Positions 1 to 64,000 of a stretch of DNA of 64,000 nucleotides are shown in pieces; position 1 is the first letter of the stretch, and every line of letters starts with the position of its first letter. Source of the stretch: Corynebacterium sp. TAE3-ERU12. Lineage in GTDB: Bacteria; Actinomycetota; Actinomycetes; Mycobacteriales; Mycobacteriaceae. Position numbers and translations under genes: made by a program. The stretch covers positions 1 through 64,000 of the forward strand of contig NZ_JAHUTM010000004.1 of the NCBI RefSeq assembly GCF_019209905.1. Direction: 5' to 3'. The notes under the pieces are model-generated. The model saw only the letters and a list, made by a program, of their open reading frames with translations. It made no database searches and was not told the DNA's origin.

Positions 1-125
1 GGCACACTATCGAGTTCTCACACAACACGCGCACACTGACCAACAACCACCACAGGCCGTTTTTCAGCAGCAACAGGAAAGCTTAGAACATCTTCTCCAC
101 AGCAGTCAAATCAACCACCGAAAAA
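1..125 (-). promoter_or_regulatory. rRNA operon promoter and leader (rrn P), 16S gene off the left edge
   Basis: On the minus strand a strong promoter is visible: -35 TTGACT at 104-109 and -10 TAAGCT at 80-85, separated by 18 bases, with an A/T-rich UP-like stretch just upstream (about 121-132). The transcript would start near 73. The leader carries the element TGTGAGAACTCGATAGTG near 3-22, which resembles the conserved antitermination-type leader found before 16S rRNA in actinobacteria. The 16S gene itself would lie beyond position 1. Promoter spacing and boxes are seen directly; identity as an rrn leader is inference from the family resemblance. Confidence 0.7.
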
Positions 126-416
126 AATTTTCTCGCTCTCCCCCACACCAGCAAAACCAACAATCCGTAACCTCTCGGCCACCGGCTGTCTGTCTCGCTG
201 ACTCCGGAAACACTACACACACACGCCACACCACACCAAATCCCCAGCGTATGGGGCTTAAATCTCGTTGCCACAACTGCACTATGAACGCTTTATTGCT
301 CGCGACTCATGCAGCTCAATCCAATACCGGTCACCTGCGATATCCGCTGCACTGGCCACTCCCCGCAGCCACGGCATGCGCCCCGTTCGTTCAACCGCGC
401 TGAAATACGCAAAAGC
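126..416. other. Intergenic region between the rrn promoter and the tyrS terminator
   Basis: About 290 bases without a convincing gene. The only open frames are short, lack ribosome binding sites and have poor codon use. A small hairpin with CCCC/GGGG arms lies at about 242-256. This is probably the upstream control region of the rRNA operon; nothing else is recognisable. Confidence 0.5.
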
Positions 417-450
417 GAGGACTAACTGGGCAGTTAGCCAGGTAATCCTC
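417..450 (-). terminator. Rho-independent-like terminator of tyrS
   Basis: A stem-loop with 13-base arms and two mismatches (GAGGACTAACTGG against CCAGGTAATCCTC) lies 22 bases past the tyrS stop on the minus strand. It is followed by a T-rich stretch (GCTTTTGCGTATTTC, read on the minus strand). Position and structure fit a terminator; strength is not known. Confidence 0.55.
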
Positions 451-472
451 GCGTTAATGAGCTAGAGCCCAC

Positions 473-1759
<1,287 letters not shown>

Positions 1760-2074
1760 GGCTGTTTTCGCTTCTCTTCGTTGTTTATCGTCTGTGGTTG
1801 ATACCGGTAATGATGCTGCCAGACACTGCATCTGTTCGTGTTGGCCGTCGGTCGCCCTGCTCCACGGTATCGATGAGAAAGGACCCACCTAACCATGATT
1901 GCGAGCTCTCTACCCGTTGCCGCGACCTTATGGTGAGTGAAGCATCGTTCCGTCTTACGTTAACCTCCGCTGCAAGCCCTACGATCGCTTGGCCCCACGC
2001 ACCGGTAGTAGCCGACATCTCGCCACGCTAGAACTAGTCATCATGGTGCCGATTATCGGCCCATTTTCCTGCGC

Positions 2075-3095
<1,021 letters not shown>

Positions 3096-3189
3096 CGGCG
3101 TCATGCCGACGTGACGATCGGTTGCCATCTGATACAGCCTGATAACGAGCGATAGACAGCTCACAAGGTTTGAACTTGAGACTTCGGGG

Positions 3190-3219
3190 TTGACGGTTTA
3201 CAACAAAACATAAATACCT
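3190..3219 (+). promoter_or_regulatory. Candidate promoter of the accessory two-gene operon
   Basis: TTGACG at 3190-3195 is followed after about 15-18 bases by an A/T-rich -10-like segment (TAAATACCT, 3211-3219). The secreted-protein gene starts 20 bases later, after a GAAGGGAG ribosome binding site. The -10 box cannot be fixed exactly. Confidence 0.4.
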
Positions 3220-3239
3220 ACGAAGGGAGTGGTGTAACG

Positions 3240-3854
3240 ATGTCACGGCGCAGTGTAACCACGTTTTTGGTTTGTGTCTCTACATTATTTTCCACTCAGG
3301 CGACGTTTCCAGCTTCGGCTCAAATATTAACCACTGAAACCGCCGATGGTTCACTTGCGCCATCCGAGATTTCATCTTTGTCGGAGCTGCCCCCTGGTTT
3401 TGAACCTATGATCGCTCCCGATAACGAGTCTTTCCCCTCAATTACCCCTTCAGAGAACGTAAATAAAGAGCGTAGCTGGGGACTTTGCCGTCCCATTACA
3501 GTGGCAGAAAATCCGCATCTATCTTGGGGTGAGGTTTCGGCTCATGGATCTTGGAGGCTATCGCACAGGAAAGATGATCCTTGTGGGTATAGTGATGCAA
3601 CGGTTCGTGTTGAGCTGTACGCTTTCTATGGCAACAAGAAGACTGGCCGAGGTATTTGGGTGAAACAAGATAGCGATTCCCGTGTCTTGCCGCCAGGTAC
3701 GGGAAGAGGTAATCGAGCAGTTGCTCGCGCAAGTTGCAACGATACGAACGAACCAGTGAGTTGGCGAAGTGTTGTGGACGTTGATGTTCTCGACCATTGG
3801 GATGCTGCTGACAGAGCCTATAATATTCAAACGCTGACGTGCGAACCGGTTTAG
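3240..3854 (+). CDS. Small secreted cysteine-containing protein of unknown function
   Basis: I do not recognise this 204-residue protein. It begins with a classic Sec signal peptide: RR, then a hydrophobic core, then cleavage likely after PASA-Q near residue 28. The mature part has a Ser/Pro/Glu-rich linker (about residues 30-75) and then a compact domain with four cysteines, several tryptophans and alternating Val residues such as ATVRVELY and VVDVDVLD, suggesting a disulphide-bonded beta-rich fold. A GAAGGGAG ribosome binding site precedes the ATG. The next gene starts 12 bases after the stop, and its ribosome binding site overlaps the stop, so the two are probably co-translated. Codon use is less GC-rich than in the flanking housekeeping genes, pointing to horizontal acquisition. 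The domain pattern loosely resembles the secreted protein at 52586-53020. Confidence 0.75.
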   Translation: MSRRSVTTFLVCVSTLFSTQATFPASAQILTTETADGSLAPSEISSLSELPPGFEPMIAPDNESFPSITPSENVNKERSWGLCRPITVAENPHLSWGEVSAHGSWRLSHRKDDPCGYSDATVRVELYAFYGNKKTGRGIWVKQDSDSRVLPPGTGRGNRAVARASCNDTNEPVSWRSVVDVDVLDHWDAADRAYNIQTLTCEPV

Positions 3855-3866
3855 GAGCGCGGATAG

Positions 3867-5600
3867 ATGACGACAGTTGGCAATCCTTGTCTCGCATATG
3901 CTCAGTGGATGGGGATCGCTGGATGGATGGGTGCTAAAGGCATTACTAGTGGTGGCGAAGTCCTCGGGATACGCCCCGTTACCGATCCAAAGCACCACCT
4001 GGCCGGACAAACCTTTCCGGTATCAGTACAGGCCTGGGCCAAACACCCCGGCCGGGACATTCTCGATGCCATCCAGTATGCGAAAGAGTTTTCCTCTTGG
4101 TTTACCTATCTACTCTTGTCGGCAGACCAGCGAGAAAAACCATTTAGAGAATCTGGCGAGTGCCAGCTTTACCAAAGTAGGTTTTTAACAGATACCGCTG
4201 CCGCCGAGTGGGAGCCCTTTGTCGTCATCGATAACACCCCGGAGAGACTAGGCAAAGAGTTGTATTCGCCCGCGCGGTGCCAACAGTGGGCGAAACAACT
4301 GAGATTTCTTAGCCAGTGGGTAGTCCCCTACCCGGACTTAGAAGCTTTCGGGCTAATCCACATGAGCCTACGCGGCTGGAAAGACTCTCGCGGAGGTCGC
4401 CTAGCATATCGTCAGGACACATTAGGGGGACCGATTACCCTGGTGGCGGGCCGAGATGATCCTGTCTACGACGCTGCCCGCTTGGAAGAACTTTGCAACC
4501 GGGTGATGTGGTTTGCCGACGAGTTGGGCCTCACCCGACCGGTCTTGCGGTGGGACAATACTCTCGCAACTATCCCGGATAACACTTTGCACGTAGCCGA
4601 AGGGGTGGTGGGCTCGCTGGTATGGCTATCTGTTAATCCAGATGAAACCTCTTGCCCTACTGGTGCTATATCACAGCCGACGTTGGCCAAACACACGCAT
4701 GGTGATGACATCTTATTCGGGACCACTAAGCAGTGGCGTTTACTGGAATTTCATAACGACTCAGCTGATTTTCGCCGAATCGGTGGTTCCTCTATTGTCA
4801 CACCGAGCCTGCCGTCGTATGGCATCAAATGTGACCAGCTTGGTGATGACTCCATGTTCGGGCGCGTGCATCCGTATTTGCGTTGGTTTGCCTACTCCTT
4901 ACTTCAGGGACCGGTTAATACTGCGCGCAACCCCGGGGTAGCGTCATATGCTCATCGGCCATCGATCACACGTCGTGGGGTGGCTCCACAATGGGCCGAT
5001 CGGCGAGTATGGCTGAGCCAGGCGAACTATGGCACCGATACCAAACTTAATGCCCTCAATCAGGCATTGGAATATGCTTCTGGTACCGGATCTTTTGATG
5101 TTGTGGATGCGTCACTCTCAGAAGATCCCACTGCCGTCAGCTGGTTGCCTTTTATCATTTTTAGCAATTCGCAACCCCAATATGACTTTGGCCTATCGGC
5201 AACCGACAGCTGGGCCAAGCAGTGGGAGCAGCAGTTGGCGGCAACCTGTCTAGCAGTAGGGCCGACATACCAGTGGCCGCTAGCGCTGGCTAGTGGAATC
5301 GTCTGCCTAGCACTACGGTCAGCACCGCAGACACAGACGGGGTCGTGGCTGGGCGTGGGGATAGATCATGGCAGTATCGTCATCTACACCACTGCCGATT
5401 GCCCACAGGAAGTGGACTTCACGCAATTAGTGACCTTGTGTGAAAACTTTATGCAGCTGTTAACCACATGCCACCCCGCTGTCCGAGTTGTCGAGGTCCC
5501 CAACAACAAAAAGCTTCCTACTACTGGAGTGGTGACGCTTGTCGGTGTCCGGCCGGACTTGCTGTGGTTGCCGAACAGTGAGGTGATCGATCCCCGGTAA
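3867..5600 (+). CDS. Unknown 577-residue protein made of two similar halves
   Basis: No known family is recognised. The protein has no signal peptide and no membrane segment, so it is probably cytoplasmic. Reading it by eye shows an internal duplication: residues about 60-255 and 385-570 share the same order of motifs. TAAAEWEPFVVIDN (110-123) matches TAVSWLPFIIFSN (422-434). A WAKQL segment and a LIHMSLRG helix (163-170) match a second copy at 449-484. LEELCNRVMWF (206-216) matches LVTLCENFMQL (521-531). LVWL (251-254) matches LLWL (565-568). The gene follows the secreted-protein gene by 12 bases with GGAG overlapping the previous stop, so the two probably act together. It lies in a low-GC island between a thiC pseudogene and a tyrS fragment. 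A secreted effector with a cytoplasmic partner (such as immunity) is conceivable but unproven. Confidence 0.8.
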   Translation: MTTVGNPCLAYAQWMGIAGWMGAKGITSGGEVLGIRPVTDPKHHLAGQTFPVSVQAWAKHPGRDILDAIQYAKEFSSWFTYLLLSADQREKPFRESGECQLYQSRFLTDTAAAEWEPFVVIDNTPERLGKELYSPARCQQWAKQLRFLSQWVVPYPDLEAFGLIHMSLRGWKDSRGGRLAYRQDTLGGPITLVAGRDDPVYDAARLEELCNRVMWFADELGLTRPVLRWDNTLATIPDNTLHVAEGVVGSLVWLSVNPDETSCPTGAISQPTLAKHTHGDDILFGTTKQWRLLEFHNDSADFRRIGGSSIVTPSLPSYGIKCDQLGDDSMFGRVHPYLRWFAYSLLQGPVNTARNPGVASYAHRPSITRRGVAPQWADRRVWLSQANYGTDTKLNALNQALEYASGTGSFDVVDASLSEDPTAVSWLPFIIFSNSQPQYDFGLSATDSWAKQWEQQLAATCLAVGPTYQWPLALASGIVCLALRSAPQTQTGSWLGVGIDHGSIVIYTTADCPQEVDFTQLVTLCENFMQLLTTCHPAVRVVEVPNNKKLPTTGVVTLVGVRPDLLWLPNSEVIDPR

Positions 5601-5688
5601 CAAATGCCGCAGATCGGTCCTGATTTTAAGGGAAGCAGGTTAGCTGTAATTGGTGCTTGGTAGGTACCTATAAGCCTTCGTCGGCACG

Positions 5689-5775
5689 TTAAACCGCCTC
5701 GTAAACCTCAGGACTGTGATCTCTAAGCTGGCTATGTCGCCGCTGATGGTTGCGCCAATGGACATAGCTCGCAGT
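5689..5775 (-). pseudogene. Remnant of an IS3-family transposase (OrfB C-terminus)
   Basis: Read on the minus strand, this segment translates to a stretch ending YVHWRNHQRRHSQLRDHSP followed by EVYEAV and a stop at 5689. This is the typical C-terminal end of IS3-family DDE transposases (YxHWxNxxRxHS...P). A stop codon lies just upstream in frame, and the upstream sequence to about 6000 shows only a faint, frameshifted resemblance to the earlier part of the protein. It is a dead scrap with no visible terminal repeats, but it shows that transposition has shaped this region. Confidence 0.6.
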
Positions 5776-6571
5776 CACGAATTCAGCCTCCACAAAACCC
5801 GGTACATCTCAGTGGCGCAGAAGATCGTTGATTGCGCAGTGCGTGGCAGTGAGCACCCGTAGGCGGCAGCGTGAATGCTTGAGGAGATCATCTCTGACAT
5901 CGACCGTCCGGTCTTCGTTTTGCATTCCGAGAAAGGGGTCGGCCAAAAAGAGTTCGGCTATAGCTGCCATGCATCAGACTCATAGAATTGAGTAGTCGTT
6001 TACCCGACCGCGGGTCAGCTATGTCAATGCTGCTGTGACGTCGTTATTTAAGGCAATGAAGCATAGTCATCGACGAGTGGCGGCGGACTGGGGTTTTTCG
6101 GCCCGATCGAAGATGCTGACAGTTGGTTGGGTGGGATGACGAGTAAAATAAACGGAATCCGCACACCATTCGCGTTCAGTTCACCCCGCAGTAAGTTCTC
6201 ACAGCACGCGGGTTGATGAATTATATGTTTTGCTATAAAATAAGTAAAACACTATGAGCGGTATCCAGAACGTTTTCGACGGGTCCCGGAGGCATAACGG
6301 CCACTTAAAGTGGTGACGATTAATCTTGCTGGGATCGATCGAGCTGCTGGCCATAGTGTTTTGAGCTTGGTAAACAGATAGATTCCTCGATCTGGTACGT
6401 AGCAGAGTGACGTTTAGCGTTCTTGGCGGTGCTAGGTCTTCCCGTCGCCCCGCTGATGCGCCCGGTAGTTAGATACCTGCTCATCGGCTAACCAGAACCC
6501 CCAGGGTCGTGCCGAAGTTTTCTGCAGTCCCACACGCGGGCCAGCCGAAATGCCGCCTGCGGAATGGCGTC
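5776..6571. other. Gene-poor stretch with no recognisable feature beyond possible transposase decay
   Basis: About 800 bases with stops in all frames and noticeably lower GC than the flanks. Part of 5880-6000 may be frameshifted transposase sequence. A very A/T-rich patch lies near 6220-6255. I see no RNA gene, promoter with a downstream gene, or intact repeat here. The right end abuts the tyrS fragment at 6572. Confidence 0.5.
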
Positions 6572-6895
6572 CCACGCCCCTCATCGAACTCGATAAATCG
6601 CTCGAGCTGCTTCTTGATAGCGGCGACATTGGCCTCGGCCTCCTCGTCGGTAAGCATGGAACGCTCGCCGACGTCGCGAGGGTCACCGATCATGCCAGTA
6701 GCGCCACCTGCAACAGCAATAGGGCGATGGCCCATCTCTTGGAAACGCTTCAGCATCACCAGCGGCACCAAGTGGCCAGCGTGCAACGAATCCGCCGTCG
6801 GGTCGAAGCCAACATAAGCGGTCACCTGGCCGGCCGCCGCTTCCTCTCGGAGTGCGTCAAGGTCGGTCGACTGAGCAATAAGCCCACGCCACAGC
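6572..6895 (-). pseudogene. Truncated duplicate of the tyrS 5' region
   Basis: These 324 bases are 323/324 identical to codons about 12-120 of tyrS (1401-1724), in the same orientation. The copy keeps the HAGH motif region but has no tyrS start codon on one side and no catalytic-core or S4 part on the other. Unrelated sequence begins at both junctions. An open frame runs through it (6481-7044), but the flanking residues are not synthetase-like, so it is not expected to make an active enzyme. It lies divergent from thiC, as the real tyrS lies divergent from the thiC pseudogene. Confidence 0.9.
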
Positions 6896-7120
6896 TGCCT
6901 GATGTGCCGCGCCGTGCGCGTTCTTGCGAAGTGAGGTGGGCATCCCGTCTTAGCAGGACCATAGTCGCTGAGGCCGCATACTCCCCTACGTTCACCTCCG
7001 CTGGAACTGCCCACACACCTGCCCCCGAAGAACAGTCGCCGCACCGCTGTTCAGCCCCCAGAGCCCATGTGACGTCCCGGCCATATTCGACCCAACACAG
7101 CCGTGGCTCAGCCGACGGAC

Positions 7121-7126
7121 TATACT
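7121..7126 (+). promoter_or_regulatory. -10 box of the thiC promoter
   Basis: TATACT at 7121-7126 would start transcription near 7133, just before the TPP riboswitch. No good -35 box is visible about 17 bases upstream, which is common in corynebacteria. Confidence 0.5.
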
Positions 7127-7137
7127 CTTTTGCAGCC

Positions 7138-9059
<1,922 letters not shown>

Positions 9060-9146
9060 ACGCTGACCAACCACGCCTGGCCTATCGGAAAGCCCCCACG
9101 ACTGGTCGCCCGGTACTGCGGCACCGGGGTCGACGTCACGTAGCCG

Positions 9147-9317
9147 TTAGGACCAATCGATCGCTTCATCCGGCAGCAGCACGGGGATACCGTCGTCAAT
9201 GCGGTAGGCGATATTCAGGCGCGGGTTAACCAGCACCTGGTCCTGCTCACGGTATTCCAGCGGACCCCGGTCGCGGGGGCAGGCCAGGATTTCCAGCAAG
9301 GTCGGGTCGAGGCTCAT
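9147..9317 (-). CDS. Trm112-family small protein
   Basis: A 56-residue protein beginning MSLDPTLLEILACPRDRGPL and ending with the typical YRIDDGIPVLLPDEA segment. This is the bacterial Trm112-like (UPF0434) family, related to the zinc-binding partner subunit of methyltransferases. Only one CP motif remains instead of paired CxxC sites, as is usual in bacterial members. An AGGATTA stretch upstream can serve as a ribosome binding site. It lies 18 bases downstream of argH on the same strand and may be the last gene of the arginine cluster. Its role in this organism is unknown. Confidence 0.85.
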   Translation of the reverse strand: MSLDPTLLEILACPRDRGPLEYREQDQVLVNPRLNIAYRIDDGIPVLLPDEAIDWS

Positions 9318-9335
9318 GGGGTTAATCCTATCCAG

Positions 9336-10796
<1,461 letters not shown>

Positions 10797-10825
10797 CTAA
10801 ACGGGTGCGGTGCGCGGGGTGCGAC

Positions 10826-12025
10826 TTAGAGGTTGAAGTCGCGCTTGGCGGCGATCTTCGAGGACAGGCCGTGCAGCTCCACGAAACCGCGGGCCAGAGT
10901 CTGGTCGAAGGTGTCGCCCTCGTCGTAGGTGGCCAGGTTGAAGTCGTACAGCGACTTCGAGGAACGGCGACCATTGACCCAGCAATTACCGCCGTGCATG
11001 ACCATGCGGACATCACCGGAGACGTTCTTCTGGGTCTCGTCAATGAACACGTCCAGGGCGCGCTTGAGCGGGGAGTACCACAGGCCGTCGTAGACCAGCT
11101 CGGACCACTTGCCTTCGACGCCGCGCTTGTGGCGGGCCAGCTCGCGCTCCACGGTGACGTCTTCGAGGCCCTCGTGGGCGGTGATGAGGGCGATGGCGCC
11201 GGGGGCTTCGTAGATCTCGCGGGACTTAATGCCCACCAGGCGGTCCTCAACCATGTCGAGGCGGCCCACGCCCTGGGCGCCGGCGCGGCGGTTCATCTCT
11301 TCGATGATCTGCAGCATGGACATCTTCTGGCCATCAATGGCGGTGGGCACACCGTCTTCGAAGGAGATGATGACCTCATCCGGGGTGGAGAAGTTCAAGG
11401 TGGGGTCCTCGGTGTAGGCGAAGACGTCCTTGGTCGGGGCGTTCCACAGGTCCTCGAGGTAGCCGGTTTCAATGGCACGGCCGAAGAGGTTCTGGTCAAT
11501 GGAGAACGGCGAGGACTTCGACTGCTCAATGGGCAGGTCGTTCTTCTCGGCGAACGCGATCGCCTTATCGCGGGTCCAGGCGTAGTCGCGGGCCGGGGCG
11601 ATGATCTTGAGATCCGGGGCGGTGTTGGCGAAACCAACCTCGAAGCGGACCTGGTCATTGCCCTTACCGGTGCAGCCGTGGGCGACGTGGGTGCCGCCGT
11701 GCTCGGCAGCGGCCTGGGCCATGTGCTTGACAATCAGCGGGCGCGACAGCGCAGAAACCAGGGGGTACTGCTTCATGTAGAGGCCATTGGCCTTAATCGC
11801 CGGCAGGCAGTAGTCCTCAGCGAACTCATCGCGGGCATCGACGACAACGGACTCGACCGCGCCGCAGTCCAGGGCACGCTGGCGGATGGTTTCGAGGTCT
11901 TCGCCGCCCTGTCCAACGTCGATGGACACGGCAACAACCTCGGCTCCGGTTTCCTGCTTCATCCACTCGATGGCAACAGAGGTATCGAGGCCGCCGGAGT
12001 AGGCGAGGATCACGCGATCGGTCAT
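10826..12025 (-). CDS. argG: Argininosuccinate synthase
   Basis: ArgG condenses citrulline and aspartate using ATP. The protein starts [16 protein letters not shown], where AYSGGLDTS is the PP-loop ATP pyrophosphatase motif, and has 399 residues, the usual length. I choose the ATG at 12023-12025 because AAGGAGA sits about 7 bases upstream; the frame is open further upstream (to 12187), but that part overlaps argR and is not conserved in character. It lies between argR and argH in the arginine cluster. A gap of 92 bases separates it from argR and could contain an additional promoter. Confidence 0.97.
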
Positions 12026-12117
12026 GAGGTGTTCTCCTTGTATTGGGTTTTCCGCACTGGTGGGTGCGGGAAGTTTTTCGGTACGAGTGCTCTGGCCCCG
12101 TGATTCGGGGGCCAATT

Positions 12118-14812
<2,695 letters not shown>

Positions 14813-14893
14813 AACGGTCCTCCTGTGGTGCCACTGGGCAACAGTGTGAAAAGAAAAAGGGAACTGCAGGGTAGGCGATTTCCTACCGCGTGG

Positions 14894-15868
14894 CTAACGG
14901 GGCACGCGGAAAACTGTGCCGCCATCGTGGTGGCCCAGGTCAGGCGAATCTTCGGTGGGCAGCACCATAGTGCCGATACCACCAGAGGTCAGCAGCTCCA
15001 GCAGCACCGCATGGGCGACCCGGCCATCGATCACGTGGGCCGCGTTCACCCCGGCATCAACCGCACGCAGGCAGGCCTCCATCTTCGGCACCATGCCCGA
15101 ATCAAGCGTGGGCAGTGTCTTACGCAGCGCCGAAACCGAAATCCGGGAGACCAACGAGTCCTTATTGGGCCAGTCCGTGTAGAGGCCTTCCACGTTGGTT
15201 AACACCACCAGGCGCTCCGCGTCCAAAGCGGTGGCCAGCGCCGATGCTGCGGTATCGGCGTTGATGTTGTAGACCTCGCCATTGGCGCCCGGGGCGATAG
15301 TGGAGACCACCGGGATACGGCCCGCATCAATCAAATCGAGCAGCCCGTCGGCACGCACTGCGGTGATATCGCCCACGAAGCCGATATCAGTGGGCACCCC
15401 AGAAACATTGACCATGCGCTTCTCGGCGTGGAACAGGCCACCGTCCTCACCGGAGGTACCCACCGCATAGGGGCCGTACTGGTTGATGAGTCCAACCAGC
15501 TCGCGGCCCACCTGGCCGAAAAGCACCATGCGGACAACTTCCATGACCTCTTCGGTGGTCACCCGGAACCCACCCCGGAATTCACCGTCCATGCCGAGCC
15601 GGCGCAGCATCGCAGAGATCTGCGGGCCACCGCCGTGCACCACCACCGGCTTGACGCCAACAGTGCGCAAGAACACCATGTCTTGGGCGAATGCCGCCTT
15701 GAGGGAGTCGTCGGTCATGGCATTGCCGCCGTATTTCACCACCACAATGCGGTCGCGGTAATGCTGCAGCCAGGGCAGCGCCTCGGCCAGCACATGCGCG
15801 CGTTGGCGCGGGGTGAGGTCGCCGGTGAGGTCTAATGCAGGGATTGCCTGGTCATTGCTGTCGGTCAT
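14894..15868 (-). CDS. argB: Acetylglutamate kinase
   Basis: ArgB phosphorylates N-acetylglutamate and is usually the arginine-inhibited step in corynebacteria. The 324-residue protein has the amino-acid-kinase phosphate loop KYGGNAM and the GGGPQI substrate loop. An N-terminal extension of about 40 residues, containing a long helix, precedes the kinase core; this extension is typical of hexameric, arginine-sensitive forms. It lies between argJ (29-base gap) and argD in the cluster. Feedback inhibition is inferred from the N-terminal helix and from the family. Confidence 0.96.
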
Positions 15869-15897
15869 AAAAAGTCGCCGTCCTTGGTGCCGGTGGG

Positions 15898-17088
15898 TTA
15901 GCTGGAGTACGCGGAGTTGATGTGCACGTACTCGTGCGACAGGTCCGTGGTGCGGATGGTGGCCGCACCGGCGTCACCGGTACCGAGGTCAACTTCAACG
16001 TGAATATCGCGGCCAGACAGGTCCACGTCGCGGGCATCAGGGGTGCCGGAGGTGTGTTCGCACACGGTGTGGCCGTTGAAGGTGACGGTGATATTGTCCG
16101 GGTCCATCTCGACTGGGGCGACGCCGACTGCGGCCAGCACCCGGCCCCAGTTCGGGTCCGAGCCGAACATGGCGCATTTGAACAGGTTGTCCCGGCCCAG
16201 GATGCGCGCGGCGGTAAGGGCCTGCTCTTCGCCGCCGGTGCCGCGCACGGTAATCGCAACGCGTTTGGTCACACCTTCGGCGTCGCTTTGCATCTGTTCG
16301 GCGATGTCTTCGCAGACTTCGCGCACCACGCGGTCGAATTCGTCCTGGTCGGGCTGCACCCCGGACGCACCGGAGGCCATGATCAGGCAGGTGTCGTTGG
16401 TGGAGGTCGAGCCGTCGATATCGAGGCGGTCGAAGGTGAGGCCGGTGGCCCGGGCCAGTGCCTCATGGGCCTGGCCGGGGGTGACATCGGCATCGGTGGT
16501 GATGACAACAAGCATGGTGGCCAGGGCGGGGCTGATCATGCCGACGCCCTTGCCCATCGCGCCGACGGTGTAGCCCGAGCCGTGGGCGACGGCTTGCTTG
16601 GGCACCAGGTCGGTGGTGCGGATCGCATCAGCGGCTGCGTCGGCACCTGCTTGGTCGTCCTCGAGCGCACTGATGAGCGGGGTGATGCCGCCAAGGAGGA
16701 TATCCATTGGCAGGCGGTCTCCGATGAGGCCAGTAGATGCCACCCCCACTTCGCTGGGGTCGAAGTCGAGTGCTTCGGCCACGGTGCTGCAGCTTTGTAG
16801 GGCATCAGCGATGCCCGCGCTGCCTGTGCACGCATTGGCGTTGCCGGAGTTGAGCAGTACTGCACGCAGCTGGCCATCGGAAATATTGTCGCGGGTGACG
16901 ATGACCGGGGCTGCCTGCACCCGGTTCAGGGTGAATAGGGCCGCTGCGGCCTTGCTTGGCCCGTCGTTGACAACCAGGGCGAGGTCCGGGTTACCGGAGA
17001 CCTTGATACCAGCGGTCACACCAGCCGCACGGAATCCCTTGGGGGCGGTGACGCCGGTGGGTTGCTGGTTGGTGGTGGAATCAGTCAT
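15898..17088 (-). CDS. argJ: Bifunctional ornithine acetyltransferase / N-acetylglutamate synthase
   Basis: ArgJ recycles the acetyl group from acetylornithine to glutamate and may also start the pathway. The 396-residue precursor contains the self-cleavage site in [14 protein letters not shown], where the chain is cut before Thr in the AT pair, giving two subunits. Near the middle [14 protein letters not shown] matches the conserved active-site segment. It lies between argC and argB. Whether it also uses acetyl-CoA (true bifunctionality) cannot be seen from sequence. Confidence 0.95.
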
Positions 17089-17139
17089 ATCGGGGCTCTC
17101 GTTACTCGATCACTAAAGGTGGGTGGGGCTTGCCGACGT

Positions 17140-18189
17140 TTAGGGCGCCACGCCCGCCATCGGCAAACCGTCGGTCTCGGGCAGGCCGAGGATGAGGTTC
17201 ATGCACTGCACCGCAGCACCGGCGGTGCCCTTGGTGAGGTTATCGATGGCGCCGGTGACCAGCAGGCGGCCGGCGCGCTCATCCACCTCGACCTGCAGTT
17301 GGACCATATTGGACCCGACTACAGACTGGGTTTGCGGCTGATTGCCAGGCGCTAGGACCTGCACGAAAGGCTCATCGGCGTAGAAGGTGGTGTACGCCGC
17401 GTGGGCGGATTCGGCGGTGGTGCCCTGGGCCAGTGGTGCGGTAAGTACGGTCAAAATACCGCGGGAGGTCGGGGCCAACACCGGGGTGAAGCTCACGCTT
17501 AAATCCGCGGCATAGGGGGTGAGGTTCTGCAGGAATTCGGCGGTGTGCCGGTGCTTGCCGGAGGTGTTGTAGGCACGCAGGTTGCCCATGACTTCGCTGC
17601 CCAGCAGCCCGACGGCCGGCTTTTTGCCTGCCCCAGATGTTCCGGTGATGGAAACAATGCTGAGCTGGGGTTCCACCAACCCATCAATAAGGGCCGGCAG
17701 GGCCGCAATTGTGCCGCCAGTCGGGAAACAACCGGGCACCGCAATTGTGCGGCTGGTGCGGATACGTTCCCGGTTATCGGGCAGCTCCGGGATGCCATAG
17801 GTCCACGTGCCGGCGTGGGTGGAGCCGTAATAGTGCTCCCACTCCCCTGCGTCCTGCAGACGGAAATCAGCGCCACAGTCGAGGATCGCCGGGCTGCTGC
17901 CGGCGTCGGCAAGCTGCTGTGCGATCGCTGCGGAATGGCCATGTGGCAGGCCGAGGAAGACAGCGTCGTGGCCGGCGAGGACCTCGGCGGTGGTGTCTTC
18001 GATGACCCGGTCAGCCAGCGGCGCAAGGTGCGGCATGATGTCGCCGACGCGCTGCCCGGCGTTGCTAGCGCCGGTGAGCGCACCGATGGTGAGCTCGCCG
18101 CGCTGGTAGGCCGGGTGGGCCAGCAGGAGGCGGAGGACCTCGCCGCCGGCATAACCGCTTGCGCCAGCTACTGCCACTGAAATAGTCAT
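17140..18189 (-). CDS. argC: N-acetyl-gamma-glutamyl-phosphate reductase
   Basis: ArgC reduces acetylglutamyl phosphate with NADPH. The protein begins [17 protein letters not shown], with the GASGYxG nucleotide-binding loop, and has the catalytic cysteine in VPGCFPTG and a downstream GTSGAGK segment. It is the first gene of argCJBDFRGH. An upstream in-frame ATG at 18198 would add three residues (MVG); neither start has a strong ribosome binding site, so the choice is uncertain. A phased set of ATTCA-like half sites lies about 20 bases upstream and is the likely ArgR operator. Confidence 0.96.
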
Positions 18190-18207
18190 GCCGACCATTC
18201 AAGCACT

Positions 18208-18236
18208 CTTATTCATTGTTATGCAAGATATTCACT
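18208..18236 (-). promoter_or_regulatory. Probable ArgR operator / argC promoter region
   Basis: Three half-site words lie on one face of the helix: ATTCA at 18211-18215, ATGCA at 18221-18225 and ATTCA at 18230-18234 (TGAAT and TGCAT on the minus strand). ARG boxes in bacteria are built of TGAAT/ATTCA half sites, and the position just ahead of the first arginine gene fits. The arrangement is direct rather than the classic inverted one, so it is a candidate only. Confidence 0.5.
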
Positions 18237-18289
18237 GCCGTGGCGGGTCGGAGGCCCACTGCCCTAGCTCAGCTAGCGGCCGGACCGCC

Positions 18290-20803
18290 CTAACCGCGTA
18301 GTTCAGCCTGGTGCCGCTCAGCTGCGAGTTCCACCGCACTACGACGCGCCTGCGAGGCCTCTTCCTCAGTCAACGTGCGATCCGGGGCGCGGAACCGCAA
18401 TGCGAACGTCAACGAACGCCGGCCCTCACCCAACGCCGCAGACCGGTACACATCGAAGATCCGGATATCCTCCAGCAGCTCACCGGCACCTTCAGCCAAG
18501 GTCTGCTGCACAGCAGCCGCCGGCACCTCATCAGCCACCACCAGGGCCACGTCCTGCAGCACAGCCGGGAACGGGCTGAGCTTAGGCGCCGGGCGGTTTT
18601 CCACCACGGGCAGCGCATCCAGGTTCAATTCCATCGCGCAGGTGCGCTCCGGCAGATTGGCCTCACGACACACCTGCGGATGCAACTCGCCGGCAAACCC
18701 CACAACGGTGTCACCAACAGTGAACTTCGCGCACCGACCCGGGTGCCACGGCAACTCCTCAGCAGCAGAGATTTCCAGCTCCACACCGGCGGCGCGGCCG
18801 ACAATACGCGCCGCATCAATAGCATCGGCGACGCTGTAGGCACGGCCCTTGCCCCACGGGGTGTCCAGCTCAACACGACCACAAGCCACCGAGGCGACAT
18901 GCAGCGGCTGCTTCGGCAGGGAGGCGATGAGCGCATCAACCTCGGAATCAGCAGGACGCGCCGAGGTATCCAACATCGGGCTGCGCCCGTCACCCTGGGC
19001 GTGGGTGACCTGCTCAACACCATAGAGCGCCAGGTCAACCTGGCCGCGGGCAACATTGCGGCGCAGTGAATCCAGCATCGCCGGCAGCAGCGTGGTGCCC
19101 AGCTGGGCACGGTCGGACTCCAGCGGGTTGATGACCTTCACCGTATTGCGGCGCGGGTCATCCTGAGCCAGACCCCAGGAATCAAAGACATCATTAGCGG
19201 TAAACGGGGTCGGCAGGATCTCCAAGTACCCAGCGTGGGCCAGGGCGTGGCCCACGCGGCGGCGCAATTGCTGGCGCGGCGACAAGCCACGGCCAGCCGG
19301 GGCAACCGGCAGCACAACCGGGATATCCTCCAGCCCCTCCAGGCGAAGCACCTCTTCGACGAGGTCCTCCGGCATGGTCAGGTCCGGGCGCCACGTCGGC
19401 GGGGTGATGGTGAGCACCGCACCGGCGGTGGATTCCACAGTGCAGCCGACCTCTTCCAGGCGCGCCACAACGGTGGCTTCGGCGTATTCCACGCCGGCGA
19501 CCTTGCTGGGCTTCGTGGCGGCCATATCGATCGGCTTCGGGGTGGGTACCTCACCTACCAGGGTGCGGCCAGAGTCAATCTCGCCGCCGCCGTAGGTGGC
19601 CAGCAGCTGGCAGGCCAAGTCCAGGGCGGGTTCCACCAGAGCCGGGTCGACGCCACGCTCGAAGCGTCGGGACGCCTCCGAAGACAGCTTGTGCCGACGG
19701 CCGGTGCGGAAGGTGTACAGCGGCGACCAGTTGGCGGCTTCGAGCAGCACATCGGTGGTGGTCTCGGAGACCTCACTGGTCAGCCCGCCCATCACCCCGG
19801 CCAGGGACTGGATGCCCGACTCATCACAGATGACGACGTCCTCGGGGTCCAGGGTGCGTTCCACGTGGTCAAGCGTGGTGAGCTTCTCCCCCTTCTCGGC
19901 GCGGCGCACGGTGAGGTCACCGGTGATGGCAGCGGCGTCGAAGGCGTGCATCGGCTGGCCCAGCAGCAGCATCACGTAATTGGTGATGTCGGTGGGCAGG
20001 TTGACGCAGCGCTGACCGGCTAGCATCAGGCGACGCTGCATCCAGTACGGGGTGGGCGCGCTGGCATCCACGCCGGTAACGCGGCGCAGGCCGAAGCGGG
20101 TGGCCTCGGTCTCCGGGCGCAGTTCGACACCAATGGTGTCACCGTCGGTGGCGATGGGCTCAATATCGGCGGGGTCGACGAAGTCGAGGTTGAAGGCGGA
20201 GGCGATCTCGCGGCCAAGACCACGGCCAGACAGGGCGTAGCCACGGTCTGGGGTGATATTGACCTCGAAGACCTCGTCGTCAAGGCCAAGTACCGGGCGG
20301 GCATCAGCGCCGAGGCTGGTCTGCACCCCGCGCTCGGCGGCGTCGGCAAGATCCTGCTCCGACAGCGTCATGATGCCGCTGGAGGAATCAGTCAGGCCCA
20401 GCTCCGCGGCGGAGCAAATCATGCCTTCAGAGACCTTGCCGTAGGTTTTGCGGGCCGAAATTGCGAAACCGCCGGGCAGTACGCAGCCAGGCAGGGCAAC
20501 GACGACGGTGTCGCCCTCGGCGAAGTTGCGGGCACCACAGATAATATTCTGCGGCTCGCCGGTCTCATTGGCGTTGCCGACGCTGACCTGGCAGTAGCGG
20601 ATGGGCTTCTTGAAGCCCTCAAGCTCCTCGATGGCATCAACATGGCCAATGACCAGGGGGCCGTCAATGACGGGCAGTGGTTCGTGTCCTTCGGTTTCAA
20701 ATCCGACGCGGACGAAGCCGCTGTCGAGTTCGTCGGGGCTGACGGACCAACCAGGCTGCGCGGCGGCGACGATGTCGGTGACCCAAGACTGGGGAATGAA
20801 CAT
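18290..20803 (-). CDS. pheT: Phenylalanyl-tRNA synthetase beta subunit
   Basis: PheT is the large subunit of the alpha2beta2 phenylalanyl-tRNA synthetase. The 837-residue protein has an N-terminal tRNA-binding (EMAP-like) domain at residues about 40-155, the B3/B4 editing domain, the B5 domain, the synthetase-like core and a C-terminal anticodon-binding (FDX-ACB) domain ending with LTFALRFRAPDRTLTEEE. It lies 57 bases after pheS and is surely co-transcribed with it. Length and domain order are normal. Confidence 0.97.
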   Translation of the reverse strand: MFIPQSWVTDIVAAAQPGWSVSPDELDSGFVRVGFETEGHEPLPVIDGPLVIGHVDAIEELEGFKKPIRYCQVSVGNANETGEPQNIICGARNFAEGDTVVVALPGCVLPGGFAISARKTYGKVSEGMICSAAELGLTDSSSGIMTLSEQDLADAAERGVQTSLGADARPVLGLDDEVFEVNITPDRGYALSGRGLGREIASAFNLDFVDPADIEPIATDGDTIGVELRPETEATRFGLRRVTGVDASAPTPYWMQRRLMLAGQRCVNLPTDITNYVMLLLGQPMHAFDAAAITGDLTVRRAEKGEKLTTLDHVERTLDPEDVVICDESGIQSLAGVMGGLTSEVSETTTDVLLEAANWSPLYTFRTGRRHKLSSEASRRFERGVDPALVEPALDLACQLLATYGGGEIDSGRTLVGEVPTPKPIDMAATKPSKVAGVEYAEATVVARLEEVGCTVESTAGAVLTITPPTWRPDLTMPEDLVEEVLRLEGLEDIPVVLPVAPAGRGLSPRQQLRRRVGHALAHAGYLEILPTPFTANDVFDSWGLAQDDPRRNTVKVINPLESDRAQLGTTLLPAMLDSLRRNVARGQVDLALYGVEQVTHAQGDGRSPMLDTSARPADSEVDALIASLPKQPLHVASVACGRVELDTPWGKGRAYSVADAIDAARIVGRAAGVELEISAAEELPWHPGRCAKFTVGDTVVGFAGELHPQVCREANLPERTCAMELNLDALPVVENRPAPKLSPFPAVLQDVALVVADEVPAAAVQQTLAEGAGELLEDIRIFDVYRSAALGEGRRSLTFALRFRAPDRTLTEEEASQARRSAVELAAERHQAELRG

Positions 20804-20860
20804 AAAAGGGGTTCCTTTAGTACTGAAGAAAGTTCGTGGTACCGGTATCGGGCGCGGCCG

Positions 20861-22799
<1,939 letters not shown>

Positions 22800-22839
22800 A
22801 ACAGCGACGCTAGCCGATAGCTGCCCCAGAGATCCCACA

Positions 22840-22876
22840 AGCCGCCCTTGCCGAGCGAACTCAGCAAAGGGCGGCT
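22840..22876 (-). terminator. Hairpin terminator after rplT
   Basis: AGCCGCCCTT (22840-22849) pairs perfectly with AAGGGCGGCT (22867-22876), and lies 44 bases after the rplT stop. The T tract is poor, so termination may be partial. Confidence 0.5.
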
Positions 22877-22919
22877 AGGTGGATGCGCTAGCTACAACAG
22901 CCTTAATAGGCTTAGGAAA

Positions 22920-23303
22920 CTAGCTGGCCTTCTTGGCGTTAACGTCGGCCGGCAGAGCGGCGCGAGCAGCCTCGACCAGGGCGGTGAAAGCCTGCGGGTC
23001 GGTGACGGCAATCTCGGCGAGGTTCTTACGGTCAACCTCGATACCAGCGGCAGCCAGGCCCTGCATGAACCGGTTGTAGGGCATGTCATTAGCGCGGGCT
23101 GCGGCATTGATGCGGGTAATCCACAGGCGGCGGAACTGCGACTTACGGGCGCGACGGTCCCGGAACTCGTAGGTCTTCGAGTGGAGCATCTGCTCCTTCG
23201 CCTTGCGGTACAGGCGGGAGCGCTGGCCTCGGTAACCCTTTGCAGAGTTAAGGACCTCGCGGCGCTTCTTCTTGGCGTTTACGGAGCGCTTCACACGTGC
23301 CAC
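22920..23303 (-). CDS. rplT: 50S ribosomal protein L20
   Basis: L20 is a primary 23S-binding protein needed early in large-subunit assembly. The 127-residue basic protein begins [15 protein letters not shown] and contains the family block [15 protein letters not shown] and the [10 protein letters not shown] motif. It is the last gene of infC-rpmI-rplT, with a hairpin terminator downstream. Length is normal for actinobacteria. Confidence 0.97.
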
Positions 23304-23435
23304 GGTGATACTTCCTTACTTGGTTGGTACGTCCTGGGGGTGCGGACCAGATGGGCCGCTAAGTACGGTGCCCAATGGGTGGGTCCGCATGCTGTACACA
23401 ACTGGCGGAAAACGCCAGATGCTGCAAAAAGTGGG

Positions 23436-23630
23436 TTAGCCCTTGCCGAGCAGGCGCTTGACGCGCTTCACATCGGCCTTGGCGACCTCGGTGTCACCCT
23501 TCAGGCGACGGGTGCGGGTGGACGGCTTGCCCTCCAGGAGGTGCCGGCGGTTGGCCTGCTCGCGGCGGAACTTGCCGGAGCCGGTGGTCTTGATTCGCTT
23601 GGCGGTGCCCTTATGGGTCTTCTGCTTCAT
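23436..23630 (-). CDS. rpmI: 50S ribosomal protein L35
   Basis: L35 is a small basic protein of the large ribosomal subunit. The 64-residue sequence [20 protein letters not shown] and on is typical. The ATG at 23628-23630 is chosen because the longer upstream open frame is not conserved. It lies between infC and rplT; a gap of about 130 bases separates it from rplT. Confidence 0.97.
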
Positions 23631-23795
23631 GGTGTGTCCACGTCTTTCGTTGTCAGTGTCACAAGTGCAAACGCCTACTGGCGCTGCCTTGAGACGCACC
23701 CCGACTGTGCTGCGGGATGCCTGGGTTGGCGGGCAGTTAGGGGCACGGCGCACCGGAGGGTTCCGGGGAACCGGTGGTGTGCCCGCTAACGGCTG

Positions 23796-24317
23796 TTACT
23801 TCTTGCCCTTACGGACCGGGGACAGAACCACCGTCATATTGCGGCCGTCCTGCTTCGGGCGGGACTCGACGACACCATGGTCGGCGACGTCATCGGCGAG
23901 CCGCTGCAAAAGCCGGAAGCCGAGTTCCGGACGTGACTGCTCACGACCGCGGAACATGATGGTGACCTTGACCTTGGACCCCTTATCCAGGAACCGGACG
24001 ACGTTGTTCTTCTTCGTCTCGTAGTCGTGGTCGTCGATCTTGGGACGGAACTTCTGTTCCTTCACCACGGTCTGCTGCTGGTTCTTGCGGGACTCGCGGG
24101 CCTTCTGGGCCTGCTCGTACTTGAACTTCCCGTAGTCCATGATCTTGCAGACCGGCGGCTTTGCGTTGGGCGCAACCTCTACGAGGTCAAGATCTGCCTC
24201 ATAGGCGATCTTGCGGGCTTCGTCCGTGCGGACGATACCCACCTGCTCTCCACCGGGACCGACGAGGCGGACCTCGGGAACCCGAATACGATCATTGATG
24301 CGAGTTTCAGCGCTGAT
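23796..24317 (-). CDS. infC: Translation initiation factor IF-3, probably with an ATC start codon
   Basis: IF-3 binds the 30S subunit and checks start codons. No ATG, GTG or TTG gives a complete protein: the first ATG/GTG-type start (24242) removes the conserved N-terminus. Reading further upstream gives [20 protein letters not shown], the standard actinobacterial IF-3 N-terminus, beginning at ATC (24315-24317) right after AGGAGG at 24322-24327. The resulting protein of about 173 residues has the N domain, the lysine-rich linker ([12 protein letters not shown]) and the C domain ([13 protein letters not shown]). Non-AUG starts are well known in infC, where IF-3 rejects its own start codon and so represses itself. 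The operon continues to rpmI and rplT. Confidence 0.93.
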
Positions 24318-24646
24318 GTGGCCTCCTAAGTCGAACTGACTGATGCTGTCCTGACCACCGCGGGTCGGAAAAGGAGGAAGGCCACCAAGGGGCGCGCATG
24401 AGTGCCGACGCTGACCTGGGTCAGTGCCGGCGGGCAGCGCCCGCTAACTCAACTTCATAGCCAGGGCAGGCGTGAGGCCCACTCCCGACCAGGAAGTTGG
24501 TGGAACCCCGGCGCAACCCTAATTCTTTGGCGCACCCAGGGTGGGATCTTCATCCTCTTCGTTGCCTGACAGAAGCCACGCATATCTGCGCGGCCGCTAT
24601 CCGGCGGTCGTGACGGCAATAGTAGCACGTGGTTCGCGCAGGTAAA
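24318..24646 (-). promoter_or_regulatory. infC operon promoter and long leader
   Basis: On the minus strand a -35-like TTTACC (24641-24646) and a -10 TACTAT (24619-24624) are separated by 16 bases. The transcript would start near 24612, leaving a leader of almost 300 bases before infC. The leader is GC-rich with several possible stems (for example near 24430-24445) and has no convincing peptide. Such leaders often carry autoregulation by IF-3 or L20, but I cannot define a known motif here. Confidence 0.5.
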
Positions 24647-24845
24647 AAACATATGCCGGCCTGGGCGTGGCGGCGGCAGGATTGTCGCATTGCCGGGCAG
24701 CTAAAAGATGCCTTTTATGTCGCTTTTCACGTCACTGCAGCTCCTCCTGCCCCAGATCGCACACCGCGCACACCGCAGGCGGTAGCGCATAAACCCGGCA
24801 CCACCTGCGGATTCACATACTCGGCGGACACGCCACCACCGCAAC

Positions 24846-24865
24846 TAGACAGACCAGTCCGTCTA
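24846..24865 (+). promoter_or_regulatory. Palindromic operator 1 upstream of the thiosulfate transporter
   Basis: TAGACAGAC and GTCCGTCTA flank a two-base centre and pair with one mismatch, giving a 20-bp inverted repeat. It lies about 90 bases upstream of the transporter start and looks like a site for a dimeric (for example TetR-type) regulator. The regulator gene is not adjacent. Confidence 0.6.
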
Positions 24866-24886
24866 ATGTACGGTTAGCGCCACAGT

Positions 24887-24907
24887 TTAGACCGATCGGT
24901 CCATTAA
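24887..24907 (+). promoter_or_regulatory. Palindromic operator 2 upstream of the thiosulfate transporter
   Basis: A perfect 12-bp palindrome GACCGATCGGTC (24890-24901) lies within TTAGACCGATCGGTCCATTAA. It shares the TAGAC half with operator 1, 41 bases away. Together they suggest a shared repressor or activator. The bases 24647-24845 upstream show nothing else I can name. Confidence 0.6.
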
Positions 24908-24953
24908 CTGACACCTTACTGACACTTCGATTCTTCAAGGACGGTGCATCCGC

Positions 24954-26045
24954 ATGATCCTCACCGGCGCGGCTCTAGGAGTCGCACTTGGCTACGTGCT
25001 CCAACGCGGACGCTTCTGCGTTACGGGCTTTCTCCGCGATATCTGGCTCACCCGCACACTGCGCGGGTTCACCGCCCTCATGCTGGTTATCGCCGTCCAC
25101 GCCGTCGGTGTCTGGGCCCTCGGTGCCACCGGCGTCATCGAACTACGCGAACTCGGCTTCTCCCCCATCGCCACCATCGTCGGCGGCTTCATCTTCGGCT
25201 ACGGCATTGTCATCGCCGGCGGTTGCGCCACCGGCACCTACTACCGCGCAGGCGAAGGACTCGTCGGATCGTGGCTGGCACTGGTGGCCTACGCCCTTAG
25301 CTCCGCATTCTTCAAAATCGGCCCGGCCAGCGGTTTCACCGAAGCACTGCGTGGCCAAACCGTCGGCTCCGGCACCATTTACGACGATTTCGGCATCCCG
25401 GTCGTAGTACTGCTCGTCGCCCTCGTCGGCATCACCGGATTGCTGCTCTACCGCGAGCTGTCCAAGCCGAAACTCGCTATCCCCACCCTGCCGCCACAAA
25501 AAACCGGCCTGGCCCACATCCTCGCCGAAAAACCGTGGGGCCTCTACACCACGGCCACCATCGTGGGCATTATCGGCATCCTCGCCTGGCCACTATCGGA
25601 AGCCACCGGCCGTAATAAGGGCCTGGGCATCACCACCCCATCGGCCCACCTGGTGGGTTGGATCGGTTCGGGCGACTCGGAGTACCTCAACTGGGGCACC
25701 CTGCTCATTCTCGGCATCATCGTTGGTTCCTACCTCGCCGCGAAGCTCTCCGGCGAATTCCGCATCCGCGTTCCTGATGCGACCACTTCCTGGCGCTCGG
25801 TCCGCGGCGGCGTGGCCATGGGCGTAGGCGCCGTCCTTGCCGGTGGTTGCACCGTCGGCAATGGCATGGTCGCCACGGGCCTCTTCGCCTGGCAGGGCTG
25901 GATTTCCCTGTTCGCAATGTTCCTCGGTTGCGGTGTGGCAGCACGTATCTACCTGCTCAACAAGCCGCTACTGCCGGCCCGCACCCGCTCCACCAAGCCC
26001 GACACTGCCGACGCTGAGACCACCTCGGTGAAGGTCAACGCATAA
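24954..26045 (+). CDS. YeeE/YedE-family thiosulfate (sulfur) transporter, TsuA-like
   Basis: An integral membrane protein of 363 residues with about nine hydrophobic segments. It carries the conserved cysteine-containing motifs of the YeeE/YedE family: RGRFCVTG near residue 22, GGCATGTY near residue 90, GGCTVGNG near residue 302 and a GCG close to residue 328. Family members such as TsuA import thiosulfate through successive cysteine contacts. The following gene encodes a TusA-like sulfur carrier 26 bases away, so the pair probably takes up thiosulfate and hands the sulfur to metabolism. Two palindromic operators lie upstream, suggesting control by sulfur or redox state. The ATG start is the first in the frame; a weak GGACGGTG precedes it. 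Confidence 0.88.
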   Translation: MILTGAALGVALGYVLQRGRFCVTGFLRDIWLTRTLRGFTALMLVIAVHAVGVWALGATGVIELRELGFSPIATIVGGFIFGYGIVIAGGCATGTYYRAGEGLVGSWLALVAYALSSAFFKIGPASGFTEALRGQTVGSGTIYDDFGIPVVVLLVALVGITGLLLYRELSKPKLAIPTLPPQKTGLAHILAEKPWGLYTTATIVGIIGILAWPLSEATGRNKGLGITTPSAHLVGWIGSGDSEYLNWGTLLILGIIVGSYLAAKLSGEFRIRVPDATTSWRSVRGGVAMGVGAVLAGGCTVGNGMVATGLFAWQGWISLFAMFLGCGVAARIYLLNKPLLPARTRSTKPDTADAETTSVKVNA

Positions 26046-26071
26046 TTCCTCTGTCCACGAAAGGACTAATC

Positions 26072-26299
26072 ATGGCTACGAAAGTTCTCGAGACCAACGG
26101 CGCTGTGTGCCCCTTCCCCCTGCTGGAAGCCAAGGCTGCCATTAAGGAACTCAACCAGGGTGATGAGCTCGTCATCGGGTTCGACTGCACCCAGGGCACT
26201 GAAGCTATCCCCCGCTGGGCCGCCTCTGAAGGCCACGGCGTCAAAGACTTCCGCGCAACAGGCGACGCGGAATGGACCATCACTGTGGTGAAGGGCTAG
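26072..26299 (+). CDS. TusA/YeeD-like sulfur carrier protein
   Basis: A 75-residue protein of the SirA/TusA/YeeD family with the active-site motif CPFPLLEAK at residues 13-21; the cysteine carries sulfane sulfur. It follows the thiosulfate transporter by 26 bases, and GAAAGGA precedes the ATG, so the two genes form an operon. In the E. coli counterpart, YeeD partners YeeE for thiosulfate uptake. A strong terminator follows at 26319-26358. Confidence 0.9.
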   Translation: MATKVLETNGAVCPFPLLEAKAAIKELNQGDELVIGFDCTQGTEAIPRWAASEGHGVKDFRATGDAEWTITVVKG

Positions 26300-26318
26300 T
26301 TCCCCCACAGCATGATGT

Positions 26319-26358
26319 GCCGGCGCGCAAGAAGATCATGTCCTTCTTGTGCGCCGGC
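26319..26358 (+). terminator. Terminator of the thiosulfate-uptake operon
   Basis: A stem with about 16 pairs (GCCGGCGCGCAAGAAG against CTTCTTGTGCGCCGGC, one mismatch) with an eight-base loop follows the stop by 20 bases. The tail is moderately T-rich (GTTGTCCTGTATTT). It may also stop transcription coming from uvrA on the other strand. Confidence 0.75.
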
Positions 26359-26433
26359 GTTGTCCTGTATTTAAGGCACCTTAACGGCGAACCCTGACAC
26401 AACAACTACGCCTACTGACATCCGCCCTGACGG

Positions 26434-29313
26434 TCACTGTTTTGCTGCCGCGCTACGGCTCCCCGGCAGCATGTCCTTGAGGAACTGTCCCGTGTGGCTG
26501 GCCTCAACAGCGGCGACATCGTCCGGAGTGCCCTCGGCGACAACCGTGCCACCGCCAGCACCACCCTCGGGGCCCATGTCCACAATCCAGTCCGCGGCCT
26601 TGATCACGTCAAGGTTGTGCTCGATCACCATGATTGTGTTGCCCTTATCCACCAGGCCTTGCAGCACCATCATCAACCGGCGCACGTCCTCGAAGTGCAG
26701 GCCAGTGGTCGGCTCGTCGAGAATATAGGCGGTGCGGCCATTGGAGCGTTTCTGCAACTCCGCTGCGAGCTTCACGCGCTGCGCCTCACCGCCGGATAGC
26801 GTCGTCGCCGACTGGCCGAGGCGCACATACCCCAGACCCACGTCGACAAGCGTGTCTAAATAACGCGCGATAGAGGTGATCGGTTCGAAGAACCTCGCCG
26901 CCTCCGAGATGGGCATATCCAGTACCTCGGCGATGGTCTTGCCCTTGTATTTCACCTCAAGGGTTTCCCGGTTATAGCGCGCGCCGCCACATACCTCGCA
27001 GGGCACGTACACATCCGGCAGGAAGTTCATCTCAATCTTGATGGTGCCGTCGCCCTTACAGGCCTCACAGCGGCCACCCTTGACGTTAAAGCTGAACCGG
27101 CCGGCCTTATATCCGCGCACCTTCGCTTCCTGCGTTTCGGCGAAGAGGTTGCGGATCTTGTCGAACACGCCGGTGTATGTCGCCGGGTTAGACCGCGGGG
27201 TGCGGCCAATCGGTGACTGGTCGACCTGCACGAGCTTGTCCAGCTGATCCAGGCCGTCGACGCGGGTATGGCGACCCGGTACCTGGCGCGAACCGTTGAG
27301 TTCATTGGCCATCACCTTGGCCATAATGTCGTTGACCAGTGTGGATTTACCCGAACCGGACACGCCAGTAATGCAGGTGAGTACACCCAGCGGGAAGGAC
27401 ACGGTGACGTCCTTGAGGTTATTTTCCCGCCCACCGACGACGGTGACCATGCGGTCGAAATCTACTGGCCGACGAGTCTCTGGCACGGCCAGCACCCGTC
27501 GACCGGACAGGTAGGCGCCGGTCAGCGAGTCCTCGAGCTCCAGCACACCGTCGGGCTTGCCTTGGTAGACGATCTCGCCGCCGTATTCACCGGCACGTGG
27601 GCCAATATCGACTAGCCAGTCCGCAGCGCGGATGGTGTCTTCATCGTGCTCAACGACAATCAGGGTATTGCCGAGGTCACGCAGTTTTTTCAGCGTCTCA
27701 ATAAGGCGGTGATTATCCCGCTGGTGCAGACCAATGGACGGCTCATCGAGCACATAGAGCACACCGGCTAGGCCAGAACCGATCTGGGTGGCCAGCCGGA
27801 TTCGCTGCGCCTCACCACCAGACAGGGTGCCCGCAGAGCGCGCCAGCGAGAGGTAGTCCAGGCCGACATCAAGCAAGAACCGCAGCCGGGCCTGGACCTC
27901 ACGCAACACCCGGCCGGCGATCATCTCTTCACGCTTGCCCAGGGTGAGCTCATTGAGGAACTGGGAGGCCTCAGCCACGGACAGCTCGTTGACCTCGGCA
28001 ATGGACAGCTCACCGAAATGCGATGACGCCAGGGTTACCGCCAGGATCTCCGGCTTCAGGCGTGCGCCACCACAGGTCGGGCACGGCACTTCACGCATAT
28101 AACCGCGGAAGCGTTCCTTCTGCGAATCGCTCTCCGCCCACTCCAGTTTTCGGTGCAGGTACGGCAACACACCTTCAAACGGGGCGTTATAAGAACGGTG
28201 CCGACCAAAGCGGTTCTTGTACTTGACGTGCACCTTCGTCGAGGAGCCATTGAGCAGCGCCTTCCGGATCTTGGCCGGCAACTCCGCAAACGGGGTGTAC
28301 GCATCGAAGCCCAACTCCCCCGCCAAGGACTCAATTAAGCGAATGAAGTACTTGGAATTATGCGTCGAGGTCCAGGGCGCAAAAGCCTCGGCGGCCGGTT
28401 TCGTCGGGTCCGGCACCACTAGGTCAACATCAACCTCAAGTCGGGTACCCAAACCATCGCAGGCCGGGCAGGCACCATAGGGCGAGTTGAAGGAGAACGA
28501 GCGTGGTTCCAGCTCATCAACGGTGAGGCGGTGGCCGTTGGCGCAGGCCATTTTCTCACTGAAGCGCATCCGCCGGTTGGGGTCACTATCAGCCAGGTCG
28601 ACGCAATCGAGGACGACCACGCCGTCGGCAAGCTTAAGCGCGGTCTCGACGGAATCGGTGAGGCGCTGCTTCTGAGTGTCCTTAGCCTGCAGTCGGTCCA
28701 CGATAACGTCGATATCGTGCTTGACCTGCTTCTCCAGCTTCGGCGGGCTTGACAGCCGGTGCATCTGCCCATCGACCACGACGCGGGCATAACCACTGGC
28801 CGCGAGTTGCTCAAACAGGTCAACGAACTCGCCCTTGCGGGTACGCACCACCGGGGCGAGCACCTGGAATTTCGTGCCCTCCGGCAAAGCGAGCACCTGG
28901 TCAACGATCTGCTGCGGGGTTTGCGAACGCACCACCTCGCCACACTCCGGACAGTGCGGAGTGCCGGTGCGGGCGTAGAGAAGACGCAGGTAGTCGTGGA
29001 CTTCAGTAATCGTGCCGACGGTGGAGCGCGGGTTGCGGTTGGTCGACTTCTGGTCAATCGACACCGCCGGGGAGAGCCCCTCAATCATCTCCACTTCGGG
29101 TTTTTGCATCTGCCCGAGGAACATCCGCGCATACGAGGACAGCGACTCAACATAACGACGCTGACCTTCGGCGAAGATGGTGTCAAAGGCCAGGGAGGAT
29201 TTACCGGAACCGGACAGGCCCGTGAAGACAATGAACTGATCGCGGGGCAGATCAATATCGACGCCCTTGAGGTTGTGTTCGCGGGCGCCGCGGACGACGA
29301 GGCGTTCGGCCAC
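26434..29313 (-). CDS. uvrA: Excinuclease ABC subunit A
   Basis: UvrA recognises bulky DNA lesions together with UvrB in nucleotide-excision repair. The 959-residue protein has two ABC ATPase halves with Walker A loops GLSGSGKS (about 31) and GVSGSGKST (about 650), ABC signatures LSGGEAQR, and zinc-finger motifs CPECG, CPTCGG, CEACKG and CEVCGG. Length is normal. A LexA-like half-site overlapping a possible -10 (TATTAT) lies about 40 bases upstream, so DNA-damage induction is likely. The uvrB gene is 5 kb away on the same strand. Confidence 0.98.
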
Positions 29314-29350
29314 AGTCGGTGCCTTTCCTAGAGGGGGTGAGCGGTGGTCA

Positions 29351-29366
29351 TAATACAGGTGTTCGA
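29351..29366 (-). promoter_or_regulatory. LexA-like (SOS) site at the uvrA promoter
   Basis: The minus-strand sequence TCGAACACCTGTATTA matches the actinobacterial SOS box TCGAACRNNTGTTCGA in its first half and TGT centre, but not in its last bases. It overlaps a potential uvrA -10 box (TATTAT). The better SOS box at 40778-40793 shares the same first 12 bases, which supports the assignment. Confidence 0.5.
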
Positions 29367-29433
29367 TTACGGGCCGCGAACTACTCCCCTAGCGTGAAAA
29401 TTTTCTCAGCGAGCGGACCCATACGATCATATT

Positions 29434-30135
29434 GTGGTCTCCATGTCTGACTCGATTACTATCTCCGACTCGTATAACGGCGACCCCGCCCGCGGCGAGG
29501 TGCAACACGTCCGCGTCGGCGAAATCGATGTGTACAAGACGGCTGTCGGCGAGATGTCGAATAACGCCTACCTTCTCGCCGCTGGCGACGAAGCTGTGCT
29601 CATCGACGCTGCCGACGAGGCTGATCACCTGCTCGCGCTGATGGAACACGTCGGGAAAACGGTGAAGTACGTGGTGACCACCCACGCCCACTTCGACCAT
29701 TTCCAGGCTCTCGATGAGGTGCTGCGGACCACCGGCGCCGCCCATATCGCCTCCACCCTGGACGCGCCGGAACTGCCCTGCCCGACCGATATGACCATGG
29801 ATCACGGCGACGTGTTGTTCTTCGGTCCTGGCGTTGATGTGGTGTGTTTCATCCTGCGTGGCCACACCAGGGGTGGGCTGTGCCTAGCCCTGGACCCGGC
29901 CCGGGAAGACCACGAAGATGATGCCGCGCACCTGTTTGTGGGCGACTCACTATTCCCCGGCGGTGTCGGCAAGACCACCACTAATGAGGCATTTGGCCAG
30001 CTCATGGATGATGTTGAGGAGCGTGTCTTCGCCGTTTACCCCGATTCCACCCAGGTTCACCCTGGGCACGGCGCTGATACCACCGTCGGAGCTGAGCGGC
30101 CGCATCTGCCCGAGTGGCGCCAGCGAGGTTGGTGA
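29434..30135 (+). CDS. MBL-fold (metallo-beta-lactamase superfamily) hydrolase
   Basis: A 233-residue cytoplasmic hydrolase of the glyoxalase II-like group. It has the metal motif THAHFDHF (HxHxDH), a later GHTRGGLCL histidine motif, a GDSLFPGGVGKT segment and VHPGHGADT near the end, giving the full set of two-zinc ligands. It is transcribed divergently from uvrA. No ribosome binding site is visible. A TACGAT -10 box at 29422-29427 would start RNA at about the GTG at 29434, so the message may be leaderless; the ATG at 29443 is the alternative start. Substrate unknown (thioester or persulfide hydrolysis are common in the family). Confidence 0.88.
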   Translation: MVSMSDSITISDSYNGDPARGEVQHVRVGEIDVYKTAVGEMSNNAYLLAAGDEAVLIDAADEADHLLALMEHVGKTVKYVVTTHAHFDHFQALDEVLRTTGAAHIASTLDAPELPCPTDMTMDHGDVLFFGPGVDVVCFILRGHTRGGLCLALDPAREDHEDDAAHLFVGDSLFPGGVGKTTTNEAFGQLMDDVEERVFAVYPDSTQVHPGHGADTTVGAERPHLPEWRQRGW

Positions 30136-30141
30136 ACCCCG

Positions 30142-30281
30142 TATAATCGTGGAAACAACTACGGTGTGGGATTCCTCGCAGCATTAGACTGTCGAAATGA
30201 ATATCCTCTAACACCGTATTCCCTGTTGGTTCGACCGACAGGGTGCATTACCCGGTGGCTATTAGGCCACCATCCCAACAC
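30142..30281 (+). ncRNA. Structured leader RNA with two competing pairings (candidate cis-regulator)
   Basis: A -10 box TATAAT (30142-30147) predicts an RNA starting near 30154. The leader can close a multi-branched structure by pairing GTGTGGGAT (30164-30172) with ATCCCAACAC (30272-30281). Inside are two clean hairpins: CCCTGTTGGT/ACCGACAGGG (30221-30243) and GGTGGC/GCCACC (about 30254-30272). However ACGGTGT (30161-30167) is also perfectly complementary to ACACCGT (30211-30217), and this pairing excludes the first. The ribosome binding site AGGAG follows directly (30284-30288). The structure suggests a riboswitch-like or attenuation device of unknown ligand; I match it to no known motif. 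Confidence 0.45.
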
Positions 30282-30298
30282 TCAGGAGTTGACCGTCA

Positions 30299-31276
30299 AT
30301 GATCCGTAAGCTCGCCCGCCCGATGCTTGCCACGGTGTTTATCGCCGATGGCATTGAAACCCTTAAAAACAAGGACGATTACGTCGACGGCGCCCGTACC
30401 GTTCTCGGCAAGGCCCGCAAGGTCGTCCCGCCGCAGTACTCTTCCTTTATCCCCGATTCCCCGAAGAGCGCGGTGACCGCTTCTGCCGGCACCCGCGTTG
30501 CCGCCGGTTCCCTCTTCGCCCTGGGCAAGTTCCCGCGGGTTTCCGCTGGTGCCCTCGCTGTCACCCAGGTCGCCGCACTGATGGCCCGCCATGACTTCTG
30601 GGCCGCCAAGAACGGTGAGGAGAAGAAGGAGAAGCGTTCCGGCTTCGTTACCGACTTGGGTCTTTTGGGCGGGCTTGTACTCGCCACTGCCGATACCGAG
30701 GGCAAGCCGGGCCTGGCCTGGCGCGCCGAGCATGCCGGTAAGCAGGTCAATAAGAAGGTCCAGGCTGCTCTGCCGACGAAGTCTGAGGCTGAGAAGACCC
30801 GCGAGAAGCTGCAGGAGCGCACCCAGGAGTTCACTGGTGTGGCTAAGGAGCGCGCCGGTCAGCTCGCCGGTGCCGCCACCGCCGGCACTGCCGCCGCCGC
30901 AGCTTATGTCGATGACAATAAGGACGACTGGAAGGACACCGTTTCTTCCTTCGCCGAGGAAGCTCGCGAGACTGTCTCCAAGGTTGTCGAGGAAGCTCGC
31001 GAAAAGGCCGCTGATGTCGCCGATGACCTTGACCTGGAGAACACCGTCAAGGATGTGCGCGCCAATGCCGATAAGGGCATCCAGACCGCCCGTAAGGAAG
31101 GCGAGAAGCAGCTCAAGTCCGCTCGTAAGCAGGCCAAGAAGCAGCAGAAGAACCTGAAGCTGTCCCGTAAGCAGAAGAAGCAGATCAATAAGGCACGCGG
31201 TGAGGCCGTCAAGCGCGCCAAGAAGCGCGCTAAGGACATCCGCAAGCGCCAGAATAAGGGCCTGCTTTCCCGCTAA
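30299..31276 (+). CDS. DoxX-like membrane protein with a long lysine-rich coiled C-terminal tail
   Basis: The 325-residue protein has an N-terminal DoxX-type region (residues about 1-150), beginning MIRKLARPMLATVFIADGIE and with three or four hydrophobic helices. It then carries a very hydrophilic tail of about 170 residues with alternating Lys and Glu/Ala that should form a coiled coil (residues about 160-275), ending in an extremely basic stretch rich in KK and KR. DoxX proteins act in membrane redox or sulfur metabolism in some bacteria; the role here is unknown. CAGGAG lies 13 bases before the ATG. A structured leader precedes it. The tail resembles nucleic-acid- or cell-wall-associated basic tails seen in some mycolate bacteria; this is inference. 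Confidence 0.8.
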   Translation: MIRKLARPMLATVFIADGIETLKNKDDYVDGARTVLGKARKVVPPQYSSFIPDSPKSAVTASAGTRVAAGSLFALGKFPRVSAGALAVTQVAALMARHDFWAAKNGEEKKEKRSGFVTDLGLLGGLVLATADTEGKPGLAWRAEHAGKQVNKKVQAALPTKSEAEKTREKLQERTQEFTGVAKERAGQLAGAATAGTAAAAAYVDDNKDDWKDTVSSFAEEARETVSKVVEEAREKAADVADDLDLENTVKDVRANADKGIQTARKEGEKQLKSARKQAKKQQKNLKLSRKQKKQINKARGEAVKRAKKRAKDIRKRQNKGLLSR

Positions 31277-31408
31277 AGCCCCTTGCTAGCTCCGTTACCG
31301 TGAGCTGACGAACCCCCGCTGGCTATCCACAGCCGGTGGGGGTTTGTCGCGTCTATACTTATGCTCTTTAACTCCCCAGGCCCGTACCCGACGCCGTGAA
31401 AGGTTGCC

Positions 31409-33658
31409 GTGACCGACGCACATCCGGACTTCCGCGCTGAGCAGGCGATGCTCGACCGGATTTACGCGCACCTTGATGCTGAGCGCGTTCGTGATGAGCG
31501 CAGCCTGCGTGCGGTCCAGTTGGATGATGACCCGTTGCCGCAGGCCCGGGTGGAACGCGAGGTGGAGTACCACCGGTTGCAGCAGCGGCTAGAGCAGTTG
31601 CGTGCGGCAGAGGTGGGCCTGGTTTTCGGGCGCATTGATATCGACGATGAGGACCCGGATAATCCTGTCCCCGGCGCCGAGCAGCAGGATCGCCGGTATA
31701 TCGGCAGGTTAGGGCTTTCCGATGCTGAGGATGACTACCGCAGTGTCCTTATGGATTGGCGTGCCCCGCAGGCCCGCGCGTTTTATCTGGCGACCACTGC
31801 GCACCCGGAGGGGGTGAGCCTGCGTCGGCATGTTCGTACCCGCAGCCGCCGGGTACGTGCCTTGGATGATGAGTGGTTGCAAGCACCTGATGGGGCGCGC
31901 TGTCGTCCCGAGTCGAGTCCGGATTCTGGGGTCGGCGGTGAGGCCGTGCTGCGGGAGGTACTGGATTCGGCCCGCACCGGCCAGATGCGTGGGATTGTGG
32001 AGACCATCCAGCGGGAGCAGGACCTGGTTATTCGCGACCAGACCCAGCAGACCATGGTTGTCCAGGGCGGTCCTGGTACCGGTAAGACTGCGGTTGCGCT
32101 GCACCGGGTAGCGTGGTTGCTCTACACGCACCGCGCTCGCCTGGAAAAAACCGGGGTGCTCATTTTGGGCCCTAACCCGGAGTTTTTGGACTACATTTCG
32201 CGCGTGCTGCCCAGCCTCGGTGAGACCGGCGTGGTGTTGTCCACTATCGCGGATCTCTACCCGGGAGTGCAGGGCCGTGGCGTGGAGTCGTTGTTGACCC
32301 AGGAGGTCAAGGGCTCTGTTGCGATGGTCGATATTCTGCGGCAGGCGGTCCGGGATCGCCAGCTTGTGCCGGATGAGCCCATTGCGCTCACCTGGGATCA
32401 GTTGACGATTCGCATTACGCCGAAGATGGTCAAGGCTGCGCGCACTCGGGCCCGGCGGTCCCAGAAGCCGCATAATATTGCCCGCCCGGTGTTCCGGGAG
32501 CATCTTATTGAGTCGGTGGCCCAGGATATTGCGGCCCAGATTGGGTCCGATCCGCTTGGTGGGGAGAATCTGCTGTCGGCTACTGATATCGCGGATTTGC
32601 GTGATGAGTTGGCTGAGGAGCCTGCCGTCTCAGAGGTCTTGGACGAGCTGTGGCCACTGCTGACCCCGCAGCAGGTGTTGGCTGATTTGTTCTCCGATGA
32701 GGATCGGATTGCCGCGGCCGCATATGAGTATGACGAGGAAACCCAGGAGGCGCTGTTCCGCGCTGATGGCGCGATGTTTGGCCCCTCCGATCCGCCTTTG
32801 CTTGATGAGCTTGCCGACGTTCTGGGCGATACCGGCGGCGATGCTGATGAGGAAAATCGGCAGCAGTGGTTGGCGCAGATTGAGGAAGCCCAAGACGCGC
32901 TGGATGTGCTGACCGGTTCTGCTTCCCAGGATCTTGATGATGGTTTCGCCCCGGAGATTCTGATGGCCTATGACTTGATTGACGCTGAGGCGCTTGCGGA
33001 GCGACAGCAGCATCGGGAGCATCGCACCACTGCGCAGCGCGCTGCTTCTGATATGCGGTGGGCCTTTGGCCATGTCGTCGTGGATGAGGCCCAGGAGCTT
33101 TCGGCCATGGCGTGGCGTATGGTGCGTCGGCGCAGCCCTAATGGGTGGATGACGGTGGTGGGCGATATCGCCCAGACCAGTTCCCCGGCTGGTGCGGAGA
33201 GCTGGGCTGATGCCCTGGAGCCGATTTTGGCTAGCCGTTGGCGGGTGCATGAGATGACGGTGAATTACCGCACTCCCGCGGAGGTGATGGCTGTGGCGGC
33301 ACGGGTATTGGCGAAGATATCGCCGGATATTGTTGCGCCACGGTCGATTCGGTCCACCGGCCAGCCGGTGCGTCGGTTAGCCGGTGCTGTCACTGATAGT
33401 GCCGAGCTTGCTCGGCGTGCCGACGATGTCGCCGACCAACTGCGCGCCACCCACCCGGATCGCCTCGTGGAGGTCATTTCCCCGCAGACCGTCACTGCCT
33501 GCAAGGGCCTGGAGTTTGATCACGTGGTTGTGGTGCACCCGGACGCGATCGCCGATGCGTCCCCGCAGGGACTGCAGGATTTATATGTGGCGATGACGCG
33601 AGCAACCCAGTCGCTGACCATTATTGGGCCAGCGACGGTGCTCGATGAGGAAAACTAG
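31409..33658 (+). CDS. HelD-type superfamily 1 helicase (RNA polymerase-associated)
   Basis: A 749-residue UvrD/Rep-like ATPase. It has an N-terminal coiled-coil arm (about residues 1-80), Walker A GGPGTGKT near 220, Walker B/motif II VDEAQE near 557, and CKGLEFDHVVV with YVAMTRA near the end. The long, acidic N-terminal arm and overall layout fit the HelD family, which removes stalled RNA polymerase from DNA and in some actinobacteria protects against rifampicin. The GTG start at 31409 has AAAGG 5 bases upstream. It stands alone; a small membrane protein gene is convergent just downstream. Helicase family is clear; HelD function is inference. Confidence 0.85.
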   Translation: MTDAHPDFRAEQAMLDRIYAHLDAERVRDERSLRAVQLDDDPLPQARVEREVEYHRLQQRLEQLRAAEVGLVFGRIDIDDEDPDNPVPGAEQQDRRYIGRLGLSDAEDDYRSVLMDWRAPQARAFYLATTAHPEGVSLRRHVRTRSRRVRALDDEWLQAPDGARCRPESSPDSGVGGEAVLREVLDSARTGQMRGIVETIQREQDLVIRDQTQQTMVVQGGPGTGKTAVALHRVAWLLYTHRARLEKTGVLILGPNPEFLDYISRVLPSLGETGVVLSTIADLYPGVQGRGVESLLTQEVKGSVAMVDILRQAVRDRQLVPDEPIALTWDQLTIRITPKMVKAARTRARRSQKPHNIARPVFREHLIESVAQDIAAQIGSDPLGGENLLSATDIADLRDELAEEPAVSEVLDELWPLLTPQQVLADLFSDEDRIAAAAYEYDEETQEALFRADGAMFGPSDPPLLDELADVLGDTGGDADEENRQQWLAQIEEAQDALDVLTGSASQDLDDGFAPEILMAYDLIDAEALAERQQHREHRTTAQRAASDMRWAFGHVVVDEAQELSAMAWRMVRRRSPNGWMTVVGDIAQTSSPAGAESWADALEPILASRWRVHEMTVNYRTPAEVMAVAARVLAKISPDIVAPRSIRSTGQPVRRLAGAVTDSAELARRADDVADQLRATHPDRLVEVISPQTVTACKGLEFDHVVVVHPDAIADASPQGLQDLYVAMTRATQSLTIIGPATVLDEEN

Positions 33659-33665
33659 CTGCTCA

Positions 33666-33977
33666 TTAGAAGACCAGGAGCATCGCTAGCACCGTGATCC
33701 ACCATGGCGAGGCAGCGGTGAGGAACGCGGCGATAAAGAGCAGGAAATGCCGGGTTACCAGCGCAATGCCTAAGGCGGTAGCTGCGCAGAGCAGCACCAT
33801 CGGGATGACCACGATGAGCGGCATCGACAATCCTGCATACGTCGGCAGCAGCACTGTCGATGCCGCGAATGCCAGGCCGACCAGGATCAGTAACCAGCCG
33901 ACCCACACCGCAACGCGGTGGGTTTCGGTGGCCGACTTCCCCGATACTTTTGCGGGCTTGGCGACGCGCTGGGCCAT
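33666..33977 (-). CDS. Small membrane protein
   Basis: A 103-residue protein with a basic N-terminus (about 20 residues) followed by three hydrophobic helices separated by very short loops: VAVWVGWLLILVGLAFAAST, LIVVIPMVLLCAATALGIAL and a C-terminal FLLFIAAFL... segment. No family is recognised. It is convergent with the HelD-like gene (7-base gap) and lies 26 bases downstream of the universal stress protein gene on the same strand, so may be co-transcribed with it. Confidence 0.7.
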   Translation of the reverse strand: MAQRVAKPAKVSGKSATETHRVAVWVGWLLILVGLAFAASTVLLPTYAGLSMPLIVVIPMVLLCAATALGIALVTRHFLLFIAAFLTAASPWWITVLAMLLVF

Positions 33978-34003
33978 ATGGTTCCTCGGTATGTAGTGGC
34001 TGT

Positions 34004-34441
34004 TTAGACGGTGTGCACAATCATCACGTCGCAGTCGGACTGACGGGCGACGTCGGCAGGCACCGAACCGAGCAGGCGGCCGGTCAGCGAGTTGATACCG
34101 CGGTTGCCGACGACGAGCAGGTCTGCGTTGTGGTTGTTCACGATGTCCATGAGGACCTGCACCGGCGCGCCGGCGCGGACCTCGGTTTCAATCTTGGTGG
34201 CACCAACCTTCTTGGCTGCCTCCGTGGCGGAGGCGAGGTTCTTAGCAGCGGTGTCGTCACCCACGACGATGACGGAATCCTGGCGCAGCGTCGAGGATGC
34301 GTCATTCTCCGAGTCGTAGAAGGCACAGCCAATGATCAGGGTTGCGTCGAAAGCGGCGGCGATTCCCGCTGCGCGTTCGACAGCCAGCAAGGAGGACTTG
34401 GATCCATCGGTGCCCACAGCAATGGTCTGGTACGCGCTCAT
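34004..34441 (-). CDS. Universal stress protein (UspA family)
   Basis: A 145-residue single-domain UspA protein. It starts MSAYQTIAVGTDGS, with the strand and loop that begin the Usp fold, and has the ATP-binding signature GNRGINSLTGRLLGSVPADV (G-2x-G-9x-GS). ATP-binding members respond to starvation, redox and other stresses. A ribosome binding site AGGGAAGG lies about 8 bases upstream. It is followed on the same strand by a small membrane protein gene. Confidence 0.93.
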   Translation of the reverse strand: MSAYQTIAVGTDGSKSSLLAVERAAGIAAAFDATLIIGCAFYDSENDASSTLRQDSVIVVGDDTAAKNLASATEAAKKVGATKIETEVRAGAPVQVLMDIVNNHNADLLVVGNRGINSLTGRLLGSVPADVARQSDCDVMIVHTV

Positions 34442-34548
34442 AAAAATGCCTTCCCTAAGGTGCGGTATGTGCTGGTTATCACGTATTCACGGGCGAACCG
34501 CGATATGTCTGAAGGGTACCAAAACTATTGCCGGTAGCGGCAGAGGGG

Positions 34549-36648
34549 TTAGTCAATTCCTGCTTCCTCCATACCGCGGTATTCCTTCTTCAGTTCCGCG
34601 ATCTCATCACGCAAACGCCCAGCGAGCTCGAATTTCAGCTCCCTGGCAGCAGCACCCATCTGGTCGGTGAGTTCGTCGATGAGCTTCTTCAGCTGCGCCC
34701 GCGGCATGGTCGACGGGTCCACACCAGCGGCCACCGCGGCGTCGCCGGCAGCGTCTTCGGCCTCTTCGCCAGCCATCTCGTGAACCTGGTCGAGAATATC
34801 GGCGATTTTTTTCCGCAGCGGCTGCGGGTCCACCCCGTGTTCAGTGTTGTAGGCAATCTGCTTTTCGCGGCGGCGCTCTGTTTCTTCAATAGCCTGCGCC
34901 ATGGAATCGGTGATGGTGTCGGCATACATATGCACCTCACCGGAGACATTTCGGGCGGCACGACCAATGGTCTGAATAAGGGACTTCGTCGACCGCAAAA
35001 AACCTTCCTTATCCGCATCCAGGATCGACACCAGCGACACTTCAGGCAGGTCAAGGCCCTCACGCAGCAGGTTGATGCCGACTAACACGTCGTAATCGCC
35101 GAGGCGGAGTTGGCGCAGCAATTCCACGCGGCGCAGGGTATCGACGTCGGAATGCATATAGCGCACCCGAATACCGGATTCGAGCAGGTAGTCGGTGAGA
35201 TCCTCGGCCATTTTCTTCGTCAGCGTCGTAACCAGCACGCGTTCGTCTTTATCGGTGCGCTGCCGAATCTCGTGGATAAGGTCATCAATTTGTCCCTTGG
35301 TGGGCTTGACGACGACCTTTGGGTCGACCAGGCCGGTGGGTCGAATGACCTGCTCAACGTACTCGCCGCCGGTTTTCTGCAGCTCGTAGTCGCCGGGGGT
35401 TGCCGACATGAACACAACCTGGCCGACGCGACTGTCGAATTCCTCAAACGTCAACGGGCGGTTATCCAGCGCCGAAGGCAGCCGGAAACCGAAATCGACG
35501 AGGTTACGTTTCCGGGCCGCATCACCGTTGAACATGCCACCAATCTGCGGCACCGTCACGTGGGACTCATCAATGATGGTGAGGAAATCCTCGGGGAAAT
35601 AATCGATCAGTGTTGCTGGCGCAGAACCGGCGGCGCGGCCGTCGATATGCTTCGAATAGTTCTCAATGCCGGTACAGAAACCGACCTGTTCGATCATCTC
35701 CAGGTCAAACTCGGTACGCATGCGCAGCCGCTGGGCTTCCAGCAGCTTGCCGCGGTTTTCCAATTCCGCAAGACGCTCATCGAGTTCCTCGCGGATATCG
35801 GCAATGGCGCGTTCCATGCGCTCCGGCCCGGCCACATAGTGCGTGGCGGGGAAAATACGCAGCTGGTCGACCTGGCGCACCACATCCCCGGTAACGGGGT
35901 TGAGGTAGTAAAGACAGTCAATCTCGTCGCCGAAGAACTCGACCCGCACCGCCAACTCCTCATAGGCGGGGATGATGTCAACGACGTCGCCCTTGACGCG
36001 GAAAGTACCCCGGGTGAAGGCAACATCATTGCGGGCGTACTGGATATCCACCAACAAACGGAGGAACGCATCCCGCTCCACCTCCTCGCCTTCTTTGAGC
36101 ACCACCGAACGGTCAAGATACGACTGCGGCGTGCCCAGGCCATAGATGCAGGAAACAGAGCTGACCACCACCACATCACGCCGCGAGAGCAGGTTCGAGG
36201 TGGCCGCGTGGCGCAGCCGCTCAACGTCCTCATTAATGGAGGAGTCCTTCTCGATATAGGTATCGGTCTGCGCGATATACGCCTCTGGTTGGTAGTAGTC
36301 GTAGTAACTGACGAAGTACTCCACCGCATTATTGGGCAGCAGGGACCGCAGTTCATTGGCCAGCTGGGCGGCCAGGGTCTTATTCGGCGCCATCACCAGC
36401 GTCGGGCGCTGCATTTTTTCGATCAACCAGGCGGCAGTAGCGGACTTGCCGGTACCGGTGGCGCCCATGAGCACCACCTCACGCTCACCGCGTTGCAGGC
36501 GCTCGGTGAGTTCCTTAATCGCCTGGGGCTGGTCGCCGGCGGGCTCGTAGTCGCTGACGACCTCGAAGGGGGCGGTGGAACGCTCAATCTCGCCGACGGG
36601 GCGAAATTCCGACTGTGCGAGAACGGGGTACTCAGCTGCAAACGCCAT
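34549..36648 (-). CDS. uvrB: Excinuclease ABC subunit B
   Basis: UvrB is the helicase-like damage verifier of nucleotide-excision repair. The 699-residue protein has Walker A GATGTGKS, the DNA-inserting beta hairpin [10 protein letters not shown], motif VI (QTIGRAARN) and a C-terminal UVR domain that binds UvrC. The start [15 protein letters not shown] fits actinobacterial UvrB. The aztD-like gene lies upstream and ends in a strong terminator, so uvrB must have its own promoter within the short gap at 36649-36668 or overlapping the terminator; no SOS box is seen there. Confidence 0.98.
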
Positions 36649-36667
36649 GGCACCACCCTACTCAGAC

Positions 36668-36704
36668 CAAAAATGGCCGGGCCTCACTAGGAGGCACGGC
36701 CATT
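36668..36704 (-). terminator. Strong rho-independent terminator of the aztD-like gene
   Basis: On the minus strand AATGGCCGTGCCTC pairs with GAGGCCCGGCCATT (one mismatch) around a short CTAGT-like loop, and is followed by TTTTT. It lies 25 bases after the aztD-like stop. Confidence 0.85.
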
Positions 36705-36728
36705 ATCGGTGAGCGAAGCTAGAGCGAA

Positions 36729-38069
36729 TTAGCCCTGGGTGGCGATGATTTCGCTCGGGGTTTCGGGCAGCTCAACGCTGAGGGTGTCATCCTTACCGGT
36801 CAGGTCGATGACGTAGAGCTTCTTGTTCTCCGGGTCAGTGACGTAGGCGGTCATGCCGGCAACGGAGACCGCGGGGCGGCCTTCCTGCCAGTCCTCGGGG
36901 ACCTCCCACTTGTCGAGGACGTCGATGGACTTGGTGATCTCGCCTTCCTCAGGGTCGATCAGGTGCAGCTTGCCGTCAGTACCGAGCACCACAGCGGTGT
37001 TGTCCTCCGCCATTGCCAGGGAGCGGAAGGAGTAGTTGACATCACCCAGGTCGATGATGTTCATCTTCTCGTCCTTGACGTCGACGATGGCGACCTTATT
37101 CGGCAGGGCGCGCTCGTCCTTGTCCGCGGCTTCCTTGTCGTTGTCGTAGTCGGTCAGCACGAAGCGGCCGTCTTCATTGGTGAACTCAGAGGCAATCCGG
37201 CCGTACTCATCGGGGGACTTCACCTTGGTGACTTCGCCGTCCTTGTACAGCAGGGCACCGTCGACGCAACCCACCAGGACGGTCTTACCGGCCTCAGCGG
37301 CACCGTGGGCACCTTCGCACTCTTCGAAGCGCTTAAGTTCCTTGCCCTCGGCGTCGTACTGGGCAACACCGATGCGGTCGCCTTCATCATCGGACAGGGT
37401 GACCATGTAGGTGTCGTCTTCACCGCGCACCGCAATGCCGTGGTGAGCGGGGACCTCGAACTGGTCGGTGACAGCCATACCCGTCAGGCGCACATCCGTG
37501 ACCTGGCCGGACTTGTCATCGAAGAGGGTGGCGTAGCGCTTACCGCCAACGACGTGGCCGGGCTCTTTGGCGTCGACTTCGAAGTCGGTGAAGCTCGGGT
37601 CACCGGCGTAGTGGTGGAAGTGGTCACCGTGGGCGCGGCGGTAGGAACCGATATCGAGCACCTTGAACTTATCTTCGGTGCTGACGAAGACGTGGCGACC
37701 ATCACCGGCGGGGTTCAGGCGGAGGAAACCGTCAGCGTCGAACTCGTCAAGAACCTCGGGGTTTTCGCCTTCCTGGAGGTCGCCGCCATCGAGGACGAGC
37801 ACACCACCGTCGTAGGAGATAGCCACGCGCGGCTCGGGAGCGGAAACCTCGGGCAGCGAGGCGCCTTCGCCGACACCATCCTCGTGGTCGTGCCCCTCGT
37901 GGTCATCGCCGTCGTGATCGTGACCCTCGTGGTCGTGGTCTTCCTGATCAACGGCGTCGGTGGCGGTCTCGGCCGCCTTGGTGTCTTCATCGGAGCTACA
38001 TGCGCCGAGCATCAGCGCAGAGGTGCCCAGCACAGCAAGGGCAATACGGGAGTTAGTGGTGTTCGTCAT
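36729..38069 (-). CDS. AztD-like zinc metallochaperone lipoprotein
   Basis: Secreted lipoprotein with signal peptide and lipobox LMLGAC (Cys near 24 of the mature start), followed by a His/Asp-rich loop with repeats like DHEGHDH (residues about 42-65) and then a beta-propeller-like domain of about 350 residues containing RRAHGDHFHHYAGDP. This arrangement matches the periplasmic zinc chaperones that hand zinc to AztC-type binding proteins. I choose the ATG at 38067-38069. The upstream GTG at 38078 overlaps a -10 box (TAATGT at 38077-38082), which would start RNA right at the ATG, giving a leaderless message. A Zur-like palindrome overlaps the -35. No zinc ABC transporter genes are nearby. Confidence 0.82.
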   Translation of the reverse strand: MTNTTNSRIALAVLGTSALMLGACSSDEDTKAAETATDAVDQEDHDHEGHDHDGDDHEGHDHEDGVGEGASLPEVSAPEPRVAISYDGGVLVLDGGDLQEGENPEVLDEFDADGFLRLNPAGDGRHVFVSTEDKFKVLDIGSYRRAHGDHFHHYAGDPSFTDFEVDAKEPGHVVGGKRYATLFDDKSGQVTDVRLTGMAVTDQFEVPAHHGIAVRGEDDTYMVTLSDDEGDRIGVAQYDAEGKELKRFEECEGAHGAAEAGKTVLVGCVDGALLYKDGEVTKVKSPDEYGRIASEFTNEDGRFVLTDYDNDKEAADKDERALPNKVAIVDVKDEKMNIIDLGDVNYSFRSLAMAEDNTAVVLGTDGKLHLIDPEEGEITKSIDVLDKWEVPEDWQEGRPAVSVAGMTAYVTDPENKKLYVIDLTGKDDTLSVELPETPSEIIATQG

Positions 38070-38087
38070 GCCGAACACATTAACCCT

Positions 38088-38108
38088 TAATGGAAATGTA
38101 TTTCAACT
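38088..38108 (-). promoter_or_regulatory. Zur-like operator at the aztD-like promoter
   Basis: TAATGGAAATGTATTTCAACT has the inverted arms GAAAT/ATTTC around GT and resembles the actinobacterial Zur box (TAATGAAAATNATTTTCATTA type). It overlaps the -35 TTGAAA (38101-38106) of the leaderless promoter. Zinc would therefore repress the gene. It also touches the 3' end of coaE. Confidence 0.65.
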
Positions 38109-38949
38109 AGAGGGTTACAACAACCGGATTCCCCAGGTCACGGTTGGTCCACGTGTCCCCCACGACATCCCACGGATGGCCATTCACATCAAGCGGAGCA
38201 TCCACCTGAGCGCAAACCACCCCACCGTCGATGGCGATATCAATCACCGACACATCAAAAATCCGCTCAATTCTTTCGCGTTCCCGGTCCAACCGCCCAC
38301 GGGCCGGCGCCGCAATCTCTTCCGGGCAATTGGCCACCCCGGGCTGCTGTGGGCTTCGCATCGGAAGGATGCGCCGAGTCCACAACAGGTCCACTTGCTC
38401 CCGCAGGGCCTCCCGGGTGCGGGAATTATCGACGATGACGTCGGCATGTTTAAGCCGCGTCGCATCATCACTTTGAGACGCAATCCGACGACGGGCGTCC
38501 TCGGCGTCTACGCCCCGGCTCGTACACAGTCGCTCAATTCGGGTCTCCACCGGGGCGTGCACCACGATGACCAGGTGATTATCGGCCGCCAAGTCATTTT
38601 CGACCAGCAAGGGCATGTCGTGGATAACGATGTCGTTCTCCCCCGCCGCCGCGAAGCAGGCCTGCGTCCGCTGCGCAATGCGCGGGTGGGTGATGGCGTT
38701 GAGCTTCTCCCGGGAGGCGTTATCAGCGAAGGCACGGCGGGCGAGTTCAGCCCGGTTCAGGGTGCCATCGGCATTGAGAATATCGGCGCCGAATGCGTCG
38801 GCAAGCTCAGCTAATGCCGGCTGCCCAGGCGAGACGATTTCGCGGGCGATGGCGTCTGCGTCGACGATAAGGGCGCCACGCTCGCGTAGGCGGCTGGCGA
38901 CCGAGGACTTGCCGCTGCCCATTCCACCTGTGAGTCCGACTTTAATCAT
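38107..38949 (-). CDS. coaE: Dephospho-CoA kinase with a C-terminal extension
   Basis: CoaE phosphorylates dephospho-CoA in the last step of coenzyme A synthesis. The protein starts MIKVGLTGGMGSGKS (P-loop) and has the DADAIAREI and HP-R motifs, with a complete kinase domain of about 200 residues. A further 80 residues follow (from about 200), containing ERERIERIFDVSVIDIAIDGG, that are not part of the kinase. Longer C-terminal partners of CoaE (GrpB-type) are known in mycobacteria; this one is shorter and I do not recognise it. The gene follows rpsA after a terminator hairpin. Confidence 0.93.
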   Translation of the reverse strand: MIKVGLTGGMGSGKSSVASRLRERGALIVDADAIAREIVSPGQPALAELADAFGADILNADGTLNRAELARRAFADNASREKLNAITHPRIAQRTQACFAAAGENDIVIHDMPLLVENDLAADNHLVIVVHAPVETRIERLCTSRGVDAEDARRRIASQSDDATRLKHADVIVDNSRTREALREQVDLLWTRRILPMRSPQQPGVANCPEEIAAPARGRLDRERERIERIFDVSVIDIAIDGGVVCAQVDAPLDVNGHPWDVVGDTWTNRDLGNPVVVTL

Positions 38950-38964
38950 GGTGCAACCATAGCG

Positions 38965-39008
38965 AAGCGCCCGCTACCCGTCCCTAGTGGGACGAAGTGC
39001 GGGCGCTT
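38965..39008 (-). terminator. Terminator hairpin between rpsA and coaE
   Basis: AAGCGCCCGC (38965-38974) pairs with GCGGGCGCTT (38999-39008), with a second inner stem GTCCC/GGGAC. It lies 33 bases after the rpsA stop. The T tract is weak. Confidence 0.6.
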
Positions 39009-39040
39009 ATGCGGGCTAGCTGGTCGCTAGCGCGGTGCTA

Positions 39041-40498
39041 TCAGTTGCCGGAGAGGCGGGCACGCAGAGCGGCCAGCTGCTCATCGGAGGCAAGGGTGCC
39101 ACCGGTCTCGGCCGGCTGCTCGGCTGCCGGGGCAGCCTCAGCGTCGGAGTCCGAGGAGTAGTTGGACGGTGCAGCGGAAGCCTCGGCGGCCTGGGCGCGG
39201 TGACGCTCGATCTGGGCGGCGTGCAGCTGGTGGTGCCGCTCGGCCTCGGCGTAGCGGGCCTCCCACTCGGCGCGCTGGGTTTCGTAGCCTTCCATCCACT
39301 CGTTGGTCTCCGGGTCGAAGCCCTCGGGGAAGATGTAGTTACCCTGCTCGTCGTAGGAGTCGGCCATACCGTACTTGGTCGGGTCGAACTCGTCGGTGAA
39401 GTCCTCATCAGCCTGCTTGAGGGACAGGGAGATACGACGACGGTCCAGGTCGATGTCGATGACCTTGACCATGACCTCTTCGCCAACGGTGACGATCTGG
39501 TCCGGCACATCGACGTGGCGCTCGGCCAGCTCGGAGATGTGGACCAGGCCCTCGATGCCCTCTTCGACGCGAACGAATGCACCGAAGGGCACCAGCTTGG
39601 TGACCTTGCCGGGCACAATCTGGCCGATGGCACGGGTGCGGGCGAAGACGCGCCACGGGTCTTCCTGGGTCGCCTTCAGCGACAGGGAGACACGCTCGCG
39701 GTTGAGGTCGACCTCGAGCACCTCGACGGTGACCTCGTCGCCAACCTGAACGACCTCGCTCGGGTGGTCGATGTGCTTCCAGGACAGCTCGGAGACGTGC
39801 ACCAGGCCGTCAACACCGCCGAGATCGACGAAGGCGCCGAAGTTGACGATGGAGGAAACAACGCCCTTGCGGACCTGACCCTTCTGCAGCTGCTGCAGGA
39901 AGTCGGAACGGACCTCGGACTGGGTCTGCTCGAGCCATGCACGGCGGGACAGGACCACGTTGTTGCGGTTCTTGTCCAGCTCGATGATCTTGGCCTCGAG
40001 CTCCTGGCCGATGTAGGGCTGCAGGTCGCGGACGCGACGCATCTCGACGAGGGAGGCGGGCAGGAAGCCGCGCAGGCCGATATCGAGAATCAGGCCGCCC
40101 TTGACGACCTCGATGACGGTACCGGTGACCGGCTCGTCCTTCTCCTTGAGGTCCTCGATGGTGCCCCAAGCGCGCTCGTACTGGGCACGCTTCTTGGACA
40201 GGATGAGGCGGCCTTCCTTGTCCTCCTTGGTGAGGACGAGGGCATCAATGGCGTCTCCGACCTCGACCACCTCATCGGGGTCGACATCGTGCTTGATGGA
40301 CAGCTCACGAGAGGGGATGACGCCCTCAGTCTTGTAGCCGATGTCGAGCAGGACCTCATCGCGATCAACCTTGACGACGGTGCCTTCAACGATGTCGCCA
40401 TCATTGAAGTACTTGATCGTCGCGTCGACTGCGGCAAGGAAGTCCTCAGCGGTGCCAATATCGTTGATGGCAACCTGAGGGGTGTTGGAGGTGGGCAT
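39041..40498 (-). CDS. rpsA: 30S ribosomal protein S1
   Basis: S1 binds mRNA leaders and helps the ribosome unfold and accept them. The 485-residue protein contains four S1 (OB-fold) repeats at about residues 35-105, 120-190, 205-275 and 290-360, each with the GxVxxxxxxGxFV type pattern (for example GVVSSIVNFGAFVDLGG). A C-terminal low-complexity tail rich in Ala, Glu and His follows. The start MPTSNTPQVAIND fits other actinobacterial S1 proteins. The neighbour on the other side is the divergent nuclease/helicase pair. Confidence 0.97.
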   Translation of the reverse strand: MPTSNTPQVAINDIGTAEDFLAAVDATIKYFNDGDIVEGTVVKVDRDEVLLDIGYKTEGVIPSRELSIKHDVDPDEVVEVGDAIDALVLTKEDKEGRLILSKKRAQYERAWGTIEDLKEKDEPVTGTVIEVVKGGLILDIGLRGFLPASLVEMRRVRDLQPYIGQELEAKIIELDKNRNNVVLSRRAWLEQTQSEVRSDFLQQLQKGQVRKGVVSSIVNFGAFVDLGGVDGLVHVSELSWKHIDHPSEVVQVGDEVTVEVLEVDLNRERVSLSLKATQEDPWRVFARTRAIGQIVPGKVTKLVPFGAFVRVEEGIEGLVHISELAERHVDVPDQIVTVGEEVMVKVIDIDLDRRRISLSLKQADEDFTDEFDPTKYGMADSYDEQGNYIFPEGFDPETNEWMEGYETQRAEWEARYAEAERHHQLHAAQIERHRAQAAEASAAPSNYSSDSDAEAAPAAEQPAETGGTLASDEQLAALRARLSGN

Positions 40499-40848
40499 AT
40501 GTAATGTGCTCCGGAGCGGATAGGAATCGAAAAACGGACAGAATCATCGTGTGCCCCGCGACTATCCCCTCGGCTGAACCAAAAGGATGAGCGCGCACGA
40601 AACACACGTGCAGGTCAGGTTACCGCGCAATAAGCAATCGAGCAAATGGCCACGCACAGTATTTCGCCACCTTGTGACGGATGTGGCACAAGTGATTAGA
40701 GCGACAATCTAGCGTCGGATATATCCTCTTATAACGCGGTTCACCTATACCCGGCACCATAACGCACCACGCGACTATCGAACACCTGTTCGCACCTAGG
40801 GGTGCGCTACACCGTGCTTATGTCCAACCATTCCTTAAACTTTGCAGT
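40499..40848. other. Divergent control region between rpsA and the nuclease gene
   Basis: This 350-base region holds the rpsA leader on one side and a LexA box (40778-40793) on the other. Otherwise I see scattered A/T-rich promoter-like words but no gene or structured RNA that I can support. Confidence 0.5.
40778..40793 (+). promoter_or_regulatory. SOS (LexA) box upstream of the AddB-like gene
   Basis: TCGAACACCTGTTCGC matches the actinobacterial LexA box TCGAACRNNTGTTCGA in 15 of 16 positions. It lies 55 bases before the start of the nuclease/helicase operon. The operon is therefore probably induced by DNA damage. Confidence 0.8.
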
Positions 40849-43563
40849 ATGAAAATCCATTTCGGTTGGGACCTCGATGGTGCGCGGTGGAGTGAGAGCT
40901 TCTCGTATGGCGTCACCACCGTCGGCCCGCATGGTTTACGTGACATTCTCGCCACCCGGCTAGGCCTCAGCGCCGCCCAGCCCGCCGAACCAATGCGCAT
41001 CGCCGCGTACCGCACCGCCATCGCCACCACCGACCCGTCATGGTGTCGTGCGTCCTTCGCCACCGACGCATGGTCGACCGCGGGCACGTTGCTGGCCCTG
41101 CGCGATGAACTCGTCAGCGCCGGGTGGGATGGTTCGCTTACCGACGGCGGCGACCGGCTGGCCGCATTAGCCGAGATTGAGACCGCGTTTCACGCGCCCG
41201 GCGCGGCGGACCTCCTACATGAGATTGCCACCACGCTTGAAGGCACACAGACCTGGCCGTTGGATATTGAACGCATCATCATTGATGGGTCGTTTACGGA
41301 CTTCCCCTCCCCGTGGCCGGCCATTATCGACAACCTGCAGCGTTGGGGAGTCGCTGTGGAGTCGCGCCCAGCCGACGCGGAAGCACCGAATCTTGAAGTG
41401 GTGACGTGCACGACGGAGTGGGATGCAGCCGAATTCACCGCCCGGGTAGCCGCGACGCACCCGGACTTCCATATCCTGGCCACTGCCGGCACTGAGTTGC
41501 TCGATTATGAGCTCTCCGCACGGGGGTGCCCGCAGGTTGGCCACACCACGATCTCGACGCAACACCACCTACACCTGCTTGCCGAGGTCTTCCTCCAGGC
41601 GGTTTCGGAGCCTATCGACATCACTGCCCTGACGGAGCTTCTGGATACGACGCTGCCGTGTGTCGATCCGATTGCTCGTTGCAAACGCGATGTCTCCCTG
41701 TTTCCAAGAAAGATGCGTTGGGAGTTGCTGCGGGCGTTGCGGGAGTTGCCGGGTATTGGTGGGCCGGTGTGGCAGGAGGCTCTAGAGCGCCTGTCCGACA
41801 ACGACACTGCCGCCCGTATTGCCGGTCAGCTCAACCAGTTCGTCACTTCTCCCCTGTGTTGTGATGAGGCGGGCACGATGTCCGCAGCGGAACTCACCTG
41901 CCGGCTGAAGTGGCTCGGTGAGCTTCTTGCTCGGCACCCTCGGTGTTCTGACGTCAGTGCGGATAGTGCTGTGCGGCGCCAGTTGGACACCCTATGTCTC
42001 GTTCTCGACGAGTTTGACCGCATCAGCAGTGCGGAGTTAGGCCGCGTGCTGGCCCAGTGCCGGGTGTACGCGGATTCCCCGTTTGCCCGGGCACAGGCCG
42101 CGCCGGCGCCGCGGGTGACGAACCCTTCGCATATTCGGGGCGGCTGTGTGCTGTGGTGGGGCGCGTTTGATACTGCCGGGCGGCCATCGCATCCGTGGAC
42201 ACAGGCTGAGACTGAGGCTCTTGCCAATCATGGCATCGATATCACCCCACGCAGTGCCCAGCTCGAGCTGGTTTTCGCTTCGCGGCTGCGGGGTTTGGCG
42301 CGGGCTCAGCGAGTGATCGCGGTGCTGCCGAAGACTGTGCATAACCAGGCTGTGCAACCCGACCCGGCCTTGGTTTTTGCTGCTTACAGCAAGCTCCTAC
42401 ACGACGGGGTGCCTGAGCGGGAGCTTGCCAGTCTGGACTCCAGCGACATGATTCTGAGCTATATCAGCACCCCAGATACTCAGTTCACCGCAACCGGGGT
42501 GTGGTCCTTTGATGACAAGCAGGTGGAGCTTGCCGACGGTGCGGTCTGGCGACCCGATCCGGACCAGGTGCGGATGGCGGCGGTAACACGTGCGGTAACC
42601 CCTGGGCCGCAGCTTTTGCCTATGCGGTTGTCGTTCAGTCAGATTGAGAGGCTGCTGGCGCATCCATTGGAGTGGCTGTTGAGTTACCAGATTGGGGTTC
42701 GCCCGGGCTGGCGCTACGACGTTTCTGATGGCAACCGCATGGTGGGTACCTTCTTGCACGCAATTGTCGAACGCATTGTTGATGATGCCCACGACAATCC
42801 GGTGCAGCCGAGTGCCGATGAGGTTGAGCGACTGTTTATTGAGTTAGCTCCGCAATACGCGGCCGCTTTAGAGCAGCCGCAGTTTTCCCGGTGGCGAAAT
42901 CAGGTGCTCGGCGAGGCGAGGTATTCCATCCCGCGGCTATTTGAGGTGCTGGATTGGATGTCGGTGGTGCCAGTAGCTGCGGAGCAGTTCTTCAGTGTGA
43001 TCACGAATTTCAACATTGGTGACCACACCGACCCGCTGGAGTCTTATACCCAACCGGTCACTATTACCGGCTACCGAGATCTTGAGGCCCGGGGCCCGGA
43101 GGGACGCTGTGTGACCGTGGACTTGAAATACACCAACAGCTTCAAGCGGTACACCGAGTCCGTCAGCCAGGGCGAAGACCTGCAGTTGGCGTTGTATGAG
43201 TGGGCGCAGCAGCAGGATGACCCGGACGTCGATATCAGCACCGGTTTTTACAGTCTGCGCGATGGTTCCGCGGCGAGCTGTGAACCGGGGTTGGCGGGCA
43301 TGGATGCGGCGATACACCCGCCGATGAGTCACGCGGAGTTGTGGGAGCGCACAGCCACGGCGCTGGAAGATGTTTTTGACCAGCTGTTAAACCGTGGCGT
43401 TATTACCAGCCCCGGCAGCCTTGTTGCTTATGAACGCGACCCGAGCAAAAGCGCTGACGCGCTCGCCGCTGAGGCCCGCCAGGCGGGTTCGTTCCTTCCC
43501 AATAAGGCACTGATGTACCCCAATTTCCCCGTTATCACTGGTGTGGAGGCTGACCTGTCATGA
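40849..43563 (+). CDS. AddB-like protein with C-terminal PD-(D/E)XK nuclease domain
   Basis: A 904-residue protein without a Walker A loop, paired with a helicase. The N-terminus has the GVTTVGPHGLRDILATRLGL pattern seen in a family of nuclease subunits that accompany UvrD-like helicases. The C-terminal third is a PD-(D/E)XK (RecB/Cas4-like) nuclease: SFSQIERLL near 594, HAIVER near 634, the metal-binding VDLKYTN near 754 and the QLALYEW motif near 779. The start ATG at 40849 follows the LexA box by 55 bases. Its stop overlaps the next start by four bases (ATGA), so both subunits are made together. The pair probably resects or degrades DNA ends. AddAB-type repair is my main reading; a defence role is possible. 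Confidence 0.82.
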   Translation: MKIHFGWDLDGARWSESFSYGVTTVGPHGLRDILATRLGLSAAQPAEPMRIAAYRTAIATTDPSWCRASFATDAWSTAGTLLALRDELVSAGWDGSLTDGGDRLAALAEIETAFHAPGAADLLHEIATTLEGTQTWPLDIERIIIDGSFTDFPSPWPAIIDNLQRWGVAVESRPADAEAPNLEVVTCTTEWDAAEFTARVAATHPDFHILATAGTELLDYELSARGCPQVGHTTISTQHHLHLLAEVFLQAVSEPIDITALTELLDTTLPCVDPIARCKRDVSLFPRKMRWELLRALRELPGIGGPVWQEALERLSDNDTAARIAGQLNQFVTSPLCCDEAGTMSAAELTCRLKWLGELLARHPRCSDVSADSAVRRQLDTLCLVLDEFDRISSAELGRVLAQCRVYADSPFARAQAAPAPRVTNPSHIRGGCVLWWGAFDTAGRPSHPWTQAETEALANHGIDITPRSAQLELVFASRLRGLARAQRVIAVLPKTVHNQAVQPDPALVFAAYSKLLHDGVPERELASLDSSDMILSYISTPDTQFTATGVWSFDDKQVELADGAVWRPDPDQVRMAAVTRAVTPGPQLLPMRLSFSQIERLLAHPLEWLLSYQIGVRPGWRYDVSDGNRMVGTFLHAIVERIVDDAHDNPVQPSADEVERLFIELAPQYAAALEQPQFSRWRNQVLGEARYSIPRLFEVLDWMSVVPVAAEQFFSVITNFNIGDHTDPLESYTQPVTITGYRDLEARGPEGRCVTVDLKYTNSFKRYTESVSQGEDLQLALYEWAQQQDDPDVDISTGFYSLRDGSAASCEPGLAGMDAAIHPPMSHAELWERTATALEDVFDQLLNRGVITSPGSLVAYERDPSKSADALAAEARQAGSFLPNKALMYPNFPVITGVEADLS

Positions 43564-46500
43564 AATCGACCATCATCACCGCCAGCGCAGGCTCAGGCAA
43601 GACCTACACCATTACTTCCGAGATCGCCGATCGCATAGCCGACGGCCTCGCCCCGGAACGCATTATCGCCACCACCTTCACGGTTAAGGCAGCGAAGGAG
43701 TTGTCGGACCGGATTCGCGGCAAACTGCTCTCCCGCGGCCTACTCAGCGAAGCCAGGGGCGTTTCAGCTGCCCTCGTCGGCACAGTCAATGCGATCTCGG
43801 CGCGTCTGACGGAGGATTTCGCCATCGATACTGGCGTCTCCCCCACTTTGGAGACGATCTCTGAGGACTCCGCGGACCTGGCTTTTGGCGCGGCGGTCAA
43901 TGAAACGCTGAGCACCTATGAGCGTGCCCACGCCAAGCTATTGCACCGGATGGGCTACGACCGTCGGGAGCAGACGTTTAAGTACGACCGCACCAAATCA
44001 TGGGCAGACGAAGTGCGTCGGCTCGCTGAGACAGCCCGCGGCAATCTTGTTTCCCCCGATGAGTTGCGGGCTGCTGCAGATGCCTCGGTACACAGCTACC
44101 TGGAAATGCTCACCGAGGTCACGCCGGTGAAAAACCGTGATGACCGCGATGTGTGGCAGAACACGGCTGCGTCCCGGTTGAGTGAATGCATCAACCTGGA
44201 TGCGGGCAAAACATCTGGTGCTGCGACGAAGCGCGTCGAGAAGTTCACCAAGCTCATCAATAGTCTCAGCCGCGATCCTGCTGAGGTGCCGTGGAGCGAC
44301 TGGGCAACCTTGGCAATTCCGGAGGGTTCCGCAACGAAGCGGCACCGTGATGTTCTGGAGCAATTTCAGGACATCCAGGTCGATATCGCGGCCAATCCTG
44401 CGTTTCGTGCTGATGCTGAGGACCTCATTCGGCTGGTTTTTACCGCCGCCGCCGAAAGTATCGACACCTACACCGCCTATAAGCGGCGATTCGGGCTGCT
44501 GGACTTTGTTGACCAGGAAGTATTGGCGCTGTCCACGCTGCGTTCCAATGAGAAAGTCCGCCAGGCTATTCGGGATAGTTATGACGTCCTTGTCGTCGAC
44601 GAATTCCAAGACACCAACCCCATCCAGTTGGCCATATTCAGTGAATTAGCCGAGCTTGTGGACGAAATTATTTGGGTGGGTGACCCGAAGCAGTCCATCT
44701 ACGGCTTCCGCGGTGCCGACGCGAATCTCATGCGCCAAGTCCTGGCCGACCTGCAAGACCAGGACAACACCACTGTGCGACGGTTGGACCAATCTTGGCG
44801 TTCCCATGAGCAGCCGCTGGCGTTTACCAATGCTCTTTTCGGCGCGCTCATGCCCGATATGGATGTTGCACTCACCGTCCCTGAGCAAATCGCGGCGCAT
44901 CGACGCGATGGATCGGTTGTGCTGTGGGGCCGGGTGATCGACGCCGAGCTTGGCACCAAACACCAAGCAACCGTGGCGCATGGGGTGTATTCGCTGATCC
45001 AGGGCGGTACTGCGGCATCGGATATCGCGGTGTTGGCGCGCACCACCGCCCATGTTGAACAAGTCACTCATGCTCTTGGTGCCATGGGTATCAAGACCAC
45101 GAGCGGCTCCGGTGATCCCCTGTCCACCCGGGAAGGCCAGATCATTCGTGCGGGCTTGGCATGGTTGGCCGATAGATCCGATACCCAAGCAATCGTCGAG
45201 TTGATCACCTTGCTCGACGATCATGAACATCACGATGATTGGCTCACCGAACTCACCGCGCTGCCAGACCTGGATACCCGTTTTGCCACACTGCATCAAT
45301 GGGCCACTGACCCGTGTTTGGCGAAGCTGGAACACTTGCGGCCCCAAGTATCGTTATTGACCCCGGCGGAGGCGGTGCAGGCTGTGGCCGCGGCCGTGCA
45401 GCTTAGGCGGCGCATTGGTGGCTGGACGAATCCTCGAACTCGTGCGCAGACCATTGAAATCCTCACCGACTTGGCTGATTCCTATGCCGCCGGCAATGGC
45501 CGTTCCAGCGCGGCGTGCACGATAGGCGGGTTCTTGACCTGGTTAGACAGTGCAGAACCGAGTATCACCGGCACCGATGATGATGCGGTGTTCGTGGGCA
45601 CCATGCACGCGGCGAAGGGACTGGAATGGGACACCGTCATCACCTACACCAAGCCGTTCCGGGATAAGTTCACTACCGACGGGGTGTGGGTGGAATCTGC
45701 GGCCACACCGAGGCTCGCGGACCCGCTGGCAGGCCGAGTGCCGTATTTTTGGCCCGCGAATCCAGGCAAGGACCTTGACCGGTGGGCGCAGGAGAGCGCA
45801 ATTCAGCAGCGGCGCTACCTCTCCGAGATCGAGGAAGAACAGCGTTTGGCCTACGTGGCGCTCACCCGTGCGGCCCGAAATTGTGTGATCTGCCATGACC
45901 AGATGGTGACCACTGAAGGTTGCACCTTGGACCGGGTCGTTGCATCCCCATCGTCTGATATTGACCTCAGCATTGATCTCAACGCGCTGACTGTGCGCAC
46001 CCCAGAGGAAACGTTCACGGTTCCGGCGCGGTTGGAGTGGCCGCCGAAAAATGACGAGATTATGCGCGATGACCCCGCCGGGTACCGCGTGCCAGGCTTC
46101 GGTTCGGACGCCCTGGTGGGCAACGAGCCAGCAAGTGATTTCGTGCCGGCCCGCGTCGCGCCGAGCAGTGTTCCAGCCGGCCGGCAGCGGAGACAGTCAA
46201 CCACGATCACCACCACCGCCATGCTGGGCGATCCCCTATTCACCGATAGTGGTAAGCACTGGGATGCGATGGGTGACTGCGTGCACTCATTCCTCGCCCT
46301 GCCCCTGCATATCCTGCCCGAGCAGCGGCAACGCAGCGCCGCTGATCGCCTCCGGGAAGCCTGGGGTGTCACCAACCGCATCAGCACCGAGCAGATGCTC
46401 GAGGTCGGCAGGCGCTGGATCGAGTGGCTCAACCGCACCTACCCTGATGCCACCGTGCACACCGAGGTCCCGATCACCTGGACCAACGCGTCCAATCAGC

Positions 46501-46724
46501 TTTCCGAAGGCTGGATCGATGCGCTGGTGAAAAAGCCCGATGGCTCACTTGTGGTCGTCGATCACAAGACATTCGCCGGCGCAGACCACGAGGACAAAAT
46601 TCGGCACAGCTTCCTCGGCCAGCTTTTTGCCTACGCCGACGCGCTGCTCATGATGGGTGAGCGTGTCGACGCCATCCAGGTTCACCTGCCGTTGAAAGGC
46701 CTGGTGGTCACTGTCAAGGACTAA
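43560..46724 (+). CDS. AddA-like UvrD-family helicase-nuclease
   Basis: A 1,054-residue superfamily 1A helicase fused to a RecB-type nuclease. Helicase motifs are Walker A TASAGSGKT (8-16), DEFQDT (about 347), GDPKQSIYGFRGAD (about 378), the GTMHAAKGLEWDTV segment (about 685) and YVALTRAARN (about 765). The C-terminal nuclease has a GDCVHSFL histidine motif, GWIDAL with VVVDHKTF (about 985-1000; D...D-x-K) and a final GQLFAYADAL motif. It forms an ATGA-overlapped operon with the AddB-like gene and is probably SOS-controlled. In related genomes rpsA and polA usually lie closer together, so this may be an inserted module (inference). Its stop overlaps the polA stop. Confidence 0.88.
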   Translation: MKSTIITASAGSGKTYTITSEIADRIADGLAPERIIATTFTVKAAKELSDRIRGKLLSRGLLSEARGVSAALVGTVNAISARLTEDFAIDTGVSPTLETISEDSADLAFGAAVNETLSTYERAHAKLLHRMGYDRREQTFKYDRTKSWADEVRRLAETARGNLVSPDELRAAADASVHSYLEMLTEVTPVKNRDDRDVWQNTAASRLSECINLDAGKTSGAATKRVEKFTKLINSLSRDPAEVPWSDWATLAIPEGSATKRHRDVLEQFQDIQVDIAANPAFRADAEDLIRLVFTAAAESIDTYTAYKRRFGLLDFVDQEVLALSTLRSNEKVRQAIRDSYDVLVVDEFQDTNPIQLAIFSELAELVDEIIWVGDPKQSIYGFRGADANLMRQVLADLQDQDNTTVRRLDQSWRSHEQPLAFTNALFGALMPDMDVALTVPEQIAAHRRDGSVVLWGRVIDAELGTKHQATVAHGVYSLIQGGTAASDIAVLARTTAHVEQVTHALGAMGIKTTSGSGDPLSTREGQIIRAGLAWLADRSDTQAIVELITLLDDHEHHDDWLTELTALPDLDTRFATLHQWATDPCLAKLEHLRPQVSLLTPAEAVQAVAAAVQLRRRIGGWTNPRTRAQTIEILTDLADSYAAGNGRSSAACTIGGFLTWLDSAEPSITGTDDDAVFVGTMHAAKGLEWDTVITYTKPFRDKFTTDGVWVESAATPRLADPLAGRVPYFWPANPGKDLDRWAQESAIQQRRYLSEIEEEQRLAYVALTRAARNCVICHDQMVTTEGCTLDRVVASPSSDIDLSIDLNALTVRTPEETFTVPARLEWPPKNDEIMRDDPAGYRVPGFGSDALVGNEPASDFVPARVAPSSVPAGRQRRQSTTITTTAMLGDPLFTDSGKHWDAMGDCVHSFLALPLHILPEQRQRSAADRLREAWGVTNRISTEQMLEVGRRWIEWLNRTYPDATVHTEVPITWTNASNQLSEGWIDALVKKPDGSLVVVDHKTFAGADHEDKIRHSFLGQLFAYADALLMMGERVDAIQVHLPLKGLVVTVKD

Positions 46725-49429
46725 TGCGCGGCGGCATCCCAGTTCTGCCCTGAACCCACAGAGATATCCAAGGGGACCCGGAGGTCAATGGCGGCGTCCA
46801 TTTCGCGGCGCAGCAACTCAATGACGATGTCCTCCTCCCCCTTGGCGACCTCCACAACAAGTTCATCGTGCACCTGGAGCAGCACCCGTGACTTCAACGG
46901 TTGCCTGACTGCCTCATCGGCGGCCGCCCCGCCGCGTTTCAAAGCGTCATCTACGCGCAGCATCGCCACCTTAATAATGTCGGCGGCGGTGCCCTGAATC
47001 GGTGAATTCAGCGCAGCGCGCTCCGCGTTCTCCCGGGCAATCCGGTTGGTGGAGTTCAGCTCCGGAAGGTACCGACGCCGGTCATACAGGGTTGCGGTGT
47101 AGCCATCCTTGCGGGCCTGCTCCACCACGGCCTGCAAATAGTCGCGCACCCCACCAAACCGGGTGAAGTAGTCATCCATGAGTTTCTTCGCTTCCCCGGC
47201 GGGGATATCAAGCTGCTGGCTGAGCCCATAGGCCGACAGACCATAGGCCAGGCCGTAGCTCATCGCCTTCACCCGGCGACGCAAGTCCGGGGTGACACCG
47301 TCGATAGGCACCTCAAAGACCTTGGCGCCGACATAGTCGTGCAGGTCCTCGCCCTTGCGGTAGGCCTCAATGAGCCCCTCGTCCTCCGACAGGTGCGCCA
47401 TCACACGCATCTCAATCTGCGAATAATCCGCGGTGACCAAAGTGGCGTAGCCATCACCGGGGACAAACGCCCGCCGGATAGCGCGCCCGACATCGTTGCG
47501 CACCGGGATGTTCTGCAGGTTCGGCGACGTCGAGGACAGGCGACCAGTAGCGGTGGCGACCTGGTTGAACGTGGTGTGGATACGCCCGTCCTCACCCACG
47601 GCCTTGAGCAGGCCCTCCACCGTGGATTTCATCTTCTGGAATTCCCGGTACTGCAGCACCTTCTCCAAAAACGGGTGCGGCGAAGACTTCGCCAACCATT
47701 CCAATTCCTTCGCAGCAGTCGAATAACCAGTCTTGGTCTTCTTCGTCTTCGGCATATCCAGCTGCTCGAAAAGAACCTCCTGCAGCTGCTTCGGCGAACC
47801 GATATTGAGCCCGGGCTGGTCGACGAGGTCCCGGGCGGACTGTTCGGCATCAGCCAGCTTGGTGGTGAACTCATCACGCAGGTTTTCTAGCTGCCCGACG
47901 TCCACCGCAATGCCGACGCTCTCCATTTCCGCAAGCACCGGCATCAACGGCACCTCAATATCGGCATAAACCGAGTACAGCCCTGCCTCATCGAGCGCTT
48001 CGGTCACCGCCGCGACGAGATCCAGCACCGCCACAGCCCTCTCCCCCGAAGGCCCATCCTGGTCGAGGAGGTCAATCTGCCCGGTGGCGTTGGCATCAAT
48101 CGACCGGTCCAGGTGCCGCTGGATCACATCGGATAAGCCATAACTGCGCTGGCTGGGCTGCAGTAAGTACGACGCCAGCAACGTGTCGTGCACAACACCG
48201 GCCAAGGCGTAGTCCGGGCCGGCCTGCAGCGCGTGCATCGCGGTCTTCGCATCATGCAGCGCCTTGGGCTTATCAGCGTCGGCAAGCCAATCCCCAAGGG
48301 CCTTATCGTCATCCGGGCTCAGTTCGTCGGTATGCAACACGACGACGTGCGCGACACTGTCCTCATCGGCAGCCAGCCGGGCAATAGCCATGACCTCACC
48401 GTCGATATCAATGGCGCTGAGCTCACTGTCCCCGCTGCCACTGGCGTCATCGTCGGCAAGCCAAGCACCGAGCTGACCGTCGGAAAGCTGCACCACCTGC
48501 ACCTCAGTAGCGGTATCCGACGGGGCCGCCTCAGCAAAACCCGCATCACCAGCACGCAGCGTGCGCAACACCTTGTCCCGCAAATTCGAACCGAACTCGA
48601 CCTTGTCGAAAAACTTCGCGATCCCCTCAGCATTCGCCGGACGCAGCTCCAACTCACCGGGCCCATACGGCAAGTCAAGATCCCGGATCATCTCAGTGAG
48701 AGTGCGATTGAGCTCCACGGCATCGATACGCTCCCGGAAATTGCCGCCCACCTTGCCGCCAATATCATCAGCGTGCTTAATCAACTCGGCGAGAGAACCA
48801 TAGTTAACAATCCACTTCGTGGCGGTCTTCTCCCCGACCCCAGGCACCCCCGGCAAATTATCCGACGGGTCACCGCGCAACGCCGCGAAATCCGGGTACT
48901 GGGCAGGAGTGAGCCCATATTTCTTCTCCACCGCCTCCGGCGTAAACCGGTGCAGATTACTCACCCCACGCATCGGGTACAGCACCGTGGTGTCATCATT
49001 GACCAACTGCAACGAATCACGGTCACCAGTGACAATAAGAGTACGAAAACCCTCGTCACAGGCCTGAGTGGCAAGAGTGGCGATAACATCATCAGCCTCG
49101 TAATTATCCTTATCGAGGGTCACGATGCCCATCTCGCTCAGCACCTCGCGGATAAGCTCCACCTGGCCACCGAATTCCTCCGGGGTCTTCGCCCGCTGCG
49201 CCTTATACTCCGGGAACATCTCGGAACGGAAAGTCTGCCGAGAAATATCGAAAGCAACCGCGATATGTGACGGCTGCTCCTCTTCAACCAGCGACGACAA
49301 CATCGAAAGGAACCCATACACGGCGTTGGTGCACTGCCCAGAAGATGTGGAGAAATTCTCCGCAGGCAGGGCGAAAAAGGCCCGAAACGCCATGGAATGA
49401 CCGTCGACAAGCATCAAAGTTGGCTTCAT
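46721..49429 (-). CDS. polA: DNA polymerase I
   Basis: PolA fills gaps in repair and removes RNA primers. The 902-residue protein has an N-terminal 5' nuclease domain (residues 1 to about 290, MLVDGHSMAFRAF, with GVPGVGEKTA), a middle domain lacking the usual 3'-5' exonuclease acidic residues (as in other actinobacteria), and the polymerase domain with ATGRLSS, motif A DYSQIEMR, the O-helix segment RRRVKAMSYGLAYG and motif C QVHDELVVEV. Length is normal. It is convergent with the AddA-like gene and their stop codons overlap (46721-46724). Confidence 0.98.
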   Translation of the reverse strand: MKPTLMLVDGHSMAFRAFFALPAENFSTSSGQCTNAVYGFLSMLSSLVEEEQPSHIAVAFDISRQTFRSEMFPEYKAQRAKTPEEFGGQVELIREVLSEMGIVTLDKDNYEADDVIATLATQACDEGFRTLIVTGDRDSLQLVNDDTTVLYPMRGVSNLHRFTPEAVEKKYGLTPAQYPDFAALRGDPSDNLPGVPGVGEKTATKWIVNYGSLAELIKHADDIGGKVGGNFRERIDAVELNRTLTEMIRDLDLPYGPGELELRPANAEGIAKFFDKVEFGSNLRDKVLRTLRAGDAGFAEAAPSDTATEVQVVQLSDGQLGAWLADDDASGSGDSELSAIDIDGEVMAIARLAADEDSVAHVVVLHTDELSPDDDKALGDWLADADKPKALHDAKTAMHALQAGPDYALAGVVHDTLLASYLLQPSQRSYGLSDVIQRHLDRSIDANATGQIDLLDQDGPSGERAVAVLDLVAAVTEALDEAGLYSVYADIEVPLMPVLAEMESVGIAVDVGQLENLRDEFTTKLADAEQSARDLVDQPGLNIGSPKQLQEVLFEQLDMPKTKKTKTGYSTAAKELEWLAKSSPHPFLEKVLQYREFQKMKSTVEGLLKAVGEDGRIHTTFNQVATATGRLSSTSPNLQNIPVRNDVGRAIRRAFVPGDGYATLVTADYSQIEMRVMAHLSEDEGLIEAYRKGEDLHDYVGAKVFEVPIDGVTPDLRRRVKAMSYGLAYGLSAYGLSQQLDIPAGEAKKLMDDYFTRFGGVRDYLQAVVEQARKDGYTATLYDRRRYLPELNSTNRIARENAERAALNSPIQGTAADIIKVAMLRVDDALKRGGAAADEAVRQPLKSRVLLQVHDELVVEVAKGEEDIVIELLRREMDAAIDLRVPLDISVGSGQNWDAAAH

Positions 49430-49542
49430 GGCCCCTAGTCTAGAGGCCCCGCCAAAGAGACCACCGCGGATACGCAGCAGAATTGCTACCCCCGGACTAC
49501 CCGGCTGTGACCGCGCACACCCCCTACCGTATATTTAGTCCT

Positions 49543-50145
49543 ATGAGCACACATGGCCAGCGTAGGCCCAGTTCCGCTGAGACCCGTGCGCGCATCGTAG
49601 AGGTCGCCACGGAGTACTTCACGCGGAAGCCGTTTTCGACGATCTCACTTAAGGAGATCGCCGAAGAAGCCGGTGTAAGCGCTCCCCTGATCATCAAGTA
49701 CTTCCGCACAAAGGAAGGGCTGCTAGAAAGCCTCATCGACTTCGAACCGCTCCGCACCATCGTGTGCGATGTGCCGTTCGACTCACTCGGTGAATCACTG
49801 GCCGACAACGCCATCAACGGCGACCGCACCGGCCCATCATCACTCATCGCCCTACTCATGGCCACCGCCGGCAGCCAATCAGCAGTGCGCACCGTGACCG
49901 ATAAATTCCAAGACACCATCGGCGGCGCCCTCTTCGAACGCATCCGCGACGAAGCGCCAGGAGTGGCCTGCGACGACGACGCCGAACAGCGTTGCCAATA
50001 CGCACTGGCCATGTACACCGGCCTAGCAACCGTGATGATCAACTACACCCGCGGAATCCCCATCGAAGGCAATAAAGCGGTGCAGTCCTACGGCTCACAC
50101 ATCCAGTGCGTTCTCGACTCGCCGATTGGCGATATCTCCGACTAG
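49543..50145 (+). CDS. TetR-family transcriptional regulator
   Basis: A 200-residue regulator with an N-terminal TetR helix-turn-helix (residues about 12-60: SAETRARIVEVATEYF and SAPLIIKYFRTKEGLLESL) and a C-terminal ligand/dimer domain. The ATG at 49543 is preferred over upstream codons because a TATATT -10 box (49530-49535) would start RNA right at it, giving a leaderless message. It is the closest TetR gene to the two palindromic operators at 24.8 kb only by being in the same window; no link is implied. The following DUF368 gene is in the same direction and may be a target. Confidence 0.85.
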   Translation: MSTHGQRRPSSAETRARIVEVATEYFTRKPFSTISLKEIAEEAGVSAPLIIKYFRTKEGLLESLIDFEPLRTIVCDVPFDSLGESLADNAINGDRTGPSSLIALLMATAGSQSAVRTVTDKFQDTIGGALFERIRDEAPGVACDDDAEQRCQYALAMYTGLATVMINYTRGIPIEGNKAVQSYGSHIQCVLDSPIGDISD

Positions 50146-50181
50146 CTCAATCTCACAACAACTGCGGTAGCATTCCCGCCC

Positions 50182-51174
50182 GTGACTACTGATGACAACG
50201 TTCAGGTACCGGGTGGTTCCGATATTGGCCATACAGCCACCAACGCCCCACTCGCTGAAACCGAGCACTTTCCCGCCGCAACCCCGCCGGCCGTAGCCGC
50301 GAACCTGGTCCGCGGTGCGCTCATCGGCATTGCCGAGTCCATCCCCGGCGTCTCCGGCGGCACGCTAGCGCTCATCACAGGCATCTACGAACGCCTGATC
50401 GCCTCAGCTACCGCACTGACTCGCCTACCCAAGGCGATCCTCGGCGGGCAGGCCAAAGAAGGCATGCGCGCCGTCGACTGGCGCATGCTCATCCCCCTTG
50501 GCCTGGGCATGGTAGCGATCGTGTTCACCATCGCCGGCACCATGGAGTCCTTCGTCACCGACCATCCAGTGGCATCGAAATCCTTATTCTTCGGCATGAT
50601 TGCGGTCTCCGTGGCGATCCCATTCCTAGAGATCCGCCCCGGCGAGCTGAACTCAAAGAAGGACCGCAATAAAGCAATCCTGATCAGCGTGTTTTTCGCT
50701 GTGGCGATGCTGATAGTGACAGCGATCCCCAAATCCGAACTCACCAACCCGCCGCTATGGGTGGTCTTCCCGGCCGCCATGGTGGCCATCTGTGCCCTCG
50801 TTCTGCCTGGCGTTTCAGGCTCGTTTTTCCTGCTGGTCATTGGCCTCTACGCGCCAACCATGAGTGCGGTAGACGACCTCAACCTTGCCTACCTGCTCAC
50901 CTTCGCAGCCGGTGCTGCCACCGGGCTGGTGCTGTTCGTGCGTCTGCTCGAGCGACTGCTGGAAACCCACCACGCAATGACGCTGGCAGCAATGAGTGGC
51001 CTACTGCTGGGCTCATTGCGCGCGCTGTGGCCTTGGCAGGATGGAACCGGCGGTGCACTCGCCCCCGGCAGCGACTGGCCGATGGCTCTACTTTTGGCTC
51101 TTGTTGGTGCCATTGTGGTGGGATTTGTGGTCATTGCCCAGCGGCGTTTTTCTCCTACGGTAGAAACGTCGTAA
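50182..51174 (+). CDS. DUF368-family membrane protein, probable polyprenyl-phosphate transporter (PopT-like)
   Basis: A 330-residue protein with about eight or nine membrane helices after a hydrophilic N-terminus of about 40 residues. It contains the paired family motifs IPGVSGGTLALI (about 53-66) and LPGVSGSFFLLVIG (about 212-226), placed as in DUF368 proteins, which recycle undecaprenyl phosphate across the membrane for cell-wall synthesis. The GTG start at 50182 is probably leaderless, as TAGCAT (50168-50173) lies 8 bases upstream. It lies 36 bases after the TetR gene. The tRNA promoter overlaps its 3' end. Confidence 0.85.
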   Translation: MTTDDNVQVPGGSDIGHTATNAPLAETEHFPAATPPAVAANLVRGALIGIAESIPGVSGGTLALITGIYERLIASATALTRLPKAILGGQAKEGMRAVDWRMLIPLGLGMVAIVFTIAGTMESFVTDHPVASKSLFFGMIAVSVAIPFLEIRPGELNSKKDRNKAILISVFFAVAMLIVTAIPKSELTNPPLWVVFPAAMVAICALVLPGVSGSFFLLVIGLYAPTMSAVDDLNLAYLLTFAAGAATGLVLFVRLLERLLETHHAMTLAAMSGLLLGSLRALWPWQDGTGGALAPGSDWPMALLLALVGAIVVGFVVIAQRRFSPTVETS

Positions 51175-51177
51175 GAT
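51172..51177 (+). promoter_or_regulatory. -10 box of the tRNA gene
   Basis: TAAGAT at 51172-51177 overlaps the DUF368 stop codon and would start RNA near 51184, 31 bases before the tRNA. No clear -35 is seen. Confidence 0.4.
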
Positions 51178-51214
51178 AGACTCCGCTCAGCGCGATACCG
51201 TGCTGAGTGGGTGC

Positions 51215-51291
51215 GCCCCTGTAGCCCAATTGGCAGAGGCAACGGATTCAAAACCCGTCCAGTGTGAGTTCGAGTCTCACCAGGGGCACCA
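51215..51291 (+). tRNA. tRNA with CAA anticodon (tRNA-Leu by anticodon), CCA encoded
   Basis: A full cloverleaf can be drawn: acceptor GCCCCTG/CAGGGGC, D arm GCC...GGC, anticodon stem ACGG/CCGT with loop TTCAAAA (anticodon CAA), T arm GTGAG-TTCGAGT-CTCAC and an encoded ACCA end. The variable loop is only about 5 bases, unlike typical Leu tRNAs with a long extra arm, and the 31-39 pair is A-C. Its 3' half (from 51264) is the attachment site of the integrative element that follows. A terminator follows at 51300-51340. Confidence 0.9.
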
Positions 51292-51365
51292 AATACAAAC
51301 CCCCAACTACCTGGCGAAACACCTGGTAGTTGGGGGTTTTGGCGTTGTCGGGGGCGATGAGCTTT
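51264..51365 (+). repeat. attL: 102-bp att repeat covering the tRNA 3' end and its terminator
   Basis: This segment repeats at 54417-54518 with 5 mismatches in 102 bases and no gaps. It includes the T arm and acceptor 3' strand of the tRNA and the following terminator hairpin. The left copy completes the tRNA; the right copy has one base change (G for T at 54428) in the T loop region. Such a repeat is the usual signature of tyrosine-integrase insertion at a tRNA. Confidence 0.9.
51300..51340 (+). terminator. Terminator after the tRNA, inside the att repeat
   Basis: CCCCCAACTACC pairs perfectly with GGTAGTTGGGGG, followed by TTTT. The same hairpin is duplicated in attR (54453-54493), so each recombination product keeps a terminator next to the tRNA. 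Confidence 0.85.
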
Positions 51366-51396
51366 ACGCCTATTTATGCCGGTTTCTGCGCGGTTC

Positions 51397-51425
51397 TGAG
51401 CCAAAAGTGAGCCAAAAATGAGCCA
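51397..51425 (+). repeat. Three TGAGCCA direct repeats, probable integrase arm sites (left)
   Basis: TGAGCCA occurs at 51397, 51408 and 51419, spaced exactly 11 bases, 32 bases inside attL. The same word occurs twice with 11-base spacing inside the 3' end of the integrase gene near attR. Such helically phased repeats are typical arm-type binding sites of tyrosine integrases. Confidence 0.65.
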
Positions 51426-51490
51426 CAAAAACCGACCCCTGAACACGAAAAAAGCGCCCCTTCGCCGTTCAGGCAGAGGGGCGCTATTCG

Positions 51491-51841
51491 TTACTGGGCC
51501 GGGGGTTCACGCGGATGAGGGCCAGTTGCTTCCACAACCTTCTGAAGCTGCACCAAAACCGGTTTCACCTCCGGCGGCGGCGGCTTCGCGCCCGCGTCTA
51601 TCCACACCAGCACGGCCTGCAGCGCGTGAATCGCCCGCGACAACTCCAGCATCAACTCGTGAGCGTTCCATTCCGCCGCCACCACGGGCCCTGGCTTGAC
51701 CCTGATAAAACCCTGGGCAGGTACGCCGACTGGCACGACATCACCACCTGGCCCACCAGCTCCCGCCAAACCGAGAACCTGCGCCGCAGTCCGGAGCGAC
51801 CTAAGAACTCCCCTGATGGGGAATAGATGTCGCAACCGCAT
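51491..51841 (-). CDS. Hypothetical element protein (116 residues)
   Basis: Not recognised. The reading frame encodes a basic, Gly/Pro-containing N-terminus (residues 1-50) and a helical, proline-bounded C-terminal part with HELMLELSRAIHALQAVLVW. No signal peptide is evident. It lies on the opposite strand to the integrase, in the left part of the element. No strong ribosome binding site was found; the start could be further downstream. Medium-low support: it rests on length and a plausible amphipathic helix. Confidence 0.4.
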   Translation of the reverse strand: MRLRHLFPIRGVLRSLRTAAQVLGLAGAGGPGGDVVPVGVPAQGFIRVKPGPVVAAEWNAHELMLELSRAIHALQAVLVWIDAGAKPPPPEVKPVLVQLQKVVEATGPHPREPPAQ

Positions 51842-51879
51842 GAGATGCTCACCCCGGTACCAACACGGGACAACACTGC

Positions 51880-51975
51880 TATAATCCTAGATGTGAGCCA
51901 GGGTTGAGCGTCAGCAAGAACACCCCGGGCAGCAACTCCAGGGACCCAACGCTGATGCGTTGGGTCCCTGTGGTT
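51880..51975 (+). ncRNA. Candidate small RNA with its own promoter and terminator
   Basis: A perfect -10 box TATAAT (51880-51885) is followed about 60 bases later by a perfect 13-bp hairpin AGGGACCCAACGC/GCGTTGGGTCCCT with a TGAT loop (51940-51969) and then GTGGTTTTCTT. This would make an RNA of about 85 bases starting near 51892 with no coding capacity. It lies within the integrative element, between the two outward-facing unknown genes. It could be an antisense or regulatory RNA of the element; target unknown. Confidence 0.5.
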
Positions 51976-52214
51976 TTCTTGTAGTCTTCAGGCTCTGTTG
52001 ACTCCCAGGCCCAGTGCGATTACTGTCGGGCGCATCGACCCCAGCCGTTGACCCTCCACCAATACGGAGAGCGCCGACGGCTGGGGTCTACTCGTATATA
52101 GAACGGCCCGCGCGGAGCAGGACTCGACGCCACTGCATGCCGTGTCGAGCAGTACTGGCCTGTTGGCGGATGGAGCCCTTCTCGAGGTGTGAAAAGTGGT
52201 GTAGTAGTGGTGTC

Positions 52215-52589
52215 ATGATAGAAGTAACCGAAGGCTTCACCCGTCCCGCACAAACCCCTTACGTGAAGGAATACACGGACCCCGACTACTACGTCATCTT
52301 CTGGGAAAAACGGACGCTACTAGACGACGGAGATCCTGAGACTGAATACAGACTTCGCCTTGCCTATAGGTTATCCGGCTGCGCTTCGGTGGAAGAGGCA
52401 ATCGAGTGGGAAAAAAGCAACGCTAATGGAAGGGAAGCTGCAACTCTGATCCCTGTCCTCTCAGAAGACGGAAAATCCGATATGCTTTTCGTTCTTCATG
52501 GGACGTATCCAGCGGGGTCCGAAACAGACCCAGATGGGCTGTTCGGGTGGACGATGTACCGCCCAGACAATGCACCACCGGCGATTTAG
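52215..52589 (+). CDS. Hypothetical element protein (124 residues)
   Basis: A hydrophilic, acidic protein beginning MIEVTEGFTRP with several aromatic residues (DPDYYVIFWEK) and a C-terminal LFGWTMYRPDN. No family, signal peptide or membrane segment is recognised. The reading frame is open further upstream to 52014, but that part is rich in Arg/Cys and has no ribosome binding site, so I start at the ATG at 52215. Its stop overlaps the stop of the convergent secreted-protein gene by four bases (52586-52589). Being opposite a secreted protein, it could be a cytoplasmic partner, but this is speculation. Confidence 0.6.
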   Translation: MIEVTEGFTRPAQTPYVKEYTDPDYYVIFWEKRTLLDDGDPETEYRLRLAYRLSGCASVEEAIEWEKSNANGREAATLIPVLSEDGKSDMLFVLHGTYPAGSETDPDGLFGWTMYRPDNAPPAI

Positions 52590-53020
52590 CAAATGAACTC
52601 TGCGTGCTTGCTAAACGCCCTATTGCCGTTGGCAGGGATATATGTCGGAGGCGATACCCAATTCACCACGACGCGCGACGTATAAGAGTGCTTCCTACCA
52701 TCGCACCGTAGAGCTGCATTGGTTTTCCAGATGCGCTTTCCGCGCACAACATGGACATTGGACTTGTTCTGAACACCATCATCGCGAGTGAGAGTGACAG
52801 TCCCCCAAATCTTTGTCATCGGAACATTGCACTTTACCACGGACTGTGCATTAGCGGTTCCTGGGACATGGTGCGACTTGTGTGGTTGATCCAAGTTGCC
52901 TGCACAATGAGCAATAGACGCCGCTTCTGCTTCAACAGGGTTGGCGACAAGCATCGAAGCCGCGATGGATGCTGCAACTGGAAGCGCCCATCGTTTTCGC
53001 CTAACGGTATCTGAAAACAT
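52586..53020 (-). CDS. Small secreted protein with four cysteines
   Basis: A 144-residue protein with a basic start (VRRKRW), a hydrophobic signal core and a likely cleavage site after VEAEAA-S near residue 33. The mature 110 residues have four cysteines (CAGN, KCNV, LRCDG and the final residue) and a beta-rich pattern TVTLTRDDG, IWKTNAALRC, SRVVVNWVSPPTY. I recall similar small exported proteins in actinobacterial mobile elements, but not their role. Its stop overlaps the stop of the convergent 124-residue gene. It resembles the secreted protein at 3240-3854 in the order Cys...V-x-L...W...A-x-x-x-C...S-x-V-x-V. Confidence 0.75.
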   Translation of the reverse strand: MFSDTVRRKRWALPVAASIAASMLVANPVEAEAASIAHCAGNLDQPHKSHHVPGTANAQSVVKCNVPMTKIWGTVTLTRDDGVQNKSNVHVVRGKRIWKTNAALRCDGRKHSYTSRVVVNWVSPPTYIPANGNRAFSKHAEFIC

Positions 53021-53275
53021 ATAGATCTCCTTAGAACTGGATTTCAGGACGTGACCTATACGGTATTCCGCACATTAAGCAACGAAAAGACCTTACTGGA
53101 AAACTGGTACTTAAGCCCCTCACCTGGGGGCCTAGGCTTCACTCGAATGCTTGCATGGAGCGCGGCTCGAGATTTCATGCACCCGCGCCATAAACGTTTC
53201 TTGGAACAAATGACAGCAGTAACGCCCCCAGTTATTGCAAGCCCCCATGACTTCTGGGCAGTGTGAGGACCCCCA

Positions 53276-54388
53276 ATGGCTAGCATCACGGCGTACACAA
53301 CCAAGTCCGGCCGCAGGTGGCAGGCGCAATGGACCAGGCCCGACGGGAGGCGCACCCGCACCCGAGGGTTCCGCACCAAAGCTGAAGCGCAAGCGTGGGT
53401 CGAGGAACAGGGCCATGCGCGCCGGCATGGCGCATGGGTCGACCCGGCAGACGGCCGCGCCACCGTCGGCGAAATCGGAGAACGGTGGCTGGCCGCGCAA
53501 ACCCACCTCAAGCCGTCAAGCCTGCGGGTCACACGCATCGCCTGGAACAACCACGTCCGCCCAGCGTGGGGTGACCGCCGCCTTGACGACATCACCCAGA
53601 CTGACGTTCAAGAATGGGTCGCCCTCCAGCCAGGGTCTGCATCAACCGTGCGCAGGAACCACCAGGTGCTCGCACAAGTCCTTGATGCAGCAGTCGCGGA
53701 CAAACGCATCGCCCTCAACCCCGCCCGCGGCGTGCGGCTACCACGCAAGCCCCGGCCGAAGCACGTCTACCTCTCCATGGACCAAGTCCGAAGCTTCACC
53801 GAGGAATGCTCACACTACGGGGAAATCGTGTGGGTTCTTGCCACCACCGGGTTGCGGTGGAGCGAGCTCGCAGGCCTGCGCGTAGAGGACATCGACCTCG
53901 ACGCCCGTAGAATCCACGTCAACCGGGCCGCTGTCCAGGTCGGTTCACGCATCGAAGTAGGCACACCCAAGACGCATGAGCGCCGCAGCGTGGCTATGCC
54001 ACGGTTCGTGTGCAACATGCTGCGCCCGCTTCTCGAGGACCGCGACAGGACGGAATGGGTCTGGCACCGCCCCGACGGCACACCACTACCGCCGCCTACC
54101 ACCGGTTCATGGTTCTTCGAAGCGCGGAACAGGATGCAGGCGCGTGAGCCCGATTTCCCCGCAATCACGCCGCACGGTTTGCGGCACGTCGCCGCGGGCC
54201 TGCTCGTCGGTTCAGGGGCGAACGTGAAGGTGGTGCAGCGACAGTTGGGGCACTCCAGTGCCGCGATGACGTTGGACGTGTACGCGGACCTGTTCGACGA
54301 CGATCTGGACTGCGTTGCGGACACGATGGACAACCTGCACTCAGAACTAGGTGAGCCAAAAGTGAGCCAAATACGCCGAATTTCCTAG
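53276..54388 (+). CDS. int: Tyrosine-type integrase
   Basis: A 370-residue site-specific recombinase. The N-terminal arm-binding domain (residues 1 to about 60) carries the TKSGRRWQAQWTRPDGRRTR pattern. A core-binding SAM-like domain (about 65-150) follows, then the catalytic domain with Arg in GLRWSELAGLR (about 205), HGLRH (about 301), the conserved His of GHSS (about 324) and the nucleophilic Tyr in DVYADLF (about 334). The stop lies 28 bases before attR, and the last codons contain two TGAGCCA arm-type repeats. A GTGAGGA ribosome binding site precedes the ATG. It is the only mobility gene of the 3.15-kb element. Confidence 0.93.
   Translation: MASITAYTTKSGRRWQAQWTRPDGRRTRTRGFRTKAEAQAWVEEQGHARRHGAWVDPADGRATVGEIGERWLAAQTHLKPSSLRVTRIAWNNHVRPAWGDRRLDDITQTDVQEWVALQPGSASTVRRNHQVLAQVLDAAVADKRIALNPARGVRLPRKPRPKHVYLSMDQVRSFTEECSHYGEIVWVLATTGLRWSELAGLRVEDIDLDARRIHVNRAAVQVGSRIEVGTPKTHERRSVAMPRFVCNMLRPLLEDRDRTEWVWHRPDGTPLPPPTTGSWFFEARNRMQAREPDFPAITPHGLRHVAAGLLVGSGANVKVVQRQLGHSSAAMTLDVYADLFDDDLDCVADTMDNLHSELGEPKVSQIRRIS
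54352..54369 (+). repeat. Two TGAGCCA repeats within the integrase 3' end (right arm sites)
   Basis: TGAGCCA starts at 54352 and 54363, spaced 11 bases, within codons for GEPKVSQ. They mirror the three repeats at the left end and lie about 50 bases from attR. Confidence 0.6.
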
Positions 54389-54416
54389 GTTTTCCCTGTT
54401 CAGGGCTTTGCGATTG

Positions 54417-54518
54417 GTGAGTTCGAGGCTCACCAGGGGCACCAAATACAAACCCCCAACTACCTGGCGAAACACCTGGTAGTTGGGGTTTTTGGCGTTT
54501 TCTGCGGCGATGAGCTTT
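54417..54518 (+). repeat. attR: right att repeat
   Basis: The right copy of the 102-bp att repeat, 5 mismatches from the left copy. It repeats the tRNA 3' end and the terminator hairpin but does not complete a tRNA. Confidence 0.9.
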
Positions 54519-54986
54519 CGTCGCCACCAAATGGGACCGCTGGGCATGCGACAGGCACGCAACGATGCCCGATGTTGACAAACCTTCGTGGCCTTCCGTT
54601 GCCCGAAGTGAAACGGAAGACCACGGACGTTTCCACCACCGACAACCCGGCTACGTACCCTGCCCGAGCAGCCACCCGGACGCGGTAGCCAGTCCATGCC
54701 CGGGGTAGTCGCGTTGCTCCGCTGGTTCACTGGGATCGCCGCGCATCCATGCCTTATGCCGCGGGCTGGTTCAGCTTCCAGTTGCGGTGTAGACGGCACG
54801 GGTGGCGTGGTGGAGCGGACGCCGTTGCCCCCGACCTGGAATTATTAGGTACGGGCAGACGTGGTGCGTAGGGCTAAGAACAAGGACGATAAGGAATAAT
54901 GGAAAGCCCTTCCCGACCATCCCAATTGGCCGGGAAGAGCCCTCCCCAGGGTAACTCCACAACTCACACAAATGAAAGGAAAACAC
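54519..54986. other. Gene-poor stretch outside attR
   Basis: About 470 bases with no gene that I can support. A stem CTTCCCG/CGGGAAG lies near 54906-54935, and GAAAGGA near 54975 is the ribosome binding site of the next small gene. The stretch is probably remnant mobile DNA. Confidence 0.5.
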
Positions 54987-55109
54987 ATGCGTTGGACAGC
55001 CATACTAGGCACCGTCGGGCTGGCGGTAGCCGCCTTCGGGGCATCCCCGATATGGATTCCCGCGTTACTGATAGCTGGGTACAGCCGAGACCGTCGGGAG
55101 CGTCGATGA
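54987..55109 (+). CDS. Tiny membrane protein (40 residues)
   Basis: The sequence MRWTAILGTVGLAVAAFGAS continues with PIWIPALLIAGY and ends in a basic SRDRRERR tail, giving two short hydrophobic segments. GAAAGGA lies 7 bases upstream. The stop overlaps the start of the next gene (ATGA, 55106-55109), which is strong evidence that both are translated. The combination of a tiny membrane protein and an excisionase-like HTH protein is typical of plasmid- or element-derived modules. Not recognised further. Confidence 0.65.
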   Translation: MRWTAILGTVGLAVAAFGASPIWIPALLIAGYSRDRRERR

Positions 55110-55330
55110 ATCTGGAAATCATCGACTCCGATACCGGCGATACATACTGGACAGCCACTCAGTGCGCTGAGTATTGCCAGATCACGAAAAGCAGCTGGAG
55201 CTCGTATGTCTCCCGTGGACAAGCACCAGCTTCGACTGTGAAGTTCGGCAGTCTTAGCGTTTGGCCTGCCAAACAGGTCAGACAATGGTCTGCGCAGCGC
55301 CGCCCCTATGGTCGCATGAGGCGCTCTTAG
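55106..55330 (+). CDS. Excisionase-like helix-turn-helix protein
   Basis: A 74-residue DNA-binding protein of the MerR/AlpA-like (helix-turn-helix 17) type: YWTATQCAEYCQITKSSWSS and YVSRGQAPAS form the HTH, followed by the beta-wing and a W-PAKQVRQW segment, ending in a basic tail. Such small proteins act as excisionases or element repressors. It overlaps the preceding 40-residue gene by four bases. It lies outside attR of the 3.15-kb element and has no integrase next to it, so it is probably a relic of a different element, or the xis of the neighbour left outside. Confidence 0.75.
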   Translation: MNLEIIDSDTGDTYWTATQCAEYCQITKSSWSSYVSRGQAPASTVKFGSLSVWPAKQVRQWSAQRRPYGRMRRS

Positions 55331-55798
55331 CCCTAAATTCCCGCACATCCGCCCCGACTGCCGATGTGGCCGGGCGGTTCCCGTAGGTGTCGTTGAAACT
55401 GTGCTGTATGCGGTAGGCCTACGCCTTGTTGCCGGCCGCGCGCTTGGAGCTGGGAGGGCTTAGCTCATGTGGGCGGGGTAATTGGACTGCTCTTCGCCTC
55501 CTCCGCTTCATCTGTCATAACCGCCTCCTCTGGCAGATCCGTACCAATTGCGCAGATCCGTACGAAATTTCGCACGGATCTGCGCAATTGGTACGGGTTT
55601 GCGCGCACACCACCGAAGCCCCGCACCCGCCGTCCACACCCACCGCCACCGAAGCCGCCAAAGCCCCACACACCCGCCGCCAACTCGTCGCCATCCCCCT
55701 CTCAACAGGGCTTTTCGTTATCTGCCCCATGTTGGCCCGAACCAACTAATAACCGCTTATGATCACTGGGGAATATAGATCCAGGGAGGCGTAACCAG
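55331..55798. other. Intergenic stretch around a long palindrome
   Basis: About 470 bases without a supported gene. Several overlapping frames run across the palindrome at 55539-55596 in mirror-image fashion because the sequence is symmetrical; none has a ribosome binding site. A TATGAT-like -10 near 55757 probably serves the next gene. Confidence 0.5.
55539..55596. repeat. 58-bp nearly perfect palindrome
   Basis: The left arm of 23 bases (55539-55561, CCGTACCAATTGCGCAGAT then CCGT) is the exact reverse complement of 55574-55596. The 12-base centre ACGAAATTTCGC is itself symmetrical apart from its end bases. The word GCAGATCCGT also occurs just upstream (55534-55543), making it a threefold iterated motif. 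No T tract follows, so it is not a typical terminator. Confidence 0.9.
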
Positions 55799-56623
55799 GT
55801 GGCGAATCGTCTGCGCAAGCTTTTTCAGCACCGGTCGGCGAAGCCACGTTCGACTGGCCGCCACGCTGCCGCGAAGCATGCTCCTGGTGTGCTTACCGAC
55901 GCTGAGGGCCGCCCGCTGGTGACGCCGAAGGTTGAGTTGCCGAATAATGTGGGCGCTTATCGTGAGCGTGTGCGTCCGCAGAAGAAGATTGCTGTCGGGT
56001 TGAGTCTTATTCTCGGTGTGCTGGCTTTGGCGTTGCCCCTGGTGATGGGGGCGAAGGTGTGGCTGCCTGCGGTGTTTGTGACGGTGGGTTTGTTGGTTCC
56101 GCCGTTATGGTGGCTGCGTCATCAGTTCCGTGAGGTCCGGGCGCAGCGTGATCCGGATGCGCCAGCGGCAATTTTGCACCGACATTGGGGCATCATCATC
56201 CCGGTGTGTGCGGCATTGGTTGTTGCTGGCGGGATTGGTATCGGCTGGTTTGCGCTTGCCGACGATGACGCCTCCGGCACGGATAGCTCGCAGTCGTCGG
56301 ATTCGGCTGATCCTAAGCGGAAGACGGTGACGCGCACTTCAACGGCCACTACGACGACTACGACGGTATCGACCTCTACACCTACGTCTCCGGCACGGTC
56401 CTCTGGTGGCAGGGCGCGTGTGCCGCAACCCGCTCAGCCGGGTGCGGGTAGTAATGGGCCTGCCGACGGTAATCCGCAGCCGGCCCCGAACCCGGCCCCG
56501 AATCCGGCTCCGCAGCCCAACCCGCAGCCTGCGCCGCCGCCGGCTCCTGACGGTGATAACCCGCCGCCGTTGCTGCCACCACCGTTCCCGGGTGATGACA
56601 TCCCGTGGTGGCCGTTCGATTAA
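55799..56623 (+). CDS. Membrane protein with an extracellular Thr/Pro-rich tail
   Basis: A 274-residue protein with a basic cytoplasmic N-terminus (about 65 residues, rich in Lys/Arg), hydrophobic helices at about 63-81, 86-103 and 133-152, and then a long tail of low complexity: Ser/Asp, a Thr run near 185, and PNPAP and PQPAP repeats to the acidic end DDIPWWPFD. The tail is probably outside, spanning the cell wall. The GTG start at 55799 has AGGGAGG about 10 bases upstream. No family is recognised. It precedes the malic enzyme gene by about 150 bases. Confidence 0.75.
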   Translation: MANRLRKLFQHRSAKPRSTGRHAAAKHAPGVLTDAEGRPLVTPKVELPNNVGAYRERVRPQKKIAVGLSLILGVLALALPLVMGAKVWLPAVFVTVGLLVPPLWWLRHQFREVRAQRDPDAPAAILHRHWGIIIPVCAALVVAGGIGIGWFALADDDASGTDSSQSSDSADPKRKTVTRTSTATTTTTTVSTSTPTSPARSSGGRARVPQPAQPGAGSNGPADGNPQPAPNPAPNPAPQPNPQPAPPPAPDGDNPPPLLPPPFPGDDIPWWPFD

Positions 56624-56770
56624 GCCCCACCTGGCGGTTGTCTGTGGGCCGCTACGATGGTGTGCAACAGTTATAACTACTCATCAACTTTTATCTCGCC
56701 GCCGCTGTTTGCCTGGGGTCTGGGCTAAGGCCCTATTGGGTCAGCGGTTGGCTGGAATCGGAGCATACGA

Positions 56771-57973
56771 ATGACTACCGCCAAGGCAGGCGCCATCACC
56801 GACGAGGAGATCTTCCGCGCACATGAGGGCGGCAAGCTCATTACTGCCTCCACTTTGCCGCTGGATTCGACGCGGGACCTCTCCATTGCCTATACCCCTG
56901 GTGTTGCCCGGGTGTGTGAGGCCATCCATGAGGATGAGTCGCTGGCCCGTAAGTACACCTGGACTGGGCATAACGTGGCCATCATTACTGATGGCACTGC
57001 TGTGCTGGGTCTGGGCGATATCGGCCCGAAGGCCGGTATGCCGGTCATGGAGGGTAAAGCGCAGCTCTTTGGTCGCTTCGCTGGTATTAACGCCATCCCG
57101 CTGGCTTTGGACACTACTGATACTGACGAGTTGGTTGAAACTATTGCTCGTCTGGCTCCTTCGTTTGGTGGCATCAACCTCGAAGATATTGCTGCTCCGC
57201 GCTGCTTCGAGATTGAGCGTCGTCTCGACGAGATGCTTGATATCCCGATTTTCCATGATGACCAGCACGGCACTGCCATTGTGATCACCGCTGGGCTGCG
57301 TAATGCCTGCAAGTTGACTGGTAAGCACCTGGAGGATCTCAAGGTTGTGATCTCTGGTGCCGGTGCCGCTGGTATGGCTACTGCCCGGATGTTGTTGGCC
57401 GCTGGTGTGCGCAATATCGTCTTGTGCGATTCGCGCGGCATTATTCACCAGGGCCGTTCCCCGATGAATGAGTCGAAGCAGGCCATCGCCGAGATCACGA
57501 ATCCGAAGGGCCTGAAGGGCGAGATCCGTACCGCCTTGGAGGGCGCGGATACCTTCATTGGTGTGTCCGCCGGCCACCTGGGTGAGGAGGATATCCGGGT
57601 TATGGATAAGGACCCGTTCTTGTTCTCCTTGGCGAACCCGAATCCGGAGATTCCGCAGGAGCTTGCCCTGAAGTATGGCGCGGTGGTGGCTACTGGCCGT
57701 TCCGATCACCCCAACCAGATCAATAATGTGTTGGCTTTCCCGGGCATTTTCAAGGGTGCGCTGAATGCTGGTGCGAAGCGCATTACGCGGAATATGAAGC
57801 TCGCTGCTACGCGCGCTATTGCTGAGGTCGTTGCCGATGATCTCTCCCCTGACCGGATTGTGCCGTCTCCGCTGGATCCTGCCGTGGCCCCTGCGGTGAC
57901 CGCGGCGGTGGAGATTGCTGCCCGCAACGATCACAATTCAGGTGCGCCGCAGCCGGCTGCGGACGACAAATAG
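56771..57973 (+). CDS. Malic enzyme
   Basis: Decarboxylates malate to pyruvate, producing NAD(P)H. The 400-residue protein is the short bacterial type without the C-terminal phosphotransacetylase domain. It has SIAYTPGVA, TDGTAVLGLGDIGPKAGMPVM (substrate region), FHDDQHGTAIV and the nucleotide loop GAGAAGMA (about 195-202), followed by LCDSRG. An aspartate after the second strand usually favours NAD; the C. glutamicum counterpart uses NADP, so the cofactor is not certain. A GGAG lies 7 bases before the ATG. Confidence 0.95.
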   Translation: MTTAKAGAITDEEIFRAHEGGKLITASTLPLDSTRDLSIAYTPGVARVCEAIHEDESLARKYTWTGHNVAIITDGTAVLGLGDIGPKAGMPVMEGKAQLFGRFAGINAIPLALDTTDTDELVETIARLAPSFGGINLEDIAAPRCFEIERRLDEMLDIPIFHDDQHGTAIVITAGLRNACKLTGKHLEDLKVVISGAGAAGMATARMLLAAGVRNIVLCDSRGIIHQGRSPMNESKQAIAEITNPKGLKGEIRTALEGADTFIGVSAGHLGEEDIRVMDKDPFLFSLANPNPEIPQELALKYGAVVATGRSDHPNQINNVLAFPGIFKGALNAGAKRITRNMKLAATRAIAEVVADDLSPDRIVPSPLDPAVAPAVTAAVEIAARNDHNSGAPQPAADDK

Positions 57974-58103
57974 CGTCGGGTACCTCATGTAGGCGCGGGC
58001 GCGGGCGTCGGAAAGCCCAGCCCTGCGCCTATTTTTTGTGAGAAAACGCTTATTTGTGCTGTCCCGGTGATTCTGAATTAGTTGCCCGAGTAGTATTCCG
58101 CTC

Positions 58104-59003
58104 ATGGTAATTCGCATGCGCGGCGCTCTGGCTGCTTTAGGCGTCGTTTCGTTGGCGCTGGGTGGCTCTGGTTGCGTCACTAATGAGGAGACCGGGCACC
58201 CGGAGGCTTGGGAGCCAGTGCGTCCGGCGGTGGTGCCTGAGCTGGCAGCCCAGGTCCCGGAGGATATCGCTGCCGACGGGACGATCACTATCGGCACGAA
58301 CCCACCGTTCGCGCCGGCGGAGTTTAAGGATTCCTCCGGCGAGATTATTGGTTTCGATATTGATCTCGCGCAGGCTGCGGCCGATGTGCTGGGGCTTGAG
58401 CTGGTCGTCCAGGAGCAGGATTTTTCGTTGATTCTGCCGTCGATTAGTGGCGGTACGGATGATTTCGGCGCCTCGGGTTTCACTGACACTGAGGAGCGTC
58501 GGAAGACCTTCGACTTCGTTAATTACTTGGAGGCGGGCCTGCAGTGGGCGCGCCAGCCCGGTAATGACACCAGCGCCGATAATGCGTGTGGTCGTCGTGT
58601 TGCTGTTCAGCGCGGCACGGTCTCTGATACTGATGATGTGCCCGCGATTTCTGCGGAGTGTGTCCGCCAAGGCAAGCCACCGATTGAGAAGTTGGCGTAC
58701 CCCGATTCGGCGGCTGCGGTGACTGCGGTGGTGCTTGGGCGTGCCGACGCAGTCAACGCGGACTCCCCGGTGACTGCCTGGGCGGTGCAGCGTGCCGACG
58801 GCCAGCTCGAACTTGCCGGTGATTTGTACGACGGTGCCATGTATTCCTGGCCGGTACCGAAGGGGTCTGATTTGGGACCGGTGCTGGCTCAGGCACTGCA
58901 ACACCTGATTGACACTGGTGATTATCAGCGCATCTGTGAGATGTGGGGTCTTAGCGACGGTGCCGTCGATGAGGCCCGTATTAACGGAGAGGACATCGCG
59001 TGA
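58104..59003 (+). CDS. ABC transporter substrate-binding lipoprotein (glutamate/glutamine type)
   Basis: A 299-residue exported lipoprotein with lipobox LGGSGC (Cys near 24) and a type II binding-protein fold. It has the polar-amino-acid signature GTITIGTNPPFAPAEFKD, IGFDIDLAQAAADVLG and the later GRADAVNADSP. It probably feeds an amino acid such as glutamate or glutamine to the permease and ATPase encoded next. A TAGTAT -10 box (58087-58092) lies 11 bases before the ATG, so the message may be leaderless. The stop overlaps the permease GTG (59000-59003). Confidence 0.92.
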   Translation: MVIRMRGALAALGVVSLALGGSGCVTNEETGHPEAWEPVRPAVVPELAAQVPEDIAADGTITIGTNPPFAPAEFKDSSGEIIGFDIDLAQAAADVLGLELVVQEQDFSLILPSISGGTDDFGASGFTDTEERRKTFDFVNYLEAGLQWARQPGNDTSADNACGRRVAVQRGTVSDTDDVPAISAECVRQGKPPIEKLAYPDSAAAVTAVVLGRADAVNADSPVTAWAVQRADGQLELAGDLYDGAMYSWPVPKGSDLGPVLAQALQHLIDTGDYQRICEMWGLSDGAVDEARINGEDIA

Positions 59004-59971
59004 GCCAGAAGCATAAACGTCATAAGCCGACGGATGCGGAGCTCAAAGCCCCGATTAAGGCCAAGCCGCTCCCCCGGCCTGGTCGGTGGATTGCCGCCAC
59101 AATTATTTTGCTGCTCGCTATCGGTTTTGTGGTTGACGCCGCGGGCCGTGAGGCTTACCGGTGGGATATTTATTTCCAGTATCTGCTGGATACACGTATC
59201 GCCACTGCTGCGCTGCACACTATTGCGCTGACTGTGTTGGCCATGATTATTGGTGTTGTTGGCGGCGCGATTTTGGCGGTTTTGCGTATGTCGCCGAACC
59301 CGGTGATGTCCTCGGTGGCGTGGGTCTACCTGTGGATTTTCCGCGGCACCCCGATTTACGTCCAGCTGGTGATTTGGGGCCTGTTGGGCAATATCTACTC
59401 CATGATTGGTATCGGCTCTTTCCAGATTTCGGTGGAGCAGATGCTGTCGAATATGTTCTTGCTGGCGGTTTTGGGCTTGGGCTTCAATGAGGCCGGCTAT
59501 ATGGCGGAGATTGTGCGCGCCGGTATTCAGGCTGTGCCGGAGGGGCAAACTGAGGCTTCGAAGGCTTTGGGCATGAACTGGTGGCAAACGACTCGGCGCA
59601 CTATTTTGCCGCAGGCTATGCGGATTATTATCCCGCCGACGGGCAATGAGTTCATTTCGCTGTTGAAGACCACGTCGCTGGTTATTGCGGTGCCTTATAC
59701 CCTTGAGCTTTATGGTCGTGGCACCGATATTGGCCAGGAGTTGTTCCTTCCGGTGCCGCTGCTGCTGGTTGCTGCTACCTGGTACTTGGCGATTACGTCG
59801 GTGCTGATGGTGGTTCAGTACTACGTGGAGCAGTACTACTCCCGTGGCGCTTCGCGCCAGCTCACTGGCCGTCAGTTGGCTGCGCTTGCCGACGCCGAGG
59901 GCCACCCGCCTGCTAATACCACTGTCGTCGAGCGCAATGAGAAGCGCTTTTCTCAGGAGGATCCGCGATGA
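59000..59971 (+). CDS. ABC transporter permease (His/Glu/Gln/Arg family)
   Basis: A 323-residue inner-membrane permease with a cytoplasmic N-terminus of about 28 residues and about five helices. It carries the HisM/GlnP-type EAA loop [20 protein letters not shown]. It starts at GTG overlapping the binding-protein stop and ends overlapping the ATPase start (ATGA), so the three proteins are made as a unit. A single permease would form a homodimer. Substrate inferred from the binding protein. Confidence 0.93.
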
Positions 59972-60795
59972 CCGCGCGCCCAGAAAACACCGGCGATAAT
60001 CAGAAACGCCAAGACCGGACGTTCTCCCCCGGCGTGCCGCTGATGGTGGAGGCCGAGCAGCTGCGCAAGAGCTTCGGCAAGCTTGAGGTGCTGCGCGGTA
60101 TTGACCTGCGTGTCCCGAAGGGGTCGGTGACCTGCCTGGTCGGCCCGTCCGGTTCGGGTAAGTCCACCTTCCTGCGCTGTGTGAATCACCTGGAGAAGGT
60201 CACTGCTGGTCGGCTGTATGTCGATGGTGAACTTATCGGCTACCGCGAGAAAGACGGTGTGCTGCACGAGATTTCTGAGGCTGATGCGGCCCGCCAGCGT
60301 GCGGATATCGGCATGGTGTTTCAGAATTTCAACCTGTTCCCGCACCGGACGGTTATCGGCAATATCATCGAAGCCCCGGTGCATGTGAAGGGTATGAGTT
60401 CTTCTGATGCCACCGAGCTTGGTATGGAATTGCTGCACCAGGTGGGCCTGGCCCATAAGGCTGAGTCATTCCCGCTGCAACTTTCTGGCGGCCAGCAGCA
60501 GCGCGTGGCGATTGCCCGCGCGTTGGCGATGAACCCGAAGTTGATGCTTTTTGATGAGCCCACTTCGGCGCTGGACCCGGAATTGGTCGGCGAGGTGCTC
60601 AACGTTATGCACGCGCTTGCCGATAATGGCATGACCATGCTTGTGGTCACCCATGAGATGGCTTTTGCCCGTGAGGTCGCCGACCAGGTGGTCTTTATGG
60701 ATAAGGGCCTCGTAGTCGAGCGCGGCACACCTGATGAGGTGTTGGTGAACCCGCAGAATGAGCGTACGAAGGCTTTCATCTCTACGTTGTTCTAG
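59968..60795 (+). CDS. ABC transporter ATP-binding protein (amino acid)
   Basis: A 275-residue ATPase of the GlnQ/HisP type: Walker [10 protein letters not shown] (about 60-68), Q-loop in [10 protein letters not shown], signature LSGGQQQR (about 172), Walker [13 protein letters not shown] and the switch His in VTHEMAF. It forms the energy subunit of the preceding importer. A bidirectional terminator follows 6 bases after the stop. Confidence 0.95.
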
Positions 60796-60801
60796 GCCAA
60801 G

Positions 60802-60840
60802 AAAAAGCGCCCCAAGGTGAGAAACCCTGGGGCGCTTTTG
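60802..60840. terminator. Bidirectional terminator between the ABC operon and the TauE/SafE gene
   Basis: AAAAAGCGCCCCAAGG is complementary to CCCTGGGGCGCTTTTG apart from small mismatches; an A run and a T run flank the stem, so it can work in both directions. The genes on both sides converge on it. Confidence 0.9.
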
Positions 60841-60847
60841 TGGCTGT

Positions 60848-61612
60848 CTAGCCGATCATGCCGGCAAGACCACCGCTGAGCGCGGCGGCCGCGCCGAGCA
60901 GGGCCACGATAAAGGCGGTGCGTCGGGCAGCGGCGATGCTGACTTTTTTGGCGATGATATTGCCGATACCAACACCGATGACAAGTGCGACTACGCCGCT
61001 ACTCCACACGCTCCAGGGGATGGTGCTCAGCAGTGGTCCGTCGGTGGTGAGTTCTTTAACCGCAACGGAGAATAAGGAGCTGACCATGAATAGTGGTTGC
61101 AGCGTGGCCGCAAAATTACGGTGATTCCAGCCGGCGAAACCCGCGTAGGCCTTAAAGGTTGGGCCGGCCGCACCGGCGACGGTGGACATAAAACCGCCTG
61201 CGAAACCGGCGGCGCTGGCGGCTACGGGGCCAGTGGCGGTGCCTTGTACCGCCTTGCGTTGGGAGATGAATAAGCCCAGCAGCACGAAAGCGCCGATGAG
61301 GACCTCTAGAAGCGACACTGAGGCGTTACTGACGATGATGGCGCCCGGGATGGAACCCACCAGTAGCGCTGGAACCAGTACTTTTAGTCGTCCCCATTCG
61401 ATATCTGCGCGCACCGCGGCGGTCTGCAGGAATGAGTTGATGAACGCTAGGGCGTTGACCATGAGCACTCCGGCGACAGGGCCTGCGATGATGGTCAGGA
61501 TGGGGGCGCCGATGAGCCCCAGTCCCATACCGGATACGCGTTGTAAGCATGCGCCTGCGGCAACAGCGATAGCTATACCAATAACCGCCCACACCGACAG
61601 CTCTACAACCAT
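60848..61612 (-). CDS. TauE/SafE-family membrane permease
   Basis: A 254-residue integral membrane protein with about eight helices, ending GGLAGMIG. It has the family pattern of a glycine-rich first half (GMGLGLIGAPIL) repeated in a second half (GFAGGFMSTVAGAAGP). TauE/SafE proteins export sulfoacetate, sulfite or related anions; the substrate here is unknown. I start at the ATG at 61610-61612 rather than the upstream 61648, because the intervening residues are not hydrophobic or conserved. Confidence 0.88.
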   Translation of the reverse strand: MVVELSVWAVIGIAIAVAAGACLQRVSGMGLGLIGAPILTIIAGPVAGVLMVNALAFINSFLQTAAVRADIEWGRLKVLVPALLVGSIPGAIIVSNASVSLLEVLIGAFVLLGLFISQRKAVQGTATGPVAASAAGFAGGFMSTVAGAAGPTFKAYAGFAGWNHRNFAATLQPLFMVSSLFSVAVKELTTDGPLLSTIPWSVWSSGVVALVIGVGIGNIIAKKVSIAAARRTAFIVALLGAAAALSGGLAGMIG

Positions 61613-61664
61613 AATCGCGCAGTGTAGTCCTACCCGTGGTGGCCACAACCGCCCGGGCGGAGCT

Positions 61665-61710
61665 AAAAACGCCGCCCCTCCTGTACGAGCAGGAGAGGCG
61701 GCGCGGTTTT
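61665..61710 (-). terminator. Terminator after gdhA
   Basis: A long stem (AAAACGCCGCCCCTCCTG against CAGGAGAGGCGGCGCGGTTTT with one bulge) lies about 27 bases after the gdhA stop, with T runs at its downstream side on the minus strand. Confidence 0.75.
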
Positions 61711-61736
61711 CGCTATCGCAGCGTGGTGTTCAGCGC

Positions 61737-63125
<1,389 letters not shown>

Positions 63126-63333
63126 CTATCGGCCCGGGCGGGTTGTGATGTGACGTTGTGCGCATTGTGTCACGTTGGGTGTGCGTGGACAGAGTACGGG
63201 GGCGGTTCACCCCACACGCTTACGTCGCTCCATCAATAATTCCATAACTGCCTAAAAGCCCACTACACAGAGGTCATCGACGGTGCAGATTTCGCTCGTA
63301 AATCCGCAGCAAAGGCTCCCAAATTCCCAATTA

Positions 63334-63349
63334 TGTGATTGAGGTCACG
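63334..63349 (-). promoter_or_regulatory. CRP/GlxR-type binding site upstream of gdhA
   Basis: TGTGATTGAGGTCACG has the TGTGA-N6-TCAC form with only the last base off the consensus. It lies about 255 bases upstream of gdhA and just after the stop of the hypothetical gene. Regulation of gdhA by GlxR is known in C. glutamicum, which supports but does not prove the assignment. Confidence 0.6.
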
Positions 63350-63356
63350 GCGCGTT

Positions 63357-63740
63357 TTAGGGCTCGATAGTGACAAACCACGGGTACTGCGAGACAGCTT
63401 CGAGCATCGCATCAAACTCCCGGTACACCGGGTCCGGCGGCAGTGGGGCATCAGTCGTCAGCAACCGGGACAGTTTCATTGTCAGCTCATTAAGCGAGCC
63501 CTTCAGGCCCTCCACGGTGATGTGGTACTGGTGCTCACTGCGCTGGCCCAGACTCTGCTCGGGATGCTGTCGCTCCCACTGTTGGCGCAGCTGAACATCG
63601 AGGTCAACGTCGGAAATGGCAATATCGAAAGACTCTAGGCGGCCAGCTTCGGCAAAATCAGTCAGCCGGGTGCGGAACGCCTCTGCAAGGGGCGTGACCT
63701 CTTCCGGGCTGACGAGGCAGATGAAGTTGATAGCACTCAT
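63357..63740 (-). CDS. Hypothetical protein (127 residues)
   Basis: Not recognised. I start at the ATG at 63738-63740 (MSAINFICLVSPEEVTP), which begins a strand-forming segment; the frame is open further to 63797. The protein has no signal peptide or membrane segment, mixed helix/strand content, and a Pro-rich loop PLPPDPVYREFD near the C-terminus. It lies divergent from the glycerate kinase gene and upstream of gdhA on the same strand. It may be a conserved corynebacterial protein of unknown role. Confidence 0.65.
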   Translation of the reverse strand: MSAINFICLVSPEEVTPLAEAFRTRLTDFAEAGRLESFDIAISDVDLDVQLRQQWERQHPEQSLGQRSEHQYHITVEGLKGSLNELTMKLSRLLTTDAPLPPDPVYREFDAMLEAVSQYPWFVTIEP

Positions 63741-63806
63741 AGCGTTTAAGGCTAACCTAACTTCGTGGCTGCGTCGATGGTCTGGGACTAGATGCACAAT
63801 AGGTTC

Positions 63807-64000
63807 ATGCGCGCTGTCATCTGCCCGGATAGCTTCAAATCCACAGCCACCGCACCCCAGGTCGCCGCGGCCCTGGCTCGGGGGCTCAATCGGGCTGGCA
63901 TCGACACGGTGAACATCCCGATGGCCGATGGTGGCGAAGGCACCGCCGAACTACTCGCCGGCTACTGCAGCACCAATCATCCCGCCCGTCGGTATCAGGT
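63807..64000 (+). CDS. Glycerate kinase, N-terminal part (cut by the window end)
   Basis: The first 64 codons read MRAVICPDSFKSTATAPQVA and contain the family motifs CPDSFKST and PMADGGEGT, which identify a GlxK-type glycerate kinase. It continues beyond 64000. The start at 63807 (ATG after an ACAAT-rich spacer) has no clear ribosome binding site. It is divergent from the hypothetical gene at 63357-63740. Confidence 0.9.
   Translation, partial: MRAVICPDSFKSTATAPQVAAALARGLNRAGIDTVNIPMADGGEGTAELLAGYCSTNHPARRYQ

Follow-up and report, generated by a model that had tools for sequence, protein, structure and literature searches.

Dispersed palindromes of bacteria are best understood where they are linked to a RAYT enzyme. 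MITEs form another group of short, non-coding, inverted-repeat sequences that are dispersed in genomes. REPINs, known from Pseudomonas and other bacteria, are REP doublets that form hairpins and are linked to RAYT, according to the available portion of Bertels and Rainey (2011, PMC3116915). REPs with GTAG or CGTC tags have stems of 5-13 bp as tabulated in PMC3733652, and the words Actinobacteria and Corynebacterium are absent from the available main text of that source. The available portion of Cozzuto (2008, PMC2267715) describes intergenic stem-loop families in C. diphtheriae, Cod-1 and Cod-5, the latter being 74 bp long with 35 members listed. Here we describe a palindrome family encountered in Corynebacterium sp. 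TAE3-ERU12, in a stretch of 64,000 nucleotides (the window). Its four consensus words were found in no paper of the open-access literature searched, and the family is most likely new.

The palindrome at 55533-55602 and its copies in the genome

The window contains a near-perfect palindrome that recurs across the genome. It is a spacer-free inverted repeat of 70 bp (55533-55602), with arms of 35 + 35 that are 91% complementary (31 of 34 positions). A sequence-only reading had reported a 58-bp palindrome with exact 23-bp arms around the centre CGAAATTTCG, all of which is present as claimed; its end points, 55534-55596, locate the palindrome correctly but are slightly narrow for the full repeat. 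In a window-wide scan of palindromic centres the element ranks at the top with 31 of 34, against 22 of 34 for the runner-up, and 20 mononucleotide-shuffled windows gave best centres of 20-23 of 34. The RNA fold of 55528-55606 reaches -59.4 kcal/mol (z = -12.3), with a predicted stem of about 30 bp, and is very stable on both strands. The same reading had noted the absence of a T tract, and indeed none follows the palindrome; a scan of 54300-56900 for intrinsic terminators listed none at the element. The features of the locus are as follows.

55106-55330, + strand: small upstream ORF of 74 aa, without Pfam match (ORF call)
55533-55602, no strand: palindromic element of 70 bp, one of 31 copies in the genome (sequence, inverted-repeat search, copy count)
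55533-55542, + strand: unit 1, GCAGATCCGT, outer left (word scan)
55552-55561, + strand: unit 2, GCAGATCCGT, inner left (word scan)
55563-55572, no strand: hairpin tip, AT-rich centre CGAAATTTCG (sequence, fold)
55574-55583, - strand: unit 3, GCAGATCCGT, inner right (word scan)
55593-55602, - strand: unit 4, variant GCAAACCCGT, outer right; the variant is similar to the boxes of related species
55616-55683, no strand: degenerate GC-rich tandem array adjoining the palindrome, period 22, about 3 copies, 66% matches
55799-56623, + strand: downstream gene of 274 aa, its start 196 bp from the element (ORF call)

The element is flanked by GGGTTTGCGCGC and similar sequence. Judged from its sequence, the 274-aa product downstream appears membrane-like and Pro-rich; it has no match in Pfam. 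Untrimmed ORFs overlap the window's copy (55426-55749 and 55469-55762) and some copies elsewhere, which we take as chance. A search of Rfam with 52000-57000 gave no match, and four palindrome loci (L096, L099, L024, and L032) gave nine matches, all below the gathering score and eight of them to microRNA families. Elsewhere in the window, a small integrated island with a phage-type integrase occupies 51264-54518 at tRNA-Leu(CAA); its ends carry a 102-bp flanking repeat that is 95% identical. The palindrome lies ~1 kb outside this island.

Copies within the genome share one architecture. In the 2.2-Mb genome there are 83 occurrences of the word GCAGATCCGT (43 + 40), against one of a reversed control word. 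A search with a 68-base consensus found full palindromes at 31 places, and these contain 76 of the 83 words, a distribution different from the single, scattered, high-copy words of a DNA uptake sequence. Four words, ordered + + - -, are found in every copy. Of the 31 copies, 21 contain another type of word, GCAAACCCGT, which almost always occupies one unit. The words and their spacing hardly vary, the copies align without internal gaps (one of two alignments took 21 of the 31), and mean identity between copies is 88% when the better orientation is taken. Arm matches range from 23 to 31 of 34, and 13 of the 31 copies sit in a single 88-kb stretch. An interpretation of the GAT/AAC variants in terms of RNA, with G-U pairs on one strand, was set aside because, by our reading, no orientation yields wobble pairs only.

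The copy count bears out one suggestion of the sequence-only reading, that of a miniature dispersed repeat. It gives no support to another, that of a unique origin or recombination site; the palindrome lies outside the tRNA-Leu/integrase island. The worry that the symmetry might be an artefact does not hold up, since 31 loci show it, as do relatives whose genomes were assembled independently.

Related palindromes in Corynebacterium

The family has many copies per genome and a species-specific sequence, within a single architecture of four words (+ + - -) and 70 bp. BLAST with the consensus from the window's genome (G000) gave only 21-base matches (E 0.006) in 2 of 241 other genomes of the genus. 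Kinship was gauged by a protein fragment that we take to be ClpB, which replaced an earlier malic-enzyme search (36 of 61 genomes); among the matches listed, the nearest genome is G039 (92%), followed by a group at 88-90%. A covariance model built from 21 copies of the window's genome alone was run on 12 near relatives. It detected related palindromes in G172 and G171 (best E 1.4e-11) and pieces of 24-32 bp in four relatives (E 0.017-0.9), with no match in the other six, G160 and G263 included. The G172 and G171 palindromes are spelled differently (GCAAACCCACCCCGAATGCGCAGACCCACCCG...), with the same length, four-box order, and ungapped alignment. The word itself is AGATCCGTAC in the window's genome and AACCCACCC in the relatives.

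A combined covariance model was then applied to 242 genomes of the genus in strict mode, with 20 candidates scored per genome, and gave hits in 9 and none in 233; the near relatives G034, G069, G099, G128, and G238 are among the latter. In a second run on 12 chosen genomes, with 150 candidates scored in each and both strands counted, there were 62 hits in G000, 121 in G171, 134 in G172, 38 in G263, 26 in G220, 10 in G160, 12 in G089, and 2 each in G236 and G214, with 0 in G039, G056, and G080. Because these counts cover both strands, the places are about half as many. G236 and G214 were set aside as carriers (20 and 18 of 34 arm matches, respectively). Where BLAST gave only short matches, covariance models, which tolerate paired change, reach sister families.

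When named genomes were scanned with the relatives' boxes, 64 stretches matched, all titled Corynebacterium. Their sources are 307_CHAL (recorded as C. halotolerans; the same genome as G171), C. xerosis NBRC 16721, and the metagenome-assembled AS08sgBPME_81; by their identical flanks, the C. xerosis record is G263 and the AS08 assembly is G220. A further metagenome-assembled genome, S5R_St_18 (L182), has one pattern match to these boxes, with no palindrome there, and was rejected. An exact-pattern scan with the centre from the window's genome found nothing in this collection, which may leave out that genome. Two shorter palindromes of the more distant species G089 (L140 and L146) were left out of the full-member counts, and L138 (G220), which had been mis-centred, was not used. 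The boxes of L140 resemble those of the window's genome (GCAAATCCGTAC), and L140 adjoins an apparent ordinary terminator.

Matches to mobile elements are few. The stretch from the window's genome has no match among phage records and only a 25-bp match among plasmid records (E 0.5). The relatives' stretch has no match among plasmid records and, among phage records, a 39-bp match to one Arthrobacter phage (E 4e-4). A viral scan with the relatives' boxes returned 0. With a loose centre it returned nine loci: the combined model aligns an inner hairpin of ~26 bp in five, which we read as chance, and the remaining four have no alignment with an E of 1 or less; there is one further weak match in L074 (E 0.92). 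In L224, a background stretch of the window's genome, weak combined-model hits at 9935-9980 and 16117-16166 (20.5 and 17.6 bits, best E 0.015) are chance hairpins or degenerate copies.

The arms change in pairs between species. In a mixed alignment of 29 copies (14 from the window's genome and 15 from G172/G171), 92.9% of cells are paired, against 24-45% in slid control structures, and 15 of 32 pairs are changed on both sides. Of 500 shuffles, none reached the paired share or the covariation score, 25 had at least as many pairs changed on both sides, and 486 at least as many pair types. Covariation in this alignment is mostly one contrast between two species groups and thus represents few independent events. 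Within C. xerosis, the linker varies from copy to copy, mostly together with the partner arm. We used 17 copies, selected with a pattern in which the boxes of one arm are fixed and the linker is free. In linker columns 19-21, 32 cells depart from the commonest pair, comprising 18 changed on both sides, 6 changed on one side, and 8 unpaired, while 19 are unchanged. Here, the covariation score is reached in 2 of 500 shuffles, the paired-cell share in 28, and the number of doubly changed pairs in 262. Paired change could also arise without selection, through template-switch repair of quasi-palindromes.

Gene context, flanking arrays, and probable mobility

The elements contain no called gene and are enriched in gaps between convergent genes. 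Gene calls were made with a simple codon model built for this analysis, the codon table of the window's genome resting on only 22 training ORFs. In that genome, 0 of the 31 copies fall inside a called gene; 17 lie between convergent, 10 between codirectional, and 3 between divergent genes, and the window's copy is at an edge. Counted as distinct gaps, with tallies entered by hand here and for the relatives, 11 of 22 are convergent, compared with 5 of 61 background gaps of at least 100 bp (Fisher p 9e-5), 9 of 22 are codirectional, and 2 of 22 are divergent (background 10 of 61), a depletion that is not clear. For G172/G171, gaps were taken from 40 fetched copies, with orthologous pairs counted once, and the background was the syntenic block of both sisters, element gaps included. 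Convergent gaps make up 20 of 29 (background 36 of 258; p 7e-10) and divergent gaps 0 of 29 (background 63 of 258; p 7e-4).

These counts come from the second version of the gene caller, which required GC3 above GC1 in training. The first version mis-called antisense frames in GC-rich DNA and was rejected; it gave 16 divergent, 19 codirectional, and 3 convergent among 38 copies of the relatives, left 2 of 40 unplaced, and had L117 and L134 overlapping a called gene. The second gave 25 convergent, 15 codirectional, and 0 divergent of 40, and a translation check of L119 agrees with it (convergent). In the window's genome the counts changed little between versions, from 15/13/3 of 31 to 17/10/3 of 30.

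At roughly half of the sites a GC-rich tandem array, specific to the locus, lies no more than 120 bp away, a feature that is rare in control intergenic DNA. Arrays are present in 22 of 56 flanks of up to 120 bp in the window's genome (controls, 1 of 68 intergenic pieces) and in 23 of 67 in the relatives (controls, 12 of 272). Counted by distinct gap in the outer flanks, they occur in 12 of 23 and 17 of 29, respectively, where shuffled flanks predict 0.35 and 0.9. The array unit differs among most loci and contains a palindrome arm in several G172/G171 loci. Flank GC in the window's genome starts at 0.737 over the first 50 bp, drops to 0.693 over the following 50, and is 0.62-0.66 beyond 100 bp; in the relatives it falls from 0.732 to ~0.70. 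No description of tandem arrays beside such palindromes was found in the open-access literature searched, and the arrays are new here.

Two loci have further repeats. At ~2007-2471 of L032 (contig 4 of G000, near 184.2 kb), a 183-bp unit that includes the palindrome is repeated ~2.5 times in tandem, between what we take to be an amidotransferase-like gene and, on the other side, an Fe-S biosynthesis gene. At ~1845-1925 of L024, two GC-rich hairpin repeats (AGCCCCGCTCACGCGGGGA) near the palindrome have the appearance of a CRISPR relic or paired terminators; one is well kept in L025, which has ~250 bp in common with L024.

Palindromes have moved or been duplicated together with flanking DNA. Among the matches listed, composites of ~330 bp (palindrome, ~165 bp, palindrome) occur in at least four places on contig 1; one of them, the first, has 89-92% identity with the others, and the outer flanks differ beyond ~10 bp. 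Besides these composites and a few locus pairs, copies have little in common outside the 70-bp core, an indication that the core is what spreads.

The sisters G171 and G172 differ by the presence or absence of a palindrome at one site. A 407-bp unit with the palindrome is found in G171 and is absent in G172. CCGA is common to the junctions; the reading frames on either side both have intact ends, and in the empty form (G172) their stops are separated by 12 bp. The unit at this site has 407 bp rather than 70 bp. An insertion would explain the difference more simply, although this single case, a comparison of two sister genomes, could be a deletion. In a 0.3-Mb block, eight of nine G172 copies have a positional partner in G171, which shows that turnover is slow; at the ninth, the G171 region differs and has no clean junction. 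Near 2.260 Mb of G172 (L252-L253 with L237), a palindrome-bearing stretch of 0.5 kb corresponds to a syntenic G171 stretch that is unrelated and of similar length. The sequence-only reading expected target duplications of a mobile repeat. Direct repeats of 5-9 bp show no clear excess at the core ends in four copy sets; in the window's genome, those of length 5 number 9 (6.0 expected) and those of length 6 number 0 (2.0 expected). The RAYT transposase domain (Y1_Tnp, PF01797) was found in 0 of 15 genomes, including the window's genome and six other carriers, whereas 5 of 14 control genomes were positive. With Y1_Tnp as the transposase surveyed, the mover looks like something other than RAYT, the enzyme known for such repeats elsewhere.

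Competing explanations and known systems

The element is probably a copy of an intergenic repeat that is dispersed, non-autonomous, and able to form a hairpin. It would be a miniature mobile palindrome similar to a REPIN, carried by a group of Corynebacterium to which C. xerosis belongs. Copies would spread through a single-stranded hairpin intermediate, for example on the lagging strand, and an enzyme acting in trans may read the four words. Insertions would survive mainly downstream of genes. The match between the arms may persist because copies must form a hairpin in order to spread, or because mismatches are repaired by template switching, and the hairpin might stall or slip replication locally, leaving tandem arrays beside it. 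A more tentative possibility is that these palindromes are a class of mobile hairpin, transposase-independent or served by an unknown enzyme, that copies itself and seeds GC-rich minisatellites beside each copy. Hairpin-primed template switching would then mend the arms, giving paired change without RNA selection, and would also create the locus-specific tandem arrays and raise local GC.

Other explanations fit parts of the evidence. Strong convergent-gene enrichment, a fold that is very stable on both strands, arms that co-vary between species, and the retention of eight of nine copies between the sisters in one block would all suit a selected RNA or transcription element, in which a bidirectional hairpin lacking a U tract ends or insulates convergent transcription, or protects the 3' ends of mRNAs. 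We consider this unlikely, given that the T tract is absent, that 9 of 22 gaps in the window's genome are codirectional and 2 of 22 divergent, and that close relatives such as G039 and G056 have no hit. Furthermore, intrinsic terminators between the stop codon and the element are not depleted (5 of 32 gene ends in the window's genome, 2.4 expected; 2 of 47 in the relatives, 2.2 expected). Local replication instability alone, with palindromes and arrays born by template switching and copied by ectopic recombination without a transposition enzyme, has little probability in our view. Such a process agrees with the arrays at about half of the sites, the inclusion of the palindrome in the composites and in the 183-bp tandem repeat, and the failure to find a Y1 transposase in 15 genomes, but not with how little the copies beyond the composites and few pairs share outside the 70-bp core.

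It is very doubtful that the family is a binding-site array for a dedicated DNA-binding protein of the nucleoid, segregation, or replication that needs four + + - - words. The word changes from AGATCCGTAC in the window's genome to AACCCACCC in the relatives, 13 of 31 copies are within one 88-kb stretch, and 233 of 242 genomes of the genus have no hit, against which stands the near invariance of words and spacing within the window's genome. Least probable by far is a transcriptional operator, or a plasmid or phage origin left by a lost element. The palindromic form would fit, as would the location of the window's copy 196 bp upstream of a gene start. However, there are 31 copies, and matches to phage or plasmid are confined to 25 bp of plasmid sequence for the window's own stretch (E 0.5) and 39 bp of one Arthrobacter phage for that of the relatives (E 4e-4). 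For the family as a whole, the enrichment of copies between convergent genes makes the operator proposed by the sequence-only reading unlikely; the window's copy may still have a local effect on the gene 196 bp downstream.

The REPIN-like mobile palindrome can be set beside several described systems. Since the carriers searched lack RAYT and have REPIN-type anatomy and placement, another route of spread must exist. The arrays offer a natural system for asking whether near-perfect palindromes give birth to minisatellites, and the repeats may serve as strain-typing markers. Like MITEs, the Corynebacterium palindromes are short, non-coding, inverted-repeat, and dispersed. At their core ends, duplications of 5-9 bp are not clearly in excess, and a CCGA repeat bounds one 407-bp unit. 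Compared by description rather than sequence, Cod-1 and Cod-5 are likewise intergenic repeat families of a Corynebacterium in the available portion of PMC2267715.

GTAG/CGTC REPs, in the available portion of PMC3733652, are also intergenic palindromes found mostly between convergent or unidirectional ORFs, and CGTC repeats also seem to be without a dedicated transposase. The present family has no consistent tag: among 98 copies, the 70-bp core contains GTAG in 9 and CGTC in 8, and within 42 bp of the centre they are found in 11 and 24, respectively. Its stem of ~30 bp is far above the 5-13 bp tabulated there.

The family is REPIN-like but not a REPIN member, because there is no Y1 (RAYT) in 15 genomes and no consistent GTAG/CGTC tag. 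It differs from REPINs in lacking Y1/RAYT in the window's genome and the six other carriers searched, in palindrome halves that each hold two direct words, and in the tandem arrays that adjoin copies. As in REPINs, there are many intergenic hairpins with inverted halves (31 copies, 0 of 31 in a called gene). The likeness to REPINs, as they appear in the available portion of PMC3116915, extends to short intergenic palindromes of similar length, inverted doublets, many copies per genome, compensatory changes, a variable spacer within conserved boxes, and species-specific families.
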